Source of the DNA: a virus
Reading direction: 5' to 3' (one strand)
DNA length: 64,000 bases
Virus record (IMG/VR): IMGVR_UViG_3300042350_003419
Span: 1-64,000 of that record
Positions within the stretch are counted from its first letter, which is position 1. Each line of letters begins with the position of its first letter. Below the pieces are notes generated by a model. The model saw nothing but the letters and a program-made list of their open reading frames with translations, was not told the DNA's origin and did not search any database. This document shows, in pieces, positions 1-64,000 of the stretch. The translations under genes and the position numbers were made by a program.

Positions 1-29
1 TTGACGAGCAACCTCAATTCTGATATAAT
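1..29 (+). promoter_or_regulatory. Sigma70-type early promoter
   Basis: TTGACG (1-6) and TATAAT (24-29) are separated by exactly 17 bases, the consensus geometry for the host housekeeping sigma factor. A hairpin follows at once, so the start point (about 36) would lie in its 5' arm. It probably drives the replication genes from 73 onward. Confidence 0.7.
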
Positions 30-30
30 T

Positions 31-60
31 GGGGGAGGTTAATTATGACTTCCCCCTTAT
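31..60 (+). terminator. Hairpin with T-rich tail
   Basis: GGGGGA (31-36) pairs with TCCCCC (51-56), followed by a T-rich stretch. It looks like a terminator for upstream transcripts. RNA starting from the promoter at 1-29 would begin inside it and could escape. Confidence 0.55.
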
Positions 61-72
61 TTTATTTTTACT

Positions 73-384
73 ATGGCAGATAGCAAAGATCATTTTTGGA
101 AATACAACGAAGATAAGACTCTGAAAGAAATTGAAGAGTATCTTGCCAGCACTTATTATTCTCATTATACTTCTGAGCAATCCAAAACTCAAACTCTTGA
201 TTTGATTGAAAGTATTGGTGATGCCGAAGCATTTACCCGTTCAAATGCAATCAAGTACCTTTCTCGCTTTGGTAAGAAGAATGGTAAATCTAAGATGGAT
301 ATTTTGAAGGCAATTCATTACTGCATTCTTCTTTATAATTTTGCTGGTCTTCACGAAAACAAATCTGACCAATACCAATATTGA
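73..384 (+). CDS. DUF3310-type small phage protein
   Basis: Protein of 103 aa. The C-terminal half (residues about 58-92) shows the DUF3310 pattern: an AIKYL helix, a K-rich turn with KSKMDILKA, then a HY..LLY helix. The family is common in phages and often called nucleotide-kinase-like, but its activity is not established. It starts the run that leads into the sliding clamp gene and overlaps the upstream limit of that reading frame. The family call is fairly safe; the function is unknown. Confidence 0.7.
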   Translation: MADSKDHFWKYNEDKTLKEIEEYLASTYYSHYTSEQSKTQTLDLIESIGDAEAFTRSNAIKYLSRFGKKNGKSKMDILKAIHYCILLYNFAGLHENKSDQYQY

Positions 385-407
385 TTATGAAAATCCAAGA
401 CAAAACT

Positions 408-1073
408 ATGAAACTCTCTGACAATACCTGTGCTCTTCTCAAGAACTTTGCTGGTATTAATAATTCAATTCTTGTGAAAAAGGGTAATCGTCTTCGTACT
501 ATTTCTGTTGCCAAAAACATTCTGGCAGAGGCAGAGATCACCGAAGAATTCCCCCGCGATTTTGCCATTTATGATCTGAACCAGTTTCTAAATGGTATTA
601 GTCTTCATCAGGATCCCGATCTTGATTTTACTGAAGAGTCTTACATCACTATTCGTGAAGGTAAGCGTAGGGTGAAGTATTTCTATGCCGATCCTAATGT
701 GATTATTTCTCCTCCCGAAAAGGAGATCCAACTGCCTTCAAAGGACGTTTGTTTCCAAGTTGATAGTGTAACTCTGGAGAAACTGGTTAAGGCAGCAGGT
801 GTTTATCAACTTCCAGATCTTTCTGCGGTCGGTGAGGCAGGAGTGATCCGTCTGGTGGTTCGGGACAAGAAAAACGATACTTCTAACGAATACTCCATCG
901 TTGTTGGTGAAACGAACAAGGAATTTACCTTCAACTTCAAGGTTGAGAACATCAAGATCATTCCCGGATCTTATGATGTGGTTGTGTCAGAAAAACTACT
1001 GTCACAGTTCAAGAATACAAAGTATAACCTCTGCTATTATATTGCTCTGGAACCTGATAGTACTTTTGGTTGA
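408..1073 (+). CDS. 45: Sliding clamp gp45 (DNA polymerase processivity factor)
   Basis: 221-aa protein. T4 gp45 (228 aa) begins MKLS and has a matching N-terminal KNFA..N and a central YDLNxFL; both are visible here (NTCALLKNFAGINN, IYDLNQFLNG), as is the family end EPDST. The clamp is a trimeric ring that tethers gp43 to DNA and, in T4, also activates late transcription. In-frame TTG 381 and ATG 387 would extend it by 7-9 residues; I chose ATG 408 from the family N-terminus because no start has a clear ribosome site. Its loader genes follow downstream (gp44 at 3158, gp62 at 5196). Confidence 0.93.
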   Translation: MKLSDNTCALLKNFAGINNSILVKKGNRLRTISVAKNILAEAEITEEFPRDFAIYDLNQFLNGISLHQDPDLDFTEESYITIREGKRRVKYFYADPNVIISPPEKEIQLPSKDVCFQVDSVTLEKLVKAAGVYQLPDLSAVGEAGVIRLVVRDKKNDTSNEYSIVVGETNKEFTFNFKVENIKIIPGSYDVVVSEKLLSQFKNTKYNLCYYIALEPDSTFG

Positions 1074-1489
1074 TGGAATTTCTTCTTTATTTGACTCCTA
1101 TAGGTCGTGAGATTATTCAAAATGTTATTCGTGCAAAGTATTCAGTTAAAGAAAATGTTGGGTTTTGTAGGGACAAAAACTTTTTTGGATATGTTAATAC
1201 TAACAAATTAGTTATTTGTACGAATAACATTAAACATAGTGGAAATGATGTCAAGTTTTATGTAAATGAGACTGTATATCACGAAGCAACTCATATTGCT
1301 CATATGTGCAGAGGATATAAACCTTTTTATATTCCATTAAAAGATATGCCTCTTCCACAAAGTAAACTTCAAGATATTGAAAAATCTGTTAGAATGTCTA
1401 CCTCATCCAGACAGATAGAACACGAAGCCTATTGGATGGAAGATAAACCAGAACAAGTTAAGTATGTAATTCAAAAGTATTGTTTCTAG
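1073..1489 (+). CDS. Putative HEXXH metallopeptidase-like protein
   Basis: 138 aa. The ATG shares its A with the gp45 stop codon (TGATG), so the two are translationally coupled. It holds a zinc-protease-type motif, VYHEATHIAH (about residue 70), and a possible third ligand Glu in IEHEAYW (about residue 122), an order seen in gluzincins. No signal peptide or membrane segment is visible. The motif is clear, but at this length activity is unproven. It may be a degenerate peptidase or simply a metal-binding protein. Confidence 0.6.
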   Translation: MEFLLYLTPIGREIIQNVIRAKYSVKENVGFCRDKNFFGYVNTNKLVICTNNIKHSGNDVKFYVNETVYHEATHIAHMCRGYKPFYIPLKDMPLPQSKLQDIEKSVRMSTSSRQIEHEAYWMEDKPEQVKYVIQKYCF

Positions 1490-1573
1490 AAGAGCAAACA
1501 TTCTCAAAAGATATTCTACACTAGAAGAGTTGGAGCAATTATTTAATTATTAGAAAACTTTGAGGAACTAACC

Positions 1574-2101
1574 TTGAACATTTTTGTGACTGATGAATGT
1601 CCTGTGCTTTCTGCTGCGGTACTTCCAGACAAGCATATTGTGAAAATGCCTCTGGAGACCTGTCAGATGGTTTCTATCATTTTCTCTAAATGGTATTATG
1701 ATTGGGGATACATTCCCAAGAAAGATGGTCTTCCATATGACACTGAAAAGGGTGCCTTCCGCAATCATCCCTGTACTCAATGGGCAGCAAAATCCCATGA
1801 GAACCTTGCTTGGTTGATTCGGCACGGATTTGCACTTTGTAATGAGTATCAGCATCGTTATGAAAAAGAACACTCTTGTATGAAAAGTCTTGAAGTTGCA
1901 GAGAATATCTTTGCCACTAAAAGTGGAAAAGAAATTTCCATCTACAAAAATGTGGTAGAATTTACGAGGGCAATGCCTGATGAGTATAAACTTGACACAA
2001 GCATTGACACTTTTACTGCTTACAAGATGTATATTGCATCCAAACCTTGGGTTGCATCTAATTATCTTCGTATGCCAGAACGTAAACCAGAATGGATTTA
2101 A
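1574..2101 (+). CDS. Conserved phage protein (MNIF..D..P family)
   Basis: 175 aa from a TTG start; GAGGA at 1562-1566 is a well-placed ribosome site. The N-terminus (MNIFVTDE.P, then DKHIVKMPLE near residue 18) matches a widespread phage family, sometimes labelled pyrimidine-dimer glycosylase in databases. I see no independent proof of that activity. Conserved Trp/His/Cys-rich segments (NHPCTQWA, NLAWLIRHG) suggest a compact enzyme. It ends in KPEWI, a tail nearly shared with the next two small proteins. Confidence 0.6.
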   Translation: MNIFVTDECPVLSAAVLPDKHIVKMPLETCQMVSIIFSKWYYDWGYIPKKDGLPYDTEKGAFRNHPCTQWAAKSHENLAWLIRHGFALCNEYQHRYEKEHSCMKSLEVAENIFATKSGKEISIYKNVVEFTRAMPDEYKLDTSIDTFTAYKMYIASKPWVASNYLRMPERKPEWI

Positions 2102-2104
2102 GTG

Positions 2105-2269
2105 ATGGATAATAGTCATCCTGTTTGTAATTTATGTGGAGGTAAAGGATGTGAAAAGTGTCATAGTGGTTGGGAGTGTACTGGAGAAACCTGTAACAAA
2201 TGTGCTATGGGTTGGGAATTGGGATTGGATAAATCAACTATTTCTCAAAGGCGTCCAGAATGGGTATGA
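2105..2269 (+). CDS. Small Cys-rich zinc-ribbon-like protein
   Basis: 54 aa with CNLCGGKGCEKC followed by CTGETCNKC, a string of CxxC-type pairs that look like one or two zinc sites (DnaJ-type knuckle pattern CxxCxGxG). It starts three bases after the upstream stop and overlaps the next start (ATGA). It ends RRPEWV, echoing its neighbours. Probably a small metal-binding or adaptor protein; function unknown. Confidence 0.55.
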   Translation: MDNSHPVCNLCGGKGCEKCHSGWECTGETCNKCAMGWELGLDKSTISQRRPEWV

Positions 2270-2388
2270 AATACGAAAAAGGTGACTATTTCCTTGACAA
2301 AAATACACATAAGTTGTATATTTTTGATGGGAACGAATGGTGGGAAGTTGTCCCTACCTCTGAATTGAAAAAACCTGATTGGATTTAA
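2266..2388 (+). CDS. 40-aa hypothetical protein with PDWI tail
   Basis: Starts in an ATGA overlap with the preceding gene. Sequence: MKYEKGDYFLDKNTHKLYIF, then an acidic and Trp-rich part ending KKPDWI. No known domain. The tight coupling and the shared C-terminal P-[DE]-W-[IV] signature with the two genes upstream support a real product. Confidence 0.5.
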   Translation: MKYEKGDYFLDKNTHKLYIFDGNEWWEVVPTSELKKPDWI

Positions 2389-2390
2389 CT

Positions 2391-2645
2391 ATGACTTTTA
2401 AATTAACACAAGAACAGACCGAAACTATTCAAGCAGTATTTGATAAACAATCAACCAAAAATGGTGACTATGATTGCTGGGAAGGAATAAACAAACAAAT
2501 TCAAAAACAAACTGAATCCGGCATTCGTGTAAATGAAGAAGGGGAAGAAGAAATTCTAATTTTTTATATGGAAAGACATGGGGAATCACGCCCGATACCA
2601 GACCTGGCATTTTCTATTCATAAAGTGAAAGTCCATAGAGATTGA
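2391..2645 (+). CDS. Hypothetical protein (84 aa)
   Basis: Starts with MTFKLTQEQTETIQ two bases after the upstream stop and is acidic throughout (EEGEEEILIF). No domain recognised. An in-frame TTG at 2379 lies inside the previous gene; ATG 2391 is preferred. Last gene of the small-gene run before the homing endonuclease. Confidence 0.55.
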   Translation: MTFKLTQEQTETIQAVFDKQSTKNGDYDCWEGINKQIQKQTESGIRVNEEGEEEILIFYMERHGESRPIPDLAFSIHKVKVHRD

Positions 2646-2703
2646 GATTATAACCAAACTACACAAAATGTCGTTTGGACATAAATAACATTAGTTATAA
2701 CTC
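2644..2703 (+). promoter_or_regulatory. Inverted repeat enclosing a T4-type late promoter
   Basis: TTATAAC (2648-2654) pairs with GTTATAA (2694-2700), extended by GAG/CTC across one bulge. CCAAAC..GTTTGG is a nested stem. CATAAATA (2680-2687) is a late promoter inside the repeat, so late RNA would start near 2693 and keep only the 3' arm. Read-through RNA would fold just upstream of ATG 2709. Confidence 0.6.
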
Positions 2704-2708
2704 TTCTA

Positions 2709-3158
2709 ATGGAACTCGACGGAATTACTTACAAACAATCAAAAACTTATCCTGACATTTATGTTAGTGCTTGTGGTAAAATTCTAAATGTGAAACCTAT
2801 TGGAAGACTTGATAAACGAGATGGTTATGTTAATGTTAGAAGTAAAAGATTACATCAACTTGTGGTAGAATGTTGGGGGGATAAAAAACCAAAGGGTAAG
2901 GATTGGTGTATAGATCATATTGATGAAAATAAAACTAACAATAAAGTTGAAAACCTAAGATGGTTGCCCCGATCAGAAAACACAAGAAGGTCTCATTTGG
3001 GAAGACCAGAACCCAAAAAAGGAAGATTGCAAATGGATGATGGTATAAAGCAAAAAATTAAAAATCTTTCAGAGCAAGGATTGTCTCAAAGAAAGATTGC
3101 TGATATTATGGGCAAAAACCAACGAAGTATTTGGAATGTATTAAATGAGGTTTATTAA
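2709..3158 (+). CDS. Free-standing HNH homing endonuclease
   Basis: 149 aa. An N-terminal NUMOD4-like part (YPDIYVSACGKILNV) is followed by an HNH_3 nuclease core (WCIDHIDENKTNNKVENLRW, residues about 76-95), then a C-terminal helix-turn-helix (GLSQRKIADIMG). Such enzymes cut intron- or gene-free alleles in co-infecting phage and are copied in by repair. It sits between the clamp gene block and gp44 and overlaps the gp44 start by one base (TAATG). Its own late promoter lies in an inverted repeat just upstream. Confidence 0.88.
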   Translation: MELDGITYKQSKTYPDIYVSACGKILNVKPIGRLDKRDGYVNVRSKRLHQLVVECWGDKKPKGKDWCIDHIDENKTNNKVENLRWLPRSENTRRSHLGRPEPKKGRLQMDDGIKQKIKNLSEQGLSQRKIADIMGKNQRSIWNVLNEVY

Positions 3159-4102
3159 TGAGTAAAGATTTTTTGTTTGTGGAAAAGTATCGTCCTCGTA
3201 AAATTGAGGATTGTATTCTTCCTGATGGTATCAAAAAAACATTTTTGGATTTTGTTAAGAAGGGGGAAATCCCAAATCTCCTTCTTGCTGGACCCCCAGG
3301 AGTAGGTAAAACTACAGTAGCAAAAGCATTATGTGAAGAACTTGGAGTAGATTATTATGTCATTAACGGATCCGACGAAGGACGTTTCTTGGATACTGTA
3401 CGGAACCAAGCAAAGAACTTTGCTTCGACCGTCTCACTTCAAGGAAATGACAAGCACAAAGTCATCATTGTGGATGAGAGTGATAACACGACCGCCGATG
3501 TTCAACTCTTATTGCGGGCAAATATTGAGACGTTTTATAATAACTGCAGATTCATCTTCACCTGTAACTACAAGAACAAAATTATTGAACCCCTCCATTC
3601 CCGTTGTGCCGTCATCGACTTCACAATCAAAGGGAAGCAGAAGCAACAACTTGCTGGAGCATTCTTCAAACGTCTCCAAACGATCTTGGATACGGAAAGA
3701 ATTGAATATGATGAAAAGGTCATTGCAGAACTGGTCTCAAAACATTTTCCAGATTTTCGTCGCGTTCTTAATGAATGCCAAAGGTATTCTACTGGTGGGA
3801 AAATTGACACTGGAATTCTTGCATCTTTCTCAGACGTTTCAGTAAATGAACTCATCAAGAATCTCAAAGAAAAGAATTTCACAGAAGTCCGTAAGTGGGT
3901 GGTCTCCAACCTTGATAATGATGCTCCGGTCTTACTTCGTAGGATTTATGACGCTTCTTATGATTATTTACTTGCCCAATCTATTCCTGCTGCTGTTCTC
4001 ATTATTGCTAAGTATCAGTATCAGTCAGCTTTTTGTGTTGATCAGGAGATAAATCTTTTGGCAGCATTAACTGAAATAATGGTGGAGTGTGAGTTTCGAT
4101 GA
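3158..4102 (+). CDS. 44: Clamp loader large subunit gp44 (AAA+ ATPase)
   Basis: 314 aa, close to T4 gp44 (319 aa). Walker A GPPGVGKT is at residues 45-52 and Walker B VIIVDES at about 102-108, followed by sensor-1 FIFTCN and the arginine-finger-type HSRC. With gp62 it forms the ATPase that opens the gp45 ring and loads it on primer-template. The start overlaps the HNH stop, and the end overlaps the next start by four bases. Confidence 0.95.
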   Translation: MSKDFLFVEKYRPRKIEDCILPDGIKKTFLDFVKKGEIPNLLLAGPPGVGKTTVAKALCEELGVDYYVINGSDEGRFLDTVRNQAKNFASTVSLQGNDKHKVIIVDESDNTTADVQLLLRANIETFYNNCRFIFTCNYKNKIIEPLHSRCAVIDFTIKGKQKQQLAGAFFKRLQTILDTERIEYDEKVIAELVSKHFPDFRRVLNECQRYSTGGKIDTGILASFSDVSVNELIKNLKEKNFTEVRKWVVSNLDNDAPVLLRRIYDASYDYLLAQSIPAAVLIIAKYQYQSAFCVDQEINLLAALTEIMVECEFR

Positions 4103-4308
4103 ATCTATATAAAATTGATTATAAATCCTTAAAGGAGAATCCAGTTAAAACGACTCCTGAAAATGTAAAGGAGGCAAATGAAGCACTTTTTTATTCTAAA
4201 ATGAATCTTCCACAGGCAGCAAAGCACTGTGGTATGACGCAGAAAGAAATGAAACTTACTTTTTTTGAATATCTTAAGTATAACAAACCTGATTATGAAA
4301 TCTCTTAA
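4099..4308 (+). CDS. Hypothetical protein (69 aa) between gp44 and Dam
   Basis: Basic small protein. The middle (LPQAAKHCGMTQKEMKLTFF) looks like a helix-turn-helix of the kind that scans for adenine-methylase or recombination partners, but this is only a shape resemblance. It overlaps gp44 by four bases and the Dam-like gene by 14. Cyanophages usually have gp62 right after gp44; here this gene and Dam have been inserted between them. Confidence 0.55.
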   Translation: MNLYKIDYKSLKENPVKTTPENVKEANEALFYSKMNLPQAAKHCGMTQKEMKLTFFEYLKYNKPDYEIS

Positions 4309-5203
4309 AACCTGTCTTCGTTACCCCGGTGGTAAGAGTAGAGCGGTCACTAAAATGGACCCATACTTTCCAGACCTTCGCAACTATGATGAATTCCGTG
4401 AACCTTTCTTAGGAGGCGGAAGCGTTGCGATTTATATTACAAAGAAGTATCCTAGTATAGATATTTGGGCAAATGATCTTTATGAACCTCTGGTAAACTT
4501 CTGGCAGCAACTCCAGATGTTTGGAGATGATTTGAAGAATGAACTTAGTGGACTGAAGTTAGCACATTGTACACCAGAATTGGCAAGAGAACTTTTCTTA
4601 AAATCAAAGGAGCAAATCAATGATGAATCTGAAACGAACCTTAATCGTGCTGTCGCTTTCTATATTGTTAACAAATGTTCTTTTAGTGGTCTTACCGAAA
4701 GTTCTTCTTTTTCTCCACAAGCATCAAATAGCAATTTCTCATTGAGAGGTATTGAAAAACTTCCTGAGTATTCAAAGTTAATTGTTAATTGGCGTATAAC
4801 TAATTACTCCTATGATTATCTAATGGATGGAAACAAGAGTGCTTTTATGTATCTCGACCCTCCTTATGATATTAAGGATAATCTCTATGGGAATAAAGGA
4901 TCAATGCACAAAAGATTTGATCACGATAAGTTTGCTGCTGATTGCAATTCCAACAATATGGATATGTTGGTAAGTTATAATACCGATCAACTTGTCAAAG
5001 ATCGTTTCTTAGGTGGAAAATGGAATGCTGCTGAGTTTGATTTGACTTATACGATGCGTTCCGTGGGTGAATATATGCGTGAGCAAAAACAACGTAAAGA
5101 ACTCTTGCTTTTTAATTATACCAAAGATCCTAAAATACAATTTAGTTTTGATGGATGTTATAATTATGATAGATTGAAGAAAGAGGGTTTGATTGATGAC
5201 TGA
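4295..5203 (+). CDS. dam: DNA adenine N6-methyltransferase (Dam class)
   Basis: 302 aa from ATG 4295 (MKSLKTCLRYPGGKS). Motif I appears as REPFLGGGSV (SAM binding), and motif IV DPPY as YLDPPYDI around residue 188; the N-terminal RYPGGKS is typical of the Dam/M.DpnII group. It methylates adenine in duplex DNA, probably GATC or a related site, and may protect phage DNA or mark it. The start overlaps the previous gene by 14 bases and the end overlaps gp62 by eight. Confidence 0.9.
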   Translation: MKSLKTCLRYPGGKSRAVTKMDPYFPDLRNYDEFREPFLGGGSVAIYITKKYPSIDIWANDLYEPLVNFWQQLQMFGDDLKNELSGLKLAHCTPELARELFLKSKEQINDESETNLNRAVAFYIVNKCSFSGLTESSSFSPQASNSNFSLRGIEKLPEYSKLIVNWRITNYSYDYLMDGNKSAFMYLDPPYDIKDNLYGNKGSMHKRFDHDKFAADCNSNNMDMLVSYNTDQLVKDRFLGGKWNAAEFDLTYTMRSVGEYMREQKQRKELLLFNYTKDPKIQFSFDGCYNYDRLKKEGLIDD

Positions 5204-5579
5204 ACTTAAAGATTGGTTAAATTCAATCAATCAAACGAAGAAAAATCTAATTGATGAGGATCCATCTTTAGAGAAAGAATACAATTCATATATTATCAAT
5301 CGGTGTCTTTCTGGGGAAATTGATTGTATTATGTTTGCTAATGAAATGAATATGTATTCATTCCTCCCGAAAAAGATGCAATATGACTTTTTTATAAATA
5401 GTCTGAGGAAAAAGAAGAGATATTCTCCCTGGCTCCGTAAAGATACAATCAAAGATCTTGATTATGTTAAACGTTACTATGGTTATAGTAATGAAAAGGC
5501 AAAACAGGCTTTGAGGATTCTTACAAAAGAACAACTTACTTTTATAAAATCGAAATTTGAAACTGGAGGAACAAAATGA
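5196..5579 (+). CDS. 62: Clamp loader small subunit gp62
   Basis: 127 aa. Shorter than T4 gp62 (187 aa), but the sequence INRCLSGEIDCIMFANEMN followed by PKKMQYDFFINSLR is the cyanophage gp62 signature as I know it. It lacks a Walker A motif, as expected. It pairs with gp44 in the clamp loader. ATG 5196 is used; TTG 5193 directly precedes it. Four-base overlap with regA. Confidence 0.85.
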   Translation: MTELKDWLNSINQTKKNLIDEDPSLEKEYNSYIINRCLSGEIDCIMFANEMNMYSFLPKKMQYDFFINSLRKKKRYSPWLRKDTIKDLDYVKRYYGYSNEKAKQALRILTKEQLTFIKSKFETGGTK

Positions 5580-6016
5580 GTGTCGTTCAAGAACCTGAAG
5601 TAAAGTGGACGCCCGATCAAATGGTGGAAGTGATTCTTAATGAACCTGATGATTTTTTAAAGGTTCGTGAGACTTTGACTCGCATCGGAGTTGCTTCAAG
5701 AAAGGAAAAGAAAATCTATCAGTCTTGTCATATTCTTCACAAACAAGGTCGTTATTTCCTTGTGCATTTTAAAGAACTTTTCGCACTGGATGGCAAACAC
5801 GCTAATCTAACCGTAAATGATGTTCAACGTCGTAATCGTATTGCTCAACTTCTTGCAGATTGGGGTCTGATTACTATTGTGGATGTGAGTAAGATTCAAG
5901 ATATTGCACCTTTGAACCAAATTAAAGTCCTTGCCTATAAGGACAAGGGAGATTGGATTTTGGAGACCAAATACAATATTGGTGCTAAAAAGAAAAAGGT
6001 AGAGGATACCGAATGA
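5576..6016 (+). CDS. regA: RegA translational repressor
   Basis: 146 aa (T4 RegA 122 aa). The core DDFLKVRETLTRIGVASRKE, YQSCHILHKQGRY and the LLADWGLI segment match T4 RegA closely. RegA binds the translation start region of early phage mRNAs, including its own, gp44 and gp45, and shuts off their translation. It closes the clamp-loader operon and is followed immediately by a strong terminator. The N-terminus has about 12 additional residues and the C-terminus a Lys-rich tail. Confidence 0.95.
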   Translation: MSVVQEPEVKWTPDQMVEVILNEPDDFLKVRETLTRIGVASRKEKKIYQSCHILHKQGRYFLVHFKELFALDGKHANLTVNDVQRRNRIAQLLADWGLITIVDVSKIQDIAPLNQIKVLAYKDKGDWILETKYNIGAKKKKVEDTE

Positions 6017-6021
6017 TAAAG

Positions 6022-6046
6022 AGCGGGTTTCACGACCCGCTTTTTT
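6022..6046 (+). terminator. Intrinsic terminator after regA
   Basis: AGCGGGT (6022-6028) pairs perfectly with ACCCGCT (6035-6041) over a 6-base loop, followed by T6. Ends the gp45-regA operon. Confidence 0.9.
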
Positions 6047-6124
6047 ATGCTTTCTATTATAATTATTAATGATCGCCTTATAGGGATCACACAATCAAAC
6101 CTCGCTTTTAAAGGAGCTACCATA

Positions 6125-6559
6125 ATGACTAACCTCACAAGGTATACTGCTGCGGATCTTCCTGCTTTGATGGAAAGAATTACTCGCAATAGTATTGGAA
6201 TGGATGAATATTTTGACCGTCTATTCAATCTTCACGAAACTACAAATAACTATCCACCATACAATCTAATTCAGGTAAATAATGTAGAATCTCATTTAGA
6301 GATTGCTCTTGCCGGATTTAAAAAGGAGGAAGTAAATGTCTTCACCGAGTATGGAAAACTTTTTGTCGAGGGGCAAAAATCAGATACAGAATCGGATAGG
6401 ACGTTTATCCACAAGGGTCTGGCTAGCAGAAGTTTCAAGAGAGTGTGGACTTTATCAGACGACACAGAAGTCCGAGAAGTCACCTTTGAAGATGGACTAC
6501 TTACCATTCGACTAGGTAAAATTGTTCCGGAACATCATTCTCGTAAAGACTACCTCTAA
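6125..6559 (+). CDS. hsp20: Small heat-shock protein Hsp20 (alpha-crystallin type)
   Basis: 144 aa. An alpha-crystallin domain spans about residues 38-140 with the typical LAGFKKEEVNVFTE.GKLFVEG strands and the late DGLLTIRLG motif. AAGGAG (6111-6116) is a strong ribosome site eight bases before ATG 6125. TATAAT at 6058-6063 may be a -10 box. Cyanophage Hsp20 is common and thought to hold unfolded proteins, perhaps aiding capsid assembly; the target is not known. Confidence 0.93.
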   Translation: MTNLTRYTAADLPALMERITRNSIGMDEYFDRLFNLHETTNNYPPYNLIQVNNVESHLEIALAGFKKEEVNVFTEYGKLFVEGQKSDTESDRTFIHKGLASRSFKRVWTLSDDTEVREVTFEDGLLTIRLGKIVPEHHSRKDYL

Positions 6560-6570
6560 ATATCTAAATA
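6556..6570 (+). promoter_or_regulatory. Two tandem late promoters
   Basis: CTAAATA occurs at 6556-6562 and again at 6564-6570, 21-29 bases before ATG 6591. The first overlaps the hsp20 stop codon. Confidence 0.65.
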
Positions 6571-6590
6571 AAGAAAAAGTTAGTTGGGTG

Positions 6591-6770
6591 ATGAAAACTT
6601 TTCAGCAATTTATGGAAAAGGTTGGAGATTTTGGAAATCCCCCCCTGCCGACCAAAGAAAATTGTTATGGAAGAACAGTAAAATATGTAATGGCACCAAA
6701 AAAGAAAGTTTGTGCTTTGAATACTGACAGTGGTTCTGGAGGGTCTTCCGGTGATTCTGGTGGAGACTAA
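6591..6770 (+). CDS. Small virion-interior candidate with capsid-targeting-like N-terminus
   Basis: 59 aa beginning MKTFQQFMEKV, which resembles the capsid-targeting sequence of T4 internal proteins (MKTYQEFIAEA as I recall). A basic middle (APKKKV) is followed by a Ser/Gly/Asp tail. Two late promoters lie upstream and a terminator downstream, so it is a late monocistron. That fits a structural or packaged peptide. Function inferred from the N-terminal pattern and timing only. Confidence 0.6.
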   Translation: MKTFQQFMEKVGDFGNPPLPTKENCYGRTVKYVMAPKKKVCALNTDSGSGGSSGDSGGD

Positions 6771-6794
6771 ATAGTACTGAATATCGTCGGTGCA

Positions 6795-6846
6795 GGGAGG
6801 CAACTGGCAAAATCCAGTTGCACCTCCCCTTTTTTTGTGCTATAAT
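6795..6846 (+). terminator. Terminator overlapping an early promoter
   Basis: GGGAGG + CAACTGG (6795-6807) pairs with CCAGTTG + CCTCCC (6814-6828, two-base bulge), then T7. A -35-like TTGCAC (6818-6823) lies in the 3' arm and TATAAT (6841-6846) follows after exactly 17 bases. It ends the upstream late gene and starts the gp43 operon. Confidence 0.85.
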
Positions 6847-6867
6847 AAGTTGAGAGAAGAATTAAAA

Positions 6868-7203
6868 ATGTCCGTAAAAATTGCTCTATTAAAATCTGGA
6901 GAATCTGTAATTGCCGATATTAAGGAATTGATTTCCGAAGATAAAGTATGTGGATATTTATTTACGAATCCGCATAAAATGCAGGTCAGTAATTCAATCT
7001 TTTTGACAGAAGAACAATTAGAACCTGGAGATGGTACAGTGAGTGTAACATTTTCTTCTTGGATTCTTTTTTCAAGTGATAATGAGATTCCAGTTCGTCC
7101 AGATTGGGTTGTAACTATTGTTGAACCAGTCAAGTCTATTAAAGAAATGTATGAGGAAAAGGTAAATGGAACGGAACGTGAAGTGTCTTCTATTGAAGGT
7201 TGA
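6868..7203 (+). CDS. Sm-like small beta protein, copy 1
   Basis: 111 aa (MSVKIALLKSGESVIADIKE). Alternating hydrophobic strands with G-[DE]-x-V-I near the start and W.VTIVEP near the end look like a small Sm-fold beta barrel. The following gene is a shorter relative in the same order (KCLLLKVDTVLITEIIEV; SILTIVDPTPEI), pointing to tandem duplication. The end overlaps the next gene by 38 bases. Function unknown; RNA binding would be a guess. Confidence 0.6.
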   Translation: MSVKIALLKSGESVIADIKELISEDKVCGYLFTNPHKMQVSNSIFLTEEQLEPGDGTVSVTFSSWILFSSDNEIPVRPDWVVTIVEPVKSIKEMYEEKVNGTEREVSSIEG

Positions 7204-7420
7204 CACTGTATTGATTACTGAAATTATTGAAGTTGGTTCTGAACTTGGTGAACCTGATTGTAAACTAATTAATCCATATGAATTTTTTAGTGTTGATGAT
7301 ATGAAACCTTGGCCAGAGGTTACTAATCAAACTGAGTTAATGATTCATTCCGATAGTATTCTTACAATAGTAGACCCAACTCCCGAAATTATTAAAAAGT
7401 ATCTTGAATTAACTGCATAA
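7166..7420 (+). CDS. Sm-like small beta protein, copy 2
   Basis: 84 aa, related to the preceding gene by strand order and by the closing TIVDPTPEI..YLE versus TIVEPVKSI..MYE. GAGGAAAAGG about eight bases upstream is a good ribosome site and justifies ATG 7166 despite the 38-base overlap. Its stop overlaps the gp43 start (TAATG), so it is translationally coupled to the polymerase. Confidence 0.6.
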   Translation: MERNVKCLLLKVDTVLITEIIEVGSELGEPDCKLINPYEFFSVDDMKPWPEVTNQTELMIHSDSILTIVDPTPEIIKKYLELTA

Positions 7421-9921
7421 TGCAATTCTACACAAATGTGCAAATGGTTGGGGACCACTTCTTGGTTCGTGGTTATGAAAATGGTAAACATTTTATGACC
7501 CGTGAGAAGTTTTCTCCGACTCTTTTTGTGCCTTCTAAAAAACCAACCAAATATACAACACTTCAGGGAGAATATGTGGAACCTATTCAACCAGGTTCTG
7601 TGAGAGATTGTAGAGAGTTTATTAAAAAATATACTGATGTACAAAACTTCAAAATCTATGGGAATGACAAATACATCTATCAGTATATTTCCGACAAATA
7701 TCCTGAAAATGAAATTAAGTTTGATATTGACAAAATCAAACTAACAACGATTGATATTGAGGTCGCATCAGAAAATGGATTTCCTGATGTGGAAAATGCT
7801 GCCGAAGAGATATTACTCATTACTCTTCAAGATTATAATACAAAGCAAATTCGTACTTGGGGTCAAGGTAAGTTCAATAATAACCAATCAAATGTTTCTT
7901 ACCGAGCATTTTCTGATGAATATAGTCTGTTAAATGACTTTATTCACTGGTGGATGATGGAGGATAATACTCCAGAGGTTGTGACTGGTTGGAATAGTGA
8001 ACTGTACGATATTCCTTATCTTGTTCGCCGTCTTGATAGGATTTTAGGTGAAAAGTTAATGAAGCGTATGTCTCCTTGGGGTCTTGTCACCGAGGATGAA
8101 GTTTACATTTCTGGAAGAAAACATATCTCCTATGATATTGGTGGTATAAGTCAACTTGACTATATTAAACTCTATAAGAAGTTTACCTATAAGACACAGG
8201 AATCTTATCGTCTGGATTATATTGCCGAAGTAGAACTGGGGCAGAAGAAACTGGATCACTCTGAGTTTGATACATTCAAGGACTTCTATACTAAAGGCTG
8301 GCAGAAATTCGTAGAGTATAACATTATTGACGTAGAACTTGTTGACCGTTTGGAAGACAAGATGAAACTGATTGAACTTGCTCTTACGATGGCATATGAC
8401 GGTAAAGTCAACTATGAGGATGTATTTTCGCAGGTAAGAATGTGGGATACGATTATCTACAATTACCTGAAGAAAAGAAATATTGCCATTCCTCCTAAAG
8501 AAAAGACTGATAAGGACTCCAAGTATGCCGGTGCATATGTAAAGGAACCAATTCCCGGAAAGTATGATTGGGTGGTTAATTTTGACTTAAACAGCCTTTA
8601 TCCGCATTTGATTATGCAATTTAATGTAAGTCCCGAAACCCTTGTTGAAGAAAGGCATCCCAGTGTAACCGTGGATAAAATTTTGAATCAAGAACTTACC
8701 TTTGAAATGTATAAGGACTATGCAGTATGTCCTAATGGTGCGATGTACCGTAAGGATATTCGTGGTTTTCTTCCAGAACTTATGGAGAAAATGTATAATG
8801 ACCGTGTTATTTTCAAAGAGAAAATGATTGCGGCAAAAAAACAATATGAGAAGAAAAAGACAAAGGAATTAGAAAAGGAAATTGCCAGATGTAATAATAT
8901 TCAAATGGCAAAAAAGATTTCTCTTAACTCTGCCTATGGTGCTTGCGGTAATCAGTACTTCCGTTACTTCAAACTAGCAAATGCAGAAGCAATTACTCTT
9001 TCGGGTCAAGTTGCGATTCGTTGGATTGAGAGTAAGATGAATTCTTATCTGAATAAAATTCTTAAGACAAAAGATGTTGATTATGTTATTGCTTCTGATA
9101 CTGACTCCATTTATCTTCATATGGGTCCTTTGGTTGAAACTGTATACAAGGGAAGAGAGAAAACTACTGAAGGCATTGTCACGTTCCTTGATAAGATCTG
9201 TAAGGTGGAACTTGAAAAATATATTGAAGGTTGCTACCAAGAACTGGCAGAGTATGTGAATGCCTATGACCAGAAGATGCAGATGAAGCGGGAAAATATT
9301 GCCGACCGTGGAATCTGGACTGCCAAAAAGCGTTATATTCTGAACGTCTGGGATAGTGAGGGTGTGAGATATACTGAACCTAAACTTAAAATGATGGGTA
9401 TTGAGGCAGTTAAATCTTCAACTCCTGCACCTTGTCGTCAGATGATTAAGGATGCTCTGAAATTGATGATGAGTGGAACTGAAGATGAGGTAATTGATTT
9501 TATTGATAATTGTCGTCAAAAGTTTAAAAGTCTTCCCCCAGAAGAAATTGCTTTCCCAAGAACGGCATCCGATGTTCGTAAATATTATTCGCCATCAAAT
9601 ATTTACGCATCCAAAACTCCTATTCATATTCGTGGTGCCCTTCTGTTTAATCATTACATAAAGGAAAAAAAACTAACCAATAAATATTCACTTATTAATA
9701 ACGGTGAGAAGGTTAAATATATTTTTCTTAAAAAACCAAATATTATTCAGGAGAATGTTATTTCCTTTATTTCAGATTTCCCAAAGGAACTTAACCTTGA
9801 CAAATATATTGATTATGAACTACAATTTGAGAAAAGTTTTGTAGACCCCCTTCAATCTATTTTAGATTCAATTGGATGGGAAGTAGAAAAAACTGTAAAC
9901 CTTGATTCATTTTTTACCTAA
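7420..9921 (+). CDS. 43: DNA polymerase gp43 (family B)
   Basis: 833 aa (T4 898 aa). The proofreading exonuclease is intact: Exo I DIE at 112-114, Exo II NSELYDIPYL, and Exo III around DVELVDRLED. Polymerase motifs are DLNSLYP (about 389), KKISLNSAYGACGN, and the catalytic SDTDS at 559-563. It replicates the phage genome with the gp45 clamp, gp44/62 loader and gp41/gp61 primosome encoded around it. The gene is intact, with no intein or intron. The start overlaps the previous stop by one base. Confidence 0.98.
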   Translation: MQFYTNVQMVGDHFLVRGYENGKHFMTREKFSPTLFVPSKKPTKYTTLQGEYVEPIQPGSVRDCREFIKKYTDVQNFKIYGNDKYIYQYISDKYPENEIKFDIDKIKLTTIDIEVASENGFPDVENAAEEILLITLQDYNTKQIRTWGQGKFNNNQSNVSYRAFSDEYSLLNDFIHWWMMEDNTPEVVTGWNSELYDIPYLVRRLDRILGEKLMKRMSPWGLVTEDEVYISGRKHISYDIGGISQLDYIKLYKKFTYKTQESYRLDYIAEVELGQKKLDHSEFDTFKDFYTKGWQKFVEYNIIDVELVDRLEDKMKLIELALTMAYDGKVNYEDVFSQVRMWDTIIYNYLKKRNIAIPPKEKTDKDSKYAGAYVKEPIPGKYDWVVNFDLNSLYPHLIMQFNVSPETLVEERHPSVTVDKILNQELTFEMYKDYAVCPNGAMYRKDIRGFLPELMEKMYNDRVIFKEKMIAAKKQYEKKKTKELEKEIARCNNIQMAKKISLNSAYGACGNQYFRYFKLANAEAITLSGQVAIRWIESKMNSYLNKILKTKDVDYVIASDTDSIYLHMGPLVETVYKGREKTTEGIVTFLDKICKVELEKYIEGCYQELAEYVNAYDQKMQMKRENIADRGIWTAKKRYILNVWDSEGVRYTEPKLKMMGIEAVKSSTPAPCRQMIKDALKLMMSGTEDEVIDFIDNCRQKFKSLPPEEIAFPRTASDVRKYYSPSNIYASKTPIHIRGALLFNHYIKEKKLTNKYSLINNGEKVKYIFLKKPNIIQENVISFISDFPKELNLDKYIDYELQFEKSFVDPLQSILDSIGWEVEKTVNLDSFFT

Positions 9922-10055
9922 TGGACTTGCCAATTAATGACAAAGAGTTGGATACTATTATTAGTGCAATGCGACTTGGTGGAGACTCTGCTCTTTATCA
10001 AAAACTTTGGACTTATAAAATGAATTATTTTGATAATAAAAAAGAGGATAAATAA
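9921..10055 (+). CDS. 44-aa conserved protein after gp43
   Basis: MDLPINDKELDTIISAMRLG, then GGDSALYQKLW. Starts on the last base of the gp43 stop codon (TAATG). Short peptides with this DxxELxxIISAxRxGG pattern follow gp43 in other cyanophages as far as I recall. It is predicted to be helical; function unknown. Confidence 0.65.
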   Translation: MDLPINDKELDTIISAMRLGGDSALYQKLWTYKMNYFDNKKEDK

Positions 10056-10062
10056 TAATATC

Positions 10063-10154
10063 TGTTGAACCCGCAAACTCTACAGATAAGATTAGGTGCT
10101 CTTCGGGCACCTTTTCTAATATAAACTATTATAAATAATAGTGCGGGTTTAATA
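10063..10154 (+). promoter_or_regulatory. Long-range hairpin enclosing a terminator and a late promoter
   Basis: 10063-10074 pairs with 10143-10154 over 12 bp (two G-U pairs). Inside lie a terminator hairpin (AGGTGC/GCACCT, 10094-10112, then T4) and TATAAATA (10130-10137), itself centred in the perfect palindrome 10125-10142. Late RNA starting near 10143 would carry only the 3' arm, nine bases from ATG 10163. Confidence 0.65.
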
Positions 10155-10162
10155 GAGTAGAA

Positions 10163-10945
10163 ATGAACTATCTAAAGATTTATTGTAGTCTCATCAGGAA
10201 AGCAGAGAATAGAACTCCGCCTGAAGGTTACACAGAAAAGCATCATACCTTTCCTAAAAGTATCTTTGGGGACAATAGTAGAATTGTAGTACTTACGGCA
10301 AGAGAGCATTATATCGCTCACGCATTATTAGAAAAGATTTGTATTAAAAGATACGGATTAAAAGATAGAAAAACAATAAAAATGATTCACTCGCATATTT
10401 TAATGAAATCAAAAGGTAAATATTATAATTCTTATCTTTATGAAAGTGCAAGATTTAGAATATCTGAATCAAAGAAAGGTAAAAAACCATATGTTATGAC
10501 CGAGAAAACTAAAAATAAAATGAGTGAATATTCTAAAAATAGAAATGAAGAACATAAGAAAAAATTGAGCGAATCATTAAAAGGTAGAATACCTCCTAAT
10601 TATGGAAAATCACATTCTGAAGAAACTAAAAGAAAAATAAGTCAAAAAAATACAGGTAGAAAAGCATCGGAAGAAACACGAAACAAATTAAGTGAATGTA
10701 AAAAAGGTGAAAAACATTTTTTGTATGGAAAGAAAAGAGATATTGAAGTTGTAAATAAAATAGTGGAGAAAAAAAGTAAAGATTTTTCTATTATAAATCC
10801 AAAAGGTGAAATAATCTGTGGGAAAAATATAGCAGAATTTTGTAGGGAAAATGATTTAGATAAGGCAACCATATGTAATATGCTTAACCATAAAAGAGGA
10901 ATAAAATCTCATAAAGGATATCGCGCTGTCCCTCAAAATATTTGA
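10163..10945 (+). CDS. HNH homing endonuclease with NUMOD3 repeats
   Basis: 260 aa. The nuclease core is EKHHTFPKSIFG followed by LTAREHYIAHALLEKI (residues about 25-60). Several Lys/Ser/Gly-rich repeats (KKLSESLKGR, KRKISQKNTGR, NKLSECKKGE) are NUMOD3 DNA-binding modules, and a NUMOD1-like helix-turn-helix closes the protein. It is related to the enzymes that split uvsX and gp41 downstream. Placed between gp43 and the uvsX leader genes, with a late promoter and hairpin upstream. Confidence 0.9.
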   Translation: MNYLKIYCSLIRKAENRTPPEGYTEKHHTFPKSIFGDNSRIVVLTAREHYIAHALLEKICIKRYGLKDRKTIKMIHSHILMKSKGKYYNSYLYESARFRISESKKGKKPYVMTEKTKNKMSEYSKNRNEEHKKKLSESLKGRIPPNYGKSHSEETKRKISQKNTGRKASEETRNKLSECKKGEKHFLYGKKRDIEVVNKIVEKKSKDFSIINPKGEIICGKNIAEFCRENDLDKATICNMLNHKRGIKSHKGYRAVPQNI

Positions 10946-10970
10946 CGGCGCTTAATTTTTGTAGTATAAT
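10923..10970 (+). terminator. Terminator overlapping an early promoter
   Basis: GCGCTGTC (10923-10930) pairs with GACGGCGC (10944-10951, one G-U), then a T-rich tail. TTGACG (10942-10947) lies in the 3' arm and TATAAT (10965-10970) follows after 17 bases. Ends the endonuclease gene and starts the uvsX operon. Confidence 0.8.
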
Positions 10971-10997
10971 CTTTTTGTAGATAGGACGGTAAAGGCA

Positions 10998-11153
10998 ATG
11001 AACGAAACAATAGTTAGTAACAATTATTACATCAATACGATTATGAAAAACAAAACTCTAAAAATTCTTATGAGAGAACTTGAAGATGTAGAACAAAAAG
11101 CATCTAAAATTCGTACTAACATTAATAATATTTTAAACTTGAAAAATGATTGA
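10998..11153 (+). CDS. 51-aa hypothetical protein
   Basis: MNETIVSNNYYINTIMKNKT then a charged helix (RELEDVEQKASKIRTNINNI). AAAGG lies just upstream. It overlaps the next gene by eight bases, and an early promoter lies 28 bases upstream. Likely a short coiled-coil; no family recognised. Confidence 0.55.
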   Translation: MNETIVSNNYYINTIMKNKTLKILMRELEDVEQKASKIRTNINNILNLKND

Positions 11154-11382
11154 AAACAGAACACCAAAACAAATAGGAAATGATATTATCCTTTGTGATG
11201 ATGGAACACTATGGAGATGGAACACTAATTTAGGGTTTTCCTCCTATATTTCTGGATGGGAAAAATTACCTCCAATTCCAACTGATGAGGACTATGAAGT
11301 TCTTCAACAAGAAAGAATGGAAGCAGATAGAAAGTGGATAGAAAAACAAACTGAAAGAGGAGTTGCAAAAGTTTATGACTGA
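11146..11382 (+). CDS. Hypothetical protein (78 aa)
   Basis: Contains a Trp-rich core (DDGTLWRWNTNLG, ISGWEKLPPIP) and an acidic C-terminal helix. The G-T-L-W-R pattern resembles single beta-propeller or WD-like blades, but one unit is too little to assign. It overlaps the uvsX start by eight bases and is probably co-translated with it. Confidence 0.55.
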   Translation: MIENRTPKQIGNDIILCDDGTLWRWNTNLGFSSYISGWEKLPPIPTDEDYEVLQQERMEADRKWIEKQTERGVAKVYD

Positions 11383-12322
11383 TTCTAAATCAAGTTTTTT
11401 ACAACAAATTATAAAAGAAATTGGTGGAGAATACACACAACTTGCTTCAGAGATTAATGAAACTGAAACTTTTGTGGATACGGGTTCGTACATTTTTAAT
11501 GCTCTTGTATCCGGCAGTATATTTGGTGGTGTATCTGGGAATAAGATTACTGCAATCGCAGGTGAGAGTTCTACGGGAAAGACTTTCTTCTCTCTTGCCG
11601 TCGTTAAAAATTTCCTTGATAATAATCCTACTGGATATTGTCTGTATTTTGATACTGAAGCAGCAATCACAAAATCCCTTCTGGAAAGTAGGGGAGTTGA
11701 CACAACTCGTTTGGTGGTTGTCAATGTCGTAACCGTAGAAGAGTTTCGTGGAAAGGCACTTAAGGCAGTTGACCTTTATATGAAGAAACCAGAAGGTGAA
11801 CGTAATCCTTGTATGTTCGTGCTAGATTCTCTAGGAATGCTCTCCACCAGCAAAGAGATTAATGATGCTTTGAATGATAAAGAAGTTCGGGATATGACTA
11901 AATCTCAACTAATTAAGGGTGCATTCCGTATGCTGACTCTTAAATTGGGTCAGGCAAAAATTCCTATGTTAGTTACTAATCATACTTATGATGTTATTGG
12001 TGCATATGTTCCTACTAAAGAAATGGGAGGTGGTTGCTTAGTTGCCGGAACTAAGATACAAACAGTAAAAGGTTCTGTTCCTATTGAATCTATTAAAGTT
12101 GGAGACAAAGTAAGAACTATGTTTGGATACTCTTATGTTGCTGATACTTTTTGTTTTAATGATAAAGAAGTGTTTGAGATGGAATTGGAGGATGGTGAAA
12201 TTGTTAAATGTAGTGCAGATCATAAATTTTTAGTGGATACTGAAAACGGTTATGAATGGAAAAAGGTAATTGATCTTTTGCCTGGAGATGCAATCAAATG
12301 CATTCCAACAATTTCAATATGA
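11375..12322 (+). CDS. uvsX: UvsX recombinase N-terminal part fused to N-intein
   Basis: 315 aa: 220 residues of UvsX, then a 95-aa N-intein. UvsX is the RecA-like strand-exchange protein; Walker A GESSTGKT is at residues 63-70. The host protein is interrupted after MGGG, at the DNA-binding loop region, by Cys1 (codon 12035). The intein has block A (CLVAGTKIQT) and block B with CSADHKFL, and ends at a stop codon. The C-intein and the rest of UvsX are encoded at 13001. ATG 11375 is chosen over TTG 11363 because GAGGAG lies a workable 12 bases upstream. Confidence 0.9.
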   Translation: MTDSKSSFLQQIIKEIGGEYTQLASEINETETFVDTGSYIFNALVSGSIFGGVSGNKITAIAGESSTGKTFFSLAVVKNFLDNNPTGYCLYFDTEAAITKSLLESRGVDTTRLVVVNVVTVEEFRGKALKAVDLYMKKPEGERNPCMFVLDSLGMLSTSKEINDALNDKEVRDMTKSQLIKGAFRMLTLKLGQAKIPMLVTNHTYDVIGAYVPTKEMGGGCLVAGTKIQTVKGSVPIESIKVGDKVRTMFGYSYVADTFCFNDKEVFEMELEDGEIVKCSADHKFLVDTENGYEWKKVIDLLPGDAIKCIPTISI

Positions 12323-12326
12323 AAAT

Positions 12327-12365
12327 AGGTTCTGGTCTAAATAGTAATACTTAAGACCAGAACCT
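12327..12365 (+). promoter_or_regulatory. Perfect 12-bp inverted repeat with late promoter in the loop
   Basis: 12327-12338 pairs perfectly with 12354-12365. CTAAATA (12337-12343) begins at the stem edge, so late RNA would start near 12349 and contain only the 3' arm. Read-through from uvsX would fold the hairpin directly against ATG 12367. Confidence 0.75.
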
Positions 12366-12366
12366 A

Positions 12367-13035
12367 ATGTTTATAATAAACAAATATACAAGTTGCTACT
12401 TTCGTATTATAGAAAGAGCAAAGGAAAGAGAAATCAATGGCATTACAGAAAGGCACCACATCATTCCCAAATCATTTGGAGGTAAAAATACAAAAGATAA
12501 TTTAGTAAATTTAACTCCAAGAGAACATTTCATCTGTCATCATTTATTATTAAAGATGGTTGAGGGTGAGTATAAGAAAAAAATGTGTTATGCTTTTTAT
12601 CGTATGTGTTCTATTAATGGTAATGGAGTTAGGTGTAAGAATCTAAATTCTTATGATAGAATAAGGAGAAGTTATTCTCATTTAACTTCAGGTGAGAATA
12701 ATCCTTTCTATGGAAGAGGGCATTATGGACAAAATAATCCAATGTTTAATCCTGTTGTTCGTGAAAAACATAGACAAACTGTTTCTTCTCCAGAACATAG
12801 AAAAATGATGAGTGAAAGGATGAGTGGAGAGTCTAATCCATTCTTCAACAAAACGCACTCAGAACAAACAAAAAAAATTCTTTCGGAACTGGCATCTGAA
12901 AGAAAAGGAGAGAAGTCTCCTCGTTATGGAAAAAAACACAGGCAGGTTGTCTGTGAGCACTGTCAGAAACAAATAACATACCCAATGTATAAGAGGTGGC
13001 ATGGAACGAATTGTAAAGTCTATCAAAAAAGTTGA
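12367..13035 (+). CDS. HNH homing endonuclease inserted in the uvsX intein
   Basis: 222 aa. Core [13 protein letters not shown] then [16 protein letters not shown] (residues about 22-60), NUMOD3-like repeats ([17 protein letters not shown]), and a C-terminal zinc-type C..C...RWHGTNCK. It sits between the two halves of the split intein and overlaps the C-intein gene by 35 bases. It probably spreads the fractured allele by cutting uncut uvsX. It belongs to the same HHxxPK family as the enzymes at 10163 and 14638. Confidence 0.9.
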
Positions 13036-13471
13036 AACAGAAGAAGTATATGACATTACTGTGGAGGGGGAACATCATTACATACTTCATGGAGGTATTG
13101 TCTCCCACAACTCTGGTCTTAAGTATGCTGCTTCTACAATCATCTATCTCAGCAAAAAGAAAGAAAAAGAAGGGACAGAAGTCATCGGAAATATTATTAA
13201 GGCAAAGACTCATAAATCACGTTTAAGTAAGGAAAATCAAGAAGTTGAAGTTCGTCTTTATTATGACGAGCGTGGTCTTGATCGTTACTATGGTCTTCTT
13301 GAGCTTGGGGAATTGGGCGAAATGTGGAAGAATGTAGCGGGGCGATATGAAATTGATGGTAAGAAAATTTATGCCAAGGAAATTCTCAAGAACCCAGAGA
13401 AATACTTCACTGAAGAGGTAATGGAAAAACTTGATGTGATTGCTAAGGGTGAATTTTCCTATGGCGTATGA
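13001..13471 (+). CDS. uvsX: C-intein fused to UvsX C-terminal part
   Basis: 156 aa: a 37-residue C-intein with block F ([17 protein letters not shown]) and block G ending SHN, then the Ser+1 extein [13 protein letters not shown] and 118 further UvsX residues. Trans-splicing with the product at 11375 would give about 339 aa, the usual length for cyanophage UvsX. AAGAGG at 12991-12996 is a good ribosome site. It overlaps the endonuclease gene at its start and the next gene by four bases. Confidence 0.9.
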
Positions 13472-14013
13472 AAAACATACGCATTATAAAAACTGGTATT
13501 GATGTATCTAAAATACTAGAGCAACTTAAAGAACATCCAGAAGACTGGGGATCTCAAAAAAATATTGAAGACTCCGAGCAACTGGACCCTACAGAGTATA
13601 CCGTTACTGTAGATGTTCTACAACTCATAATGGGTGGAGTTGAAAAAGAAGACCAATATGTGGGGAATACTGAGATATGCATTAAAACTCCGGCATATGA
13701 AAAACACACGGAGATTCTTAATTACTTGGGAAAATATTTTAAGAAACTTCGTCGTTGTGGATTCCTTGCTCTTCCGGTTGGTGAAATAGTTGGTTCTCAT
13801 ATTGACGAAGGAACTTACTATCTTACAAAAGATAGATATCATCTTTCCATTCAGGGAAAATACGAGTATACTGTTGGAGATGAGACTATAATCGTTGAAC
13901 CTGGAACTCTTTTTTGGTTTAATAATAAACTGCCTCATAAGGCAGTCAATATTGGCGACAACGTTAGAATTACTTTTGTATTTGACGTTCCGCATCATAA
14001 ACGTAATCTTTAA
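13468..14013 (+). CDS. Putative Asp/Asn beta-hydroxylase-like 2OG-Fe(II) oxygenase
   Basis: 181 aa. The C-terminal two thirds form a cupin-like pattern: [11 protein letters not shown] (possible HxD iron ligands), [25 protein letters not shown] (second His), and R.TFVFDV. This order matches the aspartyl/asparaginyl beta-hydroxylase family. Phage members are common, but substrates are unknown. It sits between uvsX and gp41 with a four-base overlap upstream. Confidence 0.65.
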
Positions 14014-14021
14014 TTAAAATA

Positions 14022-14654
14022 ATGGAACGACTTGAACTTACAATTCTTAGAAACTTAATATTCAATGAAGATTATGCCAGAAAGGTCATTCCATTTATTC
14101 AACCAGAATACTATGAACAAAGAACAGAAAAAATAGTCTTTGAGGAAATTGTTGAGTTTATTGTTAAGTACGGGTCTTCAATTACCATAGAAGCACTTAA
14201 TATTGAGATTGATAATCGTAGAGATTTAACCGAATCTGAAAATAAGGAAATCTCAGAATTACTTTCCAAACTTAATGATGCTCCAGTTGATAAACAGTGG
14301 ATTCTTGATACTACCGAAAAGTGGTGTCGTGACAGAGCAATTTATCTGGCACTTATGGAATCCATTCATATTGCTGATGGAAAGGATGAAAAGAAGAATC
14401 GTGATGCCATTCCAAGTATTCTTTCGGATGCCCTAGCAGTATCTTTTGATAATAATATTGGTCACGATTATCTTCAAAATTATGAGGAACGTTATGAATT
14501 TTATCACCGTAAAGAAGATAAAATCGAATTTGATTTGGAATATTTCAACAAAATCACTAAAGGTGGTTTACCTAACAAGACTCTCAATATTGCTCTCGCT
14601 GGTTGCGTTCATCCAGAAACTAGAGTTAAAATTAGATTTAGGAAGATTTCTTGA
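14022..14654 (+). CDS. 41: gp41 replicative helicase N-terminal part with ultra-short N-intein
   Basis: 210 aa: 194 residues of the DnaB-like gp41 helicase, ending LNIALAG, then a 16-residue N-intein, CVHPETRVKIRFRKIS, and a stop. The break lies within the Walker A loop (AG|TGVGKS after splicing), so neither half can bind ATP alone. Block B is absent here and found instead in the C-part at 15340. The last 17 bases overlap the endonuclease on the opposite strand, so that insertion sets the intein end. Confidence 0.92.
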   Translation: MERLELTILRNLIFNEDYARKVIPFIQPEYYEQRTEKIVFEEIVEFIVKYGSSITIEALNIEIDNRRDLTESENKEISELLSKLNDAPVDKQWILDTTEKWCRDRAIYLALMESIHIADGKDEKKNRDAIPSILSDALAVSFDNNIGHDYLQNYEERYEFYHRKEDKIEFDLEYFNKITKGGLPNKTLNIALAGCVHPETRVKIRFRKIS

Positions 14655-15306
14655 TTTTGGAATTTGGTGCTGGTTCTCCAGTTCCAAACTTCCAACCTTC
14701 ATTTAGTTTTATATCAACTTCTTCTGGGGATACTCTTTTCCATCCCTTTGTTCCCGGTAAATGCATTACCTTTTTGCCTTTATGTGCTTTTCCCCCTAAT
14801 GATGCTCGTGTTTTTCTTCCTTCATTAGATGCCCAATAATTGAATTCTGTGGATGCTCTTTGTTTTCCTCCAATTGATGCTCTTTCCTTTCTGCCTTCTT
14901 CTGTGCTCCAATAATAGAAATTTTTAGTATTATTGATTAGATATTCTTGTTTTTGTATTTCTATTCCTTTTAGTCTCCAATCTTTTCTTTCTTCTACTGG
15001 GATTGAGAAGAACCCAATTTGATTATCTCTACAAAATTCTCCTATTATTTTTCTGTGTTGGGGTGTTATATTTGCCCCCAACATTTTCATAGACCTTAAA
15101 TCATTTGGATTTTTATAAATTTTCCAAAGCAAATAATGTGCTATGATATGTTCTCTTACACTTAAATAAGTGAGATTTTCTTCACTATCATCTCCCCCCA
15201 TATGTTTTGGAGTAATATGGTGTTCGTGTAACCCAGAATATTTTTTATAATTGTCTTTTCTTGACCTATTGCTTTCGCATAGATTATAATAGATTTGACT
15301 AAACAT
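14638..15306 (-). CDS. Antisense HNH homing endonuclease splitting gp41
   Basis: 222 aa. Core LHEHHITPKHMGGDD then LSVREHIIAHYLLWKIY (residues about 27-62), followed by repeats with G-G-K-x-R-A-S that resemble NUMOD modules. It is the only homing gene on the - strand, with a ribosome site AGGGGA and a late promoter (15328-15335, - strand) upstream. It lies inside the intein of gp41, between the 16-residue N-part and the 125-residue C-part. Confidence 0.88.
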   Translation of the reverse strand: MFSQIYYNLCESNRSRKDNYKKYSGLHEHHITPKHMGGDDSEENLTYLSVREHIIAHYLLWKIYKNPNDLRSMKMLGANITPQHRKIIGEFCRDNQIGFFSIPVEERKDWRLKGIEIQKQEYLINNTKNFYYWSTEEGRKERASIGGKQRASTEFNYWASNEGRKTRASLGGKAHKGKKVMHLPGTKGWKRVSPEEVDIKLNEGWKFGTGEPAPNSKIKKSS

Positions 15307-15327
15307 TTCCCCTGTCCCTGCTACTAC

Positions 15328-15335
15328 TATTTATA
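15328..15335 (-). promoter_or_regulatory. Late promoter for the antisense endonuclease
   Basis: TATAAATA on the - strand (TATTTATA on +), 22 bases upstream of the start codon at 15306, the usual late-promoter distance here. It lies in the 33-base gap between the divergent genes. Confidence 0.65.
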
Positions 15336-15339
15336 CAAA

Positions 15340-16512
15340 ATGTGGATTGAAAAAGAAACATCAATTGCTGAAATCAAAACATTACTTGATAATGGATATG
15401 AAGTGGAGGTCGATTCTCCCGATGGATATGTTCCTGTTAATTTTTTTATTAATAAAGGAATGTACGAAGAATATAAGTTATATTTGTTAGATAATACTAA
15501 AGTAAAATGTAACGAAAGTCATTTATTTGAAACTACTGACGGATGGATTTCTGCTAAAGAAATAGAGCAATCTAATTCATATTATGAATTTATTACTAGT
15601 GATGGTATTAGAATTGGTAAGATTATTAAAACTAATAATCAAATACCTATTGTGGATATTAATGTAAATCATCCAAATCATAGGTATTATACTAATGGGG
15701 TTTCCTCCCATAATACTGGCGTTGGAAAATCTCTGTTCATGTGCCACGTTGCTAGTGCCGCGTTGCTACAGGGTAGGAACGTGCTCTACATCACTCTTGA
15801 AATGGCGGAAGAAAGAATTGCAGAAAGAATTGATGCAAACCTTCTCAATGTTCCGATTCAGCAATTGGTTGATTTGCCACGTTCGGCATTTGAGAAGAAA
15901 GTAACCGGTATTGCGAAGAAGACTCAAGGTACTTTAGTAATTAAAGAGTATCCTACTGCTTCGGCACACTCGGGGCATTTTAAGGCACTTCTAAATGAAC
16001 TTGCTCTTAAGAAATCATTCCGACCTGATATTATCTTTATTGACTATCTGAATATTTGTTCTTCGTCACGATTTAAGAGTGGTAGTAATATTAATTCTTA
16101 TACTTTGGTTAAGTCTATTGCCGAAGAACTTCGTGGTTTGGCAGTTGAGTTTAATGTGCCAATTGTGAGTGCCACACAAACGACAAGAAGCGGTTTTGGT
16201 TCTTCTGATGTTGAATTGACCGATACTTCAGAATCCTTTGGTCTTCCTGCTACTGCCGACCTTATGTTTGCTTTGATTAGCACGGAGGAACTTGAAGGTC
16301 TGGGGCAGATTATGGTCAAGCAACTTAAAAATAGATATAATGATCCAACAATCTTTAAGCGTTTTGTTGTTGGTATTGACCGTGCTAAAATGCGTCTTTA
16401 TGATTGTGAACAGTCTGCCCAAAAAGACATACTTGACAGTGGGCAGGAAGAGGAGTATAATTATGAAGAAAATAAACCAAAAAAATCATTTGAGGGATTT
16501 AAGTTTTCATGA
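15340..16512 (+). CDS. 41: Long C-intein fused to gp41 helicase C-terminal part
   Basis: 390 aa. Residues 1-125 are intein: block B-like CNESHLFETTDGW (about 57-69), block F VDINVNHPNHRYYTNG, and block G ending SSHN. The extein begins at Thr+1 (codon 15715) with TGVGKSLF, completing Walker A, and continues with helicase motifs (ITLEMAEERIAERID; DIIFIDYLNI as Walker B). Spliced gp41 would be about 459 aa (T4 475). ATG 15340 is the first start after the endonuclease. Four-base overlap with mazG. Confidence 0.93.
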   Translation: MWIEKETSIAEIKTLLDNGYEVEVDSPDGYVPVNFFINKGMYEEYKLYLLDNTKVKCNESHLFETTDGWISAKEIEQSNSYYEFITSDGIRIGKIIKTNNQIPIVDINVNHPNHRYYTNGVSSHNTGVGKSLFMCHVASAALLQGRNVLYITLEMAEERIAERIDANLLNVPIQQLVDLPRSAFEKKVTGIAKKTQGTLVIKEYPTASAHSGHFKALLNELALKKSFRPDIIFIDYLNICSSSRFKSGSNINSYTLVKSIAEELRGLAVEFNVPIVSATQTTRSGFGSSDVELTDTSESFGLPATADLMFALISTEELEGLGQIMVKQLKNRYNDPTIFKRFVVGIDRAKMRLYDCEQSAQKDILDSGQEEEYNYEENKPKKSFEGFKFS

Positions 16513-16919
16513 CACAACGAGTTGACTTTGATAAATATCAAAACTTTGTAGATGCCGTAACTTCTGATGCATCTAAAGATTTTCTTGCTCTGTCTGACCG
16601 TATGGTTCAGTTGGATGAGAAAGGTGCTAATATTGAACGACTTTTGACTGCTGGTGTGGGTATTAATGCCGAAGGTGGGGAATTTCTGGAAATAGTAAAA
16701 AAACTTATCTTTCAGGGGAAAAGTTGGAATGATGAGACTCGTACTCACCTGATTAAAGAACTTGGAGATACTATGTGGTATGTGGCACAAGCGTGTATTG
16801 CTCTTGATGTCTCTTTTGATGAAGTAATTCAGACCAATATTGATAAACTGATGAAGCGTTATCCAGACGGATTCTTTGATGTATATTATAGTGAAAATCG
16901 TGAAGAGGGAGACATCTGA
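16509..16919 (+). CDS. mazG: MazG nucleoside triphosphate pyrophosphohydrolase
   Basis: 136 aa. The MazG signature is present: GGEFLEIVKK (E..E), then HLIKELGDTMWYVAQ (E..D) about 24 residues on, then a YPDGFF end typical of cyanophage MazG. It hydrolyses NTPs/dNTPs to monophosphates and was proposed to affect ppGpp or nucleotide pools. Coupled to gp41 (ATGA) and to the following gene. Confidence 0.9.
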   Translation: MTQRVDFDKYQNFVDAVTSDASKDFLALSDRMVQLDEKGANIERLLTAGVGINAEGGEFLEIVKKLIFQGKSWNDETRTHLIKELGDTMWYVAQACIALDVSFDEVIQTNIDKLMKRYPDGFFDVYYSENREEGDI

Positions 16920-17428
16920 TGACTACTTCAACTAAAAAAAGAAACAGACCAACTGTTGAACAACTTCAAGAAAAATATCCTAATTTTTCTAATGAATTTA
17001 GTAAAAATTGGAGACCTATTTTAAAAAAAGCTCTATCTGAGCAAGAAAAAAGAAATCCAAATAGTAAAGCTTTACGTGGTATTAAAGAGGTTGCTAAAAC
17101 TCATTTTTCATTCTATCTCGAAAATGATGAATGGGACAAAGTAGTTGATATAATCTCACAAAAATTTAAAAATAATAAAATGCATGAAACTTGGGATGAA
17201 TGGAGACAAAAACTTCCAAACATCTTTAAGGAGCAAAAAATTGGAAGACTTTACTTTAGTGAAACTGATGAGGGTCAAATAAAAGTGGGAACTATTGACG
17301 CATCAATTGTAGAAAGTGGATGTGCTGTTATTATTATTCAACATAATAATTTTCGTGCTGAATATTCTAATGTTCCAGTTGATGTTGCTCTCACAATTAA
17401 TTCAGAACTTTCAAAATCTCTTGCTTAA
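16919..17428 (+). CDS. Hypothetical protein (169 aa)
   Basis: Lys-rich N-terminus (TTSTKKRNRPTVEQLQEKYP) followed by mostly helical segments and a late beta-rich part (GTIDASIVESGCAVIIIQ). Coupled by one base to mazG. No family recognised; a DNA-associated role is possible from the basic start but not shown. Confidence 0.6.
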   Translation: MTTSTKKRNRPTVEQLQEKYPNFSNEFSKNWRPILKKALSEQEKRNPNSKALRGIKEVAKTHFSFYLENDEWDKVVDIISQKFKNNKMHETWDEWRQKLPNIFKEQKIGRLYFSETDEGQIKVGTIDASIVESGCAVIIIQHNNFRAEYSNVPVDVALTINSELSKSLA

Positions 17429-17433
17429 AACTG

Positions 17434-17610
17434 ATGACTAAATCCGTATCTATTAAAATGGATGTTCGTACTGCCGCTGCAGTTCGTCAAATTCTTTTTG
17501 AGAACCAAAAAGGTTATACTTATGATGAGGTTTCTGTTCCTCCTCGTATTAGTGATATTCGTTCTGTAATTATGGACCTTGATGAAAAGATTGGTGCTAT
17601 TGTAGAATGA
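17434..17610 (+). CDS. 58-aa conserved small protein
   Basis: MTKSVSIKMDVRTAAAVRQI then FENQKGYTYDEVSVPPRI. It looks like a small dimeric regulator with one helix-rich and one strand, such as seen in cyanophage conserved small proteins. Starts five bases after the upstream stop. Function unknown. Confidence 0.6.
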   Translation: MTKSVSIKMDVRTAAAVRQILFENQKGYTYDEVSVPPRISDIRSVIMDLDEKIGAIVE

Positions 17611-17642
17611 TTATATGACCGGTGCTTTGTAAGCATTTATTA

Positions 17643-17665
17643 GGAGAATGAATTTTATATTCTCC
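17643..17665 (+). terminator. Weak hairpin before tRNA-Leu
   Basis: GGAGAAT (17643-17649) pairs with ATTCTCC (17659-17665), no clear T-run after it. It could be a processing signal or 3' end for the mazG operon. Confidence 0.4.
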
Positions 17666-17669
17666 ATAA

Positions 17670-17749
17670 GCCCAAGTGGTGAAATTGGTATACACGCATG
17701 ACTTAGGATCATGTGCTTCGGCGTGGAGGTTCGAGTCCTCTCTTGGGCA
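17670..17749 (+). tRNA. tRNA-Leu(UAG)
   Basis: 80-nt class II tRNA: acceptor GCCCAAG/CTTGGGC, anticodon loop CTTAGGA (UAG), long variable arm, T-arm GGTTCGAGTCC. No encoded CCA. Stands alone, 17 kb from the main tRNA bank. Confidence 0.95.
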
Positions 17750-17756
17750 CTAAATA
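17750..17756 (+). promoter_or_regulatory. Late promoter
   Basis: CTAAATA directly follows the tRNA and lies 19 bases before ATG 17776. Confidence 0.6.
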
Positions 17757-17775
17757 AAAATAAAATAAAAGAGCA

Positions 17776-19110
17776 ATGACAGACTCTGAAATATTATTGG
17801 CAGTAAATTCTGTATTGTCTGGATATGAAACTAAGGTAATTAAAACTGGACCAAAAGTAGATAAGATTAGAATAATTTCTGCACAAAGAGCAGAAGATCA
17901 GGATAATATTTCAAAACAGTTAAAAGGAAGAAGAGTTAACTTTAAAAATGAAATTGATAAAAGTGAGTCGTCATTTCCAGTAACTAAAATTGTTTTACCT
18001 AAATCAAATTCTGTAATAAAATTAATATATAAAAAGTCTGGAGGTGGTGGATCTGGCGCAGGGGCTGCTCTTACGAAATTGTCAGAATCTTCTCAGGCAT
18101 TATATGCTGCGGTAGTATTTAATGTCTTGAGAAGAGAAATGACAATTCTTGATGTTACTAAAGATAATTTTATAAAGGCATCATCTACATCGTTTATTGA
18201 TTCATCTGTTCAGAGTATAATTAATGATCTTCCTGATGATTGGATAAATTCATCTATTCTGGGGGCAAATGCTCTATATAGATATTTTAACGGTAAAGGA
18301 AAGTTCACTTTTCATAGGGGTTCTGGTGAAGTTTCTTTGATTGAATCTGCTTTTAGTAGAATTAATAAAGATGAAAAGGCATTTGGTAATTTAAATAAAT
18401 GGAGCCCAGCAGACATTTATATGATAAGTAATGGCGTCAATCTAGGAAAATTAAGTCAGGAAAGATCTTTAAGAGGTTTAAATGCTCAGATGTATGAGTA
18501 TATTAAAAATAATCAGGTTATTGGAGTATCTCTTAAAAAAATGTACGGTAGCGGAAAAATATCAAAGAAAAATTTTCCCTCAGATACTAAGGTAAATAGC
18601 GCAAAATTTTATGGGACAACTAGTAATGTAGATTCTATGGATGGGTATATTCGGTGGGGATCTCTCAATAATGAAAAGATACAGTTTAGAAGTTTTGGAG
18701 GTGAGACATCCTTGACAGGTTGGCAGGGAGAAATTAAAGGTGCATCTGCTAATCAAGGAAAAATTTCTCTTGGCCCAATTAATTTTATTTTAAGAAGACA
18801 TGGTTTATCTCAAATTCCATCTTCTACAGAGTCTGCGTCACTTGCCACAAAAAATACTATTGAGCATTGTATGAATATATCCCAGTTAATGGCATCGGAT
18901 GGAATAATTAAACCACAACAAATTGAAGATATTGCAAATCTTATACAAAAAAAATCAAATAAGTATAGATATTCAAAATATCTTGTTATGAAGTTGTTTC
19001 AAATAATTAATTCAATATCTGGGGAAATGCGAGATAGTGTAGTTCAAGATTTTTATTTGTATGCAAGTTCTCAAGCAACTTATTCTGCTCCATATTATAA
19101 ACTTGAGTGA
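17776..19110 (+). CDS. Conserved phage protein of unknown function (444 aa)
   Basis: A large protein with a central glycine-rich linker (GGGGSGAGAALTKLSES, about residues 92-108), then a mixed alpha/beta C-terminal part with GEIKGASANQGKISLGPIN. A late promoter precedes it, so it is expressed with virion genes. No catalytic motif is recognised. A late structural or DNA-processing protein is plausible, but I cannot assign it. Confidence 0.6.
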   Translation: MTDSEILLAVNSVLSGYETKVIKTGPKVDKIRIISAQRAEDQDNISKQLKGRRVNFKNEIDKSESSFPVTKIVLPKSNSVIKLIYKKSGGGGSGAGAALTKLSESSQALYAAVVFNVLRREMTILDVTKDNFIKASSTSFIDSSVQSIINDLPDDWINSSILGANALYRYFNGKGKFTFHRGSGEVSLIESAFSRINKDEKAFGNLNKWSPADIYMISNGVNLGKLSQERSLRGLNAQMYEYIKNNQVIGVSLKKMYGSGKISKKNFPSDTKVNSAKFYGTTSNVDSMDGYIRWGSLNNEKIQFRSFGGETSLTGWQGEIKGASANQGKISLGPINFILRRHGLSQIPSSTESASLATKNTIEHCMNISQLMASDGIIKPQQIEDIANLIQKKSNKYRYSKYLVMKLFQIINSISGEMRDSVVQDFYLYASSQATYSAPYYKLE

Positions 19111-19127
19111 AATAGAACTAGTTTAAT

Positions 19128-19376
19128 ATGAAAGACCTTCAATTATTTCTGAATAATATTCTTGATATTTTTACCACAAAAAAATCAATACCAAATGATG
19201 TCTTTAATGATTTTATCAAGTATTTCTATTTCACACTTGATAAGGAAATCAAATCAAATAAATCAGATTTGTTAAAGAATAAATATATTAAGATTAGAAA
19301 AAATGGTTTAAACTATATTATTGCTAATAAAGAAGCAATAATGGCGAATATTTGTAAGAAAAAATTAAGTAAGTAA
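19128..19376 (+). CDS. Hypothetical protein (82 aa)
   Basis: Lys/Ile/Phe-rich, mainly helical (LFLNNILDIFTTKKSIP). Its stop overlaps the next gene by one base (TAATG). It looks like a partner of the following capsid-targeted protein, but no family is recognised. Confidence 0.55.
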   Translation: MKDLQLFLNNILDIFTTKKSIPNDVFNDFIKYFYFTLDKEIKSNKSDLLKNKYIKIRKNGLNYIIANKEAIMANICKKKLSK

Positions 19377-20695
19377 TGAAAAGTTTCCTCCAATTTATAT
19401 CAGAAGCAACTTCTGCAGCAGACCAAGCTCAGCGTCTTGGGTTGCAGGGAGACGGACACGGAGGTTGGTATGACAGATCAACAGGAGAGTTTGTTGCCAA
19501 GACCGAAGGTGGAAAGTTAAAGTTCTATAATAAGAGACAAAGAGTAGGAAAAGACCCGGTTCAGACTCCACACGAAAAGGATGTTCCTTCTCCAAGTTAT
19601 AATGACCCAAATGCCCAACAACCACCTCAACAGCAGCAACAACCCGCACCAGAGCAGCAACCAGTAGCACAGGAACCCCAACAACCTGTGGCAACTCCAC
19701 CACCTGTTCCTAAGACTAAAGGAACTCTTACTGTTGCTTTCGGTCGTTTTAATCCTCCTACAGTCGGACACCAGCAATTGATGGATGTTGCTGCCGCATC
19801 ATCTCAGGCAGATGGTGGAGACTATTTAATCTATCCGTCCAGAAGTCAGGATAAGAAAAAGAATCCACTAGACCCTGATACAAAGATTTCATATATGAGA
19901 CAGATGTTCCCTGCTCATAGTGAAAGAATTGTAAATGATGCCGCAAATAAGACTATCTTTGATGTTCTTAAAAAGGCACATAACGATGGATATACGAATG
20001 TTAGAATTGTAGGTGGTTCTGATAGAGTCAAGGAGTTTGAGAAACTATCTAATAATTACAACGGTCAATTATATGCCTTTGATGCTATTGAAGTAGTTTC
20101 TGCCGGTGATAGAGACCCCGATGCAAAAGGTGTGGAAGGTATGTCTGCATCCAGAATGAGACTTGCCGCTGCCGAAGGAGATTTTCGTAAGTTTAGAGAG
20201 GGTCTTCCTCCCGATATGAAGCGTAAATCCGCACAAGAATTATTTGATTCTGTACGAGCATCCATGGGTATTAATGAGAACTGGAATCTCTGGGAAATTG
20301 CTCCTAAGTTTGATTACCAGACTCTTCGTGAGAATTATATTTGCGAAAAAATATTCCAAATTGGTCAGTTAGTGGAGAATCTAAACACCGGTCTTGTTGG
20401 AAGAATCTTACGTCGTGGAACTAATTATCTGATTTGTGTAACCGAATCTGGTATGATGTTTAAGTCCTGGATTAAGGATGTGATGGAAACAAAGAAATAT
20501 ACCGAAGTTCAAATGGATAAAAAAATGAGAGAACCCGGAAAACCAAATACTTTAGTTGGAACTTCTGGATTCTATAAGTATGTTGCGGATATGACACCAG
20601 AGGCACCCGAAACAAATCTACAATACGGAGCAAAACCCTATCGTGGTTATAAAGCATCTAATATTAAGGACTTTATAAATAAGTATAGAAAATAG
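19376..20695 (+). CDS. Capsid-targeted protein with nucleotidyltransferase domain
   Basis: 439 aa in three parts. The N-terminus MKSFLQFISEA resembles the T4 capsid-targeting peptide. A Gln/Pro linker (about 70-115) follows. The middle (about 117-290) is an adenylyltransferase-type domain: VAFGRFNPPTVGHQQL carries the HxGH-like signature (here TVGH), and GVEGMSASRMR is the late ISSTxIR-like motif. This is the NMN/FMN adenylyltransferase superfamily. The C-terminal 120 residues have an unknown beta-rich fold. It could be an enzyme packaged in the head. Confidence 0.75.
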   Translation: MKSFLQFISEATSAADQAQRLGLQGDGHGGWYDRSTGEFVAKTEGGKLKFYNKRQRVGKDPVQTPHEKDVPSPSYNDPNAQQPPQQQQQPAPEQQPVAQEPQQPVATPPPVPKTKGTLTVAFGRFNPPTVGHQQLMDVAAASSQADGGDYLIYPSRSQDKKKNPLDPDTKISYMRQMFPAHSERIVNDAANKTIFDVLKKAHNDGYTNVRIVGGSDRVKEFEKLSNNYNGQLYAFDAIEVVSAGDRDPDAKGVEGMSASRMRLAAAEGDFRKFREGLPPDMKRKSAQELFDSVRASMGINENWNLWEIAPKFDYQTLRENYICEKIFQIGQLVENLNTGLVGRILRRGTNYLICVTESGMMFKSWIKDVMETKKYTEVQMDKKMREPGKPNTLVGTSGFYKYVADMTPEAPETNLQYGAKPYRGYKASNIKDFINKYRK

Positions 20696-20715
20696 TAAAG
20701 TAGTAAAGTCTTAAT

Positions 20716-22560
20716 ATGAAAAATCATATTGCCGAAGAGTTACCAGCGAGAAAACACGCTCCTGCCGCTGCTGGTTCTGGTTCCGGTGCTACTCCCGCCG
20801 ATGGAGACAAAAAGAAAAATAGTGAAAAGTCCCCAGAACAAAGAGCAAAGCAGGCAGTATATGATATTCGCTACAGAGCAAGAAGAGAAGATATTCCACT
20901 TCGCCAGGCATTCTCTCAATATATGCAAAATAGTAGTATGGGAGGTCAAGAAAAAACTATTGTTAAGGCAAAACTATTCGGTAAAGAGGGTGGTGGTATG
21001 AAGGCAGAAGATTTTAATCCTATCTTTAAGGATGCGGCATCTGATAATGTTGCCAAAGCACTTTTTAAGGTTTTTGTTGAAGGAACCGAACAAGAACAAG
21101 AATCAATTTCTTTAACCTATCTTGAAGAACTTGATAGTGCAGAGCACAGAAAGTATAAGGTTAGAGTAACCGATAAGAATACCAAAAAGTCTTATGTAAG
21201 ATATGCAACTCGTGAAAAGATTAATCAACTTCGTGCAAATTCAAATATTGAATCAGTTGAAATGACCGGATATGGCGAACCCTATGAAGGTGAAAAGAAA
21301 AAGGGTGAGCAAACCGCAAAGGTTGCATCAGGTAAGGGACTAGACCCTGTTGGTAAGGAAGATTCTGATATTAATAATGATGGTAAGGTCAATAAGACCG
21401 ATGATTACCTCAAGAATCGTCGCAATAAAATCGGTTCGGCAATTGCTACTCGTAAAGAAGAGTTCATTCACGAAGCAGAAACCGAAGACTCAAATGATAA
21501 AAAAATTGATATAATGAAGAAGGGAAAAAAGAATAAAGTTATTATTGCACCTACTCAGGATAAAAGTGTAGGATTGATGAATCATCAAGAACTTGATGGC
21601 GAACTAATTTCTGAAAAGGCAGTCAGTTCGGCACAGCAGCGTTTTATGGGAATGGTTTATGCTGCTAAAAAAGGCGAAAAACCCGCAAGCCCTGAAGTTG
21701 CAAAAGCAGCAAAAGGTATGAGTAAGAAAGAAGCAAAGAAATTTGCATCAACAAAGCACAAAGGTCTTCCAGAAACTGTAAAGGAATCTGGATACTTTCC
21801 TACACCCGAATCGCAAAGAAAAGATGAGGCAAAGTATAATCTGAGAGGTCAAACTGTAAAACCCAGAACTCCTCAAACTCAATTGGGTGCAAAAATGAAG
21901 CCACAAACTCCAGTTAAAGAAGAATCTGAATGTGGTATGGGCGACAAACCAAAACTCAAAAAGAGTGAATCTGATGTTAGAGAAATTCCAACTAAAGTAA
22001 ATCTGGTTAAAAATAAGTTAAGAGCAATGGGTCTCAAGATGTCTTATGAACCCGATGGTGAAATGGTTGATGAAGCAATTGCTGGACTAAGACCGGCTTC
22101 CGAGAGAACAAAGAATACAATTACTCCAGCACAAAGAAAGAAGCAAGAGCAAGAGCGTAAAAGAAAAGAAGAACTGACACATAGAGCAAATTTAGAACTT
22201 GCTGGTATGAAGAATACTGCCAAACCAGGAGCAGTAACAAAAACTGAAACAAAACCATCTGCACCAGAATCAAATCGTAAGATTAAGACTGGTAAAAAAG
22301 TTGATACTCTTGCGGTAAAGGCAAACAAGATTATCTCTTCTTCTTATGAACCAGAAGGTGAAATGGTTGATGAGGGGCAAGGAGAATTCAGAAGTCTTGG
22401 TAGAGCAGACCAAAATAGAGGAAGAAATCGTTATATGGGGGGTGGAACCGCCGATGACATGGCAGACGACCAGAAAAGAGGAGATAGGGCAGCTGCTCGT
22501 GCTGTAGAACAGTTAAGAAGAAGACGTGCAGCCGAAGAGAGACGTAAACAAGAAAAATAA
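20716..22560 (+). CDS. Modular virion-interior protein (DUF3008 and EF-hand-like segments)
   Basis: 614 aa, highly charged and low-complexity. An EF-hand/dockerin-like loop appears as DSDINNDGKVNKTDDYL (about 218-234). A DUF3008 unit appears as SSAQQRFMGMVYAAKKGEKP and ASTKHKGLPETV (about 300-360). The phrase SYEPxGEMVDE occurs twice (near 446 and 545). A long R/K/E coiled-coil tail ends it. The layout suggests a scaffold or internal head protein that is cut at repeated sites. Function inferred. Confidence 0.6.
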   Translation: MKNHIAEELPARKHAPAAAGSGSGATPADGDKKKNSEKSPEQRAKQAVYDIRYRARREDIPLRQAFSQYMQNSSMGGQEKTIVKAKLFGKEGGGMKAEDFNPIFKDAASDNVAKALFKVFVEGTEQEQESISLTYLEELDSAEHRKYKVRVTDKNTKKSYVRYATREKINQLRANSNIESVEMTGYGEPYEGEKKKGEQTAKVASGKGLDPVGKEDSDINNDGKVNKTDDYLKNRRNKIGSAIATRKEEFIHEAETEDSNDKKIDIMKKGKKNKVIIAPTQDKSVGLMNHQELDGELISEKAVSSAQQRFMGMVYAAKKGEKPASPEVAKAAKGMSKKEAKKFASTKHKGLPETVKESGYFPTPESQRKDEAKYNLRGQTVKPRTPQTQLGAKMKPQTPVKEESECGMGDKPKLKKSESDVREIPTKVNLVKNKLRAMGLKMSYEPDGEMVDEAIAGLRPASERTKNTITPAQRKKQEQERKRKEELTHRANLELAGMKNTAKPGAVTKTETKPSAPESNRKIKTGKKVDTLAVKANKIISSSYEPEGEMVDEGQGEFRSLGRADQNRGRNRYMGGGTADDMADDQKRGDRAAARAVEQLRRRRAAEERRKQEK

Positions 22561-22563
22561 ATT

Positions 22564-22570
22564 CTAAATA
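22564..22570 (+). promoter_or_regulatory. Late promoter
   Basis: CTAAATA, 32 bases before ATG 22602, with GGAG close to the start codon. Confidence 0.65.
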
Positions 22571-22601
22571 GTACAGGATACTCTTTCACACGGAGATTAT
22601 T

Positions 22602-22787
22602 ATGACAATCGCAGCAATTATCGCTTGGGCAAATGCCAATCAAGCACTTATCGCAACTGTTCTTTTTGCAGTTTCGGAAGCACTTGGAGCAAACCCAAAA
22701 ATCAAAGCAAACGGTATTCTTTCACTCATTCTTATTCAGGCACAAAATGCTCTGAAAGCAAAAGGTGCAAAAGATATTACTCCTTGA
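22602..22787 (+). CDS. Small hydrophobic helical protein (61 aa)
   Basis: MTIAAIIAWANANQALIATV starts a hydrophobic stretch of about 25 residues, followed by an amphipathic helix (ANPKIKANGILSLILIQAQN). It has its own late promoter and terminator, so it is expressed alone at high level late. It may be a membrane or head peptide; a holin role is possible but unsupported. Confidence 0.6.
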   Translation: MTIAAIIAWANANQALIATVLFAVSEALGANPKIKANGILSLILIQAQNALKAKGAKDITP

Positions 22788-22805
22788 GAGTTAATCAAAA
22801 ATGTT

Positions 22806-22846
22806 AAGGAGACCTATAAAGTAAAGGTCTCCTTTTTTTATAAATA
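22806..22846 (+). terminator. Terminator fused to a late promoter
   Basis: AAGGAGACCT (22806-22815) pairs perfectly with AGGTCTCCTT (22825-22834), then a T-run. The last T begins TATAAATA (22839-22846), the late promoter for 22879. Confidence 0.88.
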
Positions 22847-22878
22847 TTATTAGAAAAAGAATTTTGTAGGTAAGAAAC

Positions 22879-23901
22879 ATGTCACTTTGGGGCATTTCAA
22901 CAAACGCTGAAACTGCAGCAAATAATTACGCAATTCCAAAATTCCAACTTGAGACTGATCGTAACACAAGTCCTTGGAATACTTTTGCAGATGTTCGTGG
23001 TTGGATTCAGAGAAGATATAAGACTAAAGTAAATTCGGGAATTTCTACTCGTTACTTTGACGAAGTTTTAGTCCCTGTTACTGGGATTAATAGTACTAAT
23101 GTTGGTGGATCTACTGGTATTGGAACTGCTGAACCAGTCGCAGTTTTCTTTGAAGATCCTAATCAGGCATCACCAATTTCTATCGGCGGTGGAGCAACTA
23201 CTGGCATTTCAACTGGTGCTACTGGTTATGTTCATGTTGTGTTTAATGAACTTGTTTTTGCTGGTGCTGGAGCAACTGTTAGTATTCGTGCCTTTGATGC
23301 AAACAATGCAAATGAAACAACAAGAATCGTTGGAACTGCAGTATCAAACACTGGCACTCAATATGCTTGGGCAGGATCTGCTGCTATTCATGGATCTCCA
23401 GATGTATATACGAATTTCAACGGTCAGATTACAAATAGAGTAGCATTTGCATTCACTGCTCCAAGTACAGTTCTTACTGCAAATGTTAATTTCTTAACTA
23501 CTTCTATCAATTCCACAGTTGCTGCTGGTTCTACTATAATTTTTGTTAGCAGTTTGACTGGTGTTTCTGCGGGAAGTTCAATTACTGTTGGAACTGCGAT
23601 CACAACAAGATCTGTAGTTGCTGTTGGAGATACCTTTGTTACAATTGGAACAGCATCTACGGTTCCATCTGTGATTGGTATTACTACTGCTGTTACATTT
23701 AGTACTCGCACAAATGCCACTAAGTTATCTATTGATCTCTCGCGTGGTTTTGTTGGAGTGATTACTGATGGATCAAATGGCGTTGGTGTGATTAGTTCGT
23801 TCACATCACAATTTGGAGATGTTCTTCTTCGTAATGTTGCTGGTGCTGGAACAACTTCTGGAGTTGGTATTGGTACAACCACTTTAACTGTTACTGCATG
23901 A
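22879..23901 (+). CDS. Putative virion structural protein
   Basis: 340 aa. The N-terminus MSLWGISTNAETAANNYAIP resembles cyanophage virion proteins that begin MSLWG. The rest is rich in Gly/Thr/Val/Ser with repeated ATTGIS- and GTTT-like phrases, as in beta-structured head decoration or tail proteins. It is driven by a late promoter. The exact position in the virion is unknown. Confidence 0.65.
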   Translation: MSLWGISTNAETAANNYAIPKFQLETDRNTSPWNTFADVRGWIQRRYKTKVNSGISTRYFDEVLVPVTGINSTNVGGSTGIGTAEPVAVFFEDPNQASPISIGGGATTGISTGATGYVHVVFNELVFAGAGATVSIRAFDANNANETTRIVGTAVSNTGTQYAWAGSAAIHGSPDVYTNFNGQITNRVAFAFTAPSTVLTANVNFLTTSINSTVAAGSTIIFVSSLTGVSAGSSITVGTAITTRSVVAVGDTFVTIGTASTVPSVIGITTAVTFSTRTNATKLSIDLSRGFVGVITDGSNGVGVISSFTSQFGDVLLRNVAGAGTTSGVGIGTTTLTVTA

Positions 23902-23902
23902 T

Positions 23903-24274
23903 ATGAGATTTGATGAGTTGAATGAAAATAATTATATATTATTTGCCATTAAATATTACGAAAATCCTCAATCAGTAACGATGGAGGATTTTGAGTCTGA
24001 TTTGAAAAGAATTAGATATGTAAAAAGATTATTAAAAAGATATAAAAATACTGGCGAATTAAAAACTCATCTCATCTTAAATCATCTTATTATCCTCTTT
24101 AATGTTTTTAACGATGCCGCAGTTCCTTTGTTATTCTATAATTTAGAAAAGGAACTGTGGCCGTCTATTAAAAGTTTTTTACTGTTTTTAAATCGTTTAC
24201 CAGAATATCCCAAAACTCAGATACACGAAATTATTGAAGATTCTGAGTGTCTGTCCCAATTGCAGAAAATCTAA
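23903..24274 (+). CDS. Conserved T4-like phage protein (123 aa)
   Basis: All-helical. The NYILFAIKYYENPQSV start, KRIRYVKRLLKRYKNTGELK and LILNHLIILFNVF segments match a widely conserved phage family of unknown function. The stop overlaps the next start (TAATG). Usually found near structural genes. Confidence 0.7.
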   Translation: MRFDELNENNYILFAIKYYENPQSVTMEDFESDLKRIRYVKRLLKRYKNTGELKTHLILNHLIILFNVFNDAAVPLLFYNLEKELWPSIKSFLLFLNRLPEYPKTQIHEIIEDSECLSQLQKI

Positions 24275-24486
24275 TGGATATAAACAAGATTATTGATATT
24301 ATTCATACTCTCAAAGAAGAAGGTGAGGGTGGCGGTGCTCCCACTAATAGTCTTGTTGGTGGAAAGATTGCGGGTACAGCAGAAGCGGGTGATAGTCCTC
24401 CAGTAGATTTGAGAAAAGGAAAAAGAAGGAATTGGAATCCATTCTTCAAAAATCTTGCCAGAATGCAAAGAAGAAAATCCAAATAA
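24274..24486 (+). CDS. Small conserved phage protein (70 aa)
   Basis: Contains the pattern PTNSLVGGKIAGTAEAGDSP followed by a basic RKGKRRNWNPFFKNLA end. Closely similar peptides are common in marine T4-like phages (TN..G.IAGT.EAGD.PP). One-base overlap upstream. Likely a virion or DNA-associated peptide. Confidence 0.65.
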   Translation: MDINKIIDIIHTLKEEGEGGGAPTNSLVGGKIAGTAEAGDSPPVDLRKGKRRNWNPFFKNLARMQRRKSK

Positions 24487-24548
24487 ATAATAATATAATT
24501 ACTACTTGATTTTTTTGTTTCGTAAATCCCATACCAACCAACAAAAAA

Positions 24549-24992
24549 ATGTTTAACAAATCATCCAACGAAACAAAAATTGCGGTTCTCGAAGAACGTC
24601 TTACTTCCTATGAGGTTATGATGAAAAAGATAGATGAAGCAATTCAGATAATGGGTAAGACAAGTCAAAGCATTTCTAAAATGTTGGCAGTTCATGAAGA
24701 AAAATTGGAAAATAGTGGTAAAAATGATGACTTAATTATTGATAGAATTAAAACAATTGAAGTAAAAAATACAGAAGAGCACGGTAGAGTAATTGAAAGA
24801 TTTGAATCGCTGGAAGAAAAAATAGATGAGCGTATAATTAATCTTGATAAAAAAGTTGATGATGTCGTTAAGTTTCGTTGGTTAGTTGTGGGTGCTTTAG
24901 TAATAATTTCTTTTGTATTTTCTCAGTCATCTATGGTGGTGGATGTCTTGACACCAGACTCAGAAAAGATTAGGATAGAAAGAGCAAAGTAA
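24549..24992 (+). CDS. Coiled-coil protein with C-terminal membrane helix
   Basis: 147 aa. Residues about 8-105 form heptad-rich coiled coil (EERLTSYEVMMKKIDEAI; ERFESLEEKIDERI). A hydrophobic segment WLVVGALVIISFVFSQ (about 111-126) is a single membrane helix. The form resembles phage membrane-anchored proteins near tail or lysis genes. No catalytic site. Confidence 0.65.
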   Translation: MFNKSSNETKIAVLEERLTSYEVMMKKIDEAIQIMGKTSQSISKMLAVHEEKLENSGKNDDLIIDRIKTIEVKNTEEHGRVIERFESLEEKIDERIINLDKKVDDVVKFRWLVVGALVIISFVFSQSSMVVDVLTPDSEKIRIERAK

Positions 24993-25002
24993 AACCCTTA
25001 TA

Positions 25003-25974
25003 ATGGATTTAATTGATTCCAAGTATATTGGACTAGTTTCCTCACGCCTTCAAAAATTTAAAAGAGTCAAGGCAGATCTCTACAATTTTCGCTGCCCTAT
25101 GTGTGGAGACTCTCAAAAGAATAAAAATAAGACTAGAGGATATTTGTATCCTGTAAAGAACAATACTAATTTTAAGTGTCATAACTGTGGGGCAAGTATG
25201 TCCTTCAATAACTTTCTCAAAGAACTAGACTCCACTCTTCATAAGCAATATACGATGGAGAAGTTTAAGGAAGGATATACCGGTAAGAACTTTGTAGTTG
25301 AAGAACCAAAGTTTGAGTTCTCAAAACCAACATTTTCCAAGAAACTGGACCTTCCAAAAGCATCATCAAATCAACTTGCCAAGGAATATCTAGAAAAAAG
25401 ACAACTCAATCCGGAAAAGTTTTATTTTGCTGACAAGTTTCAGGAGTGGGTGAATACTCAAAAACCCACATATAGTAGGATTGTAAAGGATGAGAGTCGT
25501 ATAGTCATACCACTATACACTAGGGAAGGAGAAGTCTTCGGATTTCAGGGAAGAGCACTAGGTCCGAATAGTGTTAAATACATTACCGTCATCTTGGATG
25601 ATTCAATTCCCAAACTTTATGGACTCAATAAGGTAAATGCAAATGAGACGGTTTATATTGTTGAGGGACCATTTGACTCTGAGTTTGTAGAGAATGGAAT
25701 CGCTATGTGTGGTGCCGATGTTGATGTATCATCCTGTAATTTTAAGGATGTAGTTTATGTCTTTGATAATGAACCACGAAACCGAGAAATCTGCAATCGT
25801 ATGAATAAGATTATTGAGGGTGGAAATAAAATTATAGTATGGCCCAAATCCATTCAGCAAAAGGATATAAACGATATGATTCTTGCTGGACTTTCGGTTA
25901 TGGATATGTTAAAATTGAATACACACTCAGGTTTAGAAGCAAAAGTAAAGTTTAACGAATGGAAGAAAGTATGA
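25003..25974 (+). CDS. 61: DNA primase gp61
   Basis: 323 aa. An N-terminal zinc ribbon, CPMCG..CHNCG (about 31-66), is followed by a TOPRIM domain with YIVEGPFDSEF (about 215) and YVFDNEPRN. It makes RNA primers with the gp41 helicase, so the fractured gp41 must be spliced for it to work. Overlaps nrdA by four bases (ATGA). Confidence 0.93.
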   Translation: MDLIDSKYIGLVSSRLQKFKRVKADLYNFRCPMCGDSQKNKNKTRGYLYPVKNNTNFKCHNCGASMSFNNFLKELDSTLHKQYTMEKFKEGYTGKNFVVEEPKFEFSKPTFSKKLDLPKASSNQLAKEYLEKRQLNPEKFYFADKFQEWVNTQKPTYSRIVKDESRIVIPLYTREGEVFGFQGRALGPNSVKYITVILDDSIPKLYGLNKVNANETVYIVEGPFDSEFVENGIAMCGADVDVSSCNFKDVVYVFDNEPRNREICNRMNKIIEGGNKIIVWPKSIQQKDINDMILAGLSVMDMLKLNTHSGLEAKVKFNEWKKV

Positions 25975-28268
25975 ACAACGGAACAAAAGTCACTAAAAGA
26001 AATGGAAATACTGAACCACTTGATTTGAATAAACTTCATGTTATGGTGGAAGAATCCTGTAAGGATCTTGCTGGAGTTTCTGCATCTCAAGTTGAAATGC
26101 AATCTGGAATTCAGTTTTATGATGGAATTACTACAGCAGAGGTTCAGGAAATTCTGATTCGTTCTGCTTCTGATTTGATTGATCTGGATCATCCTAATTA
26201 TCAATTTGTTGCTGCTCGTCTTCTTCTGTTTGCTCTTCGCAAGCAATTGTTTGGACGTATGCATGAATTCCCAACCGTAAAGCAACACGTTCTTGATTGT
26301 GTTGATGACGGAGTTTATGATTCAGAAATTCTTGATCTTTACACAGATGAAGAATTTGAGAAACTTGAGTCGTTTATTGATCATGATCGTGACTACTTGT
26401 TCACTTATGCAGGACTTAGACAAGTAGTGGACAAGTATCTTGTTCAAGATAGGAGTAGTGGTGCTCTTTATGAGACCCCACAGTTTATGTACCTTTTGAT
26501 TTCAGCAACTATTTTTTCTAAGTATCCAAAAGAAACTCGTCTAGATTACGTTAAGAGGTATTATGACGCAATCTCCAAACATAAAATCAACATTCCCACA
26601 CCAATCATGGCAGGTGTTAGAACCCCACTTCGCCAATATGCAAGTTGTGTTCTTGTTGATGTTGATGACACCCTCCCTAGTATTGAGTCTAGTGATTCTG
26701 CAATCTTTAGGTATGTTGCTCAAAGAGCAGGAATTGGCATCAATGCAGGTAGAATCCGTGGCATCAACAGTAAAATCAGAGGGGGAGAAGTTATTCATAC
26801 AGGTGTTATCCCATTCCTCCAAAAGTTTCAGGCAACTGTCAGATCTTGCACTCAAAACGGCATCCGTGGTGGATCAGCAACTGTCCACTTTCCAATCTGG
26901 CACCAAGAAATCCAAGACATCCTAGTATTAAAAAATAACAAAGGAACCGAAGATAACCGTGTTCGTAAGTTAGACTACAGTATCCAAATCAGCAAAATTT
27001 TCTATGAACGATTCATTCAAAACGGAGAAATCACACTCTTCTCCCCACACGACGTTCCTGGTCTTTATGATGCTTTTGGCACTGATCGATTTGACGACCT
27101 TTATGTGGGTTATGAACGAGATGGATCTATTCCAAGAAAAACTATCGGCGCTCAAGAACTATTTCTGGATCTTCTGAAAGAACGTGCCGAAACTGGTCGT
27201 ATTTACATTATGAATATTGACCACTGCAACTCCCACTCTTCCTTTATGGATAAAGTTGAGATGAGTAATCTTTGTCAGGAAATCACACTCCCAACAAAAC
27301 CGATTCAACATATTGATGATCCAAATGGGGAAATTGCTCTTTGTATTCTTTCTGCTATTAATGTTGGTAAAATTAAAAGTAATGAAGATCTTGAAGTTCT
27401 TTGTGATCTTGCTGTTAGGAGTCTTGATGAACTTATTGATTTTCAAAGATACCCCGTCAAAGCAGCAGAAATCGCCACCAGAGCACGTAGGTCACTTGGC
27501 GTAGGTTATATTGGTTTGGCACATTATCTTGCCAAGCACGGGCAGAATTATGCCGATCCTGGGGCATGGCAATTAGTTCACGATCTGACTGAGGCATTCC
27601 AATACTATCTCATTCAGGCAACTGTCAATCTTGCTAAAGAAAAGGGTGCCTGTGAATACTCTCATCGCACCAAGTATGGTAATGGTATTTTGCCCATTGA
27701 TACATACAAAACTGACGTTGATGAAATCATTCCAAATAATCTGAAGTATGATTGGGAAAGTCTTAGAGCACAGGTCAAACAGTATGGAGTTAGGAACTCA
27801 ACACTGTCCGCACAGATGCCATCGGAGAGTAGTTCCGTTGTGTCAAATGCAACAAACGGAATTGAACCTCCCAGAGGATATCTGTCCGTTAAGAAGTCGA
27901 AGAAGGGACCGCTCAAGCAGATTGTTCCACAGTATCATACTCTTAAGAACAATTATACGCTTCTTTGGGATATGCCTAGCAATCGTGGTTATATCAATAT
28001 TGTTGCTGTTATGCAAAAATTCTTTGATCAGGCGATTTCTGGAAACTGGTCATATAACCCAGAGAATTATGAGAACAATGAGGTTCCTGTTAGCGTAATG
28101 GCACAGGATATGCTTACTTGTTTCAAATTGGGGCATAAAACAGCATACTATCAAAACACTTATGATAATAAGACAGATGAAGTTGAAGAACCAAAACAAC
28201 AACTTCAATCTCTTCTTGATGACATTATGAGTTCTGGCGAAGACGATTGTGAAAGTTGCAAAATCTGA
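25971..28268 (+). CDS. nrdA: Ribonucleotide reductase large subunit NrdA (class Ia)
   Basis: 765 aa from ATG 25971 (MNNGTKVTKRNGNTEP, the family's usual beginning); ATG 25959 is an alternative. Visible features: ATP-cone at the N-terminus, CVLVDVDD.., N..CLEI-like NLCQEITLP with catalytic NxCxE, PSESSS in the substrate site, and C-terminal thiols CESCKI. It reduces ribonucleotides to supply dNTPs. With nrdB it forms the usual cyanophage pair. Confidence 0.97.
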   Translation: MNNGTKVTKRNGNTEPLDLNKLHVMVEESCKDLAGVSASQVEMQSGIQFYDGITTAEVQEILIRSASDLIDLDHPNYQFVAARLLLFALRKQLFGRMHEFPTVKQHVLDCVDDGVYDSEILDLYTDEEFEKLESFIDHDRDYLFTYAGLRQVVDKYLVQDRSSGALYETPQFMYLLISATIFSKYPKETRLDYVKRYYDAISKHKINIPTPIMAGVRTPLRQYASCVLVDVDDTLPSIESSDSAIFRYVAQRAGIGINAGRIRGINSKIRGGEVIHTGVIPFLQKFQATVRSCTQNGIRGGSATVHFPIWHQEIQDILVLKNNKGTEDNRVRKLDYSIQISKIFYERFIQNGEITLFSPHDVPGLYDAFGTDRFDDLYVGYERDGSIPRKTIGAQELFLDLLKERAETGRIYIMNIDHCNSHSSFMDKVEMSNLCQEITLPTKPIQHIDDPNGEIALCILSAINVGKIKSNEDLEVLCDLAVRSLDELIDFQRYPVKAAEIATRARRSLGVGYIGLAHYLAKHGQNYADPGAWQLVHDLTEAFQYYLIQATVNLAKEKGACEYSHRTKYGNGILPIDTYKTDVDEIIPNNLKYDWESLRAQVKQYGVRNSTLSAQMPSESSSVVSNATNGIEPPRGYLSVKKSKKGPLKQIVPQYHTLKNNYTLLWDMPSNRGYINIVAVMQKFFDQAISGNWSYNPENYENNEVPVSVMAQDMLTCFKLGHKTAYYQNTYDNKTDEVEEPKQQLQSLLDDIMSSGEDDCESCKI

Positions 28269-28314
28269 CCTGATTAAATATAAAAGTGTGAGTTAATTTA
28301 GAGAAGAAAAAATT

Positions 28315-29496
28315 ATGGATTTTAACTTTAAGACAAAACTAGCGGAGAAGAATGTGGTCAATCAAATGACAGTTTTTAACTCTGAAGAGGTTGATACCAA
28401 AAAGCAACCTATGTTTTTTGGACAACCACTAGGAATTCAAAGATACGATTCTTACAAATATCCAATCTTCGATAAATTAACAACTCAACAACTAGGATAT
28501 TTTTGGAGACCTGAAGAGGTCTCTCTTCAAAAGGATAGAGGAGATTATCAATCTCTTCGCCCAGAACAAAAGCATATTTTCACCAGTAATCTGAAGTATC
28601 AGGTTATGCTTGATTCTGTTCAGGGAAGAGGTCCTGGTATGGCATTTGCTCCTTACTGTTCTCTTCCTGAACTGGAAGCATGTATGAAGGTGTGGGAGTT
28701 TATGGAGATGATCCATTCCCGTTCATATACATATATTATCAAAAATGTTTATTCAGATCCTTCTGAAGTCTTTGATACGATTCTGAAAGACGAACGTATT
28801 ATGGAACGTGCTGTCAGTGTAACTGAGGCATATAATGACTTCATTAATAGTGCTCAACATTATGGAACTTCTGAACTTTGGAAACACGCCCAAGAACAAG
28901 TTCCCCACGCACAGGAAGAAAGATATGAACTCAAACGCAAATTATTCAGAGCAGTTGCAAATGTTAATATACTTGAAGGTATTCGCTTTTATGTCAGTTT
29001 TGCTTGCAGTTTTGCATTTGGCGAACTCAAGCTTATGGAAGGAAGTGCAAAAATCATAGGTCTAATTGCCCGTGATGAGAATCAACACCTTGTCATTACT
29101 CAGAACATTCTAAACAAATGGAAAGAGGGTGATGATCCTGATATGGCACGTATTTCAAGAGAAGAAGAACAGTGGGTCTACAAGACCTTTGAGAATGCTG
29201 TCAATCAAGAAAAACTTTGGGCAGAGTATCTGTTCAAAGATGGTTCTATGATTGGTCTAAATGACAAACTGTTACAGCAGTATGTTGAATGGATTGCTAA
29301 CCGTAGAATGAAGGCAATCGGACTGAAACCTCTTTATGATATTCCGGCAAAGAATAATCCCCTTCCTTGGACTGAGCACTGGATTTCCTCTAAAGGACTT
29401 CAAGTGGCACCTCAGGAGACGGAAGTTGAGTCTTATATCGTTGGAGGAATCAAGCAAGATGTTACCAAAGATACTTTCTCAGGATTCCAACTATGA
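28315..29496 (+). CDS. nrdB: Ribonucleotide reductase small subunit NrdB
   Basis: 393 aa. Di-iron ligands are visible in the pattern E..H (EFMEMIHSRSY) and later E..IARDENQHL. The N-terminal FWRPEEVSLQKD and the C-terminal tail SGFQL (R1-binding) are typical. It generates the tyrosyl radical used by NrdA. A 46-base gap separates it from nrdA. A small reading frame starts inside its end. Confidence 0.96.
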   Translation: MDFNFKTKLAEKNVVNQMTVFNSEEVDTKKQPMFFGQPLGIQRYDSYKYPIFDKLTTQQLGYFWRPEEVSLQKDRGDYQSLRPEQKHIFTSNLKYQVMLDSVQGRGPGMAFAPYCSLPELEACMKVWEFMEMIHSRSYTYIIKNVYSDPSEVFDTILKDERIMERAVSVTEAYNDFINSAQHYGTSELWKHAQEQVPHAQEERYELKRKLFRAVANVNILEGIRFYVSFACSFAFGELKLMEGSAKIIGLIARDENQHLVITQNILNKWKEGDDPDMARISREEEQWVYKTFENAVNQEKLWAEYLFKDGSMIGLNDKLLQQYVEWIANRRMKAIGLKPLYDIPAKNNPLPWTEHWISSKGLQVAPQETEVESYIVGGIKQDVTKDTFSGFQL

Positions 29497-29611
29497 TGAA
29501 TGGTGCGAACAGGAAATCCTGAACGCATATCAAGAGGCAGCAGAGTGTGATGAGTTTCTTTTTGGTGATTATGATTATGAAAAAGAATGGATGAATAATG
29601 AGGGTCCTTGA
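29459..29611 (+). CDS. Small acidic protein overlapping nrdB
   Basis: 50 aa starting MLPKILSQDSNYDEWCEQEI in the +1 frame inside nrdB. GGAGGA at 29443-29448 is a good ribosome site 10 bases upstream. The product is strongly acidic and Tyr/Asp-rich (FGDYDYEKEW) and its stop lies in a terminator loop. The position where glutaredoxin often follows nrdB in cyanophages is taken by this gene, but it has no CxxC. Function unknown. Confidence 0.5.
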   Translation: MLPKILSQDSNYDEWCEQEILNAYQEAAECDEFLFGDYDYEKEWMNNEGP

Positions 29612-29632
29612 GACCCTCTTTTTTTATAAATA
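29600..29632 (+). terminator. Terminator fused to a late promoter
   Basis: GAGGGTC (29600-29606) and GACCCTC (29612-29618) form a 7-bp stem whose loop contains the upstream stop codon. T7 follows and runs into TATAAATA (29625-29632). Confidence 0.88.
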
Positions 29633-29660
29633 AAACTATAAAGAACTAAAAAAGAAAAAA

Positions 29661-31091
29661 ATGTCAAGAATTACAGGTAGTGACGCTAAGGGTTTGATGG
29701 AAGCGTATGCTGCAGTTTATGCTCCTCAAGAACTTACTGAAGAACAAATCTGGGAAGAAGTTGAGAACTGGGTCAACTCACTTCTAGAAGAGGGTTATGA
29801 CCTGAGTGAGTATACCTGGGAAGAGATGTATGAGTCTTATTTAAATGAGTTTAGTGTCAGAGATGTTACTGCAGGAGCAAGACAAAATCTAAATAGAGCT
29901 GCCTCGACTGTTAGTGATATTGCAGGATCAGGATTACGAGGATATGCTGGCAAAACGACTACATCTACAAATCCAATATCTAGAACTTTTAATGCTGCTA
30001 CTAGGGGAGTAAGAGATGCAGCAGCTGGGTTTGTAACAGGTAGAGGTTCTACTCCTGAAGCAAAACCTTCTTCTTCAAGCAAATCAGATCAAAAACCAGG
30101 AGTTTCAAATATTCCTGCAGGAACAAAAAATTCACCATATAACCAACAGAATTTGGGTGGAGACCAGTTTAAAGCATATAAAGCTGGTGGTGGTGATGCA
30201 GCAATGGCTAAAGGAAGTGGAACTGCTGCTGAGATAATCGCAAGAGGAAGAAAATCTTTAACCCCACCAGGTTCAGGGCTCCCTCCTGAAGCGCTGATGC
30301 GAGTTCCTGGACCAAAACTAACCGCAACTCAACCTGTTTCTCCCACAAGACCCGCTGCTGCTGCTCCTGCCGCTACTAGACCTGCAGGACCAAAAGTTGC
30401 TCCAACAAAACCAGCACCAGCACCAACAAAACCAGCAGGGTCTGCAATGGACCAGTGGGCATCAACACCAGCAAATAAACGTCTTGCCGCTGCCGCTGCA
30501 GAAAAGGCAAGAATTCGTGGAACTCAACAGACTGATAATCCTTTAATGAAGGATATGAGGTCCAGACTTCCTATGAACTCTCCTTCAGTTCAATCTCCTG
30601 CAGTTTCTAACCTTGGTAAAGGTAATCAGTCCTTATCACAAAATCCAAATGCTTTTAAGGCAGCAACTCCATCTAAAGCAATTGCTGCTGCTCCTAGCAC
30701 CTCTGCTGCTGCCTCTGGAAGCGTTGTACCTGCCACTGCCGCAATTGCCTCAAGCCCTAAACCAACCCCTGTGGCACCCAGACAGACCGCTAGAGAGAAG
30801 GTTCTAAACCAGTCCTATGAGTATGATGCTTTTGATCTAGTCCTTGAGTATCTCATCGACAACGAGCACGTAGAGACCGTAGATGAGGCACTTTATGTGA
30901 TGATGGAGATGGACTCCGAGACTATTCTGGGAATAGTTTCCGAGCAATCTAATACTCTTATTACACCGGAACAAAGAAGAGCAGACGAACTGAAATATGG
31001 TATAAAGAGAACTACTCCAGTGCCTCCTCCAGTGCCTCCTGCTAAACCTGGTGGAGCGAAAGTAAAACCAGGTTCAAAGATGCCTCTATAA
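29661..31091 (+). CDS. Modular Pro/Ala-rich virion protein
   Basis: 476 aa. The N-terminus has GLMEAYAAVYAPQEL, the EAYxxVY motif shared with the protein at 34097. A long Ala/Pro/Thr/Lys-rich linker (about 100-370) follows, then a helical module FDLVLEYLIDNEHVETVDEA (about 392-425) similar in layout to the C-terminal module of 34097. Expressed from a late promoter. Probably a structural or internal protein built from shuffled modules. Confidence 0.6.
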   Translation: MSRITGSDAKGLMEAYAAVYAPQELTEEQIWEEVENWVNSLLEEGYDLSEYTWEEMYESYLNEFSVRDVTAGARQNLNRAASTVSDIAGSGLRGYAGKTTTSTNPISRTFNAATRGVRDAAAGFVTGRGSTPEAKPSSSSKSDQKPGVSNIPAGTKNSPYNQQNLGGDQFKAYKAGGGDAAMAKGSGTAAEIIARGRKSLTPPGSGLPPEALMRVPGPKLTATQPVSPTRPAAAAPAATRPAGPKVAPTKPAPAPTKPAGSAMDQWASTPANKRLAAAAAEKARIRGTQQTDNPLMKDMRSRLPMNSPSVQSPAVSNLGKGNQSLSQNPNAFKAATPSKAIAAAPSTSAAASGSVVPATAAIASSPKPTPVAPRQTAREKVLNQSYEYDAFDLVLEYLIDNEHVETVDEALYVMMEMDSETILGIVSEQSNTLITPEQRRADELKYGIKRTTPVPPPVPPAKPGGAKVKPGSKMPL

Positions 31092-31110
31092 TAAATTCCT
31101 AATATAACTC

Positions 31111-31149
31111 AAAGCACCTCTTGACAAGGTGCTTTTTTATTGCTAGAAT
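31111..31149 (+). terminator. Terminator with -35 box in its loop
   Basis: AAAGCACCT (31111-31119) pairs with AGGTGCTTT (31127-31135). TTGACA (31121-31126) occupies the loop, and TAGAAT (31144-31149) follows after exactly 17 bases. Ends one operon and begins the next. Confidence 0.85.
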
Positions 31150-31168
31150 CGCTTTGCTAAGGATGAAG

Positions 31169-31176
31169 GATAAATA
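31169..31176 (+). promoter_or_regulatory. Late promoter
   Basis: GATAAATA 22 bases before ATG 31198. The following ATAGCTC (31177-31183) could pair with GAGCTAT at the start codon. Confidence 0.5.
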
Positions 31177-31197
31177 ATAGCTCTTTAAGATTACTCT

Positions 31198-31653
31198 ATG
31201 AGCTATGAGAACCCATGGAAGTTTAATGGGGAAATCTTTGAGTCTCAGCATATAGGAGATTATTTTGGATTCGTATATCTCATATCCTGTAAGACCACCG
31301 GTAGAAAATATATTGGACGTAAGTATCTTTGGCAGTTTAGAACACCAAAAGGAAAAAAAAGAAAAGTAAAGTCTGAATCAGATTGGAAAAATTATTATGG
31401 TTCTTGTCCTGAACTTAAGGAAGATATTACGAAATATGGTAAGGAATGTTTTGAAAGAAAAATAATATCATTACATAAAACCAAAGGTAAATGTAATTTT
31501 GAAGAAACACGACAACTGTTCCTAAATAATGTACTGACCGAATCGCTTGACACTGGAGTTCCTGCATACTACAATAGTAACATACTCTCCAGATATTTTA
31601 GAAAGGATTATTTTGATGGAAACTTTGGAACAGACACTTCGGTCATCACATGA
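31198..31653 (+). CDS. GIY-YIG endonuclease-like protein (Seg-like)
   Basis: 151 aa. FGFVYLISCKTTGRKYIGRK (about 23-42) is the GIY-YIG motif with the conserved Arg/Lys; a C-terminal YFRKDYFDGNF lies where a catalytic Glu region would be. It could be a Seg-type homing nuclease or a phage repair enzyme. It overlaps the next gene by 38 bases. It has both an early and a late promoter upstream. Confidence 0.65.
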   Translation: MSYENPWKFNGEIFESQHIGDYFGFVYLISCKTTGRKYIGRKYLWQFRTPKGKKRKVKSESDWKNYYGSCPELKEDITKYGKECFERKIISLHKTKGKCNFEETRQLFLNNVLTESLDTGVPAYYNSNILSRYFRKDYFDGNFGTDTSVIT

Positions 31654-31792
31654 TTGGGCAATTGAACGAATTCATTATTTGAGTGAGATGGATATTGATA
31701 ATGCATATGCGATTCAATCGGAATTTAGTGAGTGGTTGAATCCTGATATTCCAGAGCATGATATTTTTTCATTAGAATACCTAGGAGATTAA
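31616..31792 (+). CDS. Hypothetical protein (58 aa)
   Basis: METLEQTLRSSHDWAIERIH then an acidic helical end. It starts within the upstream gene and ends one base before the C39-like peptidase start. No domain recognised; small size and position suggest a partner or regulator of the lysis region. Confidence 0.5.
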   Translation: METLEQTLRSSHDWAIERIHYLSEMDIDNAYAIQSEFSEWLNPDIPEHDIFSLEYLGD

Positions 31793-31793
31793 A

Positions 31794-32507
31794 ATGCGAA
31801 TAGATCTTCATAACTTTTTTAAGCATTATGACGAAAATAACCCAAAGCATGTTGCAGCAGTAGAGCAACTTGAAGTGGATCTTGCGGACAAGAATCCTGA
31901 TTTGATTGATGATACTTCAAACTGGGTTCGTATTTTCAGAACAAGACCAGTTTACGGAACAAAACCAGCAGATCCCGGTGTTCTTAATGTTCCTTACTAC
32001 CCACAAACAGATAATTACAGAGATGCTCAAAGAACCTGTAATTCATCTGCTTGTGCGATGTGTTTAGAATACTTTAAACCAGGGACTCTTCAGGGAACAA
32101 AGGGTGATGACTCTTATATTCAAAAAGTATTTGCAATTGGTGACACCACTGATCATACCGTTCAGACAAAAGTTCTGGAAGGTTATGGAATTAAGTCACA
32201 CTTTAGTTATAATCTTTCTTTTGCTGATCTTGATCGTGAGCTTGCTGCTGGGAGACCCGTTGTTATCGGGATCTATCACAGGGGCACTCTATCTGCTCCT
32301 TCTGGTGGGCACATGGTTGTAGTGATTGGTAAGAGGGGTGAAGATTATGTGGTAAATGATCCTTATGGTTCTCTGAATGATGGATATACTGGTCCCGCAA
32401 CAAATGGTAAGGGTGCCGTCTATAAGAAGTCTGATCTGATGTATCGTTGGTTGGAGAAAGGAAAAGATAAGACTGGATGGGGAAGGATCTTTAATGTAAA
32501 AAAGTAG
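31794..32507 (+). CDS. C39-like papain-fold peptidase, 0-frame product
   Basis: 237 aa. The cysteine protease triad can be read as QRTCNSSA (oxyanion Gln and nucleophile Cys, about 80-83), GGHMVVVIG (His about 173) and VVNDPYG (Asn/Asp). This is the peptidase C39_2 layout. In phages it may cut peptide cross-links of the cell wall. The gene ends RIFNVKK-stop on a -1 slip site, after which a lysozyme is encoded in the -1 frame (see 32504). TAGGAG precedes ATG 31794. Confidence 0.8.
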   Translation: MRIDLHNFFKHYDENNPKHVAAVEQLEVDLADKNPDLIDDTSNWVRIFRTRPVYGTKPADPGVLNVPYYPQTDNYRDAQRTCNSSACAMCLEYFKPGTLQGTKGDDSYIQKVFAIGDTTDHTVQTKVLEGYGIKSHFSYNLSFADLDRELAAGRPVVIGIYHRGTLSAPSGGHMVVVIGKRGEDYVVNDPYGSLNDGYTGPATNGKGAVYKKSDLMYRWLEKGKDKTGWGRIFNVKK

Positions 32508-32538
32508 AAAGTTCTATTCTGAAAGAAGGAATAGAACT
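32479..32538 (+). promoter_or_regulatory. Programmed -1 ribosomal frameshift signal
   Basis: Three standard parts in order. SD-like GGGGAAGGA (32479-32487) ends 10 bases before the slip site. A AAA AAG (32498-32504) is in the peptidase frame and is followed at once by TAG. A perfect 10-bp stem (32510-32519 with 32529-32538, loop 9) begins five bases after it. The layout matches the E. coli dnaX signal. A shift would join the peptidase to the lysozyme frame. Confidence 0.82.
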
Positions 32539-32974
32539 AATCAAAGAATTTGAAGGATGTCATTTAAAGGCATACCCAGATCCTTTAACTGGAGGACTTC
32601 CAATTACGATTGGATGGGGAAGTACAAGAGACTTTAATTACACTCCATTTAAAAGAGATAAAGTCATTACTCAAGAGTATGCTGACCGTCTGTTAGAGCA
32701 CGATGTATTGAATCGTTTTCTTCCTAAAATTTCTAAAATTCCCTATTGGGGTGAGATGAATGATAATCAAAGAGGAGCATTGCTCTCTTTTGCTTATAAT
32801 CTTGGTGCTGATTTTTTTAACGCTCCTGGATTCAATACGATTACCAAAAAGTTAAAAGAAAAAGATTGGAAAGCAATTCCGGCAACTTTGGAAATGTATC
32901 GCAATCCTGGTAGTAAAGTGGAGGCAGGATTGAGAAGAAGACGAATTGCAGAAGGAAAACTCTGGGTGTCTTAA
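32504..32974 (+). CDS. T4-type lysozyme (GH24) encoded in the -1 frame, no own start
   Basis: 156 codons open from the slip site. The sequence VESSILKEGIELIKEFEGCH then LKAYPDPLTGGLPITIGWG carries the E..D..T lysozyme active site (Glu at codon 32552); YNLGADFF and NPGSKVEAGLRRRRIAEGKL are C-terminal GH24 features. No ATG/GTG/TTG precedes the catalytic Glu; the first, TTG 32708, is well inside the fold. Either it is made by -1 frameshift from 31794 (about 393-aa fusion), or from a rare AUU start (32516). It cleaves the peptidoglycan sugar chain. Confidence 0.85.
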   Translation, partial: VESSILKEGIELIKEFEGCHLKAYPDPLTGGLPITIGWGSTRDFNYTPFKRDKVITQEYADRLLEHDVLNRFLPKISKIPYWGEMNDNQRGALLSFAYNLGADFFNAPGFNTITKKLKEKDWKAIPATLEMYRNPGSKVEAGLRRRRIAEGKLWVS

Positions 32975-33162
32975 CTTTTTTCTTGATTATGAATCCAAAT
33001 CTTTAAGTCTTTTACATACTTCCGTAATATTTCTGCTTGCATTAAGTGCCATTCATCCCCTGTCTTAATATATGTCTTGATGTGCTCGTCGATAGCATCA
33101 AGACATTTTTTAATGACAGGATTCCATGGTTCTCTAATTGGAGTGTTCCACTCTCTTGACAT
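32971..33162 (-). CDS. Small - strand protein (63 aa)
   Basis: MSREWNTPIREPWNPVIKKC then DEWHLMQAEILRKYV..LKIWIH. The composition is protein-like and the late promoter (33183-33190, - strand) is well placed, 20 bases upstream. It converges on the lysozyme gene and overlaps its stop codon by four bases. One of only two - strand genes in the window. Function unknown. Confidence 0.65.
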   Translation of the reverse strand: MSREWNTPIREPWNPVIKKCLDAIDEHIKTYIKTGDEWHLMQAEILRKYVKDLKIWIHNQEKS

Positions 33163-33182
33163 TGGAGATAATGCGGACTCTG

Positions 33183-33190
33183 TATTTATA
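33183..33190 (-). promoter_or_regulatory. Late promoter (- strand)
   Basis: TATAAATA on the - strand, 20 bases upstream of the start codon at 33162. Confidence 0.65.
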
Positions 33191-33213
33191 GGACACTTTA
33201 CAAACTGTCATAC

Positions 33214-33242
33214 TTGACAAACACTAAATATTAACTTATTAT
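33214..33242 (+). promoter_or_regulatory. Sigma70-type promoter with 130-base leader
   Basis: TTGACA (33214-33219), 17 bases, TATTAT (33237-33242). The leader to ATG 33373 holds a hairpin, CCCTG/CAGGG at about 33253-33269. No reading frame or known riboswitch was recognised there. Confidence 0.6.
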
Positions 33243-33372
33243 GAAGAAATCCCTGTTATGAGCAGGGTAATTATTATGAGTCTTTGATCGTGACAATTAG
33301 AGCCGTGGAAGGTGCCTTTTGAGAAAGAGGTGGACCCCCCTTCTATACGGATGCCGAATTCAATTAAACTTA

Positions 33373-34020
33373 ATGCTTAAAAACCTAACAAATGTAACCG
33401 TAGCGATTTTGGGTGCGGTTGCAACATCAGCGGCAACACTGCCAGCACCGAGTATGGCAACATCTTCAGCACTACAACCGCCTTTCGCAATTGTTCCTGA
33501 AGGTCCTACTCAAGAGACAGAGACCAAAGAGGTTGTTCCCGAAAAACCTAAAGTAAAACGATTAGTTTGTAAAGGATGTAATACTAATGAGTCCCGTACT
33601 CTGGAATTCTTACAGAAACGAGGAATCAGTGACAAAAACGCCCTAGCAACCATTATGGGCAATATCCGACAAGAATCTACCTTCACTCCTAATATCTGTG
33701 AAGGTGGTGCTAGAGTGCCTTATCACCAGTGTAGGAGTGGTGGGGTAGGAATACTCCAATGGACAAATGCTCCAAGATATTATGGTCTTGGTAAGTTTGC
33801 CGCTCGTATTGGGGGAGACCCTTCCACACTTGATACTCAATTGCAATATATGATGTATGAAGGTGATTGGAAGATGATTGAGAATCAAATGAAAACACCT
33901 GGCAAATCCATTAATGATTATATGAGACTTGCTAAAAAATGGATACGTTGGGGGCATCATGGTGCCAGAACTGACTTTGCTTATAATTATGCCAACCGAC
34001 TGATCCTAGCAGAAGTTTGA
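33373..34020 (+). CDS. Secreted phage-lysozyme-domain protein
   Basis: 215 aa from ATG 33373. The N-terminus NVTVAILGAVATSAATLPAP looks like a signal or membrane peptide. The C-terminal domain (about 75-210) has LEFLQKRGISDKNALATIMG, IRQESTFTP and GGVGILQWTNAPR, the Phage_lysozyme2 / tail-lysozyme pattern with a likely catalytic Glu in RQES. A second wall-degrading enzyme next to the peptidase-lysozyme. TTG 33319 would add 18 residues. Confidence 0.8.
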   Translation: MLKNLTNVTVAILGAVATSAATLPAPSMATSSALQPPFAIVPEGPTQETETKEVVPEKPKVKRLVCKGCNTNESRTLEFLQKRGISDKNALATIMGNIRQESTFTPNICEGGARVPYHQCRSGGVGILQWTNAPRYYGLGKFAARIGGDPSTLDTQLQYMMYEGDWKMIENQMKTPGKSINDYMRLAKKWIRWGHHGARTDFAYNYANRLILAEV

Positions 34021-34036
34021 CACAATAGAATAACTG

Positions 34037-34077
34037 AAGGGGGGGGGGGTCTTAGTACCCTCCTTTTTTTATAAATA
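34037..34077 (+). terminator. Terminator with 11-G run, fused to a late promoter
   Basis: A run of 11 G (34039-34049) faces ACCCTCC across a short loop, then T7. The last T starts TATAAATA (34070-34077). The stem is imperfect. Confidence 0.75.
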
Positions 34078-34096
34078 ACTAAAAAGTATTCGTAGA

Positions 34097-34549
34097 ATGG
34101 ACGCACAAGAACTTCGCAATCTTCAAGAAGCATATATGGAAGTTTATGAAGAAAAAGGTGATATTAAAGATAGGGATGAAAAAGCATCTAAACAAAAAGC
34201 AGATAATATAATGTCGGGGACAAAAGCAATAACAGCATATCAATCTAGTGCTGGATACATTTCAAAAGGTGAAGGAGAACAAAGGTTAAATACTGTAAAG
34301 AAAAAAATAAACAAAAAATTGGAAAAAAGGAAAGAAAAAGTGGGAAATAGAAATCTTACTTTTTCCAGAACAAAAGGAGATGACGCATTAAAAATGGGAA
34401 AATCTCCAAGAAATCAAAAAGAACAAACAGACCTCTACGACATCATCCTCTCACACCTTCTTGATGAAGGGTATGCCGAAACACCAGAAGCAGCAGAAGC
34501 AATTATGGTGAATATGAGTGAAGAGTGGAGAGAGAGTATTATTGGATGA
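34097..34549 (+). CDS. Modular virion-type protein (150 aa)
   Basis: The N-terminus is LRNLQEAYMEVYEEK; the middle is Lys-rich; the C-terminus is YDIILSHLLDEGYAETPEAA..IMVNMSEEWRESI, a module found at the end of many cyanophage structural proteins in my memory. Same N- and C-module layout as 29661, with a much shorter linker. It overlaps the next gene by four bases. Confidence 0.65.
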   Translation: MDAQELRNLQEAYMEVYEEKGDIKDRDEKASKQKADNIMSGTKAITAYQSSAGYISKGEGEQRLNTVKKKINKKLEKRKEKVGNRNLTFSRTKGDDALKMGKSPRNQKEQTDLYDIILSHLLDEGYAETPEAAEAIMVNMSEEWRESIIG

Positions 34550-34959
34550 ATTTCAATTTTGGAAATAAAAAACCAGATATAAAGCAGTATGCAATTATAG
34601 GAATTGTATTATCTTCTATTATTGCAATACTTTCCCAGTGTACTGGAGTATCTGAAAATGGACTTTGGGATTTATTTGATGAGATTCAAAGAAAATATTT
34701 CCCACAAACTATTCTTAATGAATTTATAATTAAAGATCCTGAAAAACTGAATCGCAGAATTGGCAGAGATGTTGATAGAGAAATTCAAAATGTAACTTCA
34801 GAATATGATCGTATTATTGAAGAAGCAGATCAAAAATATAAACCAAAATATGTTGATGAAAAGAATGATGAAAGTGTCTGCTATACTGATGAATGTAAGG
34901 CACTTGCACCTCCAATGAGAATTTGTGCAGTTTGGGTAGAAGATTGTCCAAAAAACTGA
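34546..34959 (+). CDS. Membrane-anchored protein with Cys-containing tail
   Basis: 137 aa. One membrane helix IIGIVLSSIIAILSQCTGV (about 17-35), then an acidic helical stretch, and a C-terminal Cys-rich end (CYTDECKALAPPMRICAVW). With two lytic enzymes nearby it could be an inner-membrane spanin-like protein, but no outer partner was identified. Coupled to 34097 by overlap. Confidence 0.55.
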   Translation: MNFNFGNKKPDIKQYAIIGIVLSSIIAILSQCTGVSENGLWDLFDEIQRKYFPQTILNEFIIKDPEKLNRRIGRDVDREIQNVTSEYDRIIEEADQKYKPKYVDEKNDESVCYTDECKALAPPMRICAVWVEDCPKN

Positions 34960-34996
34960 CTATATAAACATATCCTATTTTATTTTGGAGATTATT

Positions 34997-35185
34997 ATGT
35001 CCGTATCACAAGAACTACTGAGTGCTGTTGAAGCATGGAAAGTAGAAGACGAAAAGTTTGCTGCTGGCAATAGTGCAGCAGGAACTCGTGCTCGTAAGGC
35101 ACTTCAGGAGATTGCCAAGCTGGTCAAGGCACGTAGAACCGAGATTACCGAAGAAAAGAACGCTCGTAAGGAAGCAAAGGGTTGA
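34997..35185 (+). CDS. Histone H1 / Hc1-like small DNA-binding protein
   Basis: 62 aa. KFAAGNSAAGTRARKALQEI followed by KLVKARRTEITEEKNARKE matches the Hc1-like pattern F..GN.AAGTRARK.LQ.. with R/K-rich helices. Such proteins compact DNA. In a phage it may bind phage DNA late or alter host chromatin. GGAG lies upstream; the tail overlaps the tRNA-bank promoter. Confidence 0.7.
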   Translation: MSVSQELLSAVEAWKVEDEKFAAGNSAAGTRARKALQEIAKLVKARRTEITEEKNARKEAKG

Positions 35186-35210
35186 CTTTAGTGCCCTGAT
35201 GCCTTATAGT
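35182..35210 (+). promoter_or_regulatory. Promoter of the tRNA bank
   Basis: TTGACT (35182-35187), 17 bases, TATAGT (35205-35210). The next 88 bases before tRNA-Arg hold a GGAGGT...ACCTCC stem and no convincing gene. Confidence 0.65.
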
Positions 35211-35298
35211 GGTATCACGGGTGAAGGAGGTCCAAACTTCTTATAAATCCCACACCTCCCATGCCTCTCAACGATGCACAAACAGGGAGGTTCCTTAT

Positions 35299-35371
35299 GT
35301 CCCGTTAGCTCAGGAGACAGAGCAATTCTCTTCTAAAGAATCGGTCGTGGGTGCGAATCCTACACGGGACG
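35299..35371 (+). tRNA. tRNA-Arg(UCU)
   Basis: Acceptor GTCCCGT/ACGGGAC, anticodon loop CTTCTAA (UCU). Reads AGA, a codon used heavily in the sugar island at 45-58 kb. Confidence 0.95.
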
Positions 35372-35396
35372 CTTTCGAATAATGCTATATTACTTG

Positions 35397-35404
35397 TATA
35401 AATA
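35397..35404 (+). promoter_or_regulatory. Late promoter
   Basis: TATAAATA 22 bases before ATG 35426, in a gap of the tRNA bank. Confidence 0.65.
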
Positions 35405-35425
35405 AACACACTTAGGTCGAAAACA

Positions 35426-35524
35426 ATGTCTTTCCAAATGAACAAACAGATTATTACCAGCGATTGCCGCTATTGGCATATCGAGGGTACTCCCCTGTTT
35501 GCGAATATGGAAAAACATATGTAA
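35426..35524 (+). CDS. 32-aa peptide with its own promoter and terminator
   Basis: MSFQMNKQIITSDCRYWHIE then GTPLFANMEKHM. It has a dedicated late promoter and terminator, so it is a strong late monocistron between tRNA-Arg and tRNA-Lys. One Cys and a Trp; no membrane helix; no family recognised. The isolated expression unit is the main support. Confidence 0.6.
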   Translation: MSFQMNKQIITSDCRYWHIEGTPLFANMEKHM

Positions 35525-35548
35525 GATGTAATCCATAAAAGCAAAAGA

Positions 35549-35585
35549 AAGGGGAGAGAAACCAAAAGTTTTCTCCCCTTTTTTA
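35549..35585 (+). terminator. Terminator of the 32-aa gene
   Basis: A long stem AAGGGGAGA..AAC / GTTTTCTCCCCTT with one bulge, then T-run. Ends the short late transcript. Confidence 0.85.
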
Positions 35586-35706
35586 TTGCCTGTGACAGTT
35601 TCCTAAGTGTCCACCAATCTCCCCCCAGAGACCAAACGGTGATATTCTTAAAGGGTGGTTGAGAGACCACCAGCACATCGACAACCGAATATTTTCCACA
35701 TTATAT

Positions 35707-35779
35707 GGGTCTGTAACTCAGTTGGTAGAGTAGCGGGCTTTTAACCTGTAAGTCGTCGGTTCGATCCCGACCAGACCCA
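35707..35779 (+). tRNA. tRNA-Lys(UUU)
   Basis: Acceptor GGGTCTG/CAGACCC, anticodon loop CTTTTAA (UUU), T-arm GGTTCGATCC. Confidence 0.95.
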
Positions 35780-35783
35780 TCGT

Positions 35784-35865
35784 GGGAGGATTTCCGAGTG
35801 GCTAAAGGAATCTGACTGTAAATCAGACGGCTCTGCCTTCGCAGGTTCGAATCCTGCTCCTCCCA
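35784..35865 (+). tRNA. tRNA-Tyr(GUA)
   Basis: Class II. Acceptor GGGAGGA/TCCTCCC, anticodon loop CTGTAAA (GUA), extended variable arm. Confidence 0.94.
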
Positions 35866-35869
35866 CCTT

Positions 35870-35943
35870 GACCCATTAGTGTAGCGGTCTATCACGCCAC
35901 CCTGTCACGGTGGAGATCACGGGTTCAAATCCCGTATGGGTCG
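35870..35943 (+). tRNA. tRNA-Asp(GUC)
   Basis: Acceptor GACCCAT/ATGGGTC, anticodon loop CTGTCAC (GUC). Confidence 0.95.
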
Positions 35944-35944
35944 T

Positions 35945-35987
35945 TGCTACTCTGCCTATGGAGTGTTCCTCCTTGGCGGTTGTAGCA
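35945..35987 (+). ncRNA. Structured spacer RNA between tRNAs
   Basis: TGCTAC (35945-35950) pairs with GTAGCA (35982-35987); GCC/GGC and GGAG/CTCC stems nest inside. At 43 nt it resembles in size the two related RNAs at 36577 and 36736 but shares no sequence. Confidence 0.35.
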
Positions 35988-35991
35988 TCAA

Positions 35992-36063
35992 GTTCCTATC
36001 GACTAGCGGTTAGGTCACTACCCTTTCAAGGTGGCAGCACGGGTTCGAATCCCGTTAGGAATA
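35992..36063 (+). tRNA. tRNA-Glu(UUC)
   Basis: Acceptor GTTCCTA/TAGGAAT (first pair G-U), anticodon loop CTTTCAA (UUC). Confidence 0.93.
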
Positions 36064-36067
36064 CTAT

Positions 36068-36140
36068 GGAAACATAGCTTAGTTGGTAAAGCATTCGACT
36101 GATAATCGAAAGACCACTGGTTCGAGTCCAGTTGTTTCCA
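36068..36140 (+). tRNA. tRNA-Ile(GAU)
   Basis: Acceptor GGAAACA/TGTTTCC, anticodon loop CTGATAA (GAU). Confidence 0.95.
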
Positions 36141-36142
36141 TT

Positions 36143-36232
36143 GGAAGTGTGGCAGAGTGGCTTAATGCAGCGGTTTGCTAAACCGCCGATGTCTTTAAGA
36201 GGCATCCGTTGGTTCAAATCCAACCACTTCCG
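36143..36232 (+). tRNA. tRNA-Ser(GCU)
   Basis: Class II, 90 nt. Acceptor GGAAGTG/CACTTCC, anticodon loop TTGCTAA (GCU), long variable arm, discriminator G. Confidence 0.95.
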
Positions 36233-36236
36233 CCTC

Positions 36237-36308
36237 AGCAGTATAGCTCAGTGGTAGAGTACGGGTTTCATACGCCTATGGTCGGTAGTTCAAATCTACC
36301 TACTGCTA
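36237..36308 (+). tRNA. tRNA-Met(CAU)
   Basis: Acceptor AGCAGTA/TACTGCT, loop TTCATAC (CAU). The anticodon stem has a C-A mismatch. It could instead be a minor Ile tRNA read after C34 modification. Confidence 0.88.
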
Positions 36309-36309
36309 T

Positions 36310-36380
36310 GTGTCGTTAGTCTAATGGTAAGACAGGAGATTGTGGTTCTCTGTATGAGGGTTCGATTCCCTCACGGCACC
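36310..36380 (+). tRNA. tRNA-His(GUG)
   Basis: Acceptor GTGTCGT/ACGGCAC, loop TTGTGGT (GUG), discriminator C. The base before position 1 is T, so G-1 would be added after transcription. Confidence 0.92.
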
Positions 36381-36384
36381 CCAT

Positions 36385-36456
36385 TCTGAGGTCGCCAAGT
36401 GGTAAGGCAGCGGGTTTTGGTCCCGCCATTCGTGGGTTCGAATCCTACCCTCAGAA
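36385..36456 (+). tRNA. tRNA-Gln(UUG)
   Basis: Acceptor TCTGAGG/CCTCAGA, anticodon loop TTTTGGT (UUG). Confidence 0.93.
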
Positions 36457-36459
36457 TTT

Positions 36460-36533
36460 GTCCTCTTAGCTCAGTGGAATAGAGCAATCGGCTACGAACC
36501 GATGTGTCGTAGGTTCAAATCCTACAGAGGACG
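36460..36533 (+). tRNA. tRNA-Arg(ACG)
   Basis: Acceptor GTCCTCT/AGAGGAC, anticodon loop CTACGAA (ACG). Confidence 0.95.
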
Positions 36534-36534
36534 C

Positions 36535-36563
36535 TTGACAAACTTCTTAAAGTTTGTTACTAT
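36535..36563 (+). promoter_or_regulatory. Promoter with inverted repeat across its spacer
   Basis: TTGACA (36535-36540), 17 bases, TACTAT (36558-36563). ACAAACTT (36538-36545) pairs perfectly with AAGTTTGT (36550-36557). It would start the small RNA at 36577 and the tRNAs after it. Confidence 0.7.
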
Positions 36564-36576
36564 ATAAATTGTTGGA

Positions 36577-36621
36577 GGTTAAGTCCCTGTTATGTCCTTA
36601 TGAGATATATTACACTTAACC
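36577..36621 (+). ncRNA. 45-nt structured RNA, copy 1
   Basis: Outer stem GGTTAAGT/ACTTAACC (8 bp, perfect). Inner stem TATGTC/GATATA around a CTTATGA loop. The sequence between is nearly identical to copy 2 (36736), and the differences keep the pairing. Lies between tRNA-Arg and tRNA-Ala, right after a promoter. Compare the unknown stable RNAs in the T4 tRNA cluster. Confidence 0.65.
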
Positions 36622-36627
36622 CATCTT

Positions 36628-36700
36628 GGGGAATTAACTCAGTTGGTAGAGTATCGCCTTTGCAAGGCGGGTGTCAGGAGTTCGAGTCTCCTATTCTCCA
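36628..36700 (+). tRNA. tRNA-Ala(UGC)
   Basis: Acceptor GGGGAAT/ATTCTCC (one G-U), anticodon loop TTTGCAA (UGC). A TGGAGA..TTCTCCA hairpin follows, partly repeating its 3' end. Confidence 0.94.
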
Positions 36701-36735
36701 TTGGAGATTTATTCTCCATATATAAAAGTGATAGA

Positions 36736-36780
36736 GCGTAAGTCCCTGTTATATCCTTATGAGGTATATCACACTTATGC
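36736..36780 (+). ncRNA. 45-nt structured RNA, copy 2
   Basis: Outer stem GCGTAAGT/ACTTATGC: pair 2 is C-G where copy 1 has G-C, and pair 3 is G-U for U-A. Inner stem TATATC/GGTATA keeps pairing with U-G and A-U. Core shared with copy 1: AGTCCCTGTTAT and TCCTTATGAG. Confidence 0.65.
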
Positions 36781-36786
36781 CATCAT

Positions 36787-36858
36787 TCCGAGTAGCCCGC
36801 AAGGTGCGGGAGCAAACTGTTAATTTGTTATAGGTCAGTTCGATTCTGACACTCGGAG
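36787..36858 (+). tRNA. tRNA-Asn(GUU) with unusual D-arm
   Basis: Acceptor TCCGAGT/ACTCGGA, loop CTGTTAA (GUU), discriminator G. The D-arm region is CCCGC-AAGGT-GCGGG, a strong 5-bp stem with a 5-base loop, and position 8 is A rather than U. Confidence 0.85.
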
Positions 36859-36861
36859 TTT

Positions 36862-36913
36862 TACCCTTGAAATATGCTATTATTATAAATAGTAATAAAA
36901 TATTTGTAGGGTA
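36862..36913 (+). promoter_or_regulatory. Hairpin enclosing a late promoter and covering a start codon
   Basis: TACCCT (36862-36867) pairs with AGGGTA (36908-36913), and AAATAT (36870-36875) with ATATTT (36900-36905). TATAAATA (36884-36891) is inside. The 3' arm includes the A of ATG 36913 and the only ribosome-site-like bases. Confidence 0.68.
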
Positions 36914-37473
36914 TGTCTAATAAAAAAGCAGTTTCTGATTATAGAAGAAGAGCAAAAGAATATGCTTTAAAAGCATTTAAAGAAAAATGTGGAATATGTG
37001 GATATAATAAATGTATCGGGGCATTAGAGTTTCATCACTTAAATCCTGATGAAAAAGATTTTGGTTTATCTTCAAAAGGAGTAACTCGTGCTTGGAGTAA
37101 AGTTTCTGATGAACTCAAAAAATGTGTTTGTCTTTGTGCTAACTGTCACAGAGAAGTTCATAATGATATTACCAGTATTCCAGATGATGTGGTAAGATTT
37201 GATGAGGAATATACTATTTGGAAAAGTGAGTTTACTAAAAAAATGATTCCTTGTCCAGTATGTAATTCTGAAATGTCTATTAGGCAGAAATATTGCTCTG
37301 ATAAATGTGCTAAAAAGGTTAGAGAAAAGGCAAACTATCCAAGTGATGAAGAACTTTTAGAAATGGTTAAAAGTTATGGTTATTCTCATACTGGTAGAGT
37401 TTTTGGTGTAAATGGAAATTCTATTAAAAAAAGATTACAGCGACGAGGACTATTGACAACTACGTCAAAATAA
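36913..37473 (+). CDS. HNH endonuclease in the tRNA bank
   Basis: 186 aa. CGICGYNKC..LEFHHLNPDEK and CLCANCHREVH form an HNH nuclease with a zinc-binding Cys set (about 26-86). A second knuckle CPVCNSEMSIRQKYCSDKC and a C-terminal helix-turn-helix (GYSHTGRVFGVNGNSIKKRL) follow. It is a free-standing homing gene placed between tRNA-Asn and tRNA-Thr, expressed late behind a hairpin. Confidence 0.88.
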   Translation: MSNKKAVSDYRRRAKEYALKAFKEKCGICGYNKCIGALEFHHLNPDEKDFGLSSKGVTRAWSKVSDELKKCVCLCANCHREVHNDITSIPDDVVRFDEEYTIWKSEFTKKMIPCPVCNSEMSIRQKYCSDKCAKKVREKANYPSDEELLEMVKSYGYSHTGRVFGVNGNSIKKRLQRRGLLTTTSK

Positions 37474-37495
37474 TGTAACATATATAAGTCGGTTC

Positions 37496-37640
37496 TGGGT
37501 GGAACTCCCAGAAGTTCCGTTAGGGACTGTCCTTTGTAGGTTCGATACCTACATCTTCCTTATGGGAGATAAGAACGGCTACTGGAAACCTTACTAAATC
37601 CTAAGTTTTCTTAGGTCGGGGATTTGATCACCCCCGTGTT
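37496..37640 (+). other. Gene-free stretch with an orphan tRNA T-arm
   Basis: GTAGG-TTCGATA-CCTAC near 37540 is a good T-arm followed by ATCTTCC, but no matching 5' acceptor or anticodon arm is found upstream. GGAACT/AGTTCC, CCTAAG/CTTAGG and CGGGG/CCCCG stems are also present. Possibly a decayed tRNA left beside the endonuclease insertion. Confidence 0.4.
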
Positions 37641-37711
37641 GCCCTATAAGCATTGTGGTGATGCAGCAGTTTTGTAAACTGCAGAGAACAGTTCAATTCT
37701 GTTATGGGGCT
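37641..37711 (+). tRNA. tRNA-Thr(UGU)
   Basis: Acceptor GCCCTAT/ATGGGGC (one U-G), anticodon loop TTTGTAA (UGU). Confidence 0.93.
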
Positions 37712-37739
37712 TGACATAATACTCATTATGTCATATACT
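37711..37739 (+). promoter_or_regulatory. Promoter with inverted repeat across its spacer
   Basis: TTGACA (37711-37716), 17 bases, TATACT (37734-37739). TGACATAAT (37712-37720) pairs perfectly with ATTATGTCA (37725-37733). It drives tRNA-Gly, after a 50-base leader with GGCA/TGCC and GGGAGA/TCTCCC stems. Confidence 0.7.
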
Positions 37740-37789
37740 TCATATGTCCGTGTGAAGGCAAGTGCCGGGAGAGTCAAATCTCCCACATT

Positions 37790-37861
37790 GCGGATTTAAT
37801 TCAGTGGTAGAATGGCTGCCTTCCAAGCAGTTCGTCAGGGGTTCGAATCCCCTAATCCGCT
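37790..37861 (+). tRNA. tRNA-Gly(UCC)
   Basis: Acceptor GCGGATT/AATCCGC, anticodon loop CTTCCAA (UCC). Confidence 0.95.
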
Positions 37862-37862
37862 T

Positions 37863-37890
37863 GCTCCATAATTCCTGGAGCTTCTAAATA
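37863..37890 (+). promoter_or_regulatory. Weak terminator and late promoter
   Basis: GCTCC (37863-37867) pairs with GGAGC (37877-37881). CTAAATA (37884-37890) lies 29 bases before ATG 37920. Confidence 0.6.
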
Positions 37891-37919
37891 AACACTGTAG
37901 TTGTAAATCTTAACACAAT

Positions 37920-38804
37920 ATGACTTTTCAAAATATTATTGCTGCCGGTGTAGTTGCTGCGTCTTCTATCGCTTCTCCTGCAATGGCACAAGTCACCAGC
38001 GTTAAGCAACTGGGTGATGTTCAACCCACCCAGTGGTCTTATCAAGCAATCACTAATCTGGTAGAGCGTTACGGTTGTGTTGCTGGTTATCCTGATGGCA
38101 CTTTCCGTCCCGGTCAACCTGCTACTCGTGCTGAACTTGCTGCTCTGACGAATGCCTGCCTTGACCGCATTAGTGAGTATCAAACCGCTGCTGATGCTGC
38201 TCTTGCCGCTGCCCTGCGTGCTGAATTCTCTAAAGAGATTGCTGCAACCAATACTCGTGTGAGTGCTCTTGAGGTTGCTGCTGCTCAAAAGGCACAAGGA
38301 GTTGGTAACTATCTAGGTGTTGGTGTGCTTCTCGATCAGCAAGGTGTTGCTGGCAATGGTTACAGTGCTCAGCGTACTGTTTCTGGTGCCACGATTCAAG
38401 CACGATATGCCGTGAAGAACTTCACTAATCTGAATGCTGTTTCGGTCCGCCCCTATGCCAACCTTGTTGGTAGTCCTGCTGGTCAAATCGGTGCTGGTGG
38501 TGGTGCTCTGGTTTCCTATGATTGGAGTATTTCCCGTGCCAAGAGTGGTGTGAGTCGTGCCAATGTGTATGCTGGTGCTGGTTATCAGATTCCTTTCGTG
38601 AATGAAACTGCTGCTAACTATCAGTCTGCTGTCGGCAATCGTGGTCAATTTGTTCTTGCTCTTGGAGTCGAAGGTCGTATCAGCAATTCACTCGTTGGTT
38701 TTGCTGACCTGAAGTTCCCTACCACCAATTCTGCTAACAGTTACGGTGCTACCAATGGAACTTACTCACCAGTCTTCACTACTGGTCTTGGTTTCAAGTT
38801 CTGA
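37920..38804 (+). CDS. Cyanobacterial-type porin (SLH domain plus beta-barrel)
   Basis: 294 aa. A signal peptide (residues 1-23) ends AMA|Q. An S-layer homology domain follows: VKQLGDVQPTQWSYQAI, YGCVAGYPDGTFRPGQPATR. Then a helical spacer and a glycine-rich beta-barrel with a closing FTTGLGFKF (terminal Phe, outer-membrane signature). This is the layout of cyanobacterial outer-membrane porins, in a shortened form. It might alter host permeability or be carried on the virion. It has a late promoter. Confidence 0.85.
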   Translation: MTFQNIIAAGVVAASSIASPAMAQVTSVKQLGDVQPTQWSYQAITNLVERYGCVAGYPDGTFRPGQPATRAELAALTNACLDRISEYQTAADAALAAALRAEFSKEIAATNTRVSALEVAAAQKAQGVGNYLGVGVLLDQQGVAGNGYSAQRTVSGATIQARYAVKNFTNLNAVSVRPYANLVGSPAGQIGAGGGALVSYDWSISRAKSGVSRANVYAGAGYQIPFVNETAANYQSAVGNRGQFVLALGVEGRISNSLVGFADLKFPTTNSANSYGATNGTYSPVFTTGLGFKF

Positions 38805-38827
38805 TATTTGAATACATAGTGTGAATT

Positions 38828-38862
38828 GGGGAGTTGACAACGACTCCCCTTTTCAGTATAAT
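38828..38862 (+). terminator. Terminator with -35 box in its loop
   Basis: GGGGAGT (38828-38834) pairs with ACTCCCC (38843-38849), then T4. TTGACA (38834-38839) sits at the loop and TATAAT (38857-38862) follows after 17 bases. Confidence 0.87.
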
Positions 38863-38883
38863 AAGTATCGAGTCAGGAGGATT

Positions 38884-39042
38884 ATGTCTCTTATATCCCA
38901 AATGGACCGCCAAATGGTTATTGAAGCACTTGAATATTACGTTCAGAAACTCAAAGAAGATAACTGCACCGAGAATTCTATTACTGCATTTCAAACACTT
39001 CTTAATTGGATAGAACTGGAGTATTATAAGAATGAAAATTAA
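38884..39042 (+). CDS. Hypothetical protein (52 aa)
   Basis: MSLISQMDRQMVIEALEYYV then an acidic helix ending NWIELEYYKNEN. AGGAGG at 38875-38880 is a perfect ribosome site, and an early promoter lies just upstream. Overlaps the next gene by 11 bases. Unknown function. Confidence 0.65.
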   Translation: MSLISQMDRQMVIEALEYYVQKLKEDNCTENSITAFQTLLNWIELEYYKNEN

Positions 39043-39196
39043 TTTGTGGTTCTGCTCCGAAATGAATCATTGGAGGTGGACTCTCTGCGATAGTTCTCGT
39101 CCAATTCGTAAACAGGAATCTGGGCAAAGAGAAAATCTCCGTGATGCTATGAGCGATATTGCCAATACTGTAGAGTATATGCTAGGATCTCATTGA
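39032..39196 (+). CDS. Conserved small cyanophage protein (54 aa)
   Basis: MKINLWFCSEMNHWRWTLCD then ESGQRENLRDAMSDIANTVE. Peptides with MKINLW..HWRWTL and ESGQ..LR.AM.D.ANTVEY are, as I recall, widespread in cyanophages, near tRNAs or early genes. Not functionally known. Coupled to the preceding gene. Confidence 0.65.
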   Translation: MKINLWFCSEMNHWRWTLCDSSRPIRKQESGQRENLRDAMSDIANTVEYMLGSH

Positions 39197-39203
39197 TTTT
39201 ATT

Positions 39204-39276
39204 GCCCGATGACCCAGCAAGTGAAGGGACCTGATTTACACTCAGACATCGACGGGAGCATTACCTGTATCGGGCA
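39204..39276 (+). tRNA. Divergent tRNA-like, possible tRNA-Val(UAC)
   Basis: Perfect acceptor GCCCGAT/ATCGGGC at tRNA length (73 nt), anticodon arm CTGA-TTTACAC-TCAG (UAC), and ACGGG..CCTGT as a T-stem. But the T-loop is AGCATTA, without TTC, and the D-loop lacks the GG pair. Either a decayed tRNA or a tRNA mimic. Confidence 0.6.
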
Positions 39277-39281
39277 CTTAT

Positions 39282-39289
39282 TATAAATA
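39282..39289 (+). promoter_or_regulatory. Late promoter
   Basis: TATAAATA 20 bases before ATG 39309. Confidence 0.65.
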
Positions 39290-39308
39290 CTTGAAAAGTA
39301 TTGGTGTA

Positions 39309-39743
39309 ATGGAAAAACTTTATAAATTATTAAGTGATACTCAAGCATCACTTTTTTTGCTATTCCAAAAAACCTGGGTCTATCACTGGCATGTTGTAGG
39401 ACCAGACTTTAAGCAAATTCATGATTTGTTTGGAGATCAATATGAAGCAATTCAAGAAGAAGTTGATCGTATAGCAGAACATATGAGATTTTTGGGTATT
39501 AAACCTATCAGCTCTTTATCTAGAGTTCTGGAAGTCTCTGGTGTTGGGGAAGCAAAAACTAATATTTCTGAAATGGAAATGATTAAAGATTTACTTGATG
39601 GGCATAAAAAGATTATAGATATGTTAGGTGAAGTTGCTGAAGAAGCAGAAGCACAAAAGTCAAGAGGAACTGTTAATCTTGTTGATGATTTAAATGAAGC
39701 ACACGGTAAGTTCGTTTGGATGCTTCGTTCATTTACTGAATAA
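39309..39743 (+). CDS. Dps-like ferritin-fold protein
   Basis: 144 aa. Pattern YHWHVVGPDFKQIHDLFGDQ then Y.AIQEEVDRIAEHMRFLG (about 23-63) carries the Dps ferroxidase His/Asp/Glu residues. Dps stores iron and protects DNA from peroxide. In the phage it may protect replicating DNA during infection of an illuminated, oxidatively stressed cell. It is slightly shorter than cellular Dps, without the basic N-terminal tail. Late promoter upstream. Confidence 0.85.
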   Translation: MEKLYKLLSDTQASLFLLFQKTWVYHWHVVGPDFKQIHDLFGDQYEAIQEEVDRIAEHMRFLGIKPISSLSRVLEVSGVGEAKTNISEMEMIKDLLDGHKKIIDMLGEVAEEAEAQKSRGTVNLVDDLNEAHGKFVWMLRSFTE

Positions 39744-39755
39744 TTAATTGTAAAG

Positions 39756-40016
39756 ATGGAAAATTTAAAAATTAGATGTAAATCTTGCGGAAGTGAGATA
39801 GAAGGAAAGTCTGGAAAAACAGTTGCGTGTGGATGCCCTAATATGGCAACTGTTCGTAATAATGAAAATATTGCGGCACTTGACTTATCAAAGGTTGTCA
39901 TAATAAACTATATGAGTACCAAAGAGAAATCTAATGTTCTTACTAATGAAGACCTTGCCTTTCAAGAAGCAAGGCGTCGGCGTAAAGTAAGACGCTTAGA
40001 TTTTGAAGTCCGATAA
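39756..40016 (+). CDS. Zinc-binding conserved phage protein (86 aa)
   Basis: CKSCGSEIEGKSGKTVACGC (about 8-27) is a Cys4 zinc knuckle, followed by PNMATVR and LDLSKVVIIN. The C-terminus is basic (EARRRRKVRR). This family is common in T4-like marine phages; function unknown. It starts 12 bases after dps. Confidence 0.65.
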   Translation: MENLKIRCKSCGSEIEGKSGKTVACGCPNMATVRNNENIAALDLSKVVIINYMSTKEKSNVLTNEDLAFQEARRRRKVRRLDFEVR

Positions 40017-40026
40017 GGACTTATTT

Positions 40027-40109
40027 GGAGAGAGTCCGGTTGGTCGAGGACACCGCCTTGAAAGCGGCTGGGTTTAAAAGCTTCGCAGGTTCGATTCCTG
40101 TTCTCTCCG
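40027..40109 (+). tRNA. tRNA-Ser(UGA)
   Basis: Class II, 83 nt. Acceptor GGAGAGA/TCTCTCC, anticodon loop CTTGAAA (UGA), long variable arm. Confidence 0.93.
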
Positions 40110-40167
40110 TTACAAATGCTACAAAATTTTAGATTTTTTTAATCTATATTTTTGTATCAACACATAG

Positions 40168-40195
40168 TTGACATTTGCAAAATACTTACTAAGAT
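40168..40195 (+). promoter_or_regulatory. Probable sigma70-type promoter
   Basis: TTGACA (40168-40173), 16 bases, TAAGAT (40190-40195), 28 bases before ATG 40224. The 58 bases after tRNA-Ser hold an AGATT/AATCT stem with T-runs. Confidence 0.5.
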
Positions 40196-40223
40196 AACTA
40201 GTAAGTATCAAACTAAATTCCCA

Positions 40224-40376
40224 ATGGATGATCACACTTACCAAAATTGGGTGAAAATTAAAGCAACCTTTGAAAACTCTGGTAATACTGACAATACATT
40301 TTACCGAAGAGCGTGTGAAATAGTCAAAACCAAAAAAGATCCTCTCGCAAAGTATCTTGGAGATAAGAATGACTAA
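40224..40376 (+). CDS. Conserved small cyanophage protein (50 aa)
   Basis: MDDHTYQNWVKIKATFENSG then NTFYRRACEIVKTKKDPLAK. Homologous short proteins recur in cyanophages in my experience. All-helical, with a basic end. It overlaps the next gene by eight bases. Function unknown. Confidence 0.65.
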   Translation: MDDHTYQNWVKIKATFENSGNTDNTFYRRACEIVKTKKDPLAKYLGDKND

Positions 40377-40455
40377 CACACTTATAGTTGCTGTTATTCT
40401 TCTCGGATTAATTTCATTCTTCATTCAGTGGAGTCTTACGCACGCATATGGATAA
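40369..40455 (+). CDS. 28-aa single-span membrane peptide
   Basis: MTNTLIVAVILLGLISFFIQ then WSLTHAYG. One membrane helix, nothing else. Overlaps genes on both sides by eight bases, which supports translation. Part of a run of tiny proteins. Confidence 0.5.
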   Translation: MTNTLIVAVILLGLISFFIQWSLTHAYG

Positions 40456-40633
40456 GCAAAGATATAGTTTCGCTATGACTTGCTTTGTAAGGTCTTATGG
40501 CAGACATGTCTTGAATGATAATCACATCAAACAGTTTTGTAGGGAATGGTCTGAATGGGGGGTAGATGCTCCATTAGGCGATATTGTAGATCAATACTTC
40601 CATTATGAATATAAGAATTGGAGAGGAATATGA
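40448..40633 (+). CDS. Hypothetical protein (61 aa)
   Basis: MDKQRYSFAMTCFVRSYGRH then IKQFCREWSEWGVDAPLGDI. Rich in aromatic residues. Coupled to both neighbours (eight-base and four-base overlaps). No domain recognised. Confidence 0.55.
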   Translation: MDKQRYSFAMTCFVRSYGRHVLNDNHIKQFCREWSEWGVDAPLGDIVDQYFHYEYKNWRGI

Positions 40634-40752
40634 TTTTTCACATTGTGGAATATCTGGCACAAAGTCCAGTTTGGTTGGGTCTTTGTGGGGCAGGATTGAC
40701 AGTTGCCCCGATTATGGGTATAATGCTTATACACAAACAAAATGGTAAGTAA
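40630..40752 (+). CDS. 40-aa membrane peptide
   Basis: MIFHIVEYLAQSPVWLGLCG then AGLTVAPIMGIMLIHKQ: one hydrophobic span of about 22 residues with a basic C-terminus. Overlaps upstream by four bases (ATGA). Function unknown. Confidence 0.5.
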   Translation: MIFHIVEYLAQSPVWLGLCGAGLTVAPIMGIMLIHKQNGK

Positions 40753-40775
40753 CTTGTTTTGAGATAATCCCGAAA

Positions 40776-40802
40776 CTTATTACTTTTATAAATAGTTATA
40801 AG
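40776..40802 (+). promoter_or_regulatory. Inverted repeat enclosing a late promoter
   Basis: CTTATTAC (40776-40783) pairs with GTTATAAG (40795-40802), one mismatch; TATAAATA (40787-40794) fills the loop. AAAAGG follows and is the ribosome site for ATG 40821. Confidence 0.55.
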
Positions 40803-40820
40803 AAAAGGTTTTTATCTTTT

Positions 40821-41375
40821 ATGAAAAGGCATACCACTAAAGAACAACTTTTGAGTGCTTGTGTAGGATCAAATGGTCCAGCACAAGTTTTAAAAAAGTT
40901 AGGTTTGTGTGAAAATGGAGCAACTCGTGCTTATCTTAAAAAAATTGCTTTGCAATATGATGTAGAAATACCAAAGTATGAAACTCCAAGAAAATATGAA
41001 TTAATTGAAAAAAAATGCCCTGTTTGTGGTAAAATATTTACAGCATCAAAGGGTAACAAAAGAGAAAAAACAGTTTGTTCTCGTGCCTGCTCTAATACAC
41101 ATTTTAGAAGCGGGGAAAATAATCCAAACTTTAAAGATGGATTTGATGGTGATAAAGCATATAGAAAAATATGCTTCAAATATCATCCAAAAAAATGCTG
41201 CATTTGTGGATTTGATCACATTGTTGAAGTTCATCATATGGACTGTAACAAGGAAAATAATAACCCAAATAATTTAATTCCTCTGTGCCCAAATCACCAT
41301 AGAATGTTTCATTCAAGATATCGTCAGTTAGTATCTCCACTAATTGAAGACTATATAAAATATAACCAGGAGTAA
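40821..41375 (+). CDS. HNH endonuclease ending inside tRNA-Pro
   Basis: 184 aa. Zinc knuckle CPVCGKIFTASKGNKREKTVC followed by a KCCICGFDHIVEVHHMDCNK and NLIPLCPNHHRMFH HNH core (about 128-168). The N-terminus has a helical THR..QLLSACVGSN segment for DNA recognition. Its stop codon lies seven bases into the tRNA-Pro acceptor stem, so the insertion used the tRNA end as coding sequence. Another homing gene of the tRNA bank. Confidence 0.87.
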   Translation: MKRHTTKEQLLSACVGSNGPAQVLKKLGLCENGATRAYLKKIALQYDVEIPKYETPRKYELIEKKCPVCGKIFTASKGNKREKTVCSRACSNTHFRSGENNPNFKDGFDGDKAYRKICFKYHPKKCCICGFDHIVEVHHMDCNKENNNPNNLIPLCPNHHRMFHSRYRQLVSPLIEDYIKYNQE

Positions 41376-41437
41376 GTCAGCGGTAGACGGCACCGTTTGG
41401 GGCGGTGAAGACGTTGGTTCGATCCCAACCTTCTGGA
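41366..41437 (+). tRNA. tRNA-Pro(UGG)
   Basis: Acceptor CCAGGAG/CTTCTGG (one G-U), anticodon loop TTTGGGG (UGG). The first 10 bases overlap the upstream endonuclease gene. Confidence 0.92.
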
Positions 41438-41461
41438 TTGCCAGTTTCTTCACTGGTACAC

Positions 41462-41490
41462 TTGACACAAAACTCTCCAACCCTTATAAT
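41462..41490 (+). promoter_or_regulatory. Sigma70-type early promoter
   Basis: TTGACA (41462-41467), 17 bases, TATAAT (41485-41490): a full consensus. A CCAGT/ACTGG hairpin lies just upstream. Confidence 0.8.
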
Positions 41491-41513
41491 ACTAGAGTAA
41501 ACAAATCAAAGCA

Positions 41514-41729
41514 ATGTCTCTGGCTATCAAATTCAAGAAAGATATTAGTACTCTTCGTGCCGCAGCGAATGGTGATTTTTATCTTGATGTAAAGAATCCG
41601 AAACTTTATAAAAAGATTCGTCGTTATTATCAAAATGAAGGAGTAATCTTCTCCGATGATCCTTTGGATAATTATGATATTCTTATTGAGTGCATCGCTC
41701 AAGATCTTGAATCTGTTGAAGTTGCATGA
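41514..41729 (+). CDS. Conserved small cyanophage protein (71 aa)
   Basis: MSLAIKFKKDISTLRAAANG then DFYLDVKNPKLYKKIRRYY. Matches a recurring cyanophage family (KFKKD.STLR.AANGD.YLDVKNPKLY) in my memory. Function unknown. Coupled to the next gene (ATGA). Confidence 0.65.
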   Translation: MSLAIKFKKDISTLRAAANGDFYLDVKNPKLYKKIRRYYQNEGVIFSDDPLDNYDILIECIAQDLESVEVA

Positions 41730-41977
41730 TTAAAGTTCTTTTAGAGCGTGAAGGATATCGCTTTATTGAATCGGGTATTCTTGAGATAAACGGTAAACCT
41801 GATTATCGTTTACAAAAGCAAAATTATTACACCAAACGATGGAATGATATTTATCTTTTTGATAATAGTCTACAATGTTCTACTGCAATGGAGGATCACC
41901 AATATTGTAGGTGGTTAGATCCAGAAAGAGTTCCTTGTTATATAAAAGATGACAAAGAAGACACGGATGGTCTATAA
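41726..41977 (+). CDS. Hypothetical protein (83 aa)
   Basis: MIKVLLEREGYRFIESGILE then WNDIYLFDNSLQCSTAM, ending in an acidic tail. Beta-rich in appearance. Overlaps upstream by four bases. No family recognised. Confidence 0.55.
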   Translation: MIKVLLEREGYRFIESGILEINGKPDYRLQKQNYYTKRWNDIYLFDNSLQCSTAMEDHQYCRWLDPERVPCYIKDDKEDTDGL

Positions 41978-42005
41978 CAGCACTTGTCAGTTATGAATCC
42001 CCCTT

Positions 42006-42233
42006 ATGTCTAAAACAAGTATCCTGAGATACATTGGCAACTTTCTCCTCTTACTTGGTTATCAAATCATGTTGTGGGGAGATTTTAAAAGTGGTTTGAT
42101 GATAAAATTTATCGGAGGACTACTCGGTATTCCTTTTGCTATCAAGCTCAAACTCTGGGATGTGTTATTTTTAATATCATTTTTTGGCATTTCTGAGATA
42201 TCAAAATTATCCCAACTTTTCTTGGTTTCGTAA
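42006..42233 (+). CDS. Small integral membrane protein (75 aa)
   Basis: Three hydrophobic segments (GNFLLLLGYQIMLWG; MIKFIGGLLGIPFAI; WDVLFLISFFGIS) suggest two or three membrane helices. It starts MSKTSILRYIG. It resembles small cyanophage membrane proteins of unknown role. Confidence 0.6.
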   Translation: MSKTSILRYIGNFLLLLGYQIMLWGDFKSGLMIKFIGGLLGIPFAIKLKLWDVLFLISFFGISEISKLSQLFLVS

Positions 42234-42354
42234 AACCAAGTGGTGGAGTCAAGTTCAAACCCTGATTTGCCCTCGTCGTATGGGCATTATAAGTGACGAC
42301 TGGTGCGGATGGGACTCTCTCCCGCCTGGTTTCTTATTTCCAGTCAAAGAATAA
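42184..42354 (+). CDS. Possible 56-aa protein overlapping the membrane gene
   Basis: An open frame with protein-like composition: NFSWFRKTKWWSQVQTLICP, then ISDDWCGWDSLPPGFLFPVK. Only TTG 42184 or the internal ATG 42280 could start it, and no ribosome site is clear. It fills an otherwise empty gap. Could be a real small gene or the tail of a decayed one. Confidence 0.35.
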   Translation: MAFLRYQNYPNFSWFRKTKWWSQVQTLICPRRMGIISDDWCGWDSLPPGFLFPVKE

Positions 42355-42378
42355 GTGGCGAGCCTAAAGACCCCAAAG

Positions 42379-42413
42379 GGGGAGTTGCATAAACTCTCCT
42401 TTTTTGCTATAAT
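42379..42413 (+). terminator. Terminator overlapping the promoter of the sugar island
   Basis: GGGGAGTT (42379-42386) pairs with AACTCTCC (42392-42399, one G-U), then T6. TTGCAT (42385-42390) lies at the loop; TATAAT (42408-42413) follows after 17 bases, 20 bases before gmd. Confidence 0.82.
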
Positions 42414-42433
42414 AATAAAAAAGTAGTTCTTAT

Positions 42434-43435
42434 ATGAAAGTTGCTTTAATTTCTGGGATCACGGGGCAAGATGGTTCATATCTTGCCGAACTTCTTTTGG
42501 AAAAAGGATATGAAGTTCACGGTATTATTCGTCGTGCCTCCCAAATCAATACGCAAAGAATAGATCATATTTACAATCAAATTAAGTTGCATTATGGAGA
42601 TCTTACTGACTCTACAAATCTTGTGAGAGTTATTCAGCAAGTTCAACCCGATGAAATATATAATCTAGGTGCTCAAAGTCACGTAAAGGTTTCTTTTGAG
42701 ATGCCTGAATATACTGGTATGGTTGATGGTCTTGGAACTCTTCGTATTTTAGAATCAGTTCGTCTTCTTGGAATGGAAAATAAGACTCGTATCTATCAAG
42801 CATCAACATCAGAAATGTTTGGTAAAGTACAAGAAATTCCTCAAAAAGAAACCACGCCTTTTTATCCTCGTTCACCTTATGGAGTTGCAAAAGTCTATGG
42901 ATACTGGATTACAAAAAACTACAGAGAATCTTACGGACTACACGCAAGTTCTGGAATTCTTTTCAATCACGAATCCCCTAGAAGAGGAGAAACTTTTGTC
43001 ACAAGAAAAATCACTAGAGGATTATCACGCATTTCAGTTGGGGAACAAGATATACTATATCTCGGGAATTTAAATGCCAAGAGGGACTGGGGACACGCCA
43101 GGGACTTTGTAGAGGCGATGTGGTTAATGCTTCAGCAGGATGAACCTGATGACTATGTAATCGCCACAGGAGAGCAGTATTCGGTGCGTGAGTTCGTTGA
43201 GGAAGCAGCACCCTATTTTGGAATGAAGATTGCTTGGGAAGGTGAAGGACTTGATGAAGTTGGATATGATACTTATTCTGGAAACCAAGTCATTCAGGTC
43301 AATCCTAAATATTTTAGACCTGCTGAAGTAGAGACTTTATTAGGTGATGCCACTAAGGCAAAGAAAAAATTAGGTTGGGAACCTAAAATTTTATTTAAAC
43401 AATTAGTTGAGGATATGTGCATTTATGGACAATAG
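42434..43435 (+). CDS. gmd: GDP-mannose 4,6-dehydratase
   Basis: 333 aa short-chain dehydrogenase. [20 protein letters not shown] (residues 8-27) is the NADP-binding start; ASTSEMFG and YGVAKVYG (YxxxK) are catalytic; [16 protein letters not shown] is specific to GMD. Converts GDP-mannose to GDP-4-keto-6-deoxymannose, the first step to GDP-fucose; the next step is encoded at 44680. First gene of the island, behind its own promoter. Confidence 0.95.
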
Positions 43436-44675
43436 TATGTTTCATAAAATAGAAAAATGTAGAGTCTGTGGTAATGAACATTATTCCACAGTTTTAGACC
43501 TGGGAAATCAATATCTATCTGGAATTTTTCCAAAATCTATAGATTTTGATATGTATCGTGGTCCCTTAAAACTTGTTAAGTGTGATGAATTAACGGGTGG
43601 ATGTGGGCACGTTCAATTGGAGCATACCTTTGATCTTCCTACGATGTATGGGGAAGAATATGGGTATCGTTCTGGATTAAATGCCAGTATGGTAAAACAT
43701 CTAAAATCTAAGTGTGAAAAAATTTCTAATTTTCTTGATCTAAAAGAAAATGATATTGTGATTGATATTGCCGGAAATGATGGAACATTCCTTGGATTCT
43801 TTTCACCAGAATTAAAACTGGTAAGTATTGATCCAACTTCTAAAAAGTTTTCAAAGTATTTCAAAGAACATGTAGATTATATCGCAGACTTTTTTACTGA
43901 AAAAACTTTTAGACAATTCTTTGGAGATTTTAATGCAAAGTTAGTAACTTCATTTTCAATGTTCTATGACTTAGAAGATCCTTGTCAGTTTGCTAAAGAG
44001 GTTAATTCTATTTTAGATCCCGAAGATGGAATTTGGGTTTTGGAGCAGAGTTATATGCCTGAGATGCTTCGTGCAAATTCTTTTGATACTGTATGCCATG
44101 AGCATCTATCATATTATGGAATGCGACAACTAAAATACATCATGGATCAGGCAGGATTGAAGATTATTGATTTTGAATTTAATGATGTAAATGGTGGAAG
44201 CATTTCACTTGTAGTTGCAAATAAAGACAGTAAATATGAAGAGGCAACTCAAATGTTAAATGATCTTCTTCAAGAAGAATTGGATCTTAAACTTAACACT
44301 ACTGAACCTTGGAATGATTTTTCTTTCCGCATTGAAGAATGTAGAATTAAGTTTTGGCAACTTATTAACAAGTGTAAAGAAGATGGATTAAAAATTGCTG
44401 CCCTTGGAGCTAGTACAAAGGGTAATGTAACACTTCAAACTTGGGGGGTTACTAATGATGATATTACTGTTGTAGGTGAAGTTAATCCTGATAAAGATGG
44501 ATCATTTACACCAGGAACTTGGATACCAATTAGAAATGAAGATTCTGTAATTGAAGAATATGATATTTTTATAATTCTTCCTTGGCACTTTAAAAATTTC
44601 TTTATTAATAGTACAAAGTTCAAAGGTAAAAAATTATTGTTCCCACTCCCCAATGCCGAAATTGTAATTCCTTAA
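43425..44675 (+). CDS. Sugar C-methyltransferase-like protein
   Basis: 416 aa. The N-terminal zinc-binding part [20 protein letters not shown] precedes a SAM-binding core ([13 protein letters not shown], about 114) and the C-terminal [11 protein letters not shown]-type domain ([15 protein letters not shown]). This is the three-part layout of NDP-hexose C-methyltransferases such as TylC3/NovU. It may methylate a keto-sugar from the GMD step. Start ATG 43425 overlaps gmd; ATG 43437 is also possible. Confidence 0.85.
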
Positions 44676-44679
44676 TATC

Positions 44680-45615
44680 ATGAAAAAACAATCTAAAATA
44701 TTTGTTGCGGGACACCGAGGACTTGTTGGATCTGCCATTGTGAGAAACTTAAAAGAAAATGGATATACAAATATTCTTACTAAAACTCGTCAAGAGTTGG
44801 ATCTTTTAAATCAAAAAGATGTTCTTGATTTTTTTGAAGATCAAAAACCAGAGTATGTTTTTGATGCAGCTGCCCGTGTTGGTGGTATCTATGCAAATGA
44901 TACATTCTCTGGAGATTTTATCTACGAGAACATACAAATTCAAACTAATTTGATTAATAGTTCTTATAGATCTGGTGTAGAAAAGTTCTTATTTCTTGGA
45001 TCTGTTTGCATCTATCCCAAGTTTGCTGAAGTCCCGGTTAAAGAGGAATCTCTTCTTACTGGATATCTTGAACCAACAAATGATGCTTATGCTATAGCAA
45101 AGATATCTGGAATTAAAATGCTTCAGGCATATAATAAACAGTATGGATTTAAAGGAGTCTCACTAATGCCATCGAATCTTTATGGTATTGGAGATAATTT
45201 TCATCCAGATAATGGTCATGTAATTCCGGCAATGATGACAAAATTTAATAACTCAAATGGAAAATCTGTAACTTTTTGGGGAGATGGTACTCCAATGCGA
45301 GAATTTCTTTATTCTGATGACCTTGCGGATGCTTGTTTATTTGCGATGGATAATTTTGAGAATGCTGAATTGATTAATGTTGGATCTGGAGAAAATATTA
45401 GTATTAAGAATTTAGCACAAACTGTAGCATCTGTTGTTGGTTATACTGGTGAAATTGAATGGGATACTTCTCGTCCGAATGGTACTCCAAACAGACCATT
45501 GGATTGTTCAAAAATGACAAATTTTGGATGGAAACCAAAATATACTTTATATGATGGATTGAAAAAAACCTATCAATGGTTTATAGAAAATTCCCACCAT
45601 GATTCCTTAAAATAA
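44680..45615 (+). CDS. fcl: GDP-L-fucose synthase
   Basis: 311 aa. Begins KIFVAGHRGLVGSAIVRNL (NADP site). Catalytic Ser-Tyr-Lys as GSVCIYPK and YAIAKISG; GVSLMPSNLYG and NGHVIPAMM match WcaG/Fcl. Performs the 3,5-epimerisation and reduction that yields GDP-L-fucose. With gmd it gives the donor for the fucosyltransferase at 56147. One-base overlap downstream. Confidence 0.95.
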   Translation: MKKQSKIFVAGHRGLVGSAIVRNLKENGYTNILTKTRQELDLLNQKDVLDFFEDQKPEYVFDAAARVGGIYANDTFSGDFIYENIQIQTNLINSSYRSGVEKFLFLGSVCIYPKFAEVPVKEESLLTGYLEPTNDAYAIAKISGIKMLQAYNKQYGFKGVSLMPSNLYGIGDNFHPDNGHVIPAMMTKFNNSNGKSVTFWGDGTPMREFLYSDDLADACLFAMDNFENAELINVGSGENISIKNLAQTVASVVGYTGEIEWDTSRPNGTPNRPLDCSKMTNFGWKPKYTLYDGLKKTYQWFIENSHHDSLK

Positions 45616-46451
45616 TGAATTTTTCTTCAGGATTATCTGGGTGTAAAATACAACTTTTAGATAATAAAATAGTAAGAAAATCTTCACCATCCATAAATTA
45701 TAATTCTAGATTGATATTGCAAATAGATAAGCAAAATTTATTTTCAAATTTAATTTTTAAAAATATCAATACTCCAAAAATTTTAAATATTAATCAAGAT
45801 AGTTTATATTATTTTGATATGGAGTATATACATGGAAAATGTTTTTCTGAGTATTTTTCAGTTGCTAATAATTTCGATATAAAATTCGTTTTAGAAACTT
45901 TATTTGAATATTTTGATACATTAATTGGAAATTATAAAACAACTAATGTTCAAAATAGTATTTTAAAAAAAATAAAAATACTAAAAGAAAAAACTGCTTA
46001 TAAAGAGTATCTAAATTACTTGGAAAATTATGTGATAAAAGAAAAGATTATCATTCCAAAAACTTTTTGTCATGGAGATTTGACATTTAATAATATTATT
46101 TTTCATAAAAAAAGATTGTTTTTCATAGACTTTTTGGATTCATATATTGATAGTTTTTTGTGCGATTTAATTAAATTAAAACAAGATTTATTTTACTCTT
46201 GGGGAATTTCTATTGAAAATAAAAAATGTATAAGAATCCATCAAGTTTATACTTATATTTGGAAAGAAATTGAAGACAAATATTTTAGATATATTAATCA
46301 TATAAATTTTGATATTCTGGATGCTCTTAATCTCCTAAGATTAGAACCATACTTGACTAATCAATATCAAAGAAGTATACTTAATCAAATAATAAAAACT
46401 ACAAAATTATATGAGAAGTTTAGTAATACCTATGGCAGGGAAATCAAGTAG
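45615..46451 (+). CDS. APH/choline-kinase-like sugar or alcohol kinase
   Basis: 278 aa. FCHGDLTFNNIIFHKKRLFF then IDFLDS is the protein-kinase-like HxDxxxxN and D catalytic signature of aminoglycoside/choline kinases (about 154-180). It overlaps the NTP-transferase gene that follows. In other bacteria such a kinase plus transferase activates a small alcohol (for example choline in lic loci) for surface glycans. The substrate here is unknown. Very A+T-rich. Confidence 0.75.
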   Translation: MNFSSGLSGCKIQLLDNKIVRKSSPSINYNSRLILQIDKQNLFSNLIFKNINTPKILNINQDSLYYFDMEYIHGKCFSEYFSVANNFDIKFVLETLFEYFDTLIGNYKTTNVQNSILKKIKILKEKTAYKEYLNYLENYVIKEKIIIPKTFCHGDLTFNNIIFHKKRLFFIDFLDSYIDSFLCDLIKLKQDLFYSWGISIENKKCIRIHQVYTYIWKEIEDKYFRYINHINFDILDALNLLRLEPYLTNQYQRSILNQIIKTTKLYEKFSNTYGREIK

Positions 46452-47469
46452 ATTTCCCAATATGAGACCTAAGTGGATGTTAACGCATCCAATGTCTAAT
46501 CGCTTTATGGCAATAGAATCTATTTTAGGATTAAATTTAGATTTCTTTGATAAAATATATTTCATTTGCTTAGAGGAGCACGAAGAGCAATATTCTTTTT
46601 CTTATGGATTTCAAAAAGAAATTGAATCTTTAAATCTACAAAATAAAACTGAAATATCTTTTTTAAAAAAACAAACAAAATCTCAATCAGAAACAGTTTA
46701 TAATTTTTTAATTCAAAATAATATAGATGGATTTATTTTCATAAAAGATTCTGATGGATATTATCAATGCAATATTGAAACTGAAAATAATCAAGCTGCA
46801 TTTTTTGATTTAAATGATATGGATAATATTAATGCTAGAACAAAGAGTTATATTGAATTTGATATTAATGGTATTATTACAAATATTGTAGAAAAAAAAG
46901 TAATCAGTTCTACTTTTTCTGTCGGTGGGTATGGGTTTTCATCAGCATCAGAATTTTGCAAAACTTATGAAAAATTTATGGATACTGAAGAAGAGTGTTA
47001 TATTAGTCATATTATTTTTGATATGATTTTGTCAGGATCTCTTTTTTATGGAATTAAAACATCTAACTTTAAAGACTGGGGAACCATAGAATCTTGGAAC
47101 TTATATAAAAGTCAATATAAGTGTTTGTTTGTAGATATCGATGGAACACTCGTTACTAATTCTTCAATTCATTTTCCACCATATGTTGGGTCAGGAATTA
47201 GTATTCAAGAAAATATAGATTTTTTAAGAGAGTTACATCAGTCTGGAAAAGTTAAAATAGTTCTTACTACTAGTAGACCAGAATATCTTAAAGATGTTAC
47301 TGTTTTGGAGATGGAAAGTAAGGGCATTCCATATGATCATTTAATTATGGGACTGCCGCACTGTCAAAGAATTTTAATTAATGATTTTGCAAAAAGTAAT
47401 CCATATCCATCTTGTTCTGCAATTAATATTACTAGAAACTCTAATCAATTGAGAGAGTATTTTAAATGA
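46411..47469 (+). CDS. Nucleotidyltransferase fused to HAD phosphatase
   Basis: 352 aa. The N-terminal half begins VIPMAGKSSRF..MRPKWML, the sugar-nucleotide transferase G-x-G-x-R..K loop, with FIFIKDSDGYY as a metal-binding region. The C-terminal half (about 232-345) is a HAD domain starting CLFVDIDGTLVTNS (DxDGT) with KIVLTTSRPE and a later LINDFAKSN. Probably primes and dephosphorylates intermediates for an unusual substituent. It overlaps the kinase by 41 bases. Confidence 0.8.
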   Translation: MRSLVIPMAGKSSRFPNMRPKWMLTHPMSNRFMAIESILGLNLDFFDKIYFICLEEHEEQYSFSYGFQKEIESLNLQNKTEISFLKKQTKSQSETVYNFLIQNNIDGFIFIKDSDGYYQCNIETENNQAAFFDLNDMDNINARTKSYIEFDINGIITNIVEKKVISSTFSVGGYGFSSASEFCKTYEKFMDTEEECYISHIIFDMILSGSLFYGIKTSNFKDWGTIESWNLYKSQYKCLFVDIDGTLVTNSSIHFPPYVGSGISIQENIDFLRELHQSGKVKIVLTTSRPEYLKDVTVLEMESKGIPYDHLIMGLPHCQRILINDFAKSNPYPSCSAINITRNSNQLREYFK

Positions 47470-48458
47470 AAATATTAATTACTGGTGCTGCTGGGCAAAT
47501 TGGATCTGGATTGGCAAAGTTACTTATAAAAAAAAATCATCAATTGGTGTTAGTTGATAATTTAAGAAATGGGCATAAAACAAACTTAATATCTAAAAAT
47601 AAATTAATTGCACCTTTTGTAAAAGTAGATATTACAACACAGGATTTTTTTGATACATGTTCCCAACATTATGATTGTATTATTCATTTAGCTGCTATTA
47701 CTTCTTTACCAGATTGTGAAAATAACCCATATGAAACAATATCAATTAATGTTGGTGGAACAAGTAATGTTTTAGAATTTGCAAGAAGAAATAATATTCC
47801 GCATGTAATTTTTGCAAGTACTAGTGCTGTTTATGAAAATTCAAATGCCGAAATTTTTACCGAAGATTTAGAAATTAACCCAACTCTTTACTATTGCCTA
47901 TCAAAAAAGATGGCTGAAGATTTGGTAAATTCGTATAGGGAAAATTATAATCTTAAAGTTACTACTCTAAGATTTTTTAATGTCTTTGGTCCAGATGGAG
48001 ATCACACTCGCCTTCATCCACCTTTAATTAATTTCTTAGTTCGTGAATTTAAAAAAGGAATTTCGCCACAACTGAGTGGAGATGGAACTCAAACTAGAGA
48101 TTTTATATGGGTAAATGATGTTGTTTCTATGTTAGATATTTGCTTAGATAAACAACCAAATGATACATTTAATGTTTGTACAGGACAGGTAATAAGTGTA
48201 AATCAAATGGGTCAGTGGGTTGCAGAATCTTTGGAATGCGAACACATTGGGTTATCATATAAACCACCACAAGAACTATGGAGTAGATATCCACAATTAT
48301 TTGACGGTGGTTATCCATTGAATAAAGAAGTGGTTTCTACAGAGACTACTAGACCTTCTAAAGGGTCCTATCAAAAAGCAAAAGATTTATTGGGGTGGGA
48401 ACCTAATTTGGATATTGAAAGTCTTGTAAAAAAAGTTGCCAAAGAGATTGTAATATGA
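47466..48458 (+). CDS. NAD-dependent sugar-nucleotide epimerase/dehydratase
   Basis: 330 aa. KILITGAAGQIGSGLAKLL, then ASTSAVYE and YYCLSKK (Ser, YxxxK). RFFNVFGPDG and DFIWVNDVV are typical of UDP-glucose-4-epimerase-like enzymes. It likely supplies a UDP-sugar. Overlaps both neighbours by four bases. Confidence 0.88.
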   Translation: MKILITGAAGQIGSGLAKLLIKKNHQLVLVDNLRNGHKTNLISKNKLIAPFVKVDITTQDFFDTCSQHYDCIIHLAAITSLPDCENNPYETISINVGGTSNVLEFARRNNIPHVIFASTSAVYENSNAEIFTEDLEINPTLYYCLSKKMAEDLVNSYRENYNLKVTTLRFFNVFGPDGDHTRLHPPLINFLVREFKKGISPQLSGDGTQTRDFIWVNDVVSMLDICLDKQPNDTFNVCTGQVISVNQMGQWVAESLECEHIGLSYKPPQELWSRYPQLFDGGYPLNKEVVSTETTRPSKGSYQKAKDLLGWEPNLDIESLVKKVAKEIVI

Positions 48459-49195
48459 GAGTTGCTTTATGTTTATCCGGTCAACCAAGATTTGTTGACG
48501 AGGTTGCACCTTATATTATTGCCAATGCTTGTCGGGGGTATCAAGTTGATGTATTTGCTCATATATGGTTTGATGAAGAACTTTTGAATAATCCATATAA
48601 GCATGAGGGTAATTGGTCTAGTCAAAGACTTAAGTCCAATGCTGTTGATGATCTATTGAAAATATATAAACCAGTTTCTTATATTATTGAACCTAGTAAA
48701 AAATTTATTGATGATCAAATTCATTTTGAAACTTCTTTTAAAAGATATTGGACTTGGGGTGAACCAGGATTAGAATTTAGAAACAGAATTATTAATAATA
48801 CTCTCTCTTATTTTTATGGATTGAATCAAGTTAATAACTTGAAAAAGGTACATGAATATGCAAATGGATTTAAATATGACTGGGTTGTTAGATGTAGAAC
48901 AGACACAATTTTACACACTAAAATAAATTATGAAAACTATGATCAAAATGTCATTAATTTCTCTGGTTTGTCAAATCAACCAGATGGTATGATTAATGAC
49001 TGGTTTGATTTTGGTGGGTCTAAGGTTATGGATGCCTTTATGAGTTTGTTTCCTGTTTTTGATCTTGTTATGGATAAATGTTTGAAAGAAAATGATATGG
49101 CATTTTGTCCGGAGTTGCTACATAGAAAGATGATTGATTGTTTTAATATTAATATTCAACCACACCCAATTCATATAACGTTACCAAGATTTTAA
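48455..49195 (+). CDS. Glycosyltransferase-like protein, CLSGQPR family, copy 1
   Basis: 246 aa starting MRVALCLSGQPRFVDEVAPY. A later VVRCRTDTILHT resembles the D-x-D-type region of GT-A enzymes (RxRTD). Two paralogs lie at 50113 and 51809. Such proteins are found in capsule loci; the acceptor is unknown. Confidence 0.65.
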   Translation: MRVALCLSGQPRFVDEVAPYIIANACRGYQVDVFAHIWFDEELLNNPYKHEGNWSSQRLKSNAVDDLLKIYKPVSYIIEPSKKFIDDQIHFETSFKRYWTWGEPGLEFRNRIINNTLSYFYGLNQVNNLKKVHEYANGFKYDWVVRCRTDTILHTKINYENYDQNVINFSGLSNQPDGMINDWFDFGGSKVMDAFMSLFPVFDLVMDKCLKENDMAFCPELLHRKMIDCFNINIQPHPIHITLPRF

Positions 49196-50116
49196 ATGTA
49201 TTTTATTACTTTTATTACTGAAGGATACCCGTATGATGGAGGTTTCGATTTAACAGAAACTGGAAATAAAATTAAAGAGAAACTTTCGGATTTTTTTGAA
49301 GAGGTATTTATTTTTACAAAAAGAACTTTAAAACAAATTCCTGGTAGTGAAGAAGTTTGCAATTCTTTTCTAGAACCTCTTGATAATAATCCAAATGCAA
49401 ATCATATCGGATATTTTGACTTTAAACCATTTTTAATTCAACATGTTTTAACAAAAGTTCCAGAGGGAAGTCTTGTTTTATATCATGATGGTAATTTTAA
49501 AAAGAATCCACATTACTTTGATACAGACTGGAAAAACATTTCTTCTATTTGTGAAAATCTATTGGAGGAAAACCAATCTGACTTTTGGGTTCAGATAGAA
49601 AGAGATCCAACTTTAGTGAAAGAGCATGTTAAACAATATACTCTTTCTCAAGTTATATCTAATGAAAATGAATGCCGCTTAGCTTCTAATTCTAGACTCA
49701 TAAATGCGGCTAGAATTTTAGTTAGAAATACTAATTCATCTAAGCAGTTTATTCAAGATTATCTAAATTTGTGTTTAGATAAAAAATTAATTCAAAAAAC
49801 ACCAGATGATAATAGAGACGTTTATGCGAAAAACTATTGTGGAGATCAAGATGTATTAAATGCGTTAGTTTATAAGTATATTTTTGATGGAAAGATAATT
49901 CCAGAATTTCCCAAATATACTTTTGGTGATAGAGTTATCAGAATGGAAAAAATTAAAGGTCAAGATGGTATTATTCGTGGAGGTAGGAAAACATTAATTG
50001 ATAATAATATAGTAGAATATATGAAGTCAAATAAAACTATATTAAATATTGAGGAGAGAATACCCTTAAATCCGCAACAGTTTCAAGAGTGGTGGAATAG
50101 TGAGTTTAAAATATGA
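49196..50116 (+). CDS. Putative glycosyltransferase or glycan-modifying protein (306 aa)
   Basis: Starts MYFITFITEGYPYDGGFDLT. VPEGSLVLYHDGNFKKNPHY has an H-D-G pair like a nucleotide-sugar site, and NYCGDQDVLNALVYKY resembles the GDQD motif of GT-A enzymes. It starts directly after the upstream stop. Assigned by context and these motifs. Confidence 0.6.
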   Translation: MYFITFITEGYPYDGGFDLTETGNKIKEKLSDFFEEVFIFTKRTLKQIPGSEEVCNSFLEPLDNNPNANHIGYFDFKPFLIQHVLTKVPEGSLVLYHDGNFKKNPHYFDTDWKNISSICENLLEENQSDFWVQIERDPTLVKEHVKQYTLSQVISNENECRLASNSRLINAARILVRNTNSSKQFIQDYLNLCLDKKLIQKTPDDNRDVYAKNYCGDQDVLNALVYKYIFDGKIIPEFPKYTFGDRVIRMEKIKGQDGIIRGGRKTLIDNNIVEYMKSNKTILNIEERIPLNPQQFQEWWNSEFKI

Positions 50117-50850
50117 AAAAATTCGCAGTTTGTTTTTCGGGATATCCAAGATTCGTGAGAGAGTGTTTGGATAGTATTAAAAAAAATTTTTTAGATGGGT
50201 TGGGTGAATATGATGTTTATGCTAATTTTCAATGGAATGATGATTGGCAGAATACTTTAATACATCATGAATTTACAGACAAGTACGAAAAAAATGAATT
50301 GAGTGAATTCATTGAATTATATTCTCCATTAAATCTTAAAGATGTAAAAGTAATTCAACCATATAATTTTGACACTTCATTTTACAATAAATTATCTGCT
50401 GAACCAGATATGGTTTTTGAAACAATTGAGAAAAGTAGAAGTCAATTTTATAGATCTAAATGTCAGTATCAAGGAATTTTGGATTGTGTTAAATTAGTTG
50501 ATCCTAATGAATACGAGTTTATTGTAAGAATTAGAACTGATAATATTTTTGGTACTGAATTAAATTTCAGTCAGTTAGAATCGGATCATATTCTTTGTCA
50601 AGATGGATATGAAGCTGGTTGGGATAGACATTATGCTGATTGGTTTTTTATTGTTCCAACTAGTCAAGTTAATTTCTTTTATGACTTAGCAAATGTGGAA
50701 GAACATTATAAAGATGGAATTATACATATGCATAAACTTATAGAAAATGTTGGAAAACCATATAATATTCAACATTATCAATTTAATATAACCACTACAT
50801 CAATTTGTAGTTATAAAAATACTAAAAATTTTTTGGAGATTAAAAGATGA
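50113..50850 (+). CDS. Glycosyltransferase-like protein, CLSGQPR family, copy 2
   Basis: 245 aa, MKKFAVCFSGYPRFVRECLD. It has FIVRIRTDNIFG in the same place as the RCRTD motif of copy 1. The order of conserved blocks is the same as in 48455 and 51809. Overlaps by four bases on both sides. Confidence 0.65.
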   Translation: MKKFAVCFSGYPRFVRECLDSIKKNFLDGLGEYDVYANFQWNDDWQNTLIHHEFTDKYEKNELSEFIELYSPLNLKDVKVIQPYNFDTSFYNKLSAEPDMVFETIEKSRSQFYRSKCQYQGILDCVKLVDPNEYEFIVRIRTDNIFGTELNFSQLESDHILCQDGYEAGWDRHYADWFFIVPTSQVNFFYDLANVEEHYKDGIIHMHKLIENVGKPYNIQHYQFNITTTSICSYKNTKNFLEIKR

Positions 50851-51812
50851 AAATTATTATCTGGGGTTTTTATCCTGAAAATGGAGTTTTGAAAAATACA
50901 ATCAGTTACGTTTGGAATTCTTTTTATAATGCATTTAAGTATTTGGGTCATGATGTTTACTGGTTTCCAAATGAAAAAATAGAAAATTTTGATTTTTCTA
51001 ATTGTATTTTTATTGCAGAGGGATATGATGATTCAGAAATTCCTTTAGATAAGACTTCTACTTATTTTGTTCATTGTGCTTATAACCCAGCGAAATATGT
51101 TGGCAATGTCCGTAAGTTTGTTGATATGAGATATAATCTCAAAAAGATTGATCATCCCAATTATGTTTATGAACTTGATAAAGAAAAAACAAAAATGGAC
51201 AAGGGATGTTATTATGAACCATCTACTAATCAAGTTATTGATTTTAAAAATGGTAGAGTAAATTATAGAATTGATGATTTTGATAAAGTCTATATTGGTT
51301 GGGCGACAAATTTAATGCCAAACGAGATAGATGAAAATGATGTTTATTATCCTAGAAGTAACAATGTTTATTTCCTTGGTTCAATATCAAATGATGGAAG
51401 ATACTCTAATATTCATTTGATTGAAGAGTTTGCAAATGAATGTAGAAAAAATAATATTGAATTTGTTTTAAACAATTTTTCTGCAAACCAATTATCTGAG
51501 GAGGATTATATTCGCCTTTCGAAAGAGTCATTGTTGGGATTTGATATTAGATGCCAAGCTGATGTAGAATGGGGAAGAATTTCTTGCAGATTATATAAAA
51601 ATATGAGTTATGGTCATCTTGGAATGACTAACTGCTATGAGGCATATAAAGAACTTGACGAATATTGCTTATATAAAGAATCTCCAACGGAGTTATTTTA
51701 TGCCGCGATGGAAAGAAAGGATGATTATGAGTTTATTAAGCAAAGTGTTAACTACATTAAAGAATATCATACTTATGTCAATCGAGCCCAAAGTCTTTTA
51801 AAAGTGTTATGA
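50847..51812 (+). CDS. GT-B-like glycosyltransferase (321 aa)
   Basis: MKIIIWGFYPENGVLKNTIS. The C-terminal half has YFLGSISNDGRYSNIHLIEEF and RLSKESLLGFDIRCQ, resembling a glycosyltransferase or glycan-phosphate transferase of the GT-B fold. Weak assignment; context is strong. Confidence 0.55.
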   Translation: MKIIIWGFYPENGVLKNTISYVWNSFYNAFKYLGHDVYWFPNEKIENFDFSNCIFIAEGYDDSEIPLDKTSTYFVHCAYNPAKYVGNVRKFVDMRYNLKKIDHPNYVYELDKEKTKMDKGCYYEPSTNQVIDFKNGRVNYRIDDFDKVYIGWATNLMPNEIDENDVYYPRSNNVYFLGSISNDGRYSNIHLIEEFANECRKNNIEFVLNNFSANQLSEEDYIRLSKESLLGFDIRCQADVEWGRISCRLYKNMSYGHLGMTNCYEAYKELDEYCLYKESPTELFYAAMERKDDYEFIKQSVNYIKEYHTYVNRAQSLLKVL

Positions 51813-52540
51813 AATTAGCAGTTTGTTTATCTGGTCAACCAAGGGATGTAAAAAATAGTTTGGAGAATATTAAAGAATCGTGGTCATGCGAACAAAACGT
51901 TGATTTCTTTTTTCATAGTTGGTGGGGTGTAGAAGGAGTTCCATTTAGAGATGATGCACCATCTGATGTTTATACTGATGATTTGTTTGACTATATCATC
52001 ACTACTCTAAATCCAGTTCACTACAAAATTGAAAATCCAATACAGTTTGAAAAACAATATCCAGATTCCGCTCATTGGGGTTGCTATCATCCTAGATTTA
52101 ATAGAAATCCATCTCAAAATATTCAATCAATGTTTTACTCTTTAAATCAATGTAATAATTTAAAAGTTGAATATGAAATAAAAAATAACTTCAAATATGA
52201 TGCCGTTTTGAAGTGTAGATTTGATTATATTTTTAATAAAAAATATGATGTTAAAAATTTTAATTTAAAATATTTGAATACAAAAAATGATTGTAAGCAT
52301 ACGGAATATGCAATCAACGATCATATTGCATTATCAAATAGTGATAATATGAATATGTATTCTGATGTTATTCACCATCTTGACAAATACTATGGGATGG
52401 GTGTAGAATTTAACCCAGAGGTTCTTCTGGGATTTCATGTTTACCATAATCAAATTCCAGTTGCTAAAACTTTGGGGGATAATGACGAATCTTATGTATC
52501 TACAAAAAATGAAAGGTCTTTTATGTATTCAAATGGGTAA
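51809..52540 (+). CDS. Glycosyltransferase-like protein, CLSGQPR family, copy 3
   Basis: 243 aa, MKLAVCLSGQPRDVKNSLEN. VLKCRFDYIFNK replaces the RCRTD motif of copy 1 (Phe for Thr). Third of the family, at the end of the inner island. Confidence 0.63.
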   Translation: MKLAVCLSGQPRDVKNSLENIKESWSCEQNVDFFFHSWWGVEGVPFRDDAPSDVYTDDLFDYIITTLNPVHYKIENPIQFEKQYPDSAHWGCYHPRFNRNPSQNIQSMFYSLNQCNNLKVEYEIKNNFKYDAVLKCRFDYIFNKKYDVKNFNLKYLNTKNDCKHTEYAINDHIALSNSDNMNMYSDVIHHLDKYYGMGVEFNPEVLLGFHVYHNQIPVAKTLGDNDESYVSTKNERSFMYSNG

Positions 52541-52548
52541 TAATTAAT

Positions 52549-53445
52549 ATGAAATCATTAGTTACTGGCGGTGCGGGATTTATTGGTTCTAACCTAGTTG
52601 ATCGTCTTCTAGAAATGGGACACGAAGTAGTTGTAATTGATAATGAATTTTCTGATGTCCACGATCAGTTTTATTGGAATGATAAAGCGCAAAACTATAA
52701 GTATGATATTCGTGACTATGGAAATACTCGCCCTCTTTATGATGGTGTAGATTATGTGTTTCATCTTGCTGCTGAAGCGCGTATTCAACCAGCAATTAAA
52801 AATCCTATAGAAGCAGTTAGTATTAACTCAGTAGGCACTGTGACTGTTCTTCAATGTGCTCGTGAGGCAGGTGTGAAGCGTGTAATGTATTCTTCAACAT
52901 CATCTGCTTATGGATTGAATTCGCATCCAAACGTTGAGACACAACCAGATGATTGTTTGAACCCATATTCAGTATCTAAAGTGAATGGTGAAAAACTGTG
53001 TAAAATGTATACAGATCTTTTTAATCTCCCTACAATTTGCTTTAGATATTTTAATGTTTATGGTGAAAGGCAACCTCTTAAAGGGCAGTATGCTCCTGTA
53101 ATTGGTATTTTTATGCGTCAAAGGGATGCTGGGGAATCTCTCACAATTGTTGGGGATGGTAATCAACGCAGAGATTTTACTCACGTTTCTGACGTGGTTA
53201 ACGCAAATATTTTAGCAGCAATTTCAAATCCAAATCCAGAAGTTTTTGGTCAAGTTTTTAATGTTGGAACTGGAAGAAATCACTCAGTTAATGAGATTGC
53301 TGCAATGATTTCTGATCATACTGTTCACCTTCCAGAACGTCCTGGCGAATCAAGGGTGACTCTTGCAGACAATCAAAAACTTAAAAACACTTTTGGATGG
53401 GAACCAAAAATTAAAGTTGAAGAATGGATAGGTAATTGTAAATGA
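52549..53445 (+). CDS. UDP-glucose/UDP-GlcNAc 4-epimerase-like enzyme
   Basis: 298 aa. SLVTGGAGFIGSNLVDRLLE, FHLAAEARIQPAIKNP, SSTSSAYG, YSVSKVNG and RYFNVYGERQP are the classic extended-SDR epimerase motifs (Ser, YxxxK). It may make UDP-Gal or UDP-GalNAc, the donor a GT6 enzyme needs. Codon use is less A+T-rich than the genes before it. Confidence 0.9.
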   Translation: MKSLVTGGAGFIGSNLVDRLLEMGHEVVVIDNEFSDVHDQFYWNDKAQNYKYDIRDYGNTRPLYDGVDYVFHLAAEARIQPAIKNPIEAVSINSVGTVTVLQCAREAGVKRVMYSSTSSAYGLNSHPNVETQPDDCLNPYSVSKVNGEKLCKMYTDLFNLPTICFRYFNVYGERQPLKGQYAPVIGIFMRQRDAGESLTIVGDGNQRRDFTHVSDVVNANILAAISNPNPEVFGQVFNVGTGRNHSVNEIAAMISDHTVHLPERPGESRVTLADNQKLKNTFGWEPKIKVEEWIGNCK

Positions 53446-54404
53446 ACATCGCTTTTATTGGACCTGGAATTATGTCTATCCCTCCAGTTGGATGGGGTGC
53501 AGTTGAAATGTTAATCTGGGATTATGCAAATATACTAGGAGAACTTGGGCATACTGGTGTAATTATTAATACACCAGATAGAAATCAAATTATTGAAGAA
53601 CTAAAACAAGATAAGTTTGATGTTATTCATCTACATTATGATGTTTTTCATGATATTATTCCTCAAATTTTAGAATTAAATAATGGAAAATTAATCGTAT
53701 CTAGTCATTACCCGTATATTGGCAATCAGTCTATGTGGAAATATGATAGATATAATTCAATTGTAGAATCTTATACTAAAAATAAAGAGTTTAACATTTT
53801 TGCATCTAGTCAAAATGATATTGATGTTTTTGTTGAGAATGGTGCAGTTGAATCTAATTGTTGGTTAAATCGTCTTGGTGTTGCTGTTGAATCTTATACA
53901 TATGAAGAAACACCGGTTTATAATAAGACTTTATGTTTTTCTCAAATTTGTGATCGTAAGCGCCAATACCTAATTGAAAATATTGAAGATATTGATTTTG
54001 TTGGTAGGAGAGAAAGTGGGAGATTTACAAATCTTAAAAATTATAAAGGAGAGTATGATAGAGAAAAACTTAACCAAGAAATTACAAAATATTCAAACTT
54101 TATTTTATTGAGTTCTACAGAAAATACAACGCCTCTTGTAGTTAAAGAGGCATTGATTTGTGGTTTGGGTGTTGTAGTTTCGGAGTCTGTTTCTCTGGAA
54201 CTTGATTTGTCTGAAGAATTTATTGATGTAATTCCTGAAAATAAAATTGAAGATATTGATTACATTATTGAAGTAATATCAAGAAATAAAAAATATTCTG
54301 TAAAACACCGAGATCAAATTAGAAAGTATGGTATTGAAAAATTTAGTTTAGAAAAAATTATTGAGATTGAATATATTTCAAAATTACAATCATTAATAAG
54401 TTAA
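53442..54404 (+). CDS. GT4-like glycosyltransferase
   Basis: 320 aa. The N-terminus FIGPGIMSIPPVGWGAVEML is the donor-proximal GT-B motif; a late LLSSTENTTPLVVKEALICG carries the E-x7-E type region (E..PLV..E). Retaining GT4 enzymes add sugars from UDP/GDP donors. The next gene's N-terminal half is a close paralog (PPVGWGAVESLIWDY). Overlaps upstream by four bases. Confidence 0.8.
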   Translation: MNIAFIGPGIMSIPPVGWGAVEMLIWDYANILGELGHTGVIINTPDRNQIIEELKQDKFDVIHLHYDVFHDIIPQILELNNGKLIVSSHYPYIGNQSMWKYDRYNSIVESYTKNKEFNIFASSQNDIDVFVENGAVESNCWLNRLGVAVESYTYEETPVYNKTLCFSQICDRKRQYLIENIEDIDFVGRRESGRFTNLKNYKGEYDREKLNQEITKYSNFILLSSTENTTPLVVKEALICGLGVVVSESVSLELDLSEEFIDVIPENKIEDIDYIIEVISRNKKYSVKHRDQIRKYGIEKFSLEKIIEIEYISKLQSLIS

Positions 54405-54405
54405 T

Positions 54406-56142
54406 ATGAAAATAAGTATCATTGGACCAAATACTCAAATACCTCCAGTAGGATGGGGTGCAGTCGAAAGTTTGATATGGGACTATAAAATATTTTTAGA
54501 AAAAATGGGTCATGAGATTCAAATCGTCAATATTAATGATCCCATAAAAATTATAGAAACAATCAATAGATTTAATCCCGATTTTGTTCATATTAATTAT
54601 GATGATTGGGTTGGTCTATATCCATACATTAATTATCCTTGTGCTTGCACTACTCATTTTGCTTATCTAGAAAGACCGGAAATGATGGGTGGATATATTA
54701 ATATCTTTAATCTCTTTGAAAATATTAAACCCAATGTTTTTTGTTTATCCGAATCAATTAAAGAAGTTTATAAAACTAAAGCAGATATTCCGAGTCATAG
54801 ATTATTTGTAACTCCAAATGGTGTAAATACAGATGCGTTTGAATTTACTTTAAATCCAGAGTATCCTGATCGTAGTATTTACTTAGCAAAAATAGATTAT
54901 CGCAAACGCCAATATAAATTTCAAAATATTGATTCTATATGGTATGCAGGAAATATTGCGGATTCTAGATTTGATGAGTCAAAAAATTATCTTGGTGAAT
55001 GGAATAAAAATATTTTACACGAAAATCTTACTAAATATGGAAATCTAATTCTTTTATCCGATGGTGAAGCTCATCCTTTAGTTTGTATGGAAGCATTTGC
55101 TGCTGGATTGGGTGTAGTTATAAGTGAATATGCAACAGCAAACTTAGATCAAACTAAAGAATTTATTACAGTAATTCCCGAAAATAAGATTGATGATTTA
55201 GAATATATAGAGAGACAAATTATTAAAAATAGAACTTATTCAGTTCAACATAGGGAAGAAATTTTAGAATATTCTAAAATATTTTCTTGGAAGCATACTT
55301 TAACATCTTATTTTATTCCAATGGTTAAAAAAGTAATTACTGATTATAATAATTCAAAGAAAAAAATTGCTATTAATTTTATAGGTACTGGAAATTACTT
55401 AAAGTTTTTCCCAAAATATTATGAAACACTTATGGAATATTTTGTTCCAGAATGTCAGAAAGATTTTTTTGTTTTTACAGATGGAGATCTTGGAGATGAC
55501 ATTCCAGACAATATTAAAATTATACCATCATCTGAAAATATTGAAATTACCACATCAGATTATTCTTCAGATAATTGGTATAATTTAATGTATAATAGTA
55601 TTGGTGGATTGAGAAGATTTGGAGAAATCAAAAAAATTGAAAGCCAATTAAAGGATTATGATTGGTATGTATACTTTGATGCAGATATGTATTGCTGTGA
55701 TCAACTAATCACTTATGAAGAATTCTTTAATGATGAAAAACCATTCTTTGGAGTTCAGCATCCAACTTTTAGTACTCACTGGAGTAAATTTATTGGTCAA
55801 CTACCATTTGAAAGAAACGAAAAGTCTTTATCATCTATAAAAGTGGGGGATGAAAGAGATGACATATATCTTCAAGGATGTATTTGGGGAGGTAAGATTC
55901 CAGAAATTTTTAAATTAATTGATGAACTTGATGGAAGAATTAAAAAAGATTTGGAAAATAATGTAATGGCAGCAGCGCATGATGAAAGTCATTTAAATAG
56001 ATATAGGATTGATAATTTTGAAGATTTTCATGTATTACATTCTTGCTTTGCAAAACCTGGGAATTACCCTGATAGTGAGTTTGATTTTTCCGCAAGAATG
56101 ATTCACTCCCCTGCCGATAAAAAAACTATTCTTTATTCTTGA
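54406..56142 (+). CDS. Fusion of GT4-like and GT6 glycosyltransferases
   Basis: 578 aa. Residues 1 to about 320 are a GT4-like domain (IPPVGWGAVESLIWDYK; SDGEAHPLVCMEAFAAGLG). From about 325 to the end is a GT6 domain: VYFDADMYCC with DAD at 425-427, LQGCIWGGKIPE, and AAHDESHLNRY at 525-533, the hallmark acceptor/catalytic motif of the ABO blood-group transferase family. Many bacterial GT6 have NxN instead of DxD; here it is DAD. GT6 adds alpha-1,3 Gal or GalNAc. Confidence 0.9.
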   Translation: MKISIIGPNTQIPPVGWGAVESLIWDYKIFLEKMGHEIQIVNINDPIKIIETINRFNPDFVHINYDDWVGLYPYINYPCACTTHFAYLERPEMMGGYINIFNLFENIKPNVFCLSESIKEVYKTKADIPSHRLFVTPNGVNTDAFEFTLNPEYPDRSIYLAKIDYRKRQYKFQNIDSIWYAGNIADSRFDESKNYLGEWNKNILHENLTKYGNLILLSDGEAHPLVCMEAFAAGLGVVISEYATANLDQTKEFITVIPENKIDDLEYIERQIIKNRTYSVQHREEILEYSKIFSWKHTLTSYFIPMVKKVITDYNNSKKKIAINFIGTGNYLKFFPKYYETLMEYFVPECQKDFFVFTDGDLGDDIPDNIKIIPSSENIEITTSDYSSDNWYNLMYNSIGGLRRFGEIKKIESQLKDYDWYVYFDADMYCCDQLITYEEFFNDEKPFFGVQHPTFSTHWSKFIGQLPFERNEKSLSSIKVGDERDDIYLQGCIWGGKIPEIFKLIDELDGRIKKDLENNVMAAAHDESHLNRYRIDNFEDFHVLHSCFAKPGNYPDSEFDFSARMIHSPADKKTILYS

Positions 56143-56146
56143 TAAA

Positions 56147-56929
56147 ATGATTGGATTTAATTATCTTGGACAAAATGGTCGTTTAGCAAATCAGATGTTT
56201 CAGTATGCTTCTTTAAGAGGTATTGCTGCAACAAAAGGATATGATTTCTGTATTCCTAAAACCGACTATGGTGATGAATGGAAAGATAATAAATTATTTG
56301 ATGTGTTTGAACTTAATAATTTAAAAAATGTGGGTTTTTTGCCTGCGGATTTTTATGCAGAAAACCAGTTTCACTATGATTCTGAGTATGTTGAAAATTG
56401 TCCAGATAATGTAAATTTACATGGATATTTTCAGAGTGAAAAATACTTTAAGCATATTGAAGATAGTATCAGAGAAGACTTTAAGTTTAAAGAATATATT
56501 TTAGAACCTTGTGTAACTAATTTTGATTTTGATGATATTATTGCCTTGCATGTAAGAAGAACTGACTACGTTTCTAATTCAGAAAATCATCCTCCGTGCG
56601 ATCTTTCTTATTATGAAAGAGCATTAGAACATTTTGATTCTGATATTCCTGTAATGATTTTTTCGGATGATGTTGGATGGTGTCAGTCTCAGACTTTATT
56701 TGAATCAGATAGATTTATTATTTCAGAATCTCATAATGGATTTATTGATTTATGTTTAATGAGTATGTGCCATTATCATATTATTGCAAACTCTTCATTC
56801 TCTTGGTGGGGAGCATGGTTGGCAAAGAGTAAAAAAGTTATTGCTCCTTTACGGTGGTTTGGTACAGAGGGTAATACTTCTAAAAATCAAACTCAAGATT
56901 TATATTTAAATGATTGGATTAGAATATGA
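56147..56929 (+). CDS. GT11 alpha-1,2-fucosyltransferase
   Basis: 260 aa. GRLANQMFQYASLRGIA (about 11-27) and HVRRTDYVS (about 135) are the GT11 motifs; DLCLMSMCHYHIIANSSFSW and WWGAWL complete the family. It moves fucose from GDP-fucose to galactose to make an H-antigen-type end. Uses the donor made by gmd and fcl. Four-base overlap with the next gene. Confidence 0.92.
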   Translation: MIGFNYLGQNGRLANQMFQYASLRGIAATKGYDFCIPKTDYGDEWKDNKLFDVFELNNLKNVGFLPADFYAENQFHYDSEYVENCPDNVNLHGYFQSEKYFKHIEDSIREDFKFKEYILEPCVTNFDFDDIIALHVRRTDYVSNSENHPPCDLSYYERALEHFDSDIPVMIFSDDVGWCQSQTLFESDRFIISESHNGFIDLCLMSMCHYHIIANSSFSWWGAWLAKSKKVIAPLRWFGTEGNTSKNQTQDLYLNDWIRI

Positions 56930-57771
56930 AAAAAATAGATCTCTCCAACTGCACTTTTATAATTCCGATTAGACTTGACTCTGGAGATAGGACTAGGAAT
57001 ATTACTACAGTTCTTTGCTATCTTCTAAAAACTTTTAACACTAAAGTGATATTAAAAGAAGTTGATTCCAGACCTTTTGTTGAAGAGTGTGTTATAAAAC
57101 AAATTAAAGAATTTTTAGATAAGGATGAAATTAACAATCTGATATATCTGTTTGAAAAATCTGATAGTTCAGAATTTCACAGAATGAAAATTTTAAATGA
57201 AATGATAGAACAGGTAAAAACTGATATTGTGGTTAATTATGATTGTGATGCTTTATTAAAAGCAGAAACTTGCATAGAAGCAGTAAAATTAATAGTAAAG
57301 AAAAATTATGATTTAGTTTATCCCTATGGATTAGGAGACTATCAATATCAAATTTTTGCAACTGATGCACTTGTAAGTGACTTTATTAATAATAATTTTG
57401 ATTTTTCAATTTTAGAAAAAAATTCCAATATTCATAGGTCTGAGTTTGGACACGTTCAATTCATTAAAACAAAATCCTATATTAATGCTGGAATGGAAAA
57501 CGAGAACTTTATTTCCTGGTCTCCAGAAGATAAAGAAAGATATTTTAGATTTAATGTTCTTGGATATAATGTGGGTAGAATTGATCACTCATATGTATAT
57601 CACTTAGAGCATTATAGGGGACATAACTCTGGTTTTGAAAATCCATATATTACTAGAAATAATGAATTGTGGAATTATCTTCAAACATTAAATCAAAAAC
57701 AATTAAGGAGATATTATCAATCACAAAAATATTTAAAGAAATATCAATCTCATAACTTAAATAAGGTTTAA
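56926..57771 (+). CDS. GT2/GT7-like glycosyltransferase (galactosyltransferase C-terminal type)
   Basis: 281 aa. TFIIPIRLDSGDRTRNITTV (GT-A N-terminus), NYDCDALLKAETC (DxD-like DCD), and ENFISWSPEDKERYFRF near 190 resembling the GWGxEDxExxxR acceptor motif. Likely adds Gal or GalNAc in the same glycan. Confidence 0.8.
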   Translation: MKKIDLSNCTFIIPIRLDSGDRTRNITTVLCYLLKTFNTKVILKEVDSRPFVEECVIKQIKEFLDKDEINNLIYLFEKSDSSEFHRMKILNEMIEQVKTDIVVNYDCDALLKAETCIEAVKLIVKKNYDLVYPYGLGDYQYQIFATDALVSDFINNNFDFSILEKNSNIHRSEFGHVQFIKTKSYINAGMENENFISWSPEDKERYFRFNVLGYNVGRIDHSYVYHLEHYRGHNSGFENPYITRNNELWNYLQTLNQKQLRRYYQSQKYLKKYQSHNLNKV

Positions 57772-57777
57772 TTTGTC

Positions 57778-58572
57778 ATGGATAAAAACAAAGCAATCTA
57801 TAAACTCAAAGGTCTTCCCCCCATCTATTATCTCAATCTGGACGAACAACCAGAAAGAGCAGAGTATATGGAGGATCAATTCAAGTATTGGGAAATTGAA
57901 GATTATACTCGCATCTCTGCTTATGATGGTAGGGATGGTAGAGACTTAGGTGATATTCTTAAAGGTCGTTATCCTGATATGATGTCTTCTGGTGAAGTCG
58001 GTTGCGTAACATCTCATCTGAAGGCACTCAGGCACTTCTTAGAGACTTCTGATGCACCTTGTGCTCTCATTATGGAGGATGATTGTGATTTAGATACTGT
58101 AAAACATTGGGGATTTAATTGGAAAGATTTCTTTTCTAAGATTCCTTATGCTTATGACGTTGTTCAACTTGCAATCATTAATCCTGCACAAGTTCATATT
58201 AAGTTGCATCGTAGATTTGTGAATGATTTTTCTACTGCTTGCTATTTAATTACTCGTCATCATGCACAAAAACTTATCAGTCTTCATGTTCGTGGTGATA
58301 GGTATAAGATTGACAATGGAGTTAAACCCAGAGCAGTTGCTGATGATTTAATTTATAATTCTGGAAATACATATTCAATTCCATTATTTCTTTATAAGAT
58401 TGAATTGGGATCTTCTATTCATAATGAACATATTGATATTTTTCATAAGTCAAGTTATGAAGGACTTTGGAATTTTTGGAGAAATGATTCCAGTAATATA
58501 AGTGATTGGAATCCAATATTTGATTATGATCCTTATTTCGGAACTCTACCGCCAGGATTTGAAAACAAATAG
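57778..58572 (+). CDS. GT25 glycosyltransferase
   Basis: 264 aa. PPIYYLNLDEQPERAEYMED and SGEVGCVTSHLKALRHFLET are the GT25 (LPS biosynthesis) N-terminal motifs; ALIMEDDCDL holds the E-D-D metal site. GT25 genes recur in cyanophages, so this may be the older core member of the island. Codon use is like the phage core. Confidence 0.9.
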   Translation: MDKNKAIYKLKGLPPIYYLNLDEQPERAEYMEDQFKYWEIEDYTRISAYDGRDGRDLGDILKGRYPDMMSSGEVGCVTSHLKALRHFLETSDAPCALIMEDDCDLDTVKHWGFNWKDFFSKIPYAYDVVQLAIINPAQVHIKLHRRFVNDFSTACYLITRHHAQKLISLHVRGDRYKIDNGVKPRAVADDLIYNSGNTYSIPLFLYKIELGSSIHNEHIDIFHKSSYEGLWNFWRNDSSNISDWNPIFDYDPYFGTLPPGFENK

Positions 58573-58575
58573 GGC

Positions 58576-58604
58576 TTGACACTCCTCCTTTTCTGCTATA
58601 TACT
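58576..58604 (+). promoter_or_regulatory. Promoter of the photosynthesis block
   Basis: TTGACA (58576-58581), 17 bases, TATACT (58599-58604), 28 bases before hli. Directly follows the GT25 stop. Confidence 0.75.
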
Positions 58605-58631
58605 TGTGTAACAGTTCTTCACAAAACTTAT

Positions 58632-58826
58632 ATGACTGTAACAACTAATGAATATGGGCAACAAAATATGTTTGCCAAAGAACCCGTAATGTATTATGAG
58701 AATTACGGAATGCTGACTCCAAATCAAGTTAAGGAGCGTACTAATGGACGCTGGGCAATGGTCGGTTTTGTTGCTGGTGTTATTTCTTATTCTATCACTG
58801 GCAACTTCTTCTTCGGGATCTTCTGA
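58632..58826 (+). CDS. hli: High-light-inducible protein (Hli), copy 1
   Basis: 64 aa. LTPNQVKERTNGRWAMVGFV (about 28-47) with ExxNGRxAMxG and a single membrane helix is the Hli/CAB-like signature. Binds chlorophyll/carotenoid and dissipates excess light energy at photosystem II. Stop overlaps the next start (TGATG). Confidence 0.95.
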   Translation: MTVTTNEYGQQNMFAKEPVMYYENYGMLTPNQVKERTNGRWAMVGFVAGVISYSITGNFFFGIF

Positions 58827-58912
58827 TGACTGAAATCATCTTCACAATTACAGGAGTTGCATTTTTGGTTCTCCTGAGTTATGCTGTAGAAAAACTTTCT
58901 GAAACTTACTGA
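58826..58912 (+). CDS. 28-aa membrane peptide between hli genes
   Basis: MTEIIFTITGVAFLVLLSYA then VEKLSETY. One membrane helix, like small photosystem subunits or Hli partners. Coupled to hli copy 1 by one base. Role unknown. Confidence 0.6.
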   Translation: MTEIIFTITGVAFLVLLSYAVEKLSETY

Positions 58913-58922
58913 GGTAAAACAA

Positions 58923-59042
58923 ATGGACAAAATTTTCACTGAAACTGCTGAGCGTTGGAACGGAAGACTTGCGATGCTTGGATTCGTAATTGCAGTTGGT
59001 ACTTACTTCACCACTGGGCAAGTAATTCCTGGTCTGTTCTGA
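58923..59042 (+). CDS. hli: High-light-inducible protein (Hli), short copy 2
   Basis: 39 aa. ETAERWNGRLAMLGFVIAVG carries the ExxNGRxAMxG motif and one membrane helix. Shorter than copy 1 and lacking its N-terminal extension. Ends one base into the peroxiredoxin upstream region. Confidence 0.9.
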   Translation: MDKIFTETAERWNGRLAMLGFVIAVGTYFTTGQVIPGLF

Positions 59043-59053
59043 TGGAGGTTACT

Positions 59054-59581
59054 ATGCGTAAAGAAGGATATGAAATTCCTCAAGTTGAATTTGTATTTCG
59101 TGAATCTGGGGAGTTTGTAACTCGTACAAGTAATGAACTTTTTAAAGATAAAAGAGTTGTACTCTTCTCACTTCCTGGAGCGTTCACTCCTACTTGCTCC
59201 GCTTATCAACTTCCTGGATTTGAAGAGAAGTATGATGAGTTCACTGCTCTTGGTATTGATGCTATTTACTGTATTTCTGTTAATGATGGTTTCGTGATGA
59301 ATGCCTGGGCACAAGACCAAAACATTCAAAACGTACAACTCATTCCCGATGGAAATGCTTACTTCACTCGCTCTATGGGTCAACTCGTTTCCAAGACCAA
59401 TCTTGGTTTTGGTGAGCGTTCTTGGCGATATGCTGCTGTGGTGAAGGATGGTATCATTGAGAAACTCTTTGAGGAAGCAGGAAAGCAAGATAATGCTCCT
59501 ACTGATCCTTATGAAGTGACAACTCCAGAAAATGTTCTTGAGTATGTAAAAACAGAATTGCGTGAAGCAGTACTCGCATAA
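59054..59581 (+). CDS. Peroxiredoxin (Prx5-type)
   Basis: 175 aa from ATG 59054; GGAGG six bases upstream decides it over ATG 59042. PGAFTPTCSAYQLPG places the peroxidatic Cys at residue 48, the usual Prx5 position. Reduces hydroperoxides. Next to hli and psbA it would protect photosystem II during infection. Confidence 0.92.
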   Translation: MRKEGYEIPQVEFVFRESGEFVTRTSNELFKDKRVVLFSLPGAFTPTCSAYQLPGFEEKYDEFTALGIDAIYCISVNDGFVMNAWAQDQNIQNVQLIPDGNAYFTRSMGQLVSKTNLGFGERSWRYAAVVKDGIIEKLFEEAGKQDNAPTDPYEVTTPENVLEYVKTELREAVLA

Positions 59582-59599
59582 TATTAGAAAATATTTTTT

Positions 59600-59636
59600 A
59601 AACTCTACCTCTAAATAAGGGGTAGAGTTTTTTTTT
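59600..59636 (+). terminator. Terminator with late promoter in its loop
   Basis: AAACTCTACC (59600-59609) pairs perfectly with GGTAGAGTTT (59621-59630), then T-run. CTAAATA (59611-59617) lies in the loop, 22 bases before ATG 59640, so late RNA starts inside the hairpin. Confidence 0.88.
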
Positions 59637-59639
59637 ATT

Positions 59640-59804
59640 ATGCCAAGAGGACAACTGACTAAAGATATTATTAAATGTGAAGTTCTTAAGTTAAAAAAAG
59701 ATTTGGATAATGAATGGATGAATAAGACTGGATATGACCCAAAGTGGTTAGCGCATCAATATCTGAATAAGGTTCTGGACAAAATTGAGGAATATTCCAG
59801 ATAA
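59640..59804 (+). CDS. Conserved small cyanophage protein (54 aa)
   Basis: MPRGQLTKDIIKCEVLKLKK then NEWMNKTGYDPKWLAHQYLN. Small proteins starting MPRG[RQ]L and ending with a LAH.YL..VL..I.EY helix recur in cyanophages in my memory. Predicted helical. Function unknown. Confidence 0.7.
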   Translation: MPRGQLTKDIIKCEVLKLKKDLDNEWMNKTGYDPKWLAHQYLNKVLDKIEEYSR

Positions 59805-59817
59805 GCATTCATACCTA

Positions 59818-59846
59818 TTGACAGGGATCCCTGACAGTGCTATGAT
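59818..59846 (+). promoter_or_regulatory. psbA promoter with palindromic spacer
   Basis: TTGACA (59818-59823), 17 bases, TATGAT (59841-59846). CAGGGATCCCTG (59822-59833) is a perfect palindrome across the -35/spacer boundary. GATAAATA (59844-59851) overlaps it and could act as a late promoter. Confidence 0.75.
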
Positions 59847-59851
59847 AAATA

Positions 59852-60016
59852 CAACAACAAGTTAAGGAATGTAACAAAACCTTAACGTTGTCCTCTGCCT
59901 AACCGAGACCTATGGGGAGGTTAAACACAGTCTCTCATACCCACGATGGAGGGTGTCGTGGGGAATACTTGTACCGTTCAGTTCCCCCTGGACACATACT
60001 TACCCTTTAACGAAAA
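59852..60016 (+). promoter_or_regulatory. Structured psbA leader RNA
   Basis: About 165 bases without a gene. GTTAAGG/CCTTAAC (59861-59867 with 59880-59886) and CCCACGA/TCGTGGG (59940-59946 with 59956-59962) are good stems; GGGGAA/TTCCCC could form an alternative with the second. No clear ribosome site before ATG 60017. Likely regulates psbA translation or stability. Confidence 0.6.
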
Positions 60017-61308
60017 ATGACTGCTACAATCGCTACACGTCGCCCAACTACTTCGGCGTGGAACTCATTCTGTGAATGGATTACTTCAACGAACAACCGC
60101 CTTTATGTTGGTTGGTTCGGAACTCTGATGATTCCAACGTTGCTTGCTGCAACTATTTGTTTCATCGTCGCCTTCATTGCCGCACCCCCGGTGGACATTG
60201 ACGGTATTCGTGAACCTGTTGCTGGTTCACTCATGTACGGAAACAACATCATCTCTGGTGCTGTTGTTCCTTCAAGCAACGCCATTGGTCTTCACTTCTA
60301 TCCCATCTGGGAAGCAGCAAGTCTTGATGAATGGCTTTATAACGGTGGACCTTTCCAACTTGTTGTATTTCACTTCCTCATTGGCATCTACTGCTATATG
60401 GGACGTGAATGGGAACTCTCATACCGTCTAGGTATGCGTCCTTGGATTATGGTTGCTTACAGTGCTCCTGTTGCTGCTGCATCTGCTGTATTCCTGGTTT
60501 ATCCTTTCGGACAAGGTTCATTCTCTGATGCGATGCCTCTGGGCATCTCCGGAACATTCAACTACATGCTTGTGTTCCAGGCAGAGCACAACATCCTGAT
60601 GCACCCCTTCCATATGCTTGGAGTTGCTGGTGTGTTCGGTGGTTCTCTGTTCAGTGCTATGCACGGTTCTCTTGTGACTTCTTCACTGGTTCGTGAAACC
60701 ACAGAAACTGAGTCACAGAATTATGGTTATAAGTTTGGTCAAGAAGAAGAGACTTATAACATCGTGGCTTGACAGAGCGGGTCACGTTAAACTGGGTGAA
60801 CTGCTGGAAACCTAAGTCCTTTATGGATATGGCAATCAGCATCCAAGTCCTAGATACATCTAGGAAAGGTTCAGAGACTACCTGAGGGATACAGTTCCCT
60901 TAATAACAGGCAAGAGCGCCCAGCACCTTTAATAGGTGAAGATATAGTCCAACCCTTAAGGAAACTTTTGGACAATTGGCTCACGGTTACTTTGGACGAC
61001 TCATTTTCCAATATGCTTCGTTCAATAATTCTCGTTCACTTCACTTCTTCCTCGCCGCTTGGCCCGTTGTGGGCATCTGGTTTACTGCTCTAGGCGTAAG
61101 CACTATGGCATTCAACCTCAACGGACTAAATTTCAATCAGAGTATTCTGGATAGTCAAAACCGGGTAATTCCTACTTGGGCGGACATATTGAACAAATCT
61201 GGGTTGGGTATGGAAGTTATGCACGAGAGAAATGCACATAATTTTCCTTTAGATTTGGCTGCAGCAGAAACAACTTCGGTTGCTCTAACTGCTCCTTCTA
61301 TCGGTTGA
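60017..61308 (+). CDS. psbA: Photosystem II D1 protein, interrupted by a group I intron (whole gene)
   Basis: Exon 1 60017-60769 (251 codons), exon 2 60979-61308. Spliced product 360 aa, the normal D1 precursor length; joining gives [12 protein letters not shown] at the junction, the usual D1 sequence. The protein replaces damaged host D1 and keeps photosynthesis running during infection. Exon 1 holds the membrane core; exon 2 has the C-terminal part ending ALTAPSIG. Unspliced, it stops right after exon 1 (TGA 60770-60772). Confidence 0.97.
60770..60978 (+). ncRNA. Group I intron in psbA
   Basis: 209 nt, no reading frame. Exon 1 ends in T (60769), which forms the conserved U-G pair in P1 with the guide GGTCAC (60780-60785). 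GTTCAGAGACTA (60869-60880) and AAGATATAGTCC (60939-60950) are the P7 halves (GACTA/TAGTC). It ends in G (60978). Likely mobile through the endonuclease at 61392. Confidence 0.93.
60979..61308 (+). CDS. psbA: psbA exon 2
   Basis: Begins GCT-CAC directly after the intron's final G and encodes [19 protein letters not shown] through the D1 end ALTAPSIG. It holds C-terminal residues of the manganese cluster site ([15 protein letters not shown]). No start codon of its own is needed. Confidence 0.95.
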
Positions 61309-61367
61309 TATAATCACTAAATTGTGATATAATGAAGAGACCTGTAAAGGTCTCTTTTTTATAAATA
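61305..61367 (+). promoter_or_regulatory. Promoter, terminator and late promoter in tandem
   Basis: TTGATA (61305-61310), 17 bases, TATAAT (61328-61333). Then AAGAGACCT/AGGTCTCTT (61335-61343 with 61348-61356) and T-run ending psbA, fused to TATAAATA (61360-61367). GGTCT of the stem could also pair with AGACC near ATG 61392. Confidence 0.75.
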
Positions 61368-61391
61368 ATAATATCCGTGAGCAGACCACAA

Positions 61392-62006
61392 ATGAATATA
61401 AAATATACTGATAAGGATAGGGAGATTTGGAAACAAATGTATTTGTCTGGTTTATCCTCCCACGAAATTGGAAGACAACTAAACATACCAAGAGTTTCCG
61501 TATATAAGTATCTTAAAACAATTGGTGTAACAAGAAACTTTTCTGAATGGCAGGTTGGTAAAGAACCTTGGAATAAAGGAAAGAAAACAGGTCAAAAAGT
61601 TTGGAATAAAGGATTAACCAAAGAAACTGATGAAAGAGTCAAAAAATATGGAGAAAAAATAAAGGGCAATAATTGCCAAAATCCTTGGAAAGAAAGATAT
61701 TTTGATACTGATTATTTGTATTTGGTTATTGTTTATCTTGAAGGTAAACTGGTTTATAAGGTTGGAAGAAGTTTCAACAAATTAGCAAATCACACAAAAA
61801 ATAAATTACATAGTGTAATTAAAATATGGAAAGGAATTCATTATCAAGTTCATCATCTTGAAAAGTTCATTCATCAAAAATACCAAGATTATAAAATTGA
61901 TTTTGAATCCAAGGACGCTGGACATACTGAGTGTTATATGGTAGAATTGCCCATAACTGAAATCATCAACCTTACAGAAAAAACATTAAAACATTATGAT
62001 TACTAA
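61392..62006 (+). CDS. Homing endonuclease next to the psbA intron (HTH plus GIY-YIG-like)
   Basis: 204 aa from ATG 61392; GTG 61377 is an alternative. An N-terminal helix-turn-helix (GLSSHEIGRQLNIPRVSVYK) is followed by two NUMOD-like KPWNKGKK repeats, then a nuclease part with YLYLVIVYLEGKLVYKVGRS, HHLEKFIHQKY and AGHTECYMVEL that resembles GIY-YIG/MUG113 proteins. S-PM2 also has a homing enzyme beside its psbA intron. The family here is my inference. Overlaps the next gene by 11 bases. Confidence 0.8.
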   Translation: MNIKYTDKDREIWKQMYLSGLSSHEIGRQLNIPRVSVYKYLKTIGVTRNFSEWQVGKEPWNKGKKTGQKVWNKGLTKETDERVKKYGEKIKGNNCQNPWKERYFDTDYLYLVIVYLEGKLVYKVGRSFNKLANHTKNKLHSVIKIWKGIHYQVHHLEKFIHQKYQDYKIDFESKDAGHTECYMVELPITEIINLTEKTLKHYDY

Positions 62007-62151
62007 AGAAGGATTTATTGAGGCAACCAATCTAGCACCTGAAAATGCAGAAAAAATTTATCAAGAACTTAATGATAGGTTTAATGGGGATTGGGATAAG
62101 GCATCTGACTACCTTAAAGATTTGGTTGCATATTTACAAAAGCACCAATAA
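61996..62151 (+). CDS. Hypothetical protein (51 aa)
   Basis: MITKEGFIEATNLAPENAEK then NGDWDKASDYLKDLVAYLQK. Helical and acidic; a UBA-like or small helical-bundle look. It starts inside the endonuclease gene and is followed after four bases by the next gene. Confidence 0.55.
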   Translation: MITKEGFIEATNLAPENAEKIYQELNDRFNGDWDKASDYLKDLVAYLQKHQ

Positions 62152-62155
62152 GACT

Positions 62156-62305
62156 ATGAAATTACCTATAAGTAAAAAACTAGAAGAGATACTCAGAGAC
62201 CCTGTTGCAAGTAAACAATTACGAAAAGCATTGACAGGAGAAGGTGATGGTAAAATTACAGTAAATGGAAAGACTTATAAATTAAATAAAGATGCTTTTT
62301 ATTGA
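62156..62305 (+). CDS. Hypothetical protein (49 aa)
   Basis: MKLPISKKLEEILRDPVASK then GKITVNGKTYKLNKDAFY. A helix then a beta hairpin. No family recognised. Confidence 0.55.
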   Translation: MKLPISKKLEEILRDPVASKQLRKALTGEGDGKITVNGKTYKLNKDAFY

Positions 62306-62331
62306 CATAAGACTCCCAACTCTGCTAAGAT
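62302..62331 (+). promoter_or_regulatory. Probable sigma70-type promoter
   Basis: TTGACA (62302-62307), 18 bases, TAAGAT (62326-62331), 20 bases before ATG 62352. It overlaps the upstream stop codon. Confidence 0.55.
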
Positions 62332-62351
62332 AATCATAAACCCCAAAACAT

Positions 62352-62612
62352 ATGAAACAACTAACAACAGAACAAATCAAAACACTGGAAGATGCTTTTG
62401 TAAGTTATCCAGAGGACTTTCCAACAACTTCTAATTATGCATCAATGGAAGGAATTCAAACACAACTGAATCAACTTAAAGATGATATAGGACGTATTTA
62501 CTATATTAGTAAAGTTAGTAAAAATCAAAAAGTCAATGCATATAATTTTACAATGAATGCAATGGAAGTCGGAATTCAGGAACGAGATACTAATGATAAA
62601 CCCAATAATTAA
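62352..62612 (+). CDS. Hypothetical protein (86 aa)
   Basis: MKQLTTEQIKTLEDAFVSYP then QLNQLKDDIGRIYYISKVSK. Mainly helical. First gene after a probable promoter. No family recognised. Confidence 0.55.
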   Translation: MKQLTTEQIKTLEDAFVSYPEDFPTTSNYASMEGIQTQLNQLKDDIGRIYYISKVSKNQKVNAYNFTMNAMEVGIQERDTNDKPNN

Positions 62613-62625
62613 AAGCACCAATAAT

Positions 62626-62745
62626 ATGAGTCACAATCCTCAACACGAACCTATGGAACCTTGGATAATCTGGGCAGGCGTAGGTATTATGATGTTCACA
62701 GTTATCATATTTGTCATATTTACTCTTTCAGTAATGTATTTTTAA
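62626..62745 (+). CDS. 39-aa membrane peptide
   Basis: MSHNPQHEPMEPWIIWAGVG then IMMFTVIIFVIFTLSVMYF. One long hydrophobic span. It lies with the next, even smaller, membrane peptide. Possibly a photosystem-like or lysis-related peptide; unknown. Confidence 0.55.
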   Translation: MSHNPQHEPMEPWIIWAGVGIMMFTVIIFVIFTLSVMYF

Positions 62746-62749
62746 GAAT

Positions 62750-62824
62750 ATGTTTTTCATTCTCACAGTCTTCATACTCTTCGGAATCTTTATGTTTATA
62801 ATGTCAGTAACACAAGACCTCTAA
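62750..62824 (+). CDS. 24-aa membrane peptide
   Basis: MFFILTVFILFGIFMFIMSV then TQDL. Almost entirely one membrane helix, like petN/psbM-type small subunits. No direct evidence for expression beyond position and composition. Confidence 0.45.
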   Translation: MFFILTVFILFGIFMFIMSVTQDL

Positions 62825-62869
62825 GAATCCTACATATAAAAGAACACAGTATAATGGGTGGAGATTAAA

Positions 62870-63580
62870 ATGAGTTCAAATTTTGATACAGTCTTCGTCA
62901 GTGATGTTCATCTTGGGACTCCAAGATGTAATACTGAAAAGTTCTTAAAGTTTTTAAAAGAACTCAAAACTAAAAAGTTAGTAATGGTAGGTGATATTAT
63001 AGACATCTACTGTATGGAAAAATATAATACTCGTTGGACAAAAGAACATACCGAGTGTGTTCATCAAATCTTAAATCTTGCTAAAAGGGGAACAGAGGTC
63101 ATTTATATTCTTGGAAATCACGAAGGGCAAATTCGTCGCTACTGTGATTTTGAACATAAGAACTTCCGAATGGTAGATGAATATACGCATAAAGATTCAA
63201 AAGGTAATAAGTTTCTTTGTGTTCACGGAGATAAGTATTCCGAGTATTCATCCGGTTCCTGGAAACAATTAATGTTTAATAAAGGATATGAATTGATTAC
63301 ACCGATCAGTTTGTTCCTGGAAAGATTCTTCAGATTCTCTTTGGTTTATGCACTGAAGAATAGTGTTCGGGGTAAGAACTATATCAATCAATATGAGACT
63401 GATATTGCATCATATTGTGTTCAGAGAGATAAGAAATATGACGGAGTAATTTGTGGTCACATACATTCCGGAAATATTCGTAAGTTTAATAAAATTACTT
63501 ATATGTGTTGCGGAGATTGGTGCGATACATGTTCTGCAATTGTAGAAAGAAACGGCGTATATTGCTTGGAAAAGTATTGA
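62870..63580 (+). CDS. Metallophosphoesterase (LpxH/calcineurin-like)
   Basis: 236 aa. Metal motifs in order: VSDVHLG (DxH), MVGDIID (GD), ILGNHEG (GNHE), VHGDKYS, and CGHIHSGNI (GHxH). The order and spacing fit the LpxH-like group. It may act on a UDP-sugar lipid or other phosphodiester; the phage substrate is unknown. GGTGGAG supports ATG 62870 over GTG 62858. Confidence 0.88.
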   Translation: MSSNFDTVFVSDVHLGTPRCNTEKFLKFLKELKTKKLVMVGDIIDIYCMEKYNTRWTKEHTECVHQILNLAKRGTEVIYILGNHEGQIRRYCDFEHKNFRMVDEYTHKDSKGNKFLCVHGDKYSEYSSGSWKQLMFNKGYELITPISLFLERFFRFSLVYALKNSVRGKNYINQYETDIASYCVQRDKKYDGVICGHIHSGNIRKFNKITYMCCGDWCDTCSAIVERNGVYCLEKY

Positions 63581-63619
63581 ATAATATCTTCAAATCCCAA
63601 CAATTCATAGACACCTAAA

Positions 63620-63654
63620 AAGAACTTCTTATAATTACTAAGGAGTTCTTTTTC
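63620..63654 (+). terminator. Terminator before talC
   Basis: AAGAACTTCTT (63620-63630) pairs with AAGGAGTTCTT (63640-63650, one T-G), then a T-rich tail. It ends the metallophosphoesterase transcript just before talC. Confidence 0.8.
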
Positions 63655-63658
63655 TTTT

Positions 63659-64000
63659 ATGAAGATCTTTTTAGATACGGCAGATGTTTCAATGATTAGT
63701 TCAGCATATGATACTGGACTACTAGATGGAGTTACTACAAATCCCACTTTGATTCTTAAAAGTGGTAGACAACTTCAAGAAGTTATTAGTGAAATTTCAA
63801 AAATATTTCCAGAGTTAGAAAGCATTTCGGCAGAAGTCGTTGCAGATACTGCCGAAGAAATGCTTACAGAAGCAAAACATTATTATACAATCGCACCAGC
63901 AGTTACAATCAAAGTTCCTTGTACAGTAGAAGGATTGAAGGCTTGTAAGTTCCTGTCTGGGCAGGGAATTCAAACGAATGTAACTCTTGTATTCTCGGTG
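63659..64000 (+). CDS. talC: Transaldolase TalC (partial, runs off the window)
   Basis: First 114 residues. MKIFLDTADVSMISSAYDTG, GVTTNPTLILKSG, EVVADTAEEML and APAVTIKVPCTVEGLKAC with the Schiff-base Lys (VTIKVP) match the fructose-6-phosphate aldolase/TalC group. Cyanophage TalC shifts host carbon flow to the pentose phosphate pathway, supporting nucleotide synthesis. The 3' end lies outside the window. Confidence 0.95.
   Translation, partial: MKIFLDTADVSMISSAYDTGLLDGVTTNPTLILKSGRQLQEVISEISKIFPELESISAEVVADTAEEMLTEAKHYYTIAPAVTIKVPCTVEGLKACKFLSGQGIQTNVTLVFSV

What the first reader, a model, noticed from the sequence alone, without database searches (positions are those of the whole stretch)
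12327..12365. Perfect hairpin with late promoter inside, in front of the uvsX endonuclease
A 12-bp perfect repeat ends two bases before ATG 12367, and CTAAATA starts at its 5' arm edge. A late transcript would begin in the loop and lack the 5' arm; read-through RNA from uvsX would fold and block the start. T4 I-TevI uses the same trick to confine translation to late RNA. Similar structures precede the endonucleases at 2709, 10163, 36913 and 40821.
Basis: partly seen in the sequence, partly recalled or inferred. Interest (0 to 1): 0.75.

Follow-up and report, generated by a model that had tools for sequence, protein, structure and literature searches.

The report
Late promoter hairpin mimicking homing site
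In a T4-like cyanophage, a DNA-cutting gene nested inside a split protein-splicing element in uvsX appears to be held back until late infection by a 41-base switch that is at once a late promoter, an RNA hairpin over the gene's start, and a perfect copy of the gene's own probable target site; a second endonuclease gene nearby carries a different, apparently undescribed RNA lock with its own private code.

Summary
The hairpin is real (13 bp, 12326-12366, RNA z -5.75) and holds a late-promoter motif CTAAATA (12337-12343). Predicted late RNA starts in the loop and lacks the 5' arm. Two facts were missed. (1) The HNH/NUMOD3 gene 12367-13035 lies between the halves of a split intein in uvsX. Two related phages lack promoter, hairpin and endonuclease together, and their intein halves are fused in frame. 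(2) The bottom strand of 12347-12364 is an 18/18 copy of the uvsX sequence across the intein insertion point: a homing-site mimic on the late promoter, like the I-TevI operator. Promoter and mimic are nearly invariant; the 5' arm has decayed in five close relatives, so the RNA hairpin looks like the secondary layer. The mechanism is of the known I-TevI/mobE type, in a new setting. The "similar structure" at 10163 is different and seems undescribed: late promoter, hairpin carrying X, terminator, second late promoter, then X' complementary to X at the predicted 5' end of the endonuclease mRNA. X and X' change together (98.8% paired; 119 double-change cells). The module precedes HNH, endonuclease VII-like and GIY-YIG genes, up to nine per phage, mostly with private codes. 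All computational; transcripts and translation are untested.

The parts
11363..12322 (+). uvsX N-terminal half fused to intein N fragment (intein from 12035, stop 12320-12322)
   Evidence: ORF; PHROG UvsX 1e-72, Pfam RecA and Intein_splicing; junction located
12326..12338 (+). 5' arm of the hairpin
   Evidence: varies in relatives
12336..12343 (+). late-promoter motif TCTAAATA; predicted RNA start about 12348-12350
   Evidence: TATAAATA at the same place in L007/L225 and GATAAATA in distant L015/L016; start inferred from T4 late-promoter spacing
12347..12364 (-). 18-bp perfect copy of the intein-less uvsX insertion site: putative operator (homing-site mimic)
   Evidence: 18/18, null maximum 13 in 2000 shuffles; 14-18 of 18 in 18 loci
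12354..12366 (+). 3' arm of the hairpin, abutting the start codon
   Evidence: 0/91 changes in 7 relatives
12367..13035 (+). HNH/NUMOD3 homing endonuclease gene
   Evidence: Pfam NUMOD3, HNH; PHROG homing endonuclease 2e-45
13001..13471 (+). intein C fragment (to 13111) and uvsX C-terminal half; start overlaps the endonuclease gene's 3' end
10047..10054 (+). P1, late-promoter motif GATAAATA of the 10163 RNA module
   Evidence: present in 26/26 family loci by reading and 67/73 pattern hits
10060..10087 (+). hairpin 1 of the module; carries X (10062-10075)
10095..10115 (+). intrinsic terminator of the module
   Evidence: GGTGC..GCACC followed by TTTT
10130..10137 (+). P2, late promoter of the 10163 endonuclease
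10142..10155 (+). X', complementary to X, at the predicted 5' end of the endonuclease mRNA
   Evidence: 14-bp helix with 9 doubly compensated pairs
10163..10945 (+). NUMOD3 homing endonuclease gene controlled by the module
14638..15306 (-). antisense HNH endonuclease in the split intein of gp41; late promoter at 15328-15335 (-), no enclosing hairpin
15309..15321 (-). GCAGGGACAGGGG, codon-level mimic (A-G-T-G) of the gp41 insertion site
   Evidence: GCNGGNACNGGN in 28/39 homologue leaders, one occurrence in the window
36862..36915 (+). promoter-enclosing hairpin in front of the 36913 endonuclease
   Evidence: 2/8 homologues at z<-3

Best explanation
12326-12366 is the control element of a homing endonuclease cassette that sits inside the split intein of uvsX. 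Three layers share the same bases. (1) A T4-type late promoter (CTAAATA) starts the endonuclease mRNA inside the hairpin loop. (2) The 3' half, read on the bottom strand, is a perfect copy of the uvsX target across the intein insertion point, so the endonuclease should bind its own promoter and repress it, as I-TevI does; this also implies that the enzyme's target is intein-less uvsX and that it mobilises the whole split intein. (3) In read-through RNA from early uvsX transcription the two arms pair and bury the start codon, so translation waits for late RNA lacking the 5' arm. Shown by sequence: hairpin, motif, mimic, cassette presence/absence, one compensatory base-pair change. Inferred: promoter use, binding, repression, translation block, homing.
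For: Stem beyond chance. Late motif before 7/7 endonuclease genes, 8/67 others. Mimic 18/18 across the junction, null maximum 13. Promoter and 3' arm almost invariant. T-A to A-T compensatory change between two clades. Start region opens from 0.10 to 0.66 unpaired in late RNA. Antisense gp41 endonuclease: promoter kept, helix absent in 0/44. In cultured phage S-SRM01 all 8 late promoters with a significant promoter-spanning helix precede endonuclease-type genes, 0/47 others, one of them (gp207) a perfect 19-bp hairpin with TATAAATA in the loop. Endonuclease families in split gp43 use the same design independently (L085, L092, L012). L228/L230 lack hairpin, promoter and endonuclease together with the intein fused. 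Published precedents.
Against: The 5' arm is degraded in five close relatives, and the distant L015/L016 keep a promoter with no hairpin. No consensus Shine-Dalgarno. CTAAATA is not enriched genome-wide. No transcript data. The RNA covariation at this locus is a single event. Clade-2 mimics match only 14-16 of 18.
Confidence: 0.7

Rival explanations
1. The inverted repeat acts only as DNA: an operator or pair of inverted operator half-sites bound by the endonuclease; the RNA hairpin is a by-product.
For: 18-bp homing-site mimic, 5' arm carries an inverted 11-nt copy, and the 3' arm is conserved even where pairing is lost.
Against: Promoter-in-hairpin designs recur at unrelated endonuclease genes with unrelated arm sequences (L085/L092, S-SRM01 gp207, 36913); absent where no sense read-through is expected.
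Confidence: 0.2
2. Intrinsic transcription terminator at the end of uvsX-N, with CTAAATA in the loop by chance.
For: A real terminator with TCTAAATA in its loop exists at 59610.
Against: No T run follows (CTAATGTTTATAA); a terminator would cut off the uvsX C half downstream; homologues keep the motif and lose the stem.
Confidence: 0.03
3. No regulatory function: the arms are relics of target-site sequence copied during homing or recombination.
For: Mimic equals the junction; the 5' arm decays freely.
Against: Promoter and 3' arm are frozen across loci whose uvsX codons have changed; stem kept in clade 2.
Confidence: 0.07

Closest known systems
T4 I-TevI (td intron) late promoter, RNA hairpin and operator
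   Same: HEG nested in an early/middle gene; late promoter beside the HEG; hairpin only in longer RNA; operator resembling the homing site over the late promoter (PMC2988022, PMC3014915)
   Different: Host element is a split intein, not a group I intron; HNH/NUMOD3 not GIY-YIG; mimic is 18/18 over the junction against 15/20; no Shine-Dalgarno seen
Aeromonas phage Aeh1 mobE and T4 segB
   Same: Hairpin over the start of an endonuclease gene with a late promoter positioned to skip the 5' arm (PMC2988022)
   Different: Those are free-standing or sit in a ribonucleotide reductase gene; no homing-site mimic is described for them in the passages read
'Fractured genes': split inteins flanking a free-standing endonuclease (Dassa et al. 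2009, recalled, not read here)
   Same: N-intein, endonuclease gene, C-intein order in a phage recombination or replication gene
   Different: The expression control, and a homing-site mimic tying the enzyme to the intein site, are not something I know to be described
Type I toxin-antitoxin pairs with nearby-encoded antisense RNA (tisB/istR-1, zorO/orzO; recalled, for the 10163 module)
   Same: Small RNA made next to its target and complementary to the target's 5' leader
   Different: Target is a homing endonuclease; both RNAs would come from phage late promoters on the same strand; the code varies between cassettes

Membership tests
I-TevI-type late-restricted HEG control | Late promoter just upstream of HEG inside an early gene | tested here: met
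   CTAAATA 23 nt before ATG; conserved in homologues. That uvsX is early is inferred from T4.
I-TevI-type late-restricted HEG control | RNA structure over the start that late RNA cannot form | tested here: met
   z -5.75; unpaired 0.10 against 0.66, prediction only
I-TevI-type late-restricted HEG control | Sequestered consensus Shine-Dalgarno | tested here: not met
   Leader ACTTAAGACCAGAACCTAATG has none; start codon region covered instead
I-TevI-type late-restricted HEG control | Operator resembling the homing site over the late promoter | tested here: met
   18/18 at 12347-12364; binding itself untested
I-TevI-type late-restricted HEG control | Mapped late 5' ends and delayed protein | not testable with these tools
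   no transcript or protein data
Split intein with free-standing endonuclease | Intein N and C motifs on separate ORFs flanking a nuclease gene | tested here: met
   same order in the loci fetched with the HEG
Split intein with free-standing endonuclease | Trans-splicing of the two halves | not testable with these tools
   needs protein work
Known Rfam RNA family (10163 module) | Match to any Rfam model | tested here: not met
   no hit at gathering, only chance-level hits at E<=10

The most novel reading that the evidence does not exclude
The structure in front of the 10163 endonuclease belongs to an undescribed RNA module that travels with phage homing endonucleases of unrelated families. A late promoter makes a roughly 60-70 nt RNA (hairpin plus terminator) whose first 14-16 bases are antisense to the first bases of the endonuclease mRNA made from a second late promoter just downstream. 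Each cassette has its own matched code, so one phage can carry up to nine that mostly do not cross-pair: a set of orthogonal antisense locks on selfish nucleases.
Probability: 0.6. Interest if true: 0.9.

Novelty: new variant of a known kind. Interest (0 to 1): 0.78.

Why it matters
The homing-site mimic gives a direct, testable answer to what the free-standing endonuclease inside a split intein does: it should cut intein-less uvsX at the intein site and so move the whole split intein. The natural pair of split (with endonuclease) and fused (without) inteins at the same site, 97% identical on the N side, lets the origin of split inteins be tested. The 10163 module, if confirmed, would be a new class of phage regulatory RNA with diversified private codes, present in the cultured phage S-SRM01 and so open to experiment.

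Tried and rejected
Plain CTAAATA count: not enriched. Intrinsic terminator reading of 12327-12365: no T run. 40821 as a similar structure: not significant. 2709: the promoter-enclosing helix is not conserved; instead a conserved inverted repeat CCAAAC..GTTTGG lies just upstream of the promoter. Letter-identity search for a gp41 mimic: best matches not at the junction; only a codon-level pattern, GCNGGNACNGGN, shows it, which I treat as suggestive and which was chosen after seeing the sequences. Two non-endonuclease controls in the window had z<-3: a terminator at 59610 and an intragenic site. In S-SRM01 the apparent non-nuclease exceptions proved to be an endonuclease VII-like gene and a GIY-YIG-like gene. 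Model R1 found nothing in eight other cultured cyanophages or in Klebsiella, Vibrio and Yersinia T4-like phages (stricter filters). Some pattern hits (L325, L354, L363, L365, L367) are chance matches, not modules. Literature searches found no description of the module, within an open-access library only.

Full report
What is there. The window is part of an 81,974-base virus record, a T4-like cyanophage by its genes. The hairpin at 12326-12366 is a 13-bp perfect stem with a 15-nt loop (TAGGTTCTGGTCT ... AGACCAGAACCTA), ending against ATG 12367. It is the only perfect stem of 12 bp or more with a short loop in 64 kb; shuffles give 0.5 of any composition and 0.025 with six or more G/C.

The gene to the left, 11363-12322, is the N half of UvsX followed by an intein N fragment; the gene to the right, 13001-13471, is an intein C fragment followed by the UvsX C half. 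The endonuclease gene (HNH plus NUMOD3) lies between them and overlaps the C half by 35 bases. Relatives in other phage contigs have the same order. Two contigs, L228 and L230, carry the same intein unsplit: one open frame, no endonuclease, no late motif, no hairpin, 97% identical in DNA to L237 up to the insertion point. Hairpin, promoter and endonuclease are therefore a unit that is present or absent together.

Late promoter. Cyanophage late promoters are NATAAATA (PMC2984593); a variant with C at -12 is reported for Aeh1 (PMC2988020). CTAAATA alone is not enriched, but N[AC]TAAATA precedes 7/7 endonuclease genes and 8/67 other genes at -45..-9. At the hairpin locus L007/L225 have TATAAATA in the same place, and the distant L015/L016 have GATAAATA. 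With T4 spacing the RNA would start near 12349, in the loop, without the 5' arm.

Homing-site mimic. Testing a rival (operator) gave the strongest result at this locus. The bottom strand of 12347-12364, GGTTCTGGTCTTAAGTAT, equals the uvsX sequence that exists only when the intein is absent (GGT^TCTGGTCTTAAGTAT), 18 of 18; 2000 shuffles reach 13 at most. In 18 loci the match is 14-18 of 18. I-TevI has a 15/20 copy of its homing site over its late promoter and represses itself (PMC2988022). Here too the mimic overlaps the start of the late transcript. It implies that the enzyme targets the intein insertion site, so the split intein with its endonuclease is one mobile element. The antisense endonuclease in the gp41 split intein has a codon-level mimic (GCN GGN ACN GGN = A-G-T-G of the gp41 insertion site) in 28/39 distinct homologue leaders, with synonymous variants, and the pattern occurs once in the window.

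How much does the RNA hairpin matter? Among seven close relatives the 5' arm has 16/91 changes, loop and promoter 1/105, 3' arm 0/91. So the frozen part is promoter plus mimic. Still, a second clade keeps a perfect or near-perfect stem with a T-A to A-T double change, and promoter-spanning helices with unrelated sequences recur in front of other nested endonucleases: in split gp43 (L085-L087, L092, L012), at 36913, and in S-SRM01 gp207, a perfect 19-bp hairpin with TATAAATA in its loop and the ATG in its stem. The antisense gp41 endonuclease keeps the promoter in 67/69 loci, but 0/44 distinct regions have such a helix, as expected if the helix guards against sense read-through. In S-SRM01 all eight late promoters with such a helix precede endonuclease-type genes, and none of 47 others does. 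Predicted openness of the start region is 0.10 in read-through RNA and 0.66 in late RNA.

The other loci named. 36913: present in the window, in 2/8 homologues. 2709: present in the window, in 2/27 homologues; a different conserved inverted repeat lies just upstream. 40821: not supported. 10163: strongly supported but a different design.

The 10163 module. In the window: P1 (10047), hairpin 1 with X (10060-10087), intrinsic terminator (10095-10115), P2 (10130), X' (10142-10155), endonuclease ATG 10163. In 19 homologues RNAalifold pairs X with X' over 14 bp, nine pairs with double changes. In 35 elements from many endonuclease families 98.8% of cells pair, 119 cells have double changes (32 in shuffles), and slid versions pair 31-39%. 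The module was found at many genomic sites behind unrelated upstream genes, always with P1 in the family loci of this type. The following genes are NUMOD3/HNH, endonuclease VII-like and several GIY-YIG kinds; a few have no family match. A covariance model finds it in 25 of 34 phage records, chosen partly because they hold it or related endonucleases, up to nine per record. Within one phage, own pairs average -23.5 and cross pairs -11.0; 9 of 234 cross pairs reach -18. It matches nothing in Rfam and I found no description. Whether it works in trans (small RNA) or in cis (read-through RNA) is open; both are energetically possible (mean net binding -15.3 kcal/mol after unfolding). The predicted openness of the 10163 start codon itself does not change between long and late RNA (0.49 and 0.46), so the block, if any, would act on the leader and not on the start codon directly.

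A unifying guess, marked as such: endonucleases nested in essential genes use the promoter-in-hairpin design, because a terminator there would cut off the downstream half of the host gene; endonucleases between genes use the module with a terminator.

Verdict. The finding is real. Its mechanism is of the known I-TevI kind with a stronger operator and a new host element; the role of the 5' arm is the least certain step. The larger novelty is the module at 10163.

Noticed in passing
window 14022-16512: gp41 helicase is split by an atypical intein with an N fragment of only about 17 residues and an antisense HNH gene between the halves.
   Followed up: partly
L228 and L230, 3001-3756: Unsplit, endonuclease-free version of the uvsX intein, 97% identical on the N side to a split relative; N and C sides resemble different relatives, suggesting recombination.
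   Followed up: partly
NC_070963.1 (S-SRM01) 62515-63273, 192466, 51291: gp114 annotated 'translation initiation factor 2' looks like a NUMOD3/GIY-YIG homing endonuclease behind the RNA module; annotated starts of gp297 and gp075 lie inside the module.
   Followed up: partly
L294:27640-27770 (S-SRM01 gp152); L074, L078: A third design: a single long hairpin, possibly a terminator, whose loop is complementary to the sequence next to the start codon.
   Followed up: partly
window 2640-2709; L242-L288: Conserved inverted repeat CCAAAC..GTTTGG directly upstream of the late promoter of the 2709 endonuclease; candidate operator.
   Followed up: no
L201, L202, L203, L208 about 60-85 nt upstream of the HEG: A structured late leader (GTAGGTCGCGG..ACCTAC type) between promoter and start in distant relatives of the gp41 endonuclease.
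   Followed up: no
L296:12690-12746 (S-SRM01 gp253): A hairpin AAGTATGGTTAGTAACCATACTT lies wholly within the late leader just before the ATG of an endonuclease between uvsX and gp41.
   Followed up: no
window 60017-62006: psbA interrupted by a group I intron (60718-60971) with a T5orf172-type endonuclease gene and late promoter downstream.
   Followed up: no
window 35255-35291, 42267-42369, 59883-59976: Rfam matches abiF, wcaG and PhotoRC-II RNAs.
   Followed up: no

What the first reader, a model, noticed from the sequence alone, without database searches (positions are those of the whole stretch)
14022..16512. gp41 helicase split by an atypical intein with a 16-residue N-part
The helicase N-part ends LNIALAG then 16 intein residues; the C-part opens with 125 intein residues including block B. 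Canonical split inteins break after about 100 residues. The break is inside Walker A (AG|TGVGKS), so no helicase exists before splicing. Ultra-short N-inteins are known from a few environmental gp41-type sequences (VidaL, as I recall). An antisense homing gene fills the gap and overlaps the last 17 bases of the N-part.
Basis: partly seen in the sequence, partly recalled or inferred. Interest (0 to 1): 0.86.

Follow-up and report, generated by a model that had tools for sequence, protein, structure and literature searches.

The report
Phage helicase split by tiny intein
A cyanophage-like virus encodes its replicative helicase as two proteins, each useless alone, that a self-splicing intein with an unusually short (16-residue) front piece should stitch together; related viruses carry the same intein unsplit, split by different homing-endonuclease genes, or as part of a helicase encoded in three pieces.

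Summary
The gp41 N-part (14022-14654) ends in a 16-aa IntN; an antisense HNH gene (14638-15306) fills the gap and overlaps it by 17 bases; the C-part starts at ATG 15340 with a 125-aa IntC. Catalytic residues are intact and the junction lies inside Walker A. The closest solved intein is VidaL (E 4e-16 for IntN+IntC; TM 0.86 for a contiguous relative), with the same S1 split point. One recollection is wrong: VidaL's native gene is UvsX, not gp41.

In IMG/VR relatives the same gp41 site is empty in most cyanophages, or holds contiguous mini-inteins (9 distinct gp41 forms), or S1-split inteins with an antisense HNH, a sense endonuclease, cargo genes or nothing in the gap. A contiguous and a split form share 98.7% of IntC DNA while flanking exteins are about 65% identical, so the intein moves and its state switches. 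At least four contigs add a second split intein, giving a three-piece helicase. The HNH has its own T4-late-type promoter.

The kind is known (atypically split intein, fractured gene); the contiguous/split series, antisense layout and three-piece helicases I did not find described, but the key 2009 paper was not readable. Splicing and homing are inferred.

The parts
14022..14654 (+). gp41 helicase N-part: N-extein 14022-14603, IntN 14604-14651 (CVHPETRVKIRFRKIS), stop TGA 14652-14654
   Evidence: weak DnaB N-domain match, below cut-off; same N-part in relatives
14638..15306 (-). HNH homing-endonuclease-type gene, antisense; its stop codon lies in the complement of IntN
   Evidence: PHROG 655 homing endonuclease E 4e-16; Pfam HNH E 0.002, below cut-off
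15328..15335 (-). TATAAATA, T4-late-type promoter for the HNH gene
   Evidence: exact octamer just upstream of the HNH in 44 of 47 distinct antisense-HNH loci
15261..15290 (+). candidate sigma-70-like promoter TTGACC-18-TATAAT for the C-part
   Evidence: 11 of 12 matches; P about 0.01 in shuffles of the 110 nt upstream, similar sites in other antisense-HNH loci; suggestive only
15340..16512 (+). gp41 helicase C-part: IntC 15340-15714 (125 aa), C-extein from 15715 (TGVGKS...), stop codon ends at 16512
   Evidence: VidaL hit E 5e-13 to IntC; DnaB_C E 4e-16, over cut-off
11363..12322 (+). UvsX N-part with a canonical (about 95-aa) IntN from about 12035; second split intein of the same virus, for comparison
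12367..13035 (+). sense HNH homing endonuclease between the UvsX halves
   Evidence: PHROG 655 E 2e-45; NUMOD3 and HNH
13001..13471 (+). UvsX C-part opening with a 37-aa IntC (...[13 protein letters not shown])

Best explanation
This is a naturally split class 1 intein of the VidaL type, broken at the S1 position (the loop after the first long strand), in the Walker A motif of the gp41 replicative helicase of a T4-like cyanophage. The two halves are made from separate ORFs, associate, and IntN+IntC excise by Cys1 / terminal Asn / Thr+1 chemistry, restoring the P-loop (inferred from conserved residues and homology to VidaL). The split is tied to homing-endonuclease genes inserted at S1 of a small contiguous intein: here an antisense HNH gene with its own late promoter. 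The HNH most likely drives spread of the cassette into alleles that lack it (inferred). Split and contiguous states have switched several times, and the split survives loss of the endonuclease (shown by sequence).
For: VidaL is the best solved relative of IntN+IntC (E 3.9e-16) and the best fold match of a contiguous relative (pLDDT 92.9, TM 0.86, 1.8 A). The split point falls in the residue 14-18 loop of that model. Exact empty sites in relatives. Cys1, NxxH, penultimate His, terminal Asn and Thr+1 are intact in the window and conserved in relatives. IntC is under purifying selection: dN 0.11 / dS 0.52 against L003. Contiguous forms at the same site. The contiguous/split label needs 9 changes on the tree, at least 5 forced by starred branches. 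Contiguous L105 vs split L137: IntN 100%, IntC 98.7% nt identity, exteins about 65%. Split without endonuclease: L101 (TAATG stop/start overlap), L227, L228, L187. HNH and IntC distances correlate, r 0.85 over 48 loci. TATAAATA ahead of the HNH in 44 of 47 loci.
Against: No splicing or cleavage assay. The HNH cut site is unknown: it may target the intein-less gp41, the contiguous intein, or neither. The tree rests on 142 columns and many forks are open, so the number and direction of switches are uncertain. The HNH/IntC correlation is not corrected for shared ancestry.
Confidence: 0.86

Rival explanations
1. The gp41 gene is broken: the split and the antisense insertion inactivate it and the virus relies on another helicase.
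For: No splicing data; the record is a fragment, so a second helicase elsewhere cannot be excluded.
Against: Both extein halves are under strong purifying selection (dN about 0.03, dS 0.6-0.7 against L003); catalytic residues conserved; the arrangement recurs in dozens of contigs.
Confidence: 0.04
2. The interruption is removed at RNA level (intron) or is an assembly or frameshift error.
For: Phage replication genes can host introns (own knowledge).
Against: No intron family in Rfam across 9-20 kb; the interrupting ORF is antisense; the coding sequence on both sides encodes intein residues; same layout in independent assemblies.
Confidence: 0.01
3. The halves assemble non-covalently and the intein pieces act only as a docking module, without splicing.
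For: Split inteins bind tightly (own knowledge); no spliced product has been seen here.
Against: Nucleophiles and the terminal His-Asn are conserved although only splicing needs them; the break is inside the P-loop, where an unspliced tail should block ATP binding (inference).
Confidence: 0.04
4. Concerning origin only: the split form is ancestral (shared with VidaL in UvsX) and all contiguous gp41 inteins are later fusions.
For: VidaL-type UvsX inteins and gp41 inteins share the S1 split. L105 looks like a recent fusion: its linker KIS-W matches the IntN tail of HNH-bearing split relatives and it lies inside a starred clade with split forms.
Against: Most contiguous forms lie on long branches with unrelated linkers, and the UvsX group has a contiguous member too (L170), so contiguous-first with several splits fits equally well.
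Confidence: 0.35

Closest known systems
VidaL atypically split intein (PDB 6vgv, 6vgw; Burton et al. 2020 PNAS, as cited in PMC13014065)
   Same: S1 split point, 16-aa IntN, about 125-aa IntC, Cys1, Walker A insertion, HINT fold
   Different: VidaL sits in UvsX with +1 Ser and a sense-strand PHROG 22677-type gene in the gap; here gp41, +1 Thr, antisense HNH
PolB16 OarG split intein (PMC10189870)
   Same: 15-aa IntN, atypical split near the N-end
   Different: Ser1/Ser+1, DNA polymerase host, 168-aa IntC
gp41-1 split intein (PDB 6qaz)
   Same: Also in phage gp41
   Different: Canonical split, different site (TRSGY|SSSD); weak similarity to this IntC (E 7e-5). It occurs as a second intein in some relatives
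Fractured genes of Dassa et al. 2009 (own knowledge; text not held)
   Same: Split intein with a free-standing endonuclease gene between the halves
   Different: As I recall those were canonical splits; here an S1 split with an antisense HNH under a late-type promoter

Membership tests
Class 1 split intein | Cys/Ser1, block B His, block G His-Asn, nucleophile at +1 | tested here: met
   C1, NESH, SHN|T in the window and conserved in relatives
Class 1 split intein | Two separate ORFs, no continuous frame | tested here: met
   recurs in relatives
Class 1 split intein | Protein trans-splicing activity | not testable with these tools
   Needs expression of both parts
VidaL-type (S1) atypically split intein | IntN of about 15-37 aa, here broken right after the second strand | tested here: met
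   16 aa; break aligns with VidaL's and lies in the loop between model strands 7-13 and 19-24; definition from PMC13014065
VidaL-type (S1) atypically split intein | HINT fold closest to VidaL | tested here: met
   Tested on the contiguous relative L105, not on the window's own pair: TM 0.86 to 6vgv, other matches up to 0.73
Fractured gene with homing endonuclease | Endonuclease ORF between the intein halves | tested here: met
   HNH 14638-15306
Fractured gene with homing endonuclease | Endonuclease cuts the allele lacking it (homing) | not testable with these tools
   Lateral movement of the intein is supported by IntC vs extein identity; cutting is not
Group I/II intron | Catalytic RNA core | tested here: not met
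   No Rfam intron match, E up to 1

The most novel reading that the evidence does not exclude
One phage intein lineage switches back and forth between cis and trans splicing: endonuclease genes of several types enter and leave a single loop (S1) of a small intein, the split outlives them, and the gap becomes a landing place for other phage genes. Combined with a second, canonical split intein it gives naturally three-piece helicases that need two independent trans-splicing reactions.
Probability: 0.55. Interest if true: 0.74.

Novelty: new variant of a known kind. Interest (0 to 1): 0.6.

Why it matters
How split inteins arise is usually argued from distant comparisons. Here near-identical contiguous and split alleles of one intein exist, so the step can be tested directly. 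The family also offers many new ultra-short IntN pairs for protein labelling, and natural three-piece proteins as models for tandem trans-splicing, so far known to me only as an engineered scheme (PMC12707363).

Tried and rejected
Intron search: nothing. Looked for an isolate: among 50,697 phage records I saw no gp41 with this intein in the rows listed; hits to IntC are UvsX, terminase and others, all below 60% identity. Co-conversion next to the intein (L106 vs L137, first 120 nt of the C-extein 0.93/0.87, then 0.65) is only suggestive, because the same stretch is conserved in general. Cargo genes: mostly no known function. The papers of Dassa 2009 and Burton 2020 are not held. Cellular genomes were not scanned. 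The sigma-70-like site count in the region is not above shuffles (7 vs 7.3), so only its score and recurrence count in its favour.

Full report
Observation. The window is part of an 81,974-base virus record. IntN is CVHPETRVKIRFRKIS (16 aa), IntC 125 aa. The C-extein is DnaB_C. Its closest isolates are Synechococcus phages at up to 88% identity; the listed ones match the extein only, without this intein.

What the intein is. phmmer of IntN+IntC against the PDB gives VidaL at E 3.9e-16, with the VidaL sequence RLTKKG/MIEEKK aligning over the window's RFRKIS/MWIEKE. The literature places the VidaL break right after strand 2 (S1), with a 16-aa IntN (PMC13014065). A structure model of the contiguous relative L105 (pLDDT 92.9) has strands 7-13 and 19-24 with the seam between them, and VidaL is the best fold match (TM 0.86).

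VidaL's own gene. A scan with the VidaL sequence found L163-L168. L163 is 100% identical over the 125 aa aligned and reads FAGESG|CLPKEAVVQIRLTKKG* ... SHN|SGKSYFCAG, that is UvsX Walker A, with a 380-aa sense ORF between. In L165/L166 that ORF is gone and the split remains, gap 58 nt. So the S1-split lineage sits in the P-loops of two different phage proteins. Pseudomonas phage PA5oct, an isolate, has the same UvsX arrangement, and its C-part carries an ESI-MS/MS note.

Relatives at the gp41 site. Of the 80 best viral contigs for the C-part most are empty: LNIALAGTGVGKS. Further scans gave, after removing identical sequences, 90 inteins: 53 split with antisense HNH, 17 split with another ORF in the gap or an unresolved gap, 7 split with none, 13 contiguous (12 in gp41, representing 9 clearly distinct forms, and 1 in UvsX). 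Two of the 17 (L189, L217) appear to be endonuclease-free, because the ORF counted is the gp41 N-part itself. Classification used patterns written for this purpose, so counts are approximate.

Switching. On the tree the contiguous/split label needs 9 changes, at least 5 forced by starred branches. L105-L110 (six metagenomes) are contiguous yet sit in a starred clade with split forms. L105 and L137 share IntN DNA completely (39 nt compared) and IntC at 98.7%, while the exteins are about 65% identical. The seams are AGGAAGATTTCTTG|GTGGATTGAAAAAG in L105 and AGGAAGATTTCTTGATTG...HNH...AAAATGTGGATTGAAAAAG in L137. The KIS tail fits the 3' end of the HNH gene, so I favour HNH loss with re-fusion there; this is inference. 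L101 shows a split with no gene in the gap: stop and start overlap as TAATG.

The endonuclease gene. The window's HNH belongs to PHROG 655, as does the sense HNH between the UvsX halves. Different HNH types occupy the same gap in almost identical inteins (window and L085). Sense-strand endonucleases of another type occur in L047, L161, L182 and L210. HNH and IntC distances correlate (r 0.85 over 48; 0.69 in 36), which fits long association. Upstream of the HNH, TATAAATA occurs in 44 of 47 distinct loci; the window has only 13 such octamers, 2 on the minus strand, one of them here. A sigma-70-like site on the sense strand 50 nt before the C-part scores 11 of 12. I read this as a small divergent control region: C-part early, HNH late. 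The late-promoter reading rests on general knowledge of T4-like phages.

Cargo. In many split loci an extra gene lies between the N-part and the HNH: members matching PHROG 3708, HExxH protease-like proteins (PHROG 87) and others.

Three-piece helicases. L116, L131, L187 and L208 carry the S1 split and, further on, a second split intein at TRSG(Y/F)|C; in L116 it is gp41-1-like (E 2e-74 to 6qaz) with a further ORF in the second gap (MKVKIYLITNTAVNPHMYYVGLTK..., GIY-YIG-like by eye). All three gp41 parts are on the contig. I found no report of a natural three-piece protein of this kind in the searches made; absence there is weak evidence.

Verdict. A real, probably active, VidaL-type split intein: known in kind, new in host site and layout as far as I could check, with relatives that make the origin of splitting testable. 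Splicing, homing and promoter use are not shown here.

Noticed in passing
L116, L131, L187, L208 (also partial L101, L125, L152, L193, L206): gp41 encoded in three pieces: S1-split intein at Walker A plus a canonical gp41-1-type split intein at TRSG(Y/F)|, often with an ORF in the second gap.
   Followed up: partly
window 11363-13471: UvsX of the same virus is split by a canonical split intein with a sense HNH between the halves, so two replication/recombination proteins of this virus depend on trans-splicing.
   Followed up: partly
L169 (PA5oct, NC_071039.1): An isolated Pseudomonas phage has a VidaL-type S1-split UvsX; the C-part record carries an ESI-MS/MS note, so splicing could be checked in an isolate.
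   Followed up: partly
L004, L090, L112, L117-L124, L127, L129: Extra phage genes sit between the gp41 N-part and the HNH; the break seems to serve as a landing site for cargo genes.
   Followed up: partly
L167 and L168: UvsX genes that carry both a VidaL-type S1-split intein and a second split intein further on: another probable three-piece protein.
   Followed up: no
L088: HNH gene that begins like one HNH type and ends like another, suggesting recombination between endonuclease genes.
   Followed up: no
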